Positions 1-32,219 of a stretch of 32,219 nt of DNA are shown one piece after another (the first letter of the stretch is position 1; the number at the start of each line of letters is the position of its first letter). The notes beneath the pieces were generated by a model. The model made no database searches, had not been told where the DNA came from, and saw only the letters and a list, made by a program, of their open reading frames with translations. This DNA comes from Spirochaetales bacterium (lineage in GTDB: Bacteria > Spirochaetota > Spirochaetia > Sphaerochaetales > Sphaerochaetaceae), in NCBI GenBank assembly GCA_012728215.1, contig JAAYFO010000153.1, forward strand, positions 1-32,219, read 5' to 3'. A program made the translations under genes and the position numbers.

Positions 1-240
1 AGCTTCCTGTCCGGGTATCTTCTTCCTTTCGTCTCCTGCATGAGAGAGCTATCATTGTTCACTCTGCTGGTTCCAACAAGCGACACCCTGCTCACCACCA
101 TGCTGATGCAGTACAGCGAGAAAGGCTGGGATCAGTTCGGAAATGCAATCAACCTTCTGATCATCATCGTGGTTCTGATAATAAATTTTGCCGTCAACAA
201 GCTGACAGGCGCATCAATCGACAAAGGAATAGGAGCATAA
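1..240 (+). CDS. ABC transporter permease, FbpB/Fe3+-type, C-terminal fragment (5' truncated by window)
   Basis: Open frame 1 from base 1 to TAA 238-240; translation SFLSGYLLPFVSCMRELSLFTLLVPTSDTLLTTMLMQYSEKGWDQFGNAINLLIIIVVLIINF resembles the C-terminus of binding-protein-dependent permeases; one base separates it from the ABC ATPase. Confidence 0.8.
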   Translation, partial: SFLSGYLLPFVSCMRELSLFTLLVPTSDTLLTTMLMQYSEKGWDQFGNAINLLIIIVVLIINFAVNKLTGASIDKGIGA

Positions 241-241
241 A

Positions 242-1360
242 ATGCCTGAAATCATACTTGAAAACATTACAAAGATGTTCACAAAGACCGCAGCCGTCGA
301 CCATTTGAATCTTCTGATCCACAGTGGAGACTTCATTACTCTGCTAGGTCCTTCAGGCTGCGGAAAGACCACCACGCTTCGCATGATCGCCGGTCTTGAG
401 ACTCCGACCGAAGGAAAGATAACAATTGGCGACCGGATTGTGTTCTCTTCTGAGGATGGTATAAACATTCCACCTAACAAGCGGGATATTGGATTCCTTT
501 TCCAAAACTATGCCCTTTGGCCTCACATGACGGTGTACCAGAACATTGCGTTCGGACTTGAGAACCTTAAGTGGTCAAAAGCTGACATTGCCAGTCGAAT
601 TGCAGAGCTTCTTGCTCTTTTGAAGATCGAGCAGTACTCCAGACGCTATCCCTCTGAACTATCTGGCGGACAGCAGCAACGTGTGGCAATAGCCAGGACC
701 CTGGCTCCGAATCCGAAGGTTCTGTTTCTGGATGAGCCACTTTCGAACCTTGATGCCAAGCTTCGGCTGGAGATGAGAACCGAGCTCAAACGGCTGCACC
801 TGTCCACCAAGGCTACTTTTGTCTATGTCACACATGACCAGCTCGAAGCAATGACGCTTTCAACCAAAGTGTGTCTGATGAAGAACGGCATAATGCAGCA
901 GTATGCTCCGCCTCTTGAAGTTTACAGCCAGCCTGCAAACCTGTTCTCGGCAGATTTCGTTGGAAACCCGGCGATGAACTTCATCGATGCCAAGGCTGCC
1001 TCTTCCCCCAAAGGGGCTGTCAAGCTGGAATCGGAGGCGTTTTCCGGCGTATTCAAGCCAAAGAAACCATTCAAGCTTGATTGTTCTGATGTGGTCGTAG
1101 GCATCCGTCCTGAGTTCATAGGGATTCATGATGAATGCCAGCAAGGCCTTGATGCGACAATCTATTCGAACATGCCTTCCGGAATGGAGACTACTGTCAA
1201 GCTCAAAGTCGGAAAGGCAATTCTTACTTCTGTGATCTTCCGTGGGGTAGACTATCCTGTTGACATGAAAGTTGGAATAAACTTCCTTGGCGACGACATC
1301 CTTTTGTTTGACAGGAAATCAGGGATCAAGCTTGTTTACGGCAGTCTGGTGACTGAATAG
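242..1360 (+). CDS. ABC transporter ATP-binding protein (FbpC/PotA/UgpC-like)
   Basis: Walker A GPSGCGKTT, signature LSGGQQQRVAIART, Walker B VLFLDEPLSNLDAKLR, H-loop VTHDQLEAM; SD GGAG upstream. Confidence 0.95.
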   Translation: MPEIILENITKMFTKTAAVDHLNLLIHSGDFITLLGPSGCGKTTTLRMIAGLETPTEGKITIGDRIVFSSEDGINIPPNKRDIGFLFQNYALWPHMTVYQNIAFGLENLKWSKADIASRIAELLALLKIEQYSRRYPSELSGGQQQRVAIARTLAPNPKVLFLDEPLSNLDAKLRLEMRTELKRLHLSTKATFVYVTHDQLEAMTLSTKVCLMKNGIMQQYAPPLEVYSQPANLFSADFVGNPAMNFIDAKAASSPKGAVKLESEAFSGVFKPKKPFKLDCSDVVVGIRPEFIGIHDECQQGLDATIYSNMPSGMETTVKLKVGKAILTSVIFRGVDYPVDMKVGINFLGDDILLFDRKSGIKLVYGSLVTE

Positions 1361-1522
1361 CCTCAAAAAAGCCCGAAATTGCCTTTCGATATTGAGTTAA
1401 GCTTAATCAATTCCATATGTTCAGCCTACAAAAGACAGGGAACGTATGTTCTGATGACAACATTCTATAAAAAAGAACTGTTGAAGGTTCTGTTTTGACG
1501 GTTGCTACGACGGGTTGCCTGA

Positions 1523-1551
1523 TTGACAGCCTATTTTTCAAGTCTCATAAA
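1523..1551 (+). promoter_or_regulatory. Candidate sigma70 promoter for pheST (TTGACA-N17-CATAAA)
   Basis: Exact TTGACA at 1523-1528; 17-nt spacer; weak -10 CATAAA at 1546-1551. Confidence 0.4.
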
Positions 1552-1561
1552 AAGGAAAACA

Positions 1562-1651
1562 ATGATGTGGTACTTTTCATTTTCCTTAACAACATATAGA
1601 ATAAATCAACTCAACGAAAGTAATATGCTTTCGCACGCTAGGAGAATCTAA
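1562..1651 (+). CDS. Candidate upstream leader peptide MMWYFSFSLTTYRINQLNESNMLSHARRI
   Basis: 29-codon ORF whose TAA overlaps the pheS ATG (TAATG, 1649-1653); SD-like AAGGA 8-9 nt upstream; aromatic residues W,Y,F,F within the first seven codons. Not in the ORF track. Confidence 0.35.
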   Translation: MMWYFSFSLTTYRINQLNESNMLSHARRI

Positions 1652-3201
1652 TGAGCATTGATGTGAAGAATCTTCATCCTCTGGAAGTAAAAGTGCTCCT
1701 TCATGTATCGCTGAACGAGGATATCACAAACGATAGAATCGTCCATGAACTTGGATACAAGGTGGGACAGTGCAATCAGGCTTTCAGCTGGCTGGTAGGC
1801 AGGGAGTGCCTCGCTGAGACAAAGAGACAGCAGAAGACAATCTATGAAATCACAGAAACCGGCAGACAGCAGGAGAAAATCGGAACTCCGATTGAAAGAA
1901 TATTCATCCTCCTCAAATCCGAAGGCAGTCTGACTCTGCCTGATATAGTCAAGAGACTTGAACTGGAGCAGTCTGAGGTAGGATCCGCCTTTGGCCAGCT
2001 TTCAAAGTCCAATACAGCAGTCATGGGAAGCGACAAGCAGGCTTCGTTGGTTTCTGACGCACAGCTTCCAAAAGAAGCACAGGTCATGGCCAGCCTCCTT
2101 TCAAAGGCCGTCGCCAGCGACGATGGATGCCTTGCCGATGCCGATCTCTCAGATGAAGAGAAGTCTGTCATAACGAAGAATTCCAAGAAGAGAGGAGCTT
2201 CCGGCTCCCCTTTCAAGACCAGCGAGCGCGAGGACGTGTTCTATCAGCTCACTGATACAGGCATGAAGACAAAGATGGCACTTGTCGAAGCCAACATCAC
2301 CGGTGAGGAACTTGGTGAGCTCACTCCACAGATCATCGCAAATGGCCAGTGGAAGACAAGTTCATTCCGTCCTTACAACGTGAATGCACCGATTGCCAAG
2401 CTCGTGCCAGGCAGGCTGAATCCGTATGGAGAATACCTTCAGTGGGTAAAGGACAAGCTTTGCGCACTGGGATTTGAGGAGTTTGACGGTCCACTCGTAG
2501 AGAACGAATTCTGGAACGGCGATGCCCTGTTCATGCCTCAGTTCCACAGTGCAAGAGACATTCATGATGTCTACAGGCTCAAGGAGCCTGTCCATTGCAG
2601 GAAAATTGAGGAGCCGTGGCTGAGCAATGTCGCCCGGACACACGAGAATGGCGGAGACACAGGTTCCAGAGGCTGGAGCTACAAGTTCGATGAGGAATTC
2701 ACCAGACGTCAGGTGCTGAGAAGTCAGGGAACCGTACTGTCGGCACATCAGCTGACCAAGGCCAAGGTTCCTGGAAAGTATTTCGGCATTGCAAGATGCT
2801 TCAGATACGATGAAGTCGATGCCACTCATGGTGCTGACTTCTATCAGACTGAAGGAATAGTACTGGGCAAGGATGTGAATCTTCGCACACTCCTTGGGAT
2901 TCTCAAGATGTTCGCAACGGAAATCGCAGGTGCAGAAGAAGTGAAGTACGTACCTGGCTACTTCCCGTTCACGGAGCCTTCGATCGAGGTTCACATCAAG
3001 CATCCTGTATTGGGATGGTTCGAACTTGGCGGAAGCGGAATATTACGTCCGGAAGTGACAAAGCCACTTGGAATTGACGTTCCGGTGCTTGCATGGGGTC
3101 TTGGCATTGACCGAATGGCCTTGATGCATCTAGGCCTCAACGATCTTCGTGAGCTGTTCTCACCTAATATCGACAATGTCCGCACAAGGAGGGGAAACTG
3201 A
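1651..3201 (+). CDS. pheS: Phenylalanine--tRNA ligase alpha subunit, archaeal/eukaryotic type with N-terminal winged-helix-like region
   Basis: PGRLNPYGEYLQWVKDKLCALGFEEFDGPLVENEFWNGDALFMPQFHSARDIHDVY and GLGIDRMALMHLGLNDLRELFSPN motifs; followed directly by pheT; SD AGGAG. Confidence 0.95.
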   Translation: MSIDVKNLHPLEVKVLLHVSLNEDITNDRIVHELGYKVGQCNQAFSWLVGRECLAETKRQQKTIYEITETGRQQEKIGTPIERIFILLKSEGSLTLPDIVKRLELEQSEVGSAFGQLSKSNTAVMGSDKQASLVSDAQLPKEAQVMASLLSKAVASDDGCLADADLSDEEKSVITKNSKKRGASGSPFKTSEREDVFYQLTDTGMKTKMALVEANITGEELGELTPQIIANGQWKTSSFRPYNVNAPIAKLVPGRLNPYGEYLQWVKDKLCALGFEEFDGPLVENEFWNGDALFMPQFHSARDIHDVYRLKEPVHCRKIEEPWLSNVARTHENGGDTGSRGWSYKFDEEFTRRQVLRSQGTVLSAHQLTKAKVPGKYFGIARCFRYDEVDATHGADFYQTEGIVLGKDVNLRTLLGILKMFATEIAGAEEVKYVPGYFPFTEPSIEVHIKHPVLGWFELGGSGILRPEVTKPLGIDVPVLAWGLGIDRMALMHLGLNDLRELFSPNIDNVRTRRGN

Positions 3202-4898
3202 TGCCAAAGATTGAAACAACAGAAAGCATGTTCTACGGTTTGCTGGGAAAGACCCTTGCTGATGATCAACTGGAAATGATTCTTCAAAGAGCCAAGGCCG
3301 AGCTTGATGGACATGATGTAGAAAACAAGACGCTGAAGCTTGAGCTCAACGACACCAACCGTCCAGACCTATGGTCCGCCGCTGGTCTTGCAAGACAGCT
3401 TCGCACATACGAAACTCAAAAGCCTGTTCTCTATGACTTCTTCTCCACAGCAGATGAAAGTTTCAACACCGATGGGCGCAGACTCATCTGTCACAAGGAA
3501 GCAAAGGCTGTCAGACCATATTCCATCGGATTCGCAGCTTCCAACTGCACTGTCACAGAAGACATTCTTATTGCATTGATCCAGAGCCAGGAAAAACTCT
3601 GCTTCAATTTCGGAAGGAAGCGCAAGACCATCGCAATGGGAATTTATCGCAGTGAGCTTATCCACTACCCTGTGCATTACACTGGTGCAGATCCGGATAC
3701 CACCAGCTTCATACCGCTGGGAATGACTGAGAAGCTTACCTTGAGAGAAATCACTCAGAAGCATCCAAAAGGAATCGAATATGGCAAGATCGTATCAGAC
3801 AAGCCGGTATTCCCATTTCTTTACGATGACAGCGGAGAGGCCTTGAGCTTTCCTCCTGTGATCAACAGTGCAAAGATTGGCGCTGTAAAAGTCGGTGACA
3901 GGGATCTGTTCATCGAGATAAGCGGAACCGATCTGAAGGATCTGCTTCTTGCCGCGTCAATCCTTTCATGCGACATGGCTGATCTGGGATTCACGATTCT
4001 TCCACTTGAAGTGGACTTCGAAGAGGAGACTGAGTTCGGAAGCCAGCTGGTGGTCCCGTATTACTTCCAGGAACCGATATCCTGCACAAAGGCACAGTTG
4101 GAAAAGGTTTCCGGCCTTCCTTTGGATGATGCTGAGATAGTGGCATCGCTTGCCAGAATGGGAATCCATGGTTTTGTTGACAATGATTCAATCTATGCGA
4201 CAGTGCCGGAATACAGAAATGACTTTCTCCACGCAGTAGATTTGATTGAGGACATCATCATCGGACATGGCCTTTCGTGCTATGAGCCTCAGATGCCTTC
4301 CGACTTCACAATCGGACGATTGTCAAAGGAAGAGGAACTGTCCAGAAAGGTAAAGAACATAATGGTGGGACTTGGATTCCAGGAGATGATCTACAACTAT
4401 CTTGGTTCCAGAAAGGAATACATCGATAGGATGAACATCAACGGAGACAATGCAATCTGCATTTCCAATCCGATGAGCGAGAACTACGAGATGGTCCGTC
4501 CGTCAATCATTCCATGTCTTCTGGAAAGCGAGAGCGTCAGCGGCCATGCCACCTATCCTCACTCAATATTCGAAGTCGGAAAGATCGCCTATCTCTGTCC
4601 AGAGGATAATAGTGGAACAATCACCCGAAACAGCATTGGATTCTTCTCTTCAGACAGCAAGATCGGCTTCAACCAGGGCAGTTCATACGTCAATACACTG
4701 ATGTACTTCCTGAAGAAGGACTATTCTCTGCTGGAACTGGAAGGAGACAATCGTTTCATTCCAGGACGCTGTGCAGGAATCATGATCAACGGCAAGCAGG
4801 TAGGATGCTTTGGAGAAATCCACCCCGCAGTACTTCAGAACTGGGGATGCAACATGCCTTCCATTGCCTGCGAGATAGACTTAGACTCAATTCTATAG
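3201..4898 (+). CDS. pheT: Phenylalanine--tRNA ligase beta subunit, archaeal/eukaryotic type
   Basis: 565 aa, the short archaeal length; LELNDTNRPDLWSAAGLARQLR, B5-like and core-domain sequence; TGATG overlap with pheS. Confidence 0.95.
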   Translation: MPKIETTESMFYGLLGKTLADDQLEMILQRAKAELDGHDVENKTLKLELNDTNRPDLWSAAGLARQLRTYETQKPVLYDFFSTADESFNTDGRRLICHKEAKAVRPYSIGFAASNCTVTEDILIALIQSQEKLCFNFGRKRKTIAMGIYRSELIHYPVHYTGADPDTTSFIPLGMTEKLTLREITQKHPKGIEYGKIVSDKPVFPFLYDDSGEALSFPPVINSAKIGAVKVGDRDLFIEISGTDLKDLLLAASILSCDMADLGFTILPLEVDFEEETEFGSQLVVPYYFQEPISCTKAQLEKVSGLPLDDAEIVASLARMGIHGFVDNDSIYATVPEYRNDFLHAVDLIEDIIIGHGLSCYEPQMPSDFTIGRLSKEEELSRKVKNIMVGLGFQEMIYNYLGSRKEYIDRMNINGDNAICISNPMSENYEMVRPSIIPCLLESESVSGHATYPHSIFEVGKIAYLCPEDNSGTITRNSIGFFSSDSKIGFNQGSSYVNTLMYFLKKDYSLLELEGDNRFIPGRCAGIMINGKQVGCFGEIHPAVLQNWGCNMPSIACEIDLDSIL

Positions 4899-4964
4899 GA
4901 CAATACATACAATACTGGCTGACCGGTTTCGTGCCGGCGCCGGTAGTCTATTTGAGGTTCTGAT

Positions 4965-6953
4965 TTGCTTTATAAAGATTTTTCCAGTGATGCTATGATA
5001 ACTGGCTACAAGATGATGCTACGCTCCCGCTTCTTCGAAGATGAAACGGAACGCCTGTTCTCTTTGGGACTGCTATATGGCACCACCCATCTTGCAACTG
5101 GTCAGGAAGCCGCACAGGCAGGACTATGCCTTGCCTTGGATGACAACGACTGGATCATGACGACACATAGGTGTCATGGTTATTCCATATGCAAGGGAAC
5201 TGATCCTTACAGACTTTTTTCTGAACTTGCAGGTTCCAGGGAAGGAGTCTGCAAAGGCCTGTCTGGAAGCATGCACTTTCAGGATCCGCAACTATGCAAT
5301 GGCGGTTCAAGCGCCATCGTGGGCAGTGGAATTCCACTGGCGACGGGAATTGCATTTTCACTGCTTCGTCACAAACAAGACAACATCAGTGTCTCGATAT
5401 TCGGAGACGGTGCATGCAGTCGTGGAACTCTTCATGAATGCCTCAACCTCGCTTCAATCTGGAATCTTCCAGAACTTTTTTACTGTGAAAACAACCTCTA
5501 TGGAATGAGCACCGCTTCCAGCAGAATGATCAGCACTTCCTCAATAGCTTCGCGAGCCGAAGGATATCGAATAAGGCACATGACGGTTGATGGAAACGAT
5601 CTGGAGCAGGTGTTCCAGGCAGTATCGCAAGCCCGTGCCTATATTCTTGAAGAGCATCGGCCATTTTTCCTTGAGGTTCTCACCTACCGGCAGAAAGGAC
5701 ATTCCAAGAACGACAAAAGAGTCTACAGAACTGCCACCGAAGAAGCTATCTGGGCCAAGAAGGATCCGATAAGCCTTTTTGAAAAGAAGCTGACCGAGTC
5801 CAAGGTCATGACTCAGATTGAAACCGAATCAGTGAGATCTTCTATTGCAGAAGAAATCAAGGAGGCAAGCGACCATGCGATGGCTGTCCGACTGGACACA
5901 CTTTCCCAGTCTGAGGCAGATTCGCTGACAATGGCTCCCGAGACATATTCGATTCATCCCGAAGCAAGTATCCAAGGAATAGCCGAATTATCATACCGCG
6001 AGGCAATCCATGCAGCCATCGGTCTTTCGATGCATAGTGATCCAAACGTCATTCTCATCGGTGAAGACATTGGACTCTATGGCGGTTGTTTCAAGGTCAC
6101 TGGGAATCTATTCAAGGAATATCCTGACCAGCTGCTTGAGACTCCGGTAAGTGAAGAGAGCTTCACCGGAATGGCAGTCGGAGCCGCCAAGACGGGATTG
6201 CGTCCTATCGTGGAAATAATGTATGCCGATTTTGCGACACTCATAAGTGATCCGATAATCAACCATGCGGCAAAGAGTTACTTCATGAGTGGCGGGAAGG
6301 TGCCCTGCCCAATGGTAGTGCGTCTGCCTGAGGGTGCCGGAACAGGACATGGCCCGCAGCACACTCAGTGCACAGAATCAATGTTTCTAAATACTCCCGG
6401 TCTGACAATAGTATCCCCATCTACGCCGTTGGATGCCTATCAGCTGCTGATTCAAGCAATTCAGAGCAATAATCCGGTACTGTTCTTCGAGCACAAGGCA
6501 TTGTATTCGAATCGTCAGGAATTTGACCTTTCCACTCCGATGCTTGCCATGAACAAGGCAAGGATTCAGAGACAAGGGAAGGACATCACACTGATTGCCT
6601 GCTCCCAATCAGTCAAGACATGCATGGAAGCAGCATCAATCCTGGCCAAAGAGCAGATTGATGCAACCGTGCTGGATTTGAGGAGTCTCAAGCCTTTGGA
6701 TGAAACCACAATTCTCAATGAAGTGAGACAGACAGGCAGAGCTGTCATTGTTGAATGCACACCTCTGATGGGTTCCGTGTCTTCAGATGTGGAAAGCATG
6801 ATATGTTCCGATGATGAAACCTTCAAATCGCTTAAGGCACCGGTGAAGCGACTCGGAGCAAGGAACACCCCCACTCCATTCAACAGGATTCTGGAGGAAT
6901 CCTACATTCCTGGCTCTTTTGAAATCGTGAACGTGGTGAAAAAGCTTTTCTGA
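4965..6953 (+). CDS. Fused TPP-dependent 2-oxoacid/acetoin dehydrogenase E1 alpha-beta
   Basis: N-terminal E1 alpha with TPP motif GDGACSRGTLHECLNLASIWNLPELFYCENN; C-terminal E1 beta (GEDIGLYGGCFKVTGNL, PIVEIMYADF, RLPEGAGTGHGPQHTQ). TTG start with SD GAGGT 6 nt upstream. Confidence 0.9.
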   Translation: MLYKDFSSDAMITGYKMMLRSRFFEDETERLFSLGLLYGTTHLATGQEAAQAGLCLALDDNDWIMTTHRCHGYSICKGTDPYRLFSELAGSREGVCKGLSGSMHFQDPQLCNGGSSAIVGSGIPLATGIAFSLLRHKQDNISVSIFGDGACSRGTLHECLNLASIWNLPELFYCENNLYGMSTASSRMISTSSIASRAEGYRIRHMTVDGNDLEQVFQAVSQARAYILEEHRPFFLEVLTYRQKGHSKNDKRVYRTATEEAIWAKKDPISLFEKKLTESKVMTQIETESVRSSIAEEIKEASDHAMAVRLDTLSQSEADSLTMAPETYSIHPEASIQGIAELSYREAIHAAIGLSMHSDPNVILIGEDIGLYGGCFKVTGNLFKEYPDQLLETPVSEESFTGMAVGAAKTGLRPIVEIMYADFATLISDPIINHAAKSYFMSGGKVPCPMVVRLPEGAGTGHGPQHTQCTESMFLNTPGLTIVSPSTPLDAYQLLIQAIQSNNPVLFFEHKALYSNRQEFDLSTPMLAMNKARIQRQGKDITLIACSQSVKTCMEAASILAKEQIDATVLDLRSLKPLDETTILNEVRQTGRAVIVECTPLMGSVSSDVESMICSDDETFKSLKAPVKRLGARNTPTPFNRILEESYIPGSFEIVNVVKKLF

Positions 6954-7122
6954 TTCAGTTCTATTCTTGAATTCCATTATTGGGTATCATGATATCATGT
7001 ACGATATCCAATTCATTAGTGAAAATTACACAGACATCAATTCATACGGAATCTTCCATGATTTCAATATCCCCACTTTCTACGCTACATTATCAGAGAA
7101 GAAGTAAGGAAAACAAGCCTGC

Positions 7123-7626
7123 TCAGTTTCTTGATATCCATGAAATGACAGGCCTGAGATTCTTCATGCTTATGAAGCTTGCCCCTTCGGTCATCATCTT
7201 GTAGGTCTCCATTGAGGAATCCGTCGGTGTTGAAGCAGTACGCTTTATGGTATTGACGGCAAGCTTGAACAGAAGACGGTATATTCCATGAAGCCTTTCA
7301 ATGGCAAGCCCACCATGAAGAAAGAAGAATGGATAATCATCAGCGATCCCATTTGCCTTTCTGATTTCCGCAATGGCCTTTTCTTCGTTTATCATGCCGA
7401 CTGAAGCTATACCAGCAAGATTGAACTGCTTTCTGGCCTTTGCCAACCCCATGATCCGTGAACCCATCACCCAACCGAGAAAGAAGACTTCATCCCCCTT
7501 GGACAGATGATGACAAGCCTGCTTAAGCGAGAATACGGGAATGCCAGTCTCATCAGAGAGCATTCTGGCATATGATTCGCTAAAACCGGTATTGGAATTG
7601 AATACTATCGCCTTACACAACTTCAT
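7123..7626 (-). CDS. Flavodoxin-like domain protein
   Basis: The track ORF starts at 7761, but ATG at 7626 gives MKLCKAIVFNSNTGFSESYARMLSDETGIPVFSL, typical of a flavodoxin-fold N-terminus with an FMN-loop-like NTGFS; it overlaps the 3' end of the PRT gene (aATGaagttgtgTAA). Confidence 0.7.
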   Translation of the reverse strand: MKLCKAIVFNSNTGFSESYARMLSDETGIPVFSLKQACHHLSKGDEVFFLGWVMGSRIMGLAKARKQFNLAGIASVGMINEEKAIAEIRKANGIADDYPFFFLHGGLAIERLHGIYRLLFKLAVNTIKRTASTPTDSSMETYKMMTEGASFISMKNLRPVISWISRN

Positions 7627-8200
7627 TGCTAGCTGCCTGCTGGGCTCTTTCCAAATCATTGTGCTGATCGATATCGATAGCGTCCCATGGATAGCGGATC
7701 CAGACATCATCCACTTCCTCAGCAGGGTAGTAACGCTTGATCTCAGGTGGGAAATCATCATCCTTCTTCTTCAGCTTGTTGTGAAGAATCAGGACAGCAA
7801 TCTCTTCAGGATTGTACTTCAAAAGTTCACGAACACAATAAGCCAAAGTAGCCCTTGTATCATCAACTTCGTCAATCAGAAGAATCTTCCGGCCGACAAG
7901 GGACTCACGCACTTCATCGATCCACTGTATCTTGGTAGGATGATAAGCATGCTGCTTTCCGACACCATAGTACGAGATTCCAACAGCATAGATCGGTCTG
8001 GATATGTAGGTCTTCATTATTCTGGCAGGAATGAAGCCACCACTTCCGATAGCCACGATGACATCAGGATCGAATCCTGAACTCGCCATATGCGTTGCGA
8101 GCTTCCTGACTAACTTGTGAACGGTCTCATAACTGACATAAAGCTTCTCTGCCTCATCAGGAACAGGCTTCTTATTACATGAAGGCACATCGTTTGCCAT
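7613..8200 (-). CDS. Purine phosphoribosyltransferase (Hpt1/Xpt1-like)
   Basis: PRPP motif KILLIDEVDDTRATL, VAIGSGGFIPARIM, WIRYPWDAIDID; start placed at MANDVPS with GGGGA upstream rather than the track start at 8221. Confidence 0.85.
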   Translation of the reverse strand: MANDVPSCNKKPVPDEAEKLYVSYETVHKLVRKLATHMASSGFDPDVIVAIGSGGFIPARIMKTYISRPIYAVGISYYGVGKQHAYHPTKIQWIDEVRESLVGRKILLIDEVDDTRATLAYCVRELLKYNPEEIAVLILHNKLKKKDDDFPPEIKRYYPAEEVDDVWIRYPWDAIDIDQHNDLERAQQAASNEVV

Positions 8201-8335
8201 TTCATTTCCCCTAATGATCAATAGTTTCAGATAGAGTATTGACTTATTCTATTTAGGTCAACATCTATCAGAAAATTTGTTGCAACAAAAAAACAACAAG
8301 CAGTCCTAAGATTGCAGAAAATGAAACACCTTCTA

Positions 8336-8986
8336 CTAAATGAAGAACGAAAAAGCCCCAGTGACAGCCATATAGTACAGAATCATCCTGGGAATACGCA
8401 GAAAACATGCGATAAAGACCTTCCAGAAAGGAATCCTGACCATTCCAGAAAGCCAGACAGTGGTAGAATAAGGGATTGGGGTCAAAGCCCCTATGGCGAC
8501 TGCCCATGGCCCGTATCGTCCAATCATTCGTTTTCCATCCTCTGAGAATCCAGAAGTGACTGATAGAACCATCCTTGTCCTTCCTAGAAGCCTTCCTATC
8601 CAATATCCAAAGATTCCGGCGACTATGCTTGAAGCACTGACAGCAGAAAGAAATACAAAGGAGCTCCAGTGTGAAGCAAATGGAAAGACGATATCAACTG
8701 CCATCGGCAAGATGAAGGCATCCACAAAAAAGGCAAATACCGCCACGCCTGGCAATCCCAGCGATTCAACGACAAAACGTCCCACATTTTCAAGCTTGTC
8801 CCTGAACAGAAAAGCCAGGCCGCCAAACACAATCAAAAACAGCATCAGGACAAGAACCATCTTGATGATGAGCTGCCACCAGCATATTTGCCCATCCAAA
8901 CCAATGGTTCCATTCGTAGAGAACAAATTCTTGAGCTGAAGCCAGAACCGTGCTACAGGTTTTCTGGACGGAGATCCGTCACTCAT
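8336..8986 (-). CDS. VTT-domain (DedA/SNARE-associated-like, YqaA-type) membrane protein
   Basis: FGYWIGRLLGRTRM, RYGPWAVAIGALTPIPYSTTVWLSGMVRIPFWKVF; several TM segments; ATG at 8986 overlaps the AlaX stop (ATGAGTGA). Confidence 0.8.
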   Translation of the reverse strand: MSDGSPSRKPVARFWLQLKNLFSTNGTIGLDGQICWWQLIIKMVLVLMLFLIVFGGLAFLFRDKLENVGRFVVESLGLPGVAVFAFFVDAFILPMAVDIVFPFASHWSSFVFLSAVSASSIVAGIFGYWIGRLLGRTRMVLSVTSGFSEDGKRMIGRYGPWAVAIGALTPIPYSTTVWLSGMVRIPFWKVFIACFLRIPRMILYYMAVTGAFSFFI

Positions 8987-10319
8987 GCTCAGCTCCTGCC
9001 ATTGCAATGAAGCCAGCAAGGAACTTCTCGACTTCCGCCTTGGTCATCTTCGGAGCCATTCCCTGAAAAAGCGGTGGTCTTCCTCCACCCTTGGCTCCGA
9101 TCTTCGAGAGCAGTTTTTTTCTGACAAGAGAGAAATCAAGCTGTTCATATCTGCCTTTGAGCAAAATGAGCCAAAGCTCCTTGTCCGAACCTTCACTGAT
9201 CACGCAAAGAGCCAGATCGGTAAAAGCATCGGCTGCCTGAGCAAAGCTCAGAATATCAATGGAACCTGCCTCAAGACTCATGGCTACAACTGGATTGCCG
9301 CCTCCAAGCTCTGATTGAATCATATGTTCGGCAAGCTTTATCCGCAATGCTGAATTTCTCTGCCGTTCCTCAGTCAGATTTTCTGTAATATCCTTCACCT
9401 TGGAAACCAGTTCAGAAGGTCTTGCGGACTGCATGGCACACAGACTGCGAATGATTGAATGCTCCTCATGGATCATGTTCATTGCCGGTTCAGCAGTTTT
9501 CCAAATCGTCCTTACGTTGCCACGGATCTTTTCCTGCCCCATATAAAGCAGGATTCTGCATTCCGAGGTTCTCGATACATGAAGACCTCCGCAGGCAACG
9601 CAATCCCTGTGTGCAATGCCGACAAGCCGGACATCTGTATCGACCTTTATTGAACGCCTTAGCCCAAGAGACTCAGCTTCATCATGGCTTACAAAATTGC
9701 AAGAGACCTCATCTGCCGAGAGTATGGCATCGTTACCGGCCTTTTCAATTTCAAGCATCTTCTCGTCTGAGACTTCCGGTTCGCTGACTTCGACAGTGAA
9801 CTCATCCTGTCCAAGATGAACCGAGACTGTCCCTATCGAAAACATGGAATACAGCAGGCCTGACACCAGATGCTGCGCAGTATGCTCCTGCATGAACGAA
9901 TAGCGATGATTCCAGTCAAGCTTCAGCTTAACCACCGTTCCCAGATTTATCTCATCCGGATTGCAAAGCACGAAATGAACTGGGACGATTCCAAGTCCAT
10001 GATCTGAATCGGGGCAGTCTTCTCCCCCGTCGGAGGGCTCCCCGTGAACAACATTGTTATGAAGTTTATGAGTATCTGCAATTACGAGATCCCTACCCTC
10101 CACTTCGAGAAAACCACGGTCTCCAGGCTGTCCACCACCTTCTGGATAGAAGATCGTCCTGTCGAACATCACTGCGCATACAGGATCGGGAACCAGTCCA
10201 AGAGAGACCTTCAATGCCTTTTTCATATCAGAAGTGACTTCTGAGACACTGGTCACAGTTGCCTCGATTTCATGGCAATAAGGATCCGAATAATATGAAA
10301 GAATTTCCATGCATTCCAC
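8979..10319 (-). CDS. Alanyl-tRNA editing protein, long AlaX-like with C-terminal DHHA1-like domain
   Basis: FYPEGGGQPGDRGFL, EHTAQHLVSGLLY, HRDCVACGGLHVSRTSEC (zinc/editing motifs), C-terminal GAKGGGRPPLFQGM; lacks an AlaRS catalytic core. Start may be 10310. Confidence 0.9.
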   Translation of the reverse strand: MECMEILSYYSDPYCHEIEATVTSVSEVTSDMKKALKVSLGLVPDPVCAVMFDRTIFYPEGGGQPGDRGFLEVEGRDLVIADTHKLHNNVVHGEPSDGGEDCPDSDHGLGIVPVHFVLCNPDEINLGTVVKLKLDWNHRYSFMQEHTAQHLVSGLLYSMFSIGTVSVHLGQDEFTVEVSEPEVSDEKMLEIEKAGNDAILSADEVSCNFVSHDEAESLGLRRSIKVDTDVRLVGIAHRDCVACGGLHVSRTSECRILLYMGQEKIRGNVRTIWKTAEPAMNMIHEEHSIIRSLCAMQSARPSELVSKVKDITENLTEERQRNSALRIKLAEHMIQSELGGGNPVVAMSLEAGSIDILSFAQAADAFTDLALCVISEGSDKELWLILLKGRYEQLDFSLVRKKLLSKIGAKGGGRPPLFQGMAPKMTKAEVEKFLAGFIAMAGAEHE

Positions 10320-10338
10320 TATAATCTATTTTTGATGG

Positions 10339-10367
10339 TTGTCCAACTCAAAAAGTTTCTATATCTT
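10339..10367 (+). promoter_or_regulatory. Candidate promoter TTGTCC-N17-TATCTT
   Basis: -35 at 10339-10344, -10 at 10362-10367; it lies inside the N-terminal extension of the track ORF at 10332, supporting the downstream start at 10410. Confidence 0.45.
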
Positions 10368-10409
10368 ATAAGGGCGGACTGGAATTCACCGCATAAGAAG
10401 GTATTCATT

Positions 10410-10973
10410 ATGGGAAGAATAAAGACAGCTCTGGAAATTGCATTGGAGAAAATGGAAGAAATTCACATCGATGAGGAAAAAATCCAGAACGAGAACATGA
10501 AAAGTGATGCAAGAAGCATTGCAGGAACATATCTGGAAAATGACCGAATGCAGGAAGACGAGCTTGAGAAACGTCTTTCAAAATACTCAGGGGCTTCCTT
10601 GAATCTGGTGACCAATACAATCAACAGCATAATCATTCAGAACCTGGTAATGCCATCAGGCATAGAATACAAGACCCGTAACAATAGAGTCGCAGAGCTT
10701 TTCAAAATCATCAACGATGGCAACACAAAGGCGACTGAACTGGTGAATCAGATCATGGGTTTGGAAGACCAGTACTGGGAGGCTATGTCAGGCTTGCTGG
10801 ACAAGCTGAAGGATCAGTACAAGGATGCGCTTGCCCAGTCGGATGTTCCACCGGAGCAGAACAAGGATTTCCTGAACATGTATCAGGCGAATGTGAAGCA
10901 GATGAACAAGCAGTTCGGGTCAGTTCTTGAAAAAGCCAAGAGCCAGCTGAAGACAATGCTCGGGATGGAATAA
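10410..10973 (+). CDS. Uncharacterised helical, charged protein (187 aa)
   Basis: MGRIKTALEIALEKMEEIHIDEEKIQNENMKSDARSIAGTYLE; AAGG upstream; charged, helix-prone composition. No family recognised with certainty. Confidence 0.75.
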   Translation: MGRIKTALEIALEKMEEIHIDEEKIQNENMKSDARSIAGTYLENDRMQEDELEKRLSKYSGASLNLVTNTINSIIIQNLVMPSGIEYKTRNNRVAELFKIINDGNTKATELVNQIMGLEDQYWEAMSGLLDKLKDQYKDALAQSDVPPEQNKDFLNMYQANVKQMNKQFGSVLEKAKSQLKTMLGME

Positions 10974-11101
10974 TCAGCAACATTTGGTTAGCATTTGTTT
11001 ACAAGCAGCAGCACTGTTTTCTGATAAGGCAATCATCAGACACCGGCTGTCTTGTGTCATTCTAATAATCCATTAATTGCTTCAAAGTGCCAACCAGCCA
11101 A

Positions 11102-11130
11102 TTGTGCCACCTTGTATTTGATGATATCAT
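11102..11130 (+). promoter_or_regulatory. Candidate promoter TTGTGC-N17-TATCAT with extended -10 (TGA)
   Basis: TTGTGC 11102-11107, TATCAT 11125-11130 preceded by TGA, upstream of the kinase gene. Confidence 0.45.
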
Positions 11131-11189
11131 TACCAAAGTATTGAGTGGAAGCTTTCAATATCATTCTAAAGCATGATGGAGAACCAGGT

Positions 11190-13958
11190 ATGAACAGAAA
11201 ATGCATGGCTTGCAGTTTTTTCACACTCTTGATCATTTTCTGCCTCGTTTCATTTCAGCTGTCTGCTGATACCAAGACCGTTCGAATCGGCTTCTACGAA
11301 TATCCCTATTTTCAGGAAATAGAAGATGACGATTCCTATTCGGGCTACAGCTTCGACTATCTTCAGGCAATCAGCCAATACACTGGTTGGGAATACGAAT
11401 ACGTCACCGAATACACATCATCCCAATGTCTGGAACTTCTCAAGGAAGGCAAGATAGACATGATGGGCGTGGTACAGAAGACATTGGAAAGAGAAGCCGT
11501 TTACCTGTTTCCTGACAAGCCATCAAGCCACAGCATGTCGTACATCGTATCCGATGCAGAAAATATGACATTGGCATACGAGGACTTTGAAGCCTTTGAT
11601 GGAATCACCATCGGAATTCAAAAAAGCTTCGCCAGAAACAAGGGGCTGCCAGTCTATGCTGAAAAACATGGGTTTGAGATCAAGACGATAACATACGACA
11701 CAAAGGAAGCAATGAATCAGGCATTGAAATCGGGTGAAGTCGATGCCCTGCTGATCAGCAGCAACCAGAATTCTCCTCTGTACAGAGTGCTTGCCCAGTT
11801 CGATTCAGATGATGTGTATTACATAATCAACAAGAATCGACCTGACATCCTTGAAGCAATGAACCTGGCGATCAGCCAGCTTGATGCAGCAGCGCCATTT
11901 TTCATTCAGACTTTGTACAGCAAGCATTATGATTTCAGTGAAGGTCAGACTGCAGTTCTATCCAATGCAGAAAGAGAGTTCGTCAAATCGAATCCGGAAC
12001 TTGAAGTTCTGATCGATTACAGTTGGTATCCATTTGAGAGCTACTCAGAAAACAAAGCCTCTGGAATTTCTGTGACCCTGATGGAAAGAATTGCGAAATC
12101 CCTAGGTATTTCAATTAGATTCATTCCTTTTCATTCCAAGGTTCAGAAGGAACAATACCTGAAAAACAATGCAAATGTGATTGTTCCGGCAATAGTTTTT
12201 GACTACAACTGGGCAAGCAAGAACCATGTGTTCATCACTCAACCATATCTGACAGCCGATCTGGTTGCGGTATTCACACGAGACCACCAGAAACAGAATA
12301 ATTCCCTTTCGGCAGTCGCAGTCCCCAGAGGTAATTACATTTCATCTTTGATTATTCAGTACGATGTGTTATTTTCCAAAGTCATATACTATAATGATTC
12401 TGCGGAATGCATCAAGGCTGTAATGGAGGGCAAAGCTGATTACGCTGTGTTGAACAGCTATGAATTCCAGCACTTGATGACCATCCCTAAGTATTCACGA
12501 CTCCGTTACAGATCCCTGCAGGCTACTCCACTGAAGTTCAGCATAGGAGTTTCAAGATCTTCGGATCCGGCTTTGTTCTCCATCATGGAAAAGGAATTGA
12601 AAAGCATTTCCCAGTCTGAGATCATGCAGATCATCCAAAGCCATGAAATCACCAAACAATCGGTCTCCATTGTGGATTTCATCTACAACAATCCATTGCA
12701 ATCAGCATTGAAGATAATTGGAATTTGCTTAGTATTGACATTTTGTCTGTTCATATTTTTTCTCTATTCAAGCAACAAGAAGAAGAACGACCTTCTAAAG
12801 AAGACCAATGAAGCCCAATCACAGTTCATTTCCAGAGTAAGTCATGACATGAGGACTCCAATGAATGGCATTCTGGGAATAGCATATCTGGCAAAGGATA
12901 AGAATGATCCTGTGGAATTGAAGAAGGACTTTGAGCAAATCGAGCAGTCAGGACAGCTTCTGCTCAGACTGATCAATGACACTCTGGACATAAACAAGAT
13001 AGAGAGCGGACATATGGAGCTTAAGCCGATTGACTGCGACGAGAGGGAGCTGTTCGAACAGATCATCACAGTCATCAAGCCGATGGTCAACAAAAAGCAT
13101 ATCAAGTTCGAGAGCCAGTTCCAGAATATCCTATGGACATCTCTTTATGTCGATCCACTGCGTCTGCAGCAGATTTTTCTCAACATCCTCAGCAACGCAG
13201 TGAAATTCACCCCTGATAACGGAACCATTTCATTCACGATGCGCTGTCTGGAAGAAGATCAATCAATGGTATTGGATGAATTCATCATCAAGGATTCTGG
13301 AATAGGAATGAGTCCTGATTTTCTCCGACTGGTCTTTGAACCTTTTTCACAGGAAAACCGAATTGAAACGAGCAGTTCCGATGGAACCGGATTGGGATTG
13401 GCGATTGTCAAGAAAATCGTGGACTTGCTTGGTGGGACTATCGAAATTCTATCCAAACCGAACATCGGCACACAGGTCACGGTAATTCTAAAACTCATGA
13501 GATCAAAGCAAGCGATCAAGCAAGCCATGAATCAGACCAGTGACCTGACAATTCTCAATGGACGAAAGGTTCTTCTATGCGAGGACAATGCCCTGAATGC
13601 CACTATTGCAAGCAAGCTTCTGCAAAAGAAGGGAATGACTGTCGATATTGCGGTCAACGGAAAGGAAGGAGTGAAGAAGTTCACAAAATCCAATCCGTTC
13701 TTCTACGACTACATCCTCATGGACATCCTAATGCCGGTGATGGATGGATACACCGCAACTGATGCGATAAGGGCGATGGAACGAGAGGATGCACGAGACA
13801 TTCCAATAATTTCCCTTTCTGCCAATGCCTTTGCTTCCGATGAGGAGAATTCCTCTGCCCATGGAATCAACGCACATCTTTCAAAGCCGATAAACCCTGA
13901 ACTTCTCTACTCGACACTTGTGAAGAATTCAAGAAGCAAGGTCGTTTACAAAATCTGA
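11190..13958 (+). CDS. Hybrid sensor histidine kinase with two periplasmic SBP_bac_3 domains, HisKA, HATPase and receiver
   Basis: Signal peptide MNRKCMACSFFTLLIIFCLVSFQLSA; SBP_bac_3-like regions at VRIGFYEYPYFQ and LEVLIDYSWYPFES; TM ALKIIGICLVLTFCLFIFFLY; H-box FISRVSHDMRTPMNGILG; N-box FLNILSNAVKFTP; receiver VLLCEDNALN...YILMDILMPVMDGY. Start revised from 11145 (SD GGAG). Confidence 0.93.
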   Translation: MNRKCMACSFFTLLIIFCLVSFQLSADTKTVRIGFYEYPYFQEIEDDDSYSGYSFDYLQAISQYTGWEYEYVTEYTSSQCLELLKEGKIDMMGVVQKTLEREAVYLFPDKPSSHSMSYIVSDAENMTLAYEDFEAFDGITIGIQKSFARNKGLPVYAEKHGFEIKTITYDTKEAMNQALKSGEVDALLISSNQNSPLYRVLAQFDSDDVYYIINKNRPDILEAMNLAISQLDAAAPFFIQTLYSKHYDFSEGQTAVLSNAEREFVKSNPELEVLIDYSWYPFESYSENKASGISVTLMERIAKSLGISIRFIPFHSKVQKEQYLKNNANVIVPAIVFDYNWASKNHVFITQPYLTADLVAVFTRDHQKQNNSLSAVAVPRGNYISSLIIQYDVLFSKVIYYNDSAECIKAVMEGKADYAVLNSYEFQHLMTIPKYSRLRYRSLQATPLKFSIGVSRSSDPALFSIMEKELKSISQSEIMQIIQSHEITKQSVSIVDFIYNNPLQSALKIIGICLVLTFCLFIFFLYSSNKKKNDLLKKTNEAQSQFISRVSHDMRTPMNGILGIAYLAKDKNDPVELKKDFEQIEQSGQLLLRLINDTLDINKIESGHMELKPIDCDERELFEQIITVIKPMVNKKHIKFESQFQNILWTSLYVDPLRLQQIFLNILSNAVKFTPDNGTISFTMRCLEEDQSMVLDEFIIKDSGIGMSPDFLRLVFEPFSQENRIETSSSDGTGLGLAIVKKIVDLLGGTIEILSKPNIGTQVTVILKLMRSKQAIKQAMNQTSDLTILNGRKVLLCEDNALNATIASKLLQKKGMTVDIAVNGKEGVKKFTKSNPFFYDYILMDILMPVMDGYTATDAIRAMEREDARDIPIISLSANAFASDEENSSAHGINAHLSKPINPELLYSTLVKNSRSKVVYKI

Positions 13959-14032
13959 TACTCATCTTCCTGGCATTCAAAATACAGCTTGGGGCTCTTT
14001 AGATTCTTCATAATTTGGACATCCATTTACTA

Positions 14033-14061
14033 TTGACATTCGCACTCCCTGAGACTATCAT
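14033..14061 (+). promoter_or_regulatory. Promoter TTGACA-N17-TATCAT upstream of the DeoR-family gene
   Basis: Exact -35 at 14033-14038, 17-nt spacer, TATCAT 14056-14061. Confidence 0.65.
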
Positions 14062-14062
14062 G

Positions 14063-14140
14063 AAATCATTCAAAGACGAACAAAATAATTCAACTTTCAA
14101 TATTTGTAATTCTGAAAAGATGTTAATTTTTGAATGATTT
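14063..14140 (+). promoter_or_regulatory. Inverted-repeat pair AAATCATTCAAA / TTTGAATGATTT, candidate operator sites or leader stem
   Basis: Perfect 12-bp arms at 14063-14074 and 14129-14140; left arm at the promoter/TSS, right arm directly abutting the SD GGAG. Confidence 0.5.
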
Positions 14141-14155
14141 GGAGATGAATCACCT

Positions 14156-14929
14156 GTGGCACAGCTCATTCCAATACAGAGGCAGAAGGAAATCCTGAAC
14201 ATTCTTCAGCAGGAAGAAGCCGTTCAGGTCTCATCTCTTGCACAGCGGATGAACGTAAGCGATCTGACCATCAGAAGAGATCTTGACGTCCTTTCAGAAA
14301 AAGGACTGGTGGAACGAAGCTTCGGTGGTGCATCATTGGTCCGCACCCTCTCCAGAGAACCCGACTACAGCACAAAATCGAATCAATACTCCGTCCAGAA
14401 GAAAGCCATCGGAAAGGCGGCTGCGGCACTTGTTGAAAATGGTGATACCATATGCATCAACAGCGGTTCCACGACTTTCGAGGTGATAAAGGCAATCATT
14501 GATTCAGAAAAGGCAGTGACGATAGTCACCAACAACATTGGGGTATTTCCACTGCTCTCTTCTTCAATGAAAGCCAAGATCATCTTCACAGGCGGAGTCT
14601 ATCGTTCAATCTCACACTCCGTCTCAGGACCAATGTCTCTTTCGGTTCTGGATGAGATCTACGCCAGCAAGGCATTCATCGGAGTGGATGGTTTTTCTCT
14701 GGAGCAAGGGCTCACGACTCCAATTCAGGAAGAAGCCATCACTACAAAGAGCATGATTGAACATACAGTGGGAAAAGTCTTTGCTGTATTCACAGCAAGC
14801 AAGATAGGTGTCGTCAGTAACTTCAAGACAGTGGACTCCAACAAAGTCAGCGCCGTCATTACTGACGAATCAGGAAAAAGGTTGCTGAGCGACCTGACGA
14901 ACATAGGGATTGAGGCGTTTTTCGCCTGA
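14156..14929 (+). CDS. DeoR/GlpR-family transcriptional regulator
   Basis: N-terminal HTH RQKEILNILQQEEAVQVSSLAQRMNVSDLTIRRDLDVLSEKGLVERSFGGA; sugar-phosphate sensor motifs (INSGSTTFEV, TGGVYR, IGVDGF). GTG start with upstream GGAG. Confidence 0.93.
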   Translation: MAQLIPIQRQKEILNILQQEEAVQVSSLAQRMNVSDLTIRRDLDVLSEKGLVERSFGGASLVRTLSREPDYSTKSNQYSVQKKAIGKAAAALVENGDTICINSGSTTFEVIKAIIDSEKAVTIVTNNIGVFPLLSSSMKAKIIFTGGVYRSISHSVSGPMSLSVLDEIYASKAFIGVDGFSLEQGLTTPIQEEAITTKSMIEHTVGKVFAVFTASKIGVVSNFKTVDSNKVSAVITDESGKRLLSDLTNIGIEAFFA

Positions 14930-14941
14930 TGGAGGATATTT

Positions 14942-16072
14942 ATGGCATACGGAGATGCATACAAGGATTGCGCTTGGATTTCATTTGAGGACTTGGAGAA
15001 GTTCATGATTGAAAGCCTGATTCATGCTGGGATTCCAGCCAAGGATGCAGATGTCATCGGCGATGTGCTGATAGAATCAGACAAGAGAGGCATTGACAGC
15101 CACGGAATCGGCAGGCTTAAGCCAATTTATATCGACAGAATCGATGCAGGAATTCTAAATCCAGAGACAAAGATCGATGTGATAAAAGACGAGAAGGCGA
15201 CAGCAGTACTGGATGGAAATAACGGAATGGGTCATGTTGTCGGAGTCAAGGCCATGCAGATGGCAATCGACAAGGCCAAGGAATATGGACTGGGAATGGT
15301 AGCGGTCCGCAACTCCACTCATTACGGGATTGCTGGTTACTATGCGACCATGGCGACTCGGAACAACATGATAGGTATTACAGGCACAAACGCCAGACCT
15401 TCCATCGCTCCAACCTTCGGAGTGGAGAACATGATGGGCACCAACCCGCTTACATTCGGAATACCTACCGATGAAGAGTTCCCATTTGTGCTGGACTGTG
15501 CCACAAGTGTTTCGCAGCGAGGAAAGATCGAAGTCTATGGAAGAGCCGGCAAGCAGCTTCCTCCAGGATGGGTCATAGGACTGGATGGCAAGACACGCAC
15601 TGACACAGCTCAGGTTCTTGAAGACCTCACCTGTGGAAAGGCAGCCCTTGCACCACTTGGTGGAATTGGAGAGGAAACCGGTGGCTACAAGGGATACGGC
15701 TACGCTGCAGTGGTGGAAATCCTATGTGCAGCCCTTCAGGATGGAAAATTCATGAAGGACCTCAATGGATTCGACGACAACCACAAGCGCATTCCATATC
15801 CACTTGGGCATTTCTTCATTGCCATCAACCCTGAGTTCTTCATGGGTGCCGAGACTCTCAAGAGAATCGCAGGAACAATCTGCCGTGATCTGAGAAATTC
15901 CCAGAAGGCGCCTGGTGAGGAAAGAATCTACACCGCAGGCGAAAAGGAATGGATTGCATACAATTACCGCAAGGAACACGGATGCCCGGTTCCACCAAGT
16001 CTCCAGAAGGTCATGACAACTCTCAGAGACAGATGGCACATGGATTATCATTGGGATTTCGAAGACAAATAG
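14942..16072 (+). CDS. Ldh_2-family NAD(P)-dependent 2-hydroxyacid (malate/L-lactate-like) dehydrogenase
   Basis: DSHGIGRL, NSTHYGIAGYYATMA, MGTNPLTFGIPT, GGYKGYGYAAVVEILCAAL; SD GGAGG. Confidence 0.9.
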   Translation: MAYGDAYKDCAWISFEDLEKFMIESLIHAGIPAKDADVIGDVLIESDKRGIDSHGIGRLKPIYIDRIDAGILNPETKIDVIKDEKATAVLDGNNGMGHVVGVKAMQMAIDKAKEYGLGMVAVRNSTHYGIAGYYATMATRNNMIGITGTNARPSIAPTFGVENMMGTNPLTFGIPTDEEFPFVLDCATSVSQRGKIEVYGRAGKQLPPGWVIGLDGKTRTDTAQVLEDLTCGKAALAPLGGIGEETGGYKGYGYAAVVEILCAALQDGKFMKDLNGFDDNHKRIPYPLGHFFIAINPEFFMGAETLKRIAGTICRDLRNSQKAPGEERIYTAGEKEWIAYNYRKEHGCPVPPSLQKVMTTLRDRWHMDYHWDFEDK

Positions 16073-16105
16073 AACGATAAAAACAAAGTTTAAAGGAGTC
16101 AAACT

Positions 16106-17392
16106 ATGTCGAGTTTAAAGGAAAGAGCATTAGCTTATCACTGCCTGAACGGTGTACCTGGAAAGGTATCGGTCATTCCGACCAAGCCATGCCAGACCGC
16201 AGATGACCTGGGACTGGCCTATACCCCAGGAGTAGCACAGCCAGTGCTTGCAATCGAAGAGAAACCAGAGGATGCCTATCGCTACACCTCCAAGGGCAAT
16301 CTCGTCGCAGTCATTTCAAATGGAACTGCAATCCTTGGCCTTGGAGACAGAGGACCGCTGGCTTCCAAGCCTGTAATGGAAGGAAAGGGAGTTCTGTTCA
16401 AGAGATTCGCCGACATCGATGTCTTTGATATCGAAGTTAACGAAAAGGATCCTGAAAAGCTGATTGAGATCGTAAAGGCGATAAGCGTCAGCTTCGGTGG
16501 AATCAACCTTGAGGATATAAAGGGGCCGGAGTGCTTCCAGGTGGAACAGGAACTGATCAAGAAGTGCGACATCCCAGTGTTCCACGATGACCAGCATGGA
16601 ACTGCCATCATCGCAACAGCCGGCATGATGAATGCCTGCGAAGTGATTGGCAAGAAGCTTGAGGACATCAAGGTTGTAGTCAATGGAGCTGGTGCAGCTG
16701 GAATCTCCTGTGCAAAGATGTTCGTAGCAGCCGGAGTCAAGCTTGAGAATATCACGATGCTTGACAGCAAGGGAGTCCTCTACAAGGGCAGACCAGCCAG
16801 AATGACGGCTGAAAAGGAGTATTTCGCCAAGGAAACTGACGAGCGTACTCTCGCCGATGCTCTCAAGGGTGCTGATTTCTTCATGGGATTAAGCGTTGCA
16901 GATTGCGTGACAGCGGAAATGCTGCTCACAATGGCAAAGGATCCTGTAGTATTTGCAATGTCAAATCCGAACCCAGAGATTAACTATGAACTAGCAGTTG
17001 CAACTAGAAGCGACCTGATCATGGCTACCGGACGAAGCGATTATCCTAACCAGATCAACAACGTCCTCGGATTCCCATTCATATTCCGCGGAGCACTGGA
17101 TGTCAGAGCTTCCAGAATCAGCGAGGGAATGAAGATGGCAGCAGCCAAGGCACTTGCAGAACTTGCAAAGCTTCCTGTCCCTGCGGAAGTCAAGAAGGCA
17201 TATTCAGGACATGACTTCACATTTGGAAGGAACTACATCGTTCCAAAACCATTCGATCCACGTGTAATCGAATTTGAAGCTGTTGCTGTGGCAAAGGCCG
17301 CTTGCGAGGAAGGACTGGCTGCAAATCCAATCACCGACTTCGAAGCTTATCGCGAATCTCTGAAGAAGAGGATGGCTCATTACTGGGCTTAA
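16106..17392 (+). CDS. NAD(P)-dependent malic enzyme, short form without phosphotransacetylase domain
   Basis: LAYTPGVAQP, GDRGPLASKPVMEGKGVLFKRF, DIKGPECFQVE, PVFHDDQHGTAI, NGAGAAGISCAKM, FAMSNPNPE; SD AAGGAG. Confidence 0.95.
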   Translation: MSSLKERALAYHCLNGVPGKVSVIPTKPCQTADDLGLAYTPGVAQPVLAIEEKPEDAYRYTSKGNLVAVISNGTAILGLGDRGPLASKPVMEGKGVLFKRFADIDVFDIEVNEKDPEKLIEIVKAISVSFGGINLEDIKGPECFQVEQELIKKCDIPVFHDDQHGTAIIATAGMMNACEVIGKKLEDIKVVVNGAGAAGISCAKMFVAAGVKLENITMLDSKGVLYKGRPARMTAEKEYFAKETDERTLADALKGADFFMGLSVADCVTAEMLLTMAKDPVVFAMSNPNPEINYELAVATRSDLIMATGRSDYPNQINNVLGFPFIFRGALDVRASRISEGMKMAAAKALAELAKLPVPAEVKKAYSGHDFTFGRNYIVPKPFDPRVIEFEAVAVAKAACEEGLAANPITDFEAYRESLKKRMAHYWA

Positions 17393-17414
17393 GCTCAGCT
17401 GACCATCAGTGAAC

Positions 17415-17467
17415 AACAGGATTCTGATCCGATTCAAAAGCATCGGATACAGAGTCCTGTTTTTTTC
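17415..17467 (+). terminator. Rho-independent terminator after the malic enzyme gene
   Basis: ACAGGATTCTGATCCGAT-tcaaaagc-ATCGGATACAGAGTCCTGT followed by TTTTTT. Confidence 0.85.
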
Positions 17468-17489
17468 TTTCATCCGAGGCCTGAAAATA

Positions 17490-17519
17490 TTGAAAGCGAA
17501 AACCCGGCAATGATATTAT
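17490..17519 (+). promoter_or_regulatory. Candidate promoter TTGAAA-N18-TATTAT (extended TGA)
   Basis: -35 17490-17495, -10 17514-17519; implies the YkgJ start is ATG 17535. Confidence 0.5.
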
Positions 17520-17534
17520 CTGATGAGAACTGAC

Positions 17535-18182
17535 ATGGAAGACTTAAAAGAATTCTGCAAGACATTCGAAGGCACGTATGCCGTTGAAATAATATCACAA
17601 GTGGAAGAAGTATATCGTGACCTCGAAAGGCAATCCGAGGAATTCACCACATGCTATTCGATTCATTGTCCACCTGGTTGCGGCACATGCTGTGAGAAGT
17701 TTCTTCCCGATGTCACTGAAGCGGAGGCACTGGAGGCTGCCGCATATCTTCTGTTCGTCAAGAACGCTCCGGAGCTTCTGGACAAGGTTCTCACCCACCA
17801 AACCCAGGAAGATCCGCCATGTCCGCTATATATGGAAAACACTCCTTTTCACTGCCAGATATATCCTGCCAGACCTTTGATTTGCAGGCTTTTTGGAGCA
17901 TGTGCAAACTCAGACAAGAATGGTGCTGCGGTGTTTCGCAAGTGCAAGTACAACCCTACCGACTCAATGCCGTTATCGCTGCGCATAGATGACCAAAGAC
18001 CTCCTGAGATGGAAGACTTCGCCCTTAGGATTCATTCCATTTCTTCAGAAGAGCATCAACTTCTGCCACAGGCAATCTCAGCTGCGGTAGAGAAGATTCA
18101 GATGATGGTCCGGCAATTCGGCTTATTCGGTCCCGAAAACAGCATCGATCCTGACGACACACCTACTCCACTGGCATCATGA
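17535..18182 (+). CDS. YkgJ-family cysteine cluster (zinc/iron-chelating) protein
   Basis: CPPGCGTCCEKF (CxxxCxxCC-like) and CQIYPARPLICRLFGACA motifs; alternative in-frame start 17523. Confidence 0.85.
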   Translation: MEDLKEFCKTFEGTYAVEIISQVEEVYRDLERQSEEFTTCYSIHCPPGCGTCCEKFLPDVTEAEALEAAAYLLFVKNAPELLDKVLTHQTQEDPPCPLYMENTPFHCQIYPARPLICRLFGACANSDKNGAAVFRKCKYNPTDSMPLSLRIDDQRPPEMEDFALRIHSISSEEHQLLPQAISAAVEKIQMMVRQFGLFGPENSIDPDDTPTPLAS

Positions 18183-18187
18183 CGGCT

Positions 18188-19033
18188 TCAATCATCCCAC
18201 AGCCCAATGGCTTGCAGAACGACATTGGAGCTAAGTGACAGATCAGCATATTCGAGTTCTTCCAATGGAAAGGGCAGCACATCAATTGAATTAAGTCTGA
18301 TAAGCTGCATATTCAGATCAAGCACCTGTTCCGCCTGACTGAACGCATCCCTCAGCGAAGGCCTTTTCAGCAGTTCGACATTTGACAATATACCCTGAAT
18401 ACTGCCGAACTCGCGTAGAAGCATTCCTGCCGTCTTTGGTCCGACCCCTCGAATTCCCTTTATGTTATCGGCTGAATCACCGACCAGGGCCTTGTACTCT
18501 GCATACTGGCGGCTTTCTATCCCGAACCTATCCTGTACAAAGCCAACGTCACATATCACGCTATTTTTTCCATGATATCGAAGAACTCTCACATTATCGC
18601 AGATCAGCTGAAAGAAATCGCTGTCCATCGAAGAAATCACAATTTCCATTTCTTCATGAAAAAGATGACAGTAGCCGGCAATGATATCATCGGCTTCGCA
18701 ATCCGCTGTCTCCATATGAGCAATCTCCAGATAATCCAGAGCACTGTAGATATCATCGAGCTGCGAGAATGGATTCAGGTCAGCCTCAACATCGGTGAAA
18801 TCCTCACGGTTGGACTTGTAGTCTGATGACAGCTGACTTCGGGGATTCTCATGTTCCCCGTCAAAGACCACCAAAACATGGGATGGAGAAGTCATCCTGA
18901 TGATCTTCAGCAATCCACCTACAAATCCCAAAGTGCCCTGAACCACTTTTTTGCCATGGACCTTGACCTCCGGGAGCCCGAAGAACATCTGGAAAAGAAG
19001 GTTTGATCCATCAATAAGCAGCAGTCTATTCAT
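18188..19033 (-). CDS. Standalone 5'-3' exonuclease (PolI N-terminal/FEN-like)
   Basis: LLIDGSNLLFQMFFG, VVFDGEHENPRSQLSSDYKSNR, ADCEADDIIAGY, SSMDSDFFQL, GDSADNIKGIRGVGPKTAGMLL; no polymerase domain. Confidence 0.93.
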   Translation of the reverse strand: MNRLLLIDGSNLLFQMFFGLPEVKVHGKKVVQGTLGFVGGLLKIIRMTSPSHVLVVFDGEHENPRSQLSSDYKSNREDFTDVEADLNPFSQLDDIYSALDYLEIAHMETADCEADDIIAGYCHLFHEEMEIVISSMDSDFFQLICDNVRVLRYHGKNSVICDVGFVQDRFGIESRQYAEYKALVGDSADNIKGIRGVGPKTAGMLLREFGSIQGILSNVELLKRPSLRDAFSQAEQVLDLNMQLIRLNSIDVLPFPLEELEYADLSLSSNVVLQAIGLWDD

Positions 19034-19071
19034 CCATGGCTCCTTTGTTTATAGCACTTGTCGCCTTTTCA

Positions 19072-19080
19072 TGGTATCAT
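19072..19080 (+). promoter_or_regulatory. Extended -10 element TGG-TATCAT upstream of the first NrnA gene
   Basis: TATCAT 19075-19080 with TGn; only 9 nt to ATG at 19090; no convincing -35. Confidence 0.35.
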
Positions 19081-19089
19081 GTAAAACCT

Positions 19090-20031
19090 ATGTTTGAGAA
19101 GGCAATTGAATTAATTAAAAAAGCAAATACAATCATCATTCATCGACACCAGAAACCTGATGGAGACGCCATCGGTGCACAGGTAGGACTGAAGAATCTG
19201 ATTCTGGATAACTATCCACAGAAGAAGGTCTATGCAGTCGGAGACAGCCCTGAACGATATGGTTTCATTGAAGGTTCAATGATGGATGAAGTCGAAGACG
19301 ATGTGTTTTTGGATGCACTTTCGATAATCCTTGACACTTCGGCACCTCAGCTGATAAGCGACAACAGATACACATCAGCATTGATGACGCTCAGAATCGA
19401 CCATCATCTCTTCGTGGAAAGGATTGCTGATGCAGAGATCGTTGATCCGAGCTTTGAGAGCTGTGCTGGAGAGATAGCGTTCATGGCAATCGAGACTGGA
19501 CTAAGTATATCCAGTATCTGCGCAAACGCATTGTACACTGGAATGGTCACGGATTCAGGACGGTTTCAGTACGATTCCACAACCAGCAGGACATTCAGCA
19601 CAGCTTCGGTTCTTCTGAAAGCCGGAGCAGACATTGCCACAATCTATTCAAGCCTTTATGTTGATGATTTTCTGATGATGAGACGGAAAGCCGAATACAC
19701 TTTGAAGATTCAGTTCACAGACAACTTGGTTGCGTATGTCTACATGACCGAAAAGGAACTTCAGCAAACAGGACTTGATGCATTTTCAGTTTCAAGGGGA
19801 ATGGTCAATACAATGGCGAACATCAAAGGAACCAAGATCTGGGTGAGTTTCACGGAAAGTAACAAAAAGGTTCTGTGCGAGCTCAGATCCAGCGGACCGG
19901 ACATCAACCCAATAGCAGTGAAATACGGTGGCGGAGGCCACAAGAAAGCAAGCGGAGCAACCATAGCCGATCATGATACGGCCATGAAGATGCTTGAGGA
20001 TCTCAATCGCATGGCAGGAGAATACAGATGA
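19090..20031 (+). CDS. DHH/DHHA1 phosphoesterase, NrnA-like (oligoribonuclease/pAp phosphatase), copy 1
   Basis: HRHQKPDGDAIGAQ, IILDTSAP, RIDHHLF, GGGGHKKASGATI; start set to MFEKAIELIKK. Confidence 0.9.
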   Translation: MFEKAIELIKKANTIIIHRHQKPDGDAIGAQVGLKNLILDNYPQKKVYAVGDSPERYGFIEGSMMDEVEDDVFLDALSIILDTSAPQLISDNRYTSALMTLRIDHHLFVERIADAEIVDPSFESCAGEIAFMAIETGLSISSICANALYTGMVTDSGRFQYDSTTSRTFSTASVLLKAGADIATIYSSLYVDDFLMMRRKAEYTLKIQFTDNLVAYVYMTEKELQQTGLDAFSVSRGMVNTMANIKGTKIWVSFTESNKKVLCELRSSGPDINPIAVKYGGGGHKKASGATIADHDTAMKMLEDLNRMAGEYR

Positions 20032-21008
20032 ACAGACAAATGATGCAAGAAATACTCGAAAAGATCAAACAACACCAGAAGATTGTGATTTCAAGACACT
20101 GGAGACCAGATGGAGATGCCGTCGGGAGTACCAAAGGACTTCAGAGGATTCTGCAGTTGACTTTTCCCGAAAAGCAGATACTTCTTATCAATGAGGATTA
20201 TGCAAGCTATCTTTCCTTCCTCGGAACAGAAGAATGTCAGATTGAAGAAAAAGACTATAGCGATGCCCTTTCAATCATTCTGGACACTGCAACAGCCAAG
20301 CGGGTATCCAACAGCTTGTTCACCAAGGCTCAAGAAATAATAAAGATCGATCATCATATCGAAGTCGAGCAGTATGGGACTCTCAACTGGGTTGAGGAGA
20401 ACTGCTCGTCGGCCTCTCAGATGATAGTCATGTTCTATCTGTCCTTCAGGGATCAGCTTAAGATTGACACAACTGGTGCCACTTATCTCTATACTGGAAT
20501 GGTGACTGATTCAGGCAGATTCAAGTTCAATGAGACAGACGGTGAAACACTACGCTGTGCCGCTGCAATGCTTGATCTGGGCGTTGACATACAGACTCTA
20601 TATGCACATCTCTATCTGACTTCCATGGAAACACTCAAGTTCAAATCCAAGGTACTGGGTGAATTCAAGCTCAGTCCCAATGGTGTCGCCTATACTTATG
20701 TGAGCCTCGATCTTCAAAAAGAATTGGGAATAACAAATGAGGATGCAAGTCTCTCAGTGTCATTTCTGGAAACAATCAAGGACAGCTTGATATGGCTGGC
20801 CTTCATAGAATGTCCTGATTCAACGATCAGAGTCAGGCTTCGCTCCAGATTCGTGACCATCAATCAGGTTGCTGAGCATTTCAATGGTGGTGGACACGCA
20901 TTCGCCTCTGGAGCAACCGTGCACAGCACAGAAGAAATGCAGGCACTGGTATCCCAAGCAGACCAGGTTCTGGGCGAGTACAAGAATACTCATGAGGGAT
21001 GGCTATGA
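20028..21008 (+). CDS. DHH/DHHA1 phosphoesterase, NrnA-like, copy 2
   Basis: SRHWRPDGDAVGST, IILDTATAK, KIDHHIEVEQYG, GGGHAFASGATV; ATGA overlap with copy 1. Confidence 0.9.
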   Translation: MNRQMMQEILEKIKQHQKIVISRHWRPDGDAVGSTKGLQRILQLTFPEKQILLINEDYASYLSFLGTEECQIEEKDYSDALSIILDTATAKRVSNSLFTKAQEIIKIDHHIEVEQYGTLNWVEENCSSASQMIVMFYLSFRDQLKIDTTGATYLYTGMVTDSGRFKFNETDGETLRCAAAMLDLGVDIQTLYAHLYLTSMETLKFKSKVLGEFKLSPNGVAYTYVSLDLQKELGITNEDASLSVSFLETIKDSLIWLAFIECPDSTIRVRLRSRFVTINQVAEHFNGGGHAFASGATVHSTEEMQALVSQADQVLGEYKNTHEGWL

Positions 21009-21721
21009 ATATATTAGTGACAAATGATGACGGAATCGAATCAGAAGGCATATTGCTCCTTGCCAGATGGGCTCGGAAGCTTGGAACTGTCACCATAGCG
21101 GCACCGAAGTTTGAACAGAGCGGCAAAAGCCATGCAATCGAACTTCACAAGAGCTTTGAAGTCAAGCATCTTCCTTCAAGGGATGGAATGGAGTTCTACC
21201 GAATCGACTCCACCCCGGCAGACTGCATAAGATATGCATTCGCCTCCATATCATCAGATTACGACCTGGTTCTGTCTGGAGTGAACAAAGGATTCAATCT
21301 GGGAACCGACATACTCTATTCAGGAACTGTCGGTGCAGTATTCGAGGCTGAATGCTTCAATACCAGGGCACTGGCAGTCTCAACCGATTCCAAATCGTTC
21401 GAAGCTTCATGGCAATGGTTTGACCGCATCCTGGATTTCATTCTTAAGAAAGACCTTTTTCAGTTTCATGGACTGTATAACATCAACATTCCGGTAGATC
21501 CCAAGGACATACTAATCACACGGCAGGGAGGTCCTTATTACAAGGACAGATTCATCAACAAAGGCGATGATATGTATCTGGCAGACGGATTCAGCGTCTA
21601 TCAGGGAACTTCAAATCTGGAAGACGATCTGGATGCAGTCATGAACGGTTATATTTCAGTATCTCCTCTTACTACAAACAGGACAAACGAGGATGCATTC
21701 AGAAAGCTGACTCAAAAATAG
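21005..21721 (+). CDS. surE: 5'/3'-nucleotidase SurE
   Basis: MNILVTNDDGIESEGI, APKFEQSGKSHAI, DSTPADCIRYAF, LVLSGVNKGFNLGTDILYSGTVGAVFEA; GAGGG 6 nt before ATG 21005 (track start 20999 is also in frame). Confidence 0.95.
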   Translation: MNILVTNDDGIESEGILLLARWARKLGTVTIAAPKFEQSGKSHAIELHKSFEVKHLPSRDGMEFYRIDSTPADCIRYAFASISSDYDLVLSGVNKGFNLGTDILYSGTVGAVFEAECFNTRALAVSTDSKSFEASWQWFDRILDFILKKDLFQFHGLYNINIPVDPKDILITRQGGPYYKDRFINKGDDMYLADGFSVYQGTSNLEDDLDAVMNGYISVSPLTTNRTNEDAFRKLTQK

Positions 21722-21722
21722 A

Positions 21723-21767
21723 GGAGCTGCTCCGGCTGTCTGAACTTCAGACAATCGAAACAGCTCC
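21723..21767. terminator. Nested inverted repeat between convergent genes, possible bidirectional terminator
   Basis: GGAGCTG/CAGCTCC outer stem and TGTCTG-aactt-CAGACA inner stem; no strong T tract. Confidence 0.35.
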
Positions 21768-21795
21768 ATATGGTCCAATAATTCAGGACGAAGCT

Positions 21796-22254
21796 TTATT
21801 TCACGAATTCAATTGTGAACAACTCAACTGGGAACTGGGAAACTCCCTTGTTCTCTGCATTGATGTAGCTTGTCTTGGATGCACTGATTGTATCATAGGT
21901 CTTGTATGTGCCGAGATAGTATGCAGTTCCTGCTATGTCAGTCACTGGAATTTTGAGCTCAGCATTCCATGTGAACACTGTGGTAGGCTCAGTGGTGTAA
22001 TGCACGCCGGCCTTGCCCGCAGCATACTCATAGATCTCTGCATAGGTCTTCACGTCACCATCCATGATGAAAGCTCTGAAACCTGCATCGCTCTTCTCTA
22101 CGAAGACGTCAGCTGCCTTTGAAAGCTTGTCAGTGGTCCCGAGATACTTGCCGTTCATCGATCCATTCAAGTAAAGAGTCTTGCCAATGTTATTCTGAAC
22201 CAGAGCTACCTTGTAGGCGACACCTTCCTGAGGATTCAAAGCGGCGACTCTCTC
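21796..22254 (-). repeat. Tandem coding repeat unit 3 (C-terminal, most diverged)
   Basis: 459-nt period: anchor sequence (a/c)tgggaactggga(a/g)actcccttgttctctgc begins at about 21827, 22286 and 22745. Confidence 0.85.
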
Positions 22255-24495
22255 GACTGGGACAAGAGATACCTGACACAACATCAGTGGGAACTGGGAG
22301 ACTCCCTTGTTCTCTGCATTGATGTAGCTTGTCTTGGATGCACTGATCGTATCATAGGTCTTGTAGGTGCCAAGATAGTACTGTGCACCTGCAACGTCGG
22401 CAACAAAAATCCCGAGCTCTGCATTCCATGTGAACACGGTGACAGGCTCTGCCGTGAGATGCACGCCGGCCTTGCCTGCAGCATACTCATAGATCTCGAC
22501 ATATGTCTTGGCATCGCCATCGGCAAAGAACAGTCTGAATCCGCCTTCGACTTCCTCGATCTGAATCTCGACAGCCTTCTCGACCTTGTTGCTTGCAGCA
22601 AGATACTTTCCGTTCATCTCGCCTGTGAAGTAGAGAGTTTCTCCAAGATTTGCCTGGACAAGTGCACAGTTGTACGGCTGTCCAGCCTTGACTTCGGATA
22701 CTTCCTCGACCTTGTACAAGGCATTGGAAAGAAGAGCAAGCTCTACTGGGAACTGGGAGACTCCCTTGTTCTCTGCGTTGATGTAGCTTGTCTTGGATGC
22801 ACTGATCGTATCATAGGTCTTGTAGGTGCCAAGATAGTACTGTGCACCTGCAACGTCGGCAACAAAAATCCCGAGCTCTGCGTTCCATGTGAACACGCTG
22901 ACAGGCTCTGCTGTGAGATGCACGCCGGCCTTGCCTGCGGCATACTCATAGATTTCGACATATGTCTTGGCATCGCCATCGGCAAAGAACAGTCTGAATC
23001 CGCCATCAGCTTCCTCAATCTGCACATCCACTGCCTTGTCAGCCTTGTCGCTTGTAGCAAGATACTTTCCGTTCATCTCGCCAGTGAAGTAGAGTGTCTT
23101 TCCAAGATTACCCTGATTGAGAGCATACTTGTAGGCAACACCGACTTCCGGCTGTGAGACAGGAGTCGCGATATAGAGATCGGTAGCAGCAGCATCGACA
23201 TTGATGGTGAACACCTTGGTCTGGGTAGCATTGCCACTCTGGACCGTTGCGGTGAGACTAACCTTGGCTTCTGTCTCTGGGAGAGTGATTGCAAGCTTGG
23301 ATCCGTCAACTACGGCACAAGCATTGTCTGATGCCCATGAGATCTTGACCTGAGAGTATCCAGCACCTTCGGTAGCCAGATTCAGAACGGAATCCTCGAC
23401 AACAGCTTCCTGAACAGAAAGGTTATCAAGCTCAAATGCGATCATTCCAGCATCATCCTTTGCAGGGAGGCTCTTGTAGAGGAATGCATCCTTGCTTACA
23501 GGAGAAAGATAGAAAGCTCCGTCATAGACGCAGATCACACCAGTGACATCGGCTGTCCATCCAAGGTGGTCAGCGTGGTTCTTTATAAGTTCAGCCTGGT
23601 CAGCCTTGGTAATCGGACATACTGAAGAAGAAATCCTGAGATAGGTTTCCTTGCCGTTCAGCTTGAAGTTATAGTAACCGCTTGAAACGTTCTGTGAAGA
23701 AATCTCGACATCCTTCAAGGTGACGAGCATAGCCTGCTGGGCCACCAGATCAGCATCCTTGAGAGATTCGGCAGCGGCGAACTTGGCTGTGAAATCCACA
23801 GGTTCCGGCATCTTTGAGGAATCATCGAGAATCTCAACCACAGCATTCATGATCTCATATGTACCGCTATAGGTGTCTCTGAGACCGGTCACTCTGACAG
23901 TCATTCCTTCCTTGATTCCGCTTTCAGTCACTGGATCCTCGGCCATGTTGTACACATAGTAGCCACCATCGGCATCCTGCATGTACAGAGCATTGGATGA
24001 ATTGCCCTTTGACTTTGCAATCGTTCCAGTGACAACACCCTTCACTACGACAGTGCTGTCCTTGGCTGATTCTACATATTCCGCCCATGTAAGTTCCTTG
24101 AACTTAGGAATGGAATACTCATATGCGAGTTCCTCGCTATTGCCTTCAGCATCCGAAATGGTTGCTGTCAAGGTGTATTTGACATCTTCGCTTGTCTTGT
24201 CGTTCACATCGATTGTAACCATGTTACCATCGGCGATGACAGCCACGCTGTCAGCTGCACCACTTGTGACCACTGCATTCCAGTTCACTGTGTATGCAGT
24301 TCCGCTTATGGTTACCACACCCACTCGCTGGAAGTCGGAAGGGGTCACTGTTTTCTTATTCCTGTACATTGCATACAGGTAGTCCTTCGCTGCCGTCAGG
24401 CCTGAGTCGGCAGCAGTCCCGGCGGAACTTGCACATCCTACGAACAAGGATACACATATCACTGCCAGAACCAATAAAGACAATACTTTCTTCAT
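21796..24495 (-). CDS. Large secreted lipoprotein with Ig-like and OB-fold-like (DUF5689-like) regions and three C-terminal 153-aa repeats
   Basis: Lipobox-type signal LLVLAVICVSLFVGC; regions such as VVKGVVTGTIAKSKGNSSNALYMQDADGGYYVYN suggest an OB fold; repeat motif YYLGTYKTYDTISASKTSYINAENKGVSQFP present three times. Confidence 0.85.
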   Translation of the reverse strand: MKKVLSLLVLAVICVSLFVGCASSAGTAADSGLTAAKDYLYAMYRNKKTVTPSDFQRVGVVTISGTAYTVNWNAVVTSGAADSVAVIADGNMVTIDVNDKTSEDVKYTLTATISDAEGNSEELAYEYSIPKFKELTWAEYVESAKDSTVVVKGVVTGTIAKSKGNSSNALYMQDADGGYYVYNMAEDPVTESGIKEGMTVRVTGLRDTYSGTYEIMNAVVEILDDSSKMPEPVDFTAKFAAAESLKDADLVAQQAMLVTLKDVEISSQNVSSGYYNFKLNGKETYLRISSSVCPITKADQAELIKNHADHLGWTADVTGVICVYDGAFYLSPVSKDAFLYKSLPAKDDAGMIAFELDNLSVQEAVVEDSVLNLATEGAGYSQVKISWASDNACAVVDGSKLAITLPETEAKVSLTATVQSGNATQTKVFTINVDAAATDLYIATPVSQPEVGVAYKYALNQGNLGKTLYFTGEMNGKYLATSDKADKAVDVQIEEADGGFRLFFADGDAKTYVEIYEYAAGKAGVHLTAEPVSVFTWNAELGIFVADVAGAQYYLGTYKTYDTISASKTSYINAENKGVSQFPVELALLSNALYKVEEVSEVKAGQPYNCALVQANLGETLYFTGEMNGKYLAASNKVEKAVEIQIEEVEGGFRLFFADGDAKTYVEIYEYAAGKAGVHLTAEPVTVFTWNAELGIFVADVAGAQYYLGTYKTYDTISASKTSYINAENKGVSQFPLMLCQVSLVPVERVAALNPQEGVAYKVALVQNNIGKTLYLNGSMNGKYLGTTDKLSKAADVFVEKSDAGFRAFIMDGDVKTYAEIYEYAAGKAGVHYTTEPTTVFTWNAELKIPVTDIAGTAYYLGTYKTYDTISASKTSYINAENKGVSQFPVELFTIEFVK
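22255..22713 (-). repeat. Tandem coding repeat unit 2
   Basis: 459-nt offset; nearly identical at the nucleotide level to unit 1 over several hundred bases. Confidence 0.9.
22714..23172 (-). repeat. Tandem coding repeat unit 1
   Basis: 459-nt offset from unit 2; shares GFRLFFADGDAKTYVEIYEYAAGKAGVHLTAEPV.VFTWNAELGIFVADVAGAQYYLGTYKTYDTISASKTSYINAENKGVSQFP with unit 2. Confidence 0.9.
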
Positions 24496-24526
24496 ATTTC
24501 AACTCCTTTGTTAGTTTGTTCAAATA

Positions 24527-25822
24527 TCATTCACTAATCTTCAGGTCATCTTTTCCATAAACCATCAGCTCATACGTTCCACCGAAGCTTCCCATTATCG
24601 CATCAACATCTATGGTATGACCAACCAAATCACGACCGATATCCATATTGTAAGCCATCACAACAATGTCATACCCATCGGATTCACAGTCGATAATCAC
24701 ACTTCCATTGCCAAACGAGACATCTTTCACCAGAAGAGAATCAACATGCACCGAAGTGCCCATCGCCAATTCCGCATATTGGAATTCACCTTCCTCCAAT
24801 GTCACAGTCTCATTGAGATCCGCCAGGGACACATCCTTGAACGCCCCCGAATGCCCCGAACTGATTTTCTGGATATTGCCTGGATCATCAGGTTTCATCT
24901 GCCTGTAGCCAAGACCGGAAACCTGATAGGTATCTCCAGCCTCGTAATACTGAAGCGTACCTACTATCCTTGAGCTGTTTCCCACTGCAAGGATGTTCAG
25001 ACCTTCACCACTGAGATTATAGCCGTAATAGACCGTCATCCCGAAATACAGTCCAGTCTCCTCATCGTAGTCTTCCACATAGACGGAGTTTCCTCCATTT
25101 CTGGTCACGACACCTTCAAAGGCCACTTTCACACCATTGTACTTCTCAGCGTTGCAGCGTAGCTCTCTCAGAGAGAGTTCAACCGCATCACCATAATAGA
25201 AGTCCGGGTCTTTCTGATTTGAGTAGATGTTGAGCTTCAATGCCTTGGCCTGGGCAATCGCAGCCACGCAGGCACTTCCGTATCTGTTGTTGGCAGACGA
25301 AGAGGCAATGGCAAGGCCGTTCTGAAGAATCTCGATATTCAGATTGCGATAAGGGCTGTCCTCATCAATCCGATACCATACCCACAGCAGGCATCTGCTT
25401 CCAGTCGAATCAATGTTCCAGGAAGAATCATCTGACTCGATAACTATCGAAGATGCCTGTGAAAGTCTCTGCTTTGTGAATACAGAAGCCTTCTTTCCGT
25501 AGGGTTCCACCTTACCGGTGACCTCAGGGGTATTGATTCCCAGATAACGAGCTTTCACCATCGATGAATCAGAGGCGATGAAGTGCGTAGTATCACCATC
25601 CACGAACGTCTTCACAGTGACGAACTTCTTCAGAGTCTCCGAAGACATGTCCAAGGTGACCGAAGAAGCCCAATCCTTCTCTTCTGCAACGGGTGAAGCC
25701 TTATCCGGCACTGTCTGAACGGCAACACCGGGTGTCGGCTGTACTTGATCAGACGCCATATGAGAGCAGCCGATCAGCATGCATGAGAAAAGAATCATCA
25801 GAAAAAGAAACGTTCGCTTCAT
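24527..25822 (-). CDS. Lipoprotein with staphylococcal-nuclease (SNase)-like domain plus C-terminal OB-like regions
   Basis: Lipobox MKRTFLFLMILFSCMLIGC; FVDGDTTHFI...VKARYLGINTPEVTGKVEPYGKKASVFTKQRL...DSTGSRCLLWVWYR aligns with SNase VDGDT / FRLLLVDTPET / YGPEASAFTKK / DKYGRGLAYIY. Start revised to 25822, two nt after the SBP stop. Confidence 0.88.
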   Translation of the reverse strand: MKRTFLFLMILFSCMLIGCSHMASDQVQPTPGVAVQTVPDKASPVAEEKDWASSVTLDMSSETLKKFVTVKTFVDGDTTHFIASDSSMVKARYLGINTPEVTGKVEPYGKKASVFTKQRLSQASSIVIESDDSSWNIDSTGSRCLLWVWYRIDEDSPYRNLNIEILQNGLAIASSSANNRYGSACVAAIAQAKALKLNIYSNQKDPDFYYGDAVELSLRELRCNAEKYNGVKVAFEGVVTRNGGNSVYVEDYDEETGLYFGMTVYYGYNLSGEGLNILAVGNSSRIVGTLQYYEAGDTYQVSGLGYRQMKPDDPGNIQKISSGHSGAFKDVSLADLNETVTLEEGEFQYAELAMGTSVHVDSLLVKDVSFGNGSVIIDCESDGYDIVVMAYNMDIGRDLVGHTIDVDAIMGSFGGTYELMVYGKDDLKISE

Positions 25823-25824
25823 GT

Positions 25825-27243
25825 TCAGTTCTGGTACTCGCATTCGTCAATGGCTTCCTTGAATGCTGCGTCAATCATTGCCTTTTCGTTTCCATTATCG
25901 GAAGCTGTCAGACATTTAGCCAGAAGTGATCCGACCTGGTCTCTTGCAGTTGCGGAACCGTTGAAGGCAGGAGAGGTGTAGTAAGCCTGTTCCTGAGTCA
26001 GACAGACCTTTGCACTGAGTGCTGAAATGTAGTTTCCGCCATCTGCCTTGCCGACAAATGTCTTGTAAACACTGTTGTCTGCAACGGACTTCAGTACAGG
26101 AACATAGCCTGATGCCATCGAGAATTCAGCCTGGAAATCAACAGATGTGGTCAGGTACTTGACGAACAGCCAAGATGCTATGACTTCCTGAGGATTGGCC
26201 TTTCCAAAGATACAGATGCTAGGACCTTGTGATATGACTCTAGGTCTGGCACTGTTGATCTGTGGAATAGTCGTGATACCGACTTCGAACGGGTACTTTC
26301 CATCAGCAAGAGCAGCAGGTCTCTGGTGTGTGGCACCAGCGGATGATCCGATGGACATGTAGCTTCTGGTTCCCTTCTCTGCTACAAACAGAGCCGAGGT
26401 GTATGCTCCATAGAGCTTCTGAGTGGTCAGGTAACCCTTCTGGTACCATGTTCTGAATCTCTTTACAAAATCCTTGTTCATCTCATTGTCAAACAGATAG
26501 TGGTCGCCCGAGGCACTTGTGTATGGAGATTCATTCTGCTCGCACATTGTAATGAACCAGTTGCTCTCACTGTCGTATCCAAGTGGGATGGATTCAGGAT
26601 CGATTGTCTTGATCTTGGCACAGAGCTCCTCCATCTCATCCCATGTGGTTGCAGGCTTGAGCCCGTTGGCATCAAAGAATGTCTTGTTGTAGTAGAGAAC
26701 TTCGGTGGACTTTGAGAACGGCATTGTGTACATAAGCCCATCACCGAACTGTCTTCCTTCGTTGTAGTAGCCTTCAATGAAGTCAGCCTTCTGGCTGTCT
26801 GTCAATCCAAGGATTTCCTTGGTTCCATCTGCCCGTGTCACTTCGATTTTGCTGTCGATGAGTGAATCAAGTGATGCCACGGCACCTGCCATATTGTAGA
26901 GTGCAACGTGGTCAGGGTAGCAATATGCGATGTTCGGCTGATTTCCGACTGTGATTTCAGTACTTATCTGATCACGCACATCATCATAACTTCCAACCTG
27001 CTCTGCAGCTATCGTGATATTTGGGTAAAGCTTGTTGAACTCTGGGATGTAGAGATTCAGCACTGTGCTGAGATTAGCTCCCATCGTGTGATAGAATTTC
27101 ACAGTGACCGGACTTCCATCATAGCCACCCTCCGGCACAATGAAATTTGAAACAGCGGCACTGTTTGCCTCCGCTTTTCCACCTGCGAAAACCGATGCAA
27201 CCGCCACAACGACAAGCAGCATGACCAATAATGTTCTTTTCAT
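25825..27243 (-). CDS. ABC transporter substrate-binding protein (family 1, UgpB/MalE-like)
   Basis: Signal peptide; VTVKFYHTMGANLSTVLNLYIPEFNKLYPNITI, MPFSKSTEVLYYNKTFFDANGLKPATTWDEMEELC, SSWLFVKYLT-type C-lobe sequence. Confidence 0.93.
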   Translation of the reverse strand: MKRTLLVMLLVVVAVASVFAGGKAEANSAAVSNFIVPEGGYDGSPVTVKFYHTMGANLSTVLNLYIPEFNKLYPNITIAAEQVGSYDDVRDQISTEITVGNQPNIAYCYPDHVALYNMAGAVASLDSLIDSKIEVTRADGTKEILGLTDSQKADFIEGYYNEGRQFGDGLMYTMPFSKSTEVLYYNKTFFDANGLKPATTWDEMEELCAKIKTIDPESIPLGYDSESNWFITMCEQNESPYTSASGDHYLFDNEMNKDFVKRFRTWYQKGYLTTQKLYGAYTSALFVAEKGTRSYMSIGSSAGATHQRPAALADGKYPFEVGITTIPQINSARPRVISQGPSICIFGKANPQEVIASWLFVKYLTTSVDFQAEFSMASGYVPVLKSVADNSVYKTFVGKADGGNYISALSAKVCLTQEQAYYTSPAFNGSATARDQVGSLLAKCLTASDNGNEKAMIDAAFKEAIDECEYQN

Positions 27244-27291
27244 ACTAAATTCTCCTTATAATATGTATATCATTTTTTTATCAAATGACAA

Positions 27292-28170
27292 TCATCCCTT
27301 GATACCGCTCCGACTCACACCCTGCATGATGTACTTCCTGAGAAAGACGAAGACAAGGAACAGCGGCAATGAAACCAGAGCGACAGCAGCCATCTGAACT
27401 GGGTAGTTCACATCTCCTGTGGTCTCTGTGAATGCATTCCTAAGTCCGTTGGTTATCAATCTGTGCTCGGCATCGTTTGCAACCAGTCTCGGCCATATGT
27501 AGGAGTTCCATGCTCCCATCATCTTCAAGATTGTGATGGAAATCAACGTCGGCAAGGAAAGTGGAATCATGACCTTCCACAGATACTTGAAGTCGCTGGT
27601 GCCATCGACCTTGGCAGCAAGATACAGTTCATCGGGAATCTGCATGAAGTTCTGCCTCAGAAGATAGATATAGAACACGCTTACCAGGAATGGAACAATG
27701 AGCACAGTATACGTGTTGATCCATCCAAGGTTGGTGACAGTACTGTAGTTGGTTATGGTGAACAGTTCTCCTGGAATCATCATCGTCGCCAGCAATGCGG
27801 CGAAAAGGATGTCCTTGCCCTTGAACTGCAACCTTGCAAAGGCGAAGGCCGAAAGAACGGTTATGACCAGCGAAAGCAAAGTGGATATCACTCCTACTAT
27901 CATCGTGTTGATGAAAAGCCTTCCCAGATTCGCAGTTGTGAATGCCGTGGCATAGTTAGAGAAAAGCGGATCCTGCGGCCAGAAAGTCGGGACACTCCGG
28001 CGATATTCCTCCAGGCTCTTCAGCGATGAGTTGATCATCCAGTAAAACGGGAACAGCACGAAGAGCGCCATCGTTATGACGAAGAAATAAACCAGCACCT
28101 TCACAAGTATCGACACTACAATCTGATGGCTGCTTTCTTCTCTTAGATCTTTTTCATGCATTGTCTGCAT
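27292..28170 (-). CDS. ABC transporter permease (MalG/UgpE-like)
   Basis: PFYWMINSSLKSLEEYRRSVPTFWP, EAA-loop-like ELYLAAKVDGTSDFKYLWKVMIPLSLP. Confidence 0.93.
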   Translation of the reverse strand: MQTMHEKDLREESSHQIVVSILVKVLVYFFVITMALFVLFPFYWMINSSLKSLEEYRRSVPTFWPQDPLFSNYATAFTTANLGRLFINTMIVGVISTLLSLVITVLSAFAFARLQFKGKDILFAALLATMMIPGELFTITNYSTVTNLGWINTYTVLIVPFLVSVFYIYLLRQNFMQIPDELYLAAKVDGTSDFKYLWKVMIPLSLPTLISITILKMMGAWNSYIWPRLVANDAEHRLITNGLRNAFTETTGDVNYPVQMAAVALVSLPLFLVFVFLRKYIMQGVSRSGIKG

Positions 28171-28179
28171 AGCAACCTC

Positions 28180-29133
28180 CTAGTAGTGAACCCGTTTCTT
28201 GCTCACCTGAAGATTTATCAGGGTCACAACGAGTATTATCGAGAAGAGAATCAGGGCAGCCGCACTGGCACGGCCCTGACTGTTGGATGACAGGGCATCG
28301 TAGATGAATCCAACCATTGTGTTCAATCGTCCGGCGTTGTCGGCTGGTCCCATTGAAGCACCGAAGATTCCCACTATGCTGGTGTATTCCTTGAATCCTC
28401 CGATGAACCCTGTGATCACGACATATGCGATGATCGGTGAGAGCAGAGGAACAGTGATCTTGGTGAAGATCCTCTTTCTGGAGGTTCCATCGACTCTTGC
28501 TGCATCATAGTACTGCTTGTTTATGCTCTGAAGGCCTCCAAGAAGGATAAGAATCTTGAAAGGAAGAGCATTCCATACAATATATATGACCATGACGGTG
28601 ATGTTAGCGGCATAAGATGAACCGTAGTTGATCCAGTTGACTGCAGTGCCTCCGAAGAACTCAAGCAGGTTGTTGATGATTCCAGCTGTAACGACTATCT
28701 CATTTGGTGTTCCGAAGAAACTCCCAACCATGTTGAACATTGCTGCGAATACCATTCCGATGGCAATCGAATTGGTCACATACGGCAGGAAGAAGATTGT
28801 CTGCAAGGTCTTCTGCATGAACTTGATCGAATTCAATGCAACTGCAATCAGCAGAGCGAGAATCGTCGATATTGGAACTGTAAGTATGCAGAGGATGAAG
28901 GTGTTCTTCAGACAGCTGAGGAACTTCTGGTACTTCAGGACTTTCTGGAAGTTTCCAATCCCAATCCTGAACGTCTGTCCACCAGCGGCCTTGAGTCCGC
29001 TGTAGCTTTCCAGAAATGCCATCCTCACAGTGTTGATGATTGGCCAGACTGTGAAGATCAGCAGGAGGAATATTGCCGGTGACAGGTATATCCAGGCTTT
29101 CCAAGGTCTTTTGCTTTCTACTAATTCAGCCAT
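28180..29133 (-). CDS. ABC transporter permease (MalF/UgpA-like)
   Basis: YLSPAIFLLLIFTVWPIINTVRMAF, EAA-loop YYDAARVDGTSRKRIFTKITVPLLSP; ATG at 29133 follows the ATPase TGA by 2 nt. Confidence 0.93.
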   Translation of the reverse strand: MAELVESKRPWKAWIYLSPAIFLLLIFTVWPIINTVRMAFLESYSGLKAAGGQTFRIGIGNFQKVLKYQKFLSCLKNTFILCILTVPISTILALLIAVALNSIKFMQKTLQTIFFLPYVTNSIAIGMVFAAMFNMVGSFFGTPNEIVVTAGIINNLLEFFGGTAVNWINYGSSYAANITVMVIYIVWNALPFKILILLGGLQSINKQYYDAARVDGTSRKRIFTKITVPLLSPIIAYVVITGFIGGFKEYTSIVGIFGASMGPADNAGRLNTMVGFIYDALSSNSQGRASAAALILFSIILVVTLINLQVSKKRVHY

Positions 29134-29135
29134 GA

Positions 29136-30236
29136 TCAATCCTCAACCATTATTCGTTTCTCACTCTTCTTGTCAAAGAGGAATATCTTGCTCCGCTTGA
29201 TGGAGAATTTCACCTTCACGCAGTCGTGGTCAGGCTTCTTCTCCGCATCGATGATTGAGCGGATGGTTGGATTCACCGAAGCATCATTGACAGATACTAT
29301 GCTGACATCCCTTCCCATGACTTCAACAGCCTTGAGACAGCAGTTCAATGGTCCGTTCTCATCGAGAATGAATCCTTCGGGTCTGATTCCTATGATTACT
29401 TCCTGATCTGCCAAGCCTTTGACATCCATGACGGCATCGTCCTTGATATAGACCTTGCCTTTTTCCACACGCCCATCAAAGACGTTTATCGGAGGAGTCC
29501 CGAGGAATTTAGCCACAAAGAGATTAGCCGGACTATCATAGACTTCCTGAGGTTTTCCAATCTGCTGAACCACTCCACTCTTCATCACGACAATCATGTC
29601 GGATATGCTCATCGCCTCCTCCTGGTCATGGGTGACGAACACGGTTGTGATCTTGGTCTCCTTCTGAATCCTGCTTATCTCTTCACGGGTCTGGAGCCTG
29701 AGTCTTGCATCCAAGTTGGAAAGAGGTTCGTCCAGAAGAAGCACACGAGGCATCTTGACCAGGGCTCTTGCAATCGCAACTCGCTGCTGCTGACCGCCTG
29801 AAAGCTCACTTGGCTTTCTGTCCATAAGGTCATCAATCTGAACAAGCTTGGCGGCATCGTATGAACGCTCCAGCATCTGCTCCTTGGTCAGCTTGTCCTT
29901 TCCCTTGAGGTTCTGCAGTGGGAACAGAATGTTCTGCTTTACAGTGAGATGCGGATACAAGGCATAGTTCTGAAACACCAATCCGACTCCTCTGCTTTCC
30001 GATGGCATCTGGGTGACATCATCACTTCCAAAGAATATCTTGCCATCAGAAGGTTTCTGAAGCCCGCTGATCATATACAGAGTCGTGCTTTTTCCACAGC
30101 CCGAAGGTCCCAGAAGTCCAATGAGCTTGCCATCGGGAATGGTGAAATCAAGGTTGTTCACCGCCACCACTTCCTCGTTGGATTTCTTGTTCCTGCTCGG
30201 AAAGATCTTTGTCAGATTCTTTAATACAATTTCCAT
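29136..30236 (-). CDS. ABC transporter ATP-binding protein (MalK/UgpC-like)
   Basis: GPSGCGKSTTLYMISGL, LSGGQQQRVAIARAL, VLLLDEPLSNLDARLR, FVTHDQEEAMSISD. Confidence 0.95.
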   Translation of the reverse strand: MEIVLKNLTKIFPSRNKKSNEEVVAVNNLDFTIPDGKLIGLLGPSGCGKSTTLYMISGLQKPSDGKIFFGSDDVTQMPSESRGVGLVFQNYALYPHLTVKQNILFPLQNLKGKDKLTKEQMLERSYDAAKLVQIDDLMDRKPSELSGGQQQRVAIARALVKMPRVLLLDEPLSNLDARLRLQTREEISRIQKETKITTVFVTHDQEEAMSISDMIVVMKSGVVQQIGKPQEVYDSPANLFVAKFLGTPPINVFDGRVEKGKVYIKDDAVMDVKGLADQEVIIGIRPEGFILDENGPLNCCLKAVEVMGRDVSIVSVNDASVNPTIRSIIDAEKKPDHDCVKVKFSIKRSKIFLFDKKSEKRIMVED

Positions 30237-30247
30237 CTTTCGTTCCT

Positions 30248-31009
30248 TTAATATTTCTGCCTTTCTGCCTGCTCCGCAGCTGCGGCTTTCTTGAATTCAA
30301 TCATCTGTTGCTGTGTGTCGAAGATCAGCTGGCTAGCCATGTCCACAACCACGGTATTTGACAAAACGTCATGAATCATCGAGTTGGTCTTCGTGGCAAT
30401 CATCAGCACAGCCTGAAGGACTGCAATGAGTCCTATGACCACCACTCCAACGATTCCTATGGTATTGAAGTATATCATCAGAATTATCAGTGCCGGAACC
30501 ATGGTCTCGATTGCATATTTGCCCAGCAATGTTCTCGTCAGCATCGCCACTGGAGTGACGCTTACTCCGTTTGCATGCATCACAGCTATGCCGAACACCT
30601 TCTTGCCTACTGTCTGCCCATTCTTCATTATCATGGGAACCGCAAATTCCACAATGAGAAATGCCGAAAGGAGGGAGAGAGAGACTGTCATTATCGTGAT
30701 ATTCATTATCTGATGATATAGAAGAACTGCTGCATGATCTGCATTGAGTTCCTGATAGGCCTTATCGTACATCGAGCGTTTCTCTTCAAAAAGCGCCTGA
30801 TAATCATCATTGGAGATCTGAAACGTTATGCCGTACTTGTTCTCAAGTGCATCATATCTTGCCTGCAATTCTGAAGATTTGCTGTCATATCCGGAAACTG
30901 CCGAAATAATCAAGGCAAAGAGAACCGCGATTATTCCAAGAATGATCATGTCAAGAAGAAATGCGGAAACCCTTTTCCAAATGCTTGCTTTCTGAAGATC
31001 CCAGATCAT
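30248..31009 (-). CDS. RDD-family membrane protein
   Basis: ASIWKRVSAFLLDMIILGII and NGQTVGKKVFGIAVMHANGVSVT (RDD motifs) with several TM helices; 11 nt upstream of the ABC ATPase on the same strand. Confidence 0.8.
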   Translation of the reverse strand: MIWDLQKASIWKRVSAFLLDMIILGIIAVLFALIISAVSGYDSKSSELQARYDALENKYGITFQISNDDYQALFEEKRSMYDKAYQELNADHAAVLLYHQIMNITIMTVSLSLLSAFLIVEFAVPMIMKNGQTVGKKVFGIAVMHANGVSVTPVAMLTRTLLGKYAIETMVPALIILMIYFNTIGIVGVVVIGLIAVLQAVLMIATKTNSMIHDVLSNTVVVDMASQLIFDTQQQMIEFKKAAAAEQAERQKY

Positions 31010-31222
31010 TTCGGAATTTCACCTCTCTGAACAATACGATGGCAAAGCATCGCACATAAAATCCACACATTTGTGAAGAACATCTTTGATACTACCATAT
31101 TATTGTTGATTCATAAACCCTGAAACTAGTTGTTTTTGTTCCAAGAAAAGTAGCTTTTGCAAAAATTCTGCCCAATTGACTTCACCAGTCCTTTTTCCAG
31201 TGTGATGAAGGCGCGTGATTAT

Positions 31223-31251
31223 TTGACTGGAACTATTTTTTGCTGTATCAT
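31223..31251 (+). promoter_or_regulatory. Promoter TTGACT-N17-TATCAT
   Basis: -35 31223-31228, -10 31246-31251; ATG of the next gene only 9 nt after the -10. Confidence 0.65.
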
Positions 31252-31260
31252 GCAATCCCT

Positions 31261-32219
31261 ATGAAACACGAAGTTCTGAAGATTGGAGTCGATGTCGACG
31301 ATGTTCTGTACCTCTGCAATCAGCATGCAATAGACATGCTATGCAAGGACAAGGAATATGCTCCTCTTAGCATAAATGACATCAGCGGATGGGGTTCTTC
31401 TGGTAAGAACACCATGCTGGACGAACGCATAGCATACTTCTCACGAGCTGATTTCGTCGAGAACCAGCCTCTGATTCCAGGTGCAAATGAGTTCATTGCC
31501 AAACTCTGCGAGCGTGGAGAGGTGATCTTTGTCACTGCTGTCGGCGGAAGCTGCATGACTGCAAGGGCACAGCGTCTTCTTCATGATTTTCCAATGGTTC
31601 CGGAACGGAACATCATGATCGGAGCAAGAAAGGATCTGCTTTCACTGGATGTGCTTCTGGATGATGGTGCTCATAACATTCTGGGTTCCCATGCGTCTTA
31701 TCCAGTACTGTTTCGCAAGCCATGGAACAACAATCTCACCGGTCTTCTTGCCGTCAACACCTATGATGACTTTCTTCGCCTGATTGATCAGATCATTGGT
31801 TATCGTCAGAATCGCGAATTCAGCCTTAAGAACGGAGGTGTGCTATGCCTGGTAGGGCCTTCTGGTTCAGGAAAGTCCGAACTTACACGCAGTCTGATGG
31901 AAGATCAAGTCTTCTGCAGGCCTCTTACATGCACGACAAGATGCAGAAGGGAGTCCGAGCCTGAGGAGTATCATTTCGTTTCACGTGACAGCTTTCAAAA
32001 TGGGCAGGCAAATGGGCGTTTTCTGGAAACGACTGTGTATGGTGGCGAGTACTATGGCGCGGAGCGGAAAGCGGTGGACGATGTGGTGAACAGTGGAAGG
32101 ATTGCTGTGATGCCTATTGATATCTGCGGAGCAATCTCGATAAAGAATGCGTATCCTGAACAATCAGCTCTGGTTTTTCTCCAACGTGGACGCTCTGCAG
32201 TGCTGAGAAGCATTCTGAA
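31261..32219 (+). CDS. Fusion protein: N-terminal 5'(3')-deoxyribonucleotidase-like HAD domain + C-terminal guanylate-kinase domain (3' truncated by window)
   Basis: Continuous frame, no stop to the window end. N-term IGVDVDDVLYLCNQHAIDML, VIFVTAVG, DVLLDDGAHNI (HAD motifs); C-term GGVLCLVGPSGSGKSELTRSL, RPLTCTTRCRRESEPEEYHFVSRDSF, GRFLETTVYGGEYYGAERKAVDDVVNSGRIAVMPIDICGAISIK (guanylate kinase motifs). Not in the ORF track. Confidence 0.88.
   Translation, partial: MKHEVLKIGVDVDDVLYLCNQHAIDMLCKDKEYAPLSINDISGWGSSGKNTMLDERIAYFSRADFVENQPLIPGANEFIAKLCERGEVIFVTAVGGSCMTARAQRLLHDFPMVPERNIMIGARKDLLSLDVLLDDGAHNILGSHASYPVLFRKPWNNNLTGLLAVNTYDDFLRLIDQIIGYRQNREFSLKNGGVLCLVGPSGSGKSELTRSLMEDQVFCRPLTCTTRCRRESEPEEYHFVSRDSFQNGQANGRFLETTVYGGEYYGAERKAVDDVVNSGRIAVMPIDICGAISIKNAYPEQSALVFLQRGRSAVLRSIL

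Follow-up and report, generated by a model that had tools for sequence, protein, structure and literature searches.

The end of this contig raises the question of whether a deoxyribonucleotidase and a guanylate kinase are really joined there in one polypeptide and, if so, what such a protein would do for a spirochete. The window, by which we mean the whole stretch of 32,219 nucleotides analyzed, is all of contig G000:C212 (assembly of 1.76 Mb in 212 contigs, 97% complete), and the gene is therefore cut by the contig end. Gene order, genome sizes, and the grouping of the relatives point to Spirochaetia and probably to Sphaerochaetaceae. As originally predicted, the frame that begins at ATG 31261 stays open as far as the window reaches: translation of the plus strand gives 319 codons without a stop up to 32219, the last position of the contig. 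A TTG at 31240 is a possible upstream start; homologs favor the ATG. From full-length homologs we estimate that ~50 codons and the stop lie beyond the contig, and a search of the rest of the assembly for the missing C terminus (~50 aa) returned nothing, a weak negative given a short query without a positive control.

Profile searches assigned both halves to the families that the original prediction had named. The window protein matched NT5C (PF06941) over residues 8 to 175 with 59 bits (E 7e-16; Pfam cutoff, 24.8), a score of 60.7 bits in the search of the window genome and of 53.6 to 60.4 bits for homologs, and the N terminus did not fall to an unrelated HAD family. Residues 195 to 308 matched Guanylate_kin (PF00625) with 68.2 bits (E 1e-18; Pfam cutoff, 25.2). 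Both families scored well over their cutoffs in all fusion members tested. The features, all on the plus strand of the window, are as follows.

31261..32219, plus strand: NT5C-Guanylate_kin fusion gene, 5' part; open frame running into the contig end, with homologs of 367 to 383 aa
31282..31785, plus strand: NT5C (PF06941) HAD phosphatase domain, residues 8 to 175; Pfam, 59 bits
31291..31305, plus strand: HAD motif I, DVDDV, with Asp11 as nucleophile and Asp13 as acid/base by homology; D11, D13, and D14 invariant in 6/6
31534..31536, plus strand: HAD motif II, Thr92; invariant in 6/6
31630..31632, plus strand: HAD motif III, Lys124; invariant in 6/6
31660..31665, plus strand: HAD motif IV, Asp134-Asp135, Mg2+ site by homology; invariant in 6/6
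31786..31842, plus strand: interdomain linker, residues 176 to 194, variable in length and sequence in the six-member alignment
31843..32219, plus strand: Guanylate_kin (PF00625) domain, cut by the contig end; Pfam, 68.2 bits, sole PF00625 match in the genome
31855..31878, plus strand: P-loop GPSGSGKS, residues 199 to 206; G199, P200, G202, G204, and K205 invariant in 6/6

A gene lying at a contig end in a fragmented metagenome-type assembly invites the suspicion that assembly or annotation has joined two genes. This reading is almost certainly wrong, since five independent genomes and a gut contig share this fusion, with the linker at the same place. A fusion profile run over 141 genomes drawn from the family (threshold, E<=1e-6) found the fusion in 5/141, namely the window genome (genus g1), G010, G027, G592 (g9), and G625 (g8), and found no standalone relative of either half at that threshold in these 141 genomes. 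The copies in G010, G027, G592, and G625 are full length (367 to 371 aa), carry both domains, and have no internal stops, and so the stop that could have broken the full-length gene is not seen in the four intact family homologs. When G027 is compared with G592, the phosphatase half has a dN/dS of 0.07 and the kinase half one of 0.11; both halves are under purifying selection. The fusion is a real two-domain protein, and the intact copies elsewhere exclude chance joining.

Spread outside the phylum was surveyed in phage and plasmid collections, where MT839612.1 (L047), a 4.2-kb human-fecal record, holds a distant full-length fusion of 383 aa that is 38% identical to the G010 protein over 96% and 34% identical to the window protein. 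The neighbors of its gene on either side, a LacI/GntR-type regulator and araA, which encodes L-arabinose isomerase, mark the DNA as bacterial despite the label "Bacteriophage sp."; the record is evidently a fragment of a bacterial chromosome mislabeled as phage. A phage origin of the fusion was considered and rejected, as the only "phage" record with the full fusion is this evidently bacterial one. Searches with defense-system models returned P-loop background matches only.

The phosphatase half resembles the 5'(3')-deoxyribonucleotidases (cytosolic and mitochondrial dNT-1/2, the Staphylococcus protein 3bwv, and YorS of phage SPbeta), with a profile match over the whole domain and shared HAD motifs I to IV; by sequence criteria, it is an NT5C domain. 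Its best PDB relative is 3bwv, and its nearest annotated standalone relatives are phage YorS-type proteins. Unlike members of that family, to which it is only ~25 to 31% identical, it is joined to a kinase domain. In an alignment of the six fusion members (window numbering), the HAD catalytic set D11, D13, T92, K124, D134, and D135 is invariant in 6/6, as are the P-loop residues of the other half, so that the loss of catalytic residues in both domains, which would have undermined the original prediction, is not seen. A single-sequence AlphaFold model of the window protein had a pLDDT of 33.8, too low to be of use.

The kinase half shares with Gmk (PF00625, TIGR03263), in the spirochetal fusions, the P-loop, the arginines that contact the GMP phosphate, the tyrosines, and the guanine-specifying Glu and Asp. 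Residue numbers for Gmk are those of E. coli. The spirochetal members retain R227, R230, Y237, and Y265 (E. coli Arg42/45, Tyr54, and Tyr82); in the gut homolog L047, Arg42 is replaced by Glu and Tyr54 is also lost. The pair E256/D287, equivalent to E. coli Glu73/Asp104, is invariant in 6/6. In mouse guanylate kinase, the corresponding E72/D103 is the guanine-specificity pair, and its exchange yields an adenylate kinase (PMC4177761). The half nevertheless differs from Gmk in reading PxDxCGAI for (D/E)xDxQGA, with Cys for the Gln of DvQG and Pro where Gmk has an acidic residue two positions ahead of Asp104; the "PPS" segment is replaced as well. Lid residues Arg134 and Arg138 (E. coli) are lost in every full-length fusion member, whereas 18/18 ordinary Gmks from sister classes, our comparison set, keep both; the equivalent of Arg149 is the only one of the three lid arginines kept in the full-length members. 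The scores of the fusion, 83 to 93 bits against the NCBIfam TIGR03263 equivalog cutoff of 160 (83.4 for the truncated window protein and 92.7 for full-length G010; 44.3 for L047), and the placement of the kinase half C-terminal to a HAD phosphatase set this half further apart. Judged on these residues and scores, the C-terminal half is a distinct guanylate-kinase-like subfamily and not Gmk proper; it probably still binds a guanine nucleotide. Given the lost lid arginines and the Pro two positions ahead of Asp104, its kinase activity may be weak or directed at another substrate.

No fixed neighbors accompany the fusion gene across genomes. In the window, the gene is oriented divergently to an RDD-family membrane gene, the first of an ABC-transporter block; G002 and G009 have this block but not the fusion beside it. 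In G625 the gene stands alone, adjoining an M20-type peptidase gene. In g9 (G010, G027, and G592) it lies 9 to 23 bp upstream of ligA as an insertion that separates ligA from xanthine-dehydrogenase-like genes; in relatives lacking the fusion, these genes and ligA adjoin.

L048, 5233-6336: g9 fusion gene, upstream of ligA
L049, 7836-8951: g9 fusion gene, upstream of ligA
L120, 8109-9224: g9 fusion gene, upstream of ligA

The fusion is scattered over three genera and is not in the two congeners of the window genome examined. This patchiness, together with the changing insertion sites and the occurrence of the RDD-ABC block without it, is the behavior of an accessory gene and suggests that the fusion is accessory and horizontally moved. 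The G+C content of the gene agrees with that of the host in all three genomes compared, which indicates that acquisition was not recent. The ligA operon was set aside as a general clue to function, as the linkage is limited to one genus.

Elsewhere on the window contig, the plus strand at 19036-21721 carries two overlapping tandem DHH-family phosphoesterase-like (NrnA-like) genes followed by a SurE-like 5'-nucleotidase gene that overlaps the second of them, a nucleotide-turnover cluster on the same contig as the fusion. At 21796-24495 on the minus strand, an 899-aa lipoprotein-like protein has a C-terminal half that contains three near-identical repeats of ~120 aa.

The fusion is the sole PF00625 match in the 97% complete window genome, and the separate gmk that the original prediction had proposed to look for is not found there by PF00625. 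The absence extends well beyond this genome: in a profile search, PF00625 matched in 1/249 genomes of the class, the window's own, and the 98% complete congener G002 is without any PF00625 protein, whereas 116 genomes of the phylum from outside the class do have a match. A search of this kind found cytidylate kinase in 61/61 relatives, so that the absence of PF00625 is not technical. Within the family, the only other PF00625 match is a C-terminal piece of Gmk, encoded by a 90-aa open frame where a 1.8-kb contig ends (L010 / L071; G036:C304, 2-253), possibly a contaminant or a gene cut by the contig end. Lack of gmk is thus a trait of the whole class, and its absence from the window genome does not make the fusion an essential Gmk.

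In the sister classes, gmk follows yicC in 19/25 distinct loci by our count, which excludes g98, a genus that lacks the linkage. All six class genomes inspected, the window genome included, instead have an archaeal-type "(d)CMP kinase" of ~180 aa directly after yicC, in addition to a normal cmk; the four scored reached 120 to 145 bits with TIGR02173 (cutoff, 102).

G000:C115, about 25552-26079 (L122, 1053-1580): yicC-adjacent archaeal-type kinase of the window genome
L123, L124, L125, L126, and L127: further loci with the yicC-adjacent kinase

From this gene order we infer that the archaeal-type kinase has replaced gmk in place. In Borrelia, the counterpart is presumably BB_0819, going by gene order. 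The archaea in our control set had no PF00625 match, yet the cytidylate kinase profile matched them, and the archaeal GMP kinase gene has been described as unidentified (PMC4177761). The yicC-adjacent kinase is therefore put forward as a candidate GMP kinase of spirochetes and possibly also of archaea. As a separate observation, many genomes of the class (G003, G005, G013, G018, G022, G033, G043, G052, and G060) encode cytidylate kinase within open frames of ~800 to 930 aa, which suggests a Cmk fused to another protein; ribosomal protein S1 as the partner is a guess.

What, then, would the two joined domains do? We lean, with somewhat more confidence than doubt, toward an accessory, horizontally scattered two-domain nucleotide enzyme that combines an NT5C-type phosphatase with a guanine-nucleotide kinase-like domain. 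An alternative, which we regard as rather unlikely, is that the guanylate-kinase-like half has given up kinase activity and senses guanine nucleotides, thereby controlling the attached phosphatase in the manner of the GK domains of MAGUK proteins. The loss of two lid arginines in all full-length members and the replacement of the "PPS" segment and of the DvQG Gln are consistent with such a role, as is the faster evolution of the kinase half (dN of 0.31, against 0.17 for the phosphatase half, between G010 and G027). MAGUK GK domains, however, are binding modules that have lost the P-loop, whereas the P-loop Gly and Lys residues and the guanine-site Glu and Asp are invariant in 6/6 fusion members.

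The pairing of a HAD phosphatase with a P-loop kinase in one chain is also the layout of T4 Pnkp and PNKP, and with ligA directly downstream in three genomes, one may picture a nucleic acid end-healing system in which the HAD half would clear 3'-phosphates, the P-loop half would phosphorylate 5' ends, and LigA would seal. We consider this very improbable: the HAD and kinase families of the fusion differ from those of PNKP, profile searches of the PDB returned Gmk and NT5C structures and no PNKP structure for either half, and the acceptor site is of the Gmk type. Moreover, the ligA neighborhood is confined to one genus; the window genome has its ligA on another contig, C117, where the fusion is absent, and the neighbors in G625 are different. 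A role as the housekeeping GMP kinase, regained as a fused gene after the loss of gmk, would fit the only PF00625 protein of a nearly complete genome. This is very improbable, because nearly all relatives live without a PF00625 protein, most of them without the fusion as well, the gmk slot after yicC is taken by another kinase in every class genome inspected, and the lid arginines are lost; with an archaeal-type kinase in that slot, the fusion is unlikely to be the housekeeping enzyme.

The favored two-domain enzyme would adjust a small nucleotide pool. Its phosphatase half would strip an unwanted (d)NMP of its 5'-phosphate, with Asp11 as the nucleophile, Asp13 as the acid/base, Thr92 and Lys124 as further catalytic residues, and Asp134/135 for Mg2+, and its kinase half would use ATP to phosphorylate GMP, dGMP, or a close guanine analog, held by Arg227, Arg230, Tyr237, Glu256, Tyr265, and Asp287. 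The fusion, its conservation, the retained catalytic residues, the purifying selection, and the patchy distribution are observations; what each half catalyzes, on which substrate, and to what end in the cell is our inference. The original prediction went further and placed opposing reactions on one nucleotide pool; the domains and their fusion stand, but that the two halves work against each other on a single (d)GMP pool is possible rather than established, the kinase being divergent and short of two lid arginines. A precedent for the pairing exists in yorR-yorS of phage SPbeta, where a P-loop (deoxy)nucleotide kinase gene lies 8 bp from a deoxyribonucleotidase gene; there, in contrast, the two genes are separate, and YorR is annotated as thymidylate kinase type. 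No published description of an NT5C-Guanylate_kin architecture was found among the open PMC papers searched, in line with the original view that it is not a standard one, and the fusion is apparently undescribed.

A bolder picture, which we hold to be somewhat less likely than not, is of a bifunctional nucleotidase/guanylate-kinase-like enzyme that would couple the breakdown of one nucleotide to the activation of a guanine nucleotide. It would have spread between gut spirochetes and one or more other gut bacteria, and the spirochetal class would have had its ordinary Gmk displaced by a kinase of archaeal type. Housing a phosphatase and a nucleotide kinase on a single polypeptide would offer a compact means of steering a nucleotide pool. 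The class Spirochaetia as a whole is without the standard guanylate kinase, and naming the yicC-adjacent kinase as its candidate replacement bears on the missing GMP kinase gene of archaea and on the use of GMP and dGMP in Borrelia, for which a published model gives the role of dGMP kinase to adenylate kinase (PMC10734484). The proposed displacement of gmk by an archaeal-type kinase, a by-product of this analysis, may matter more than the fusion itself.
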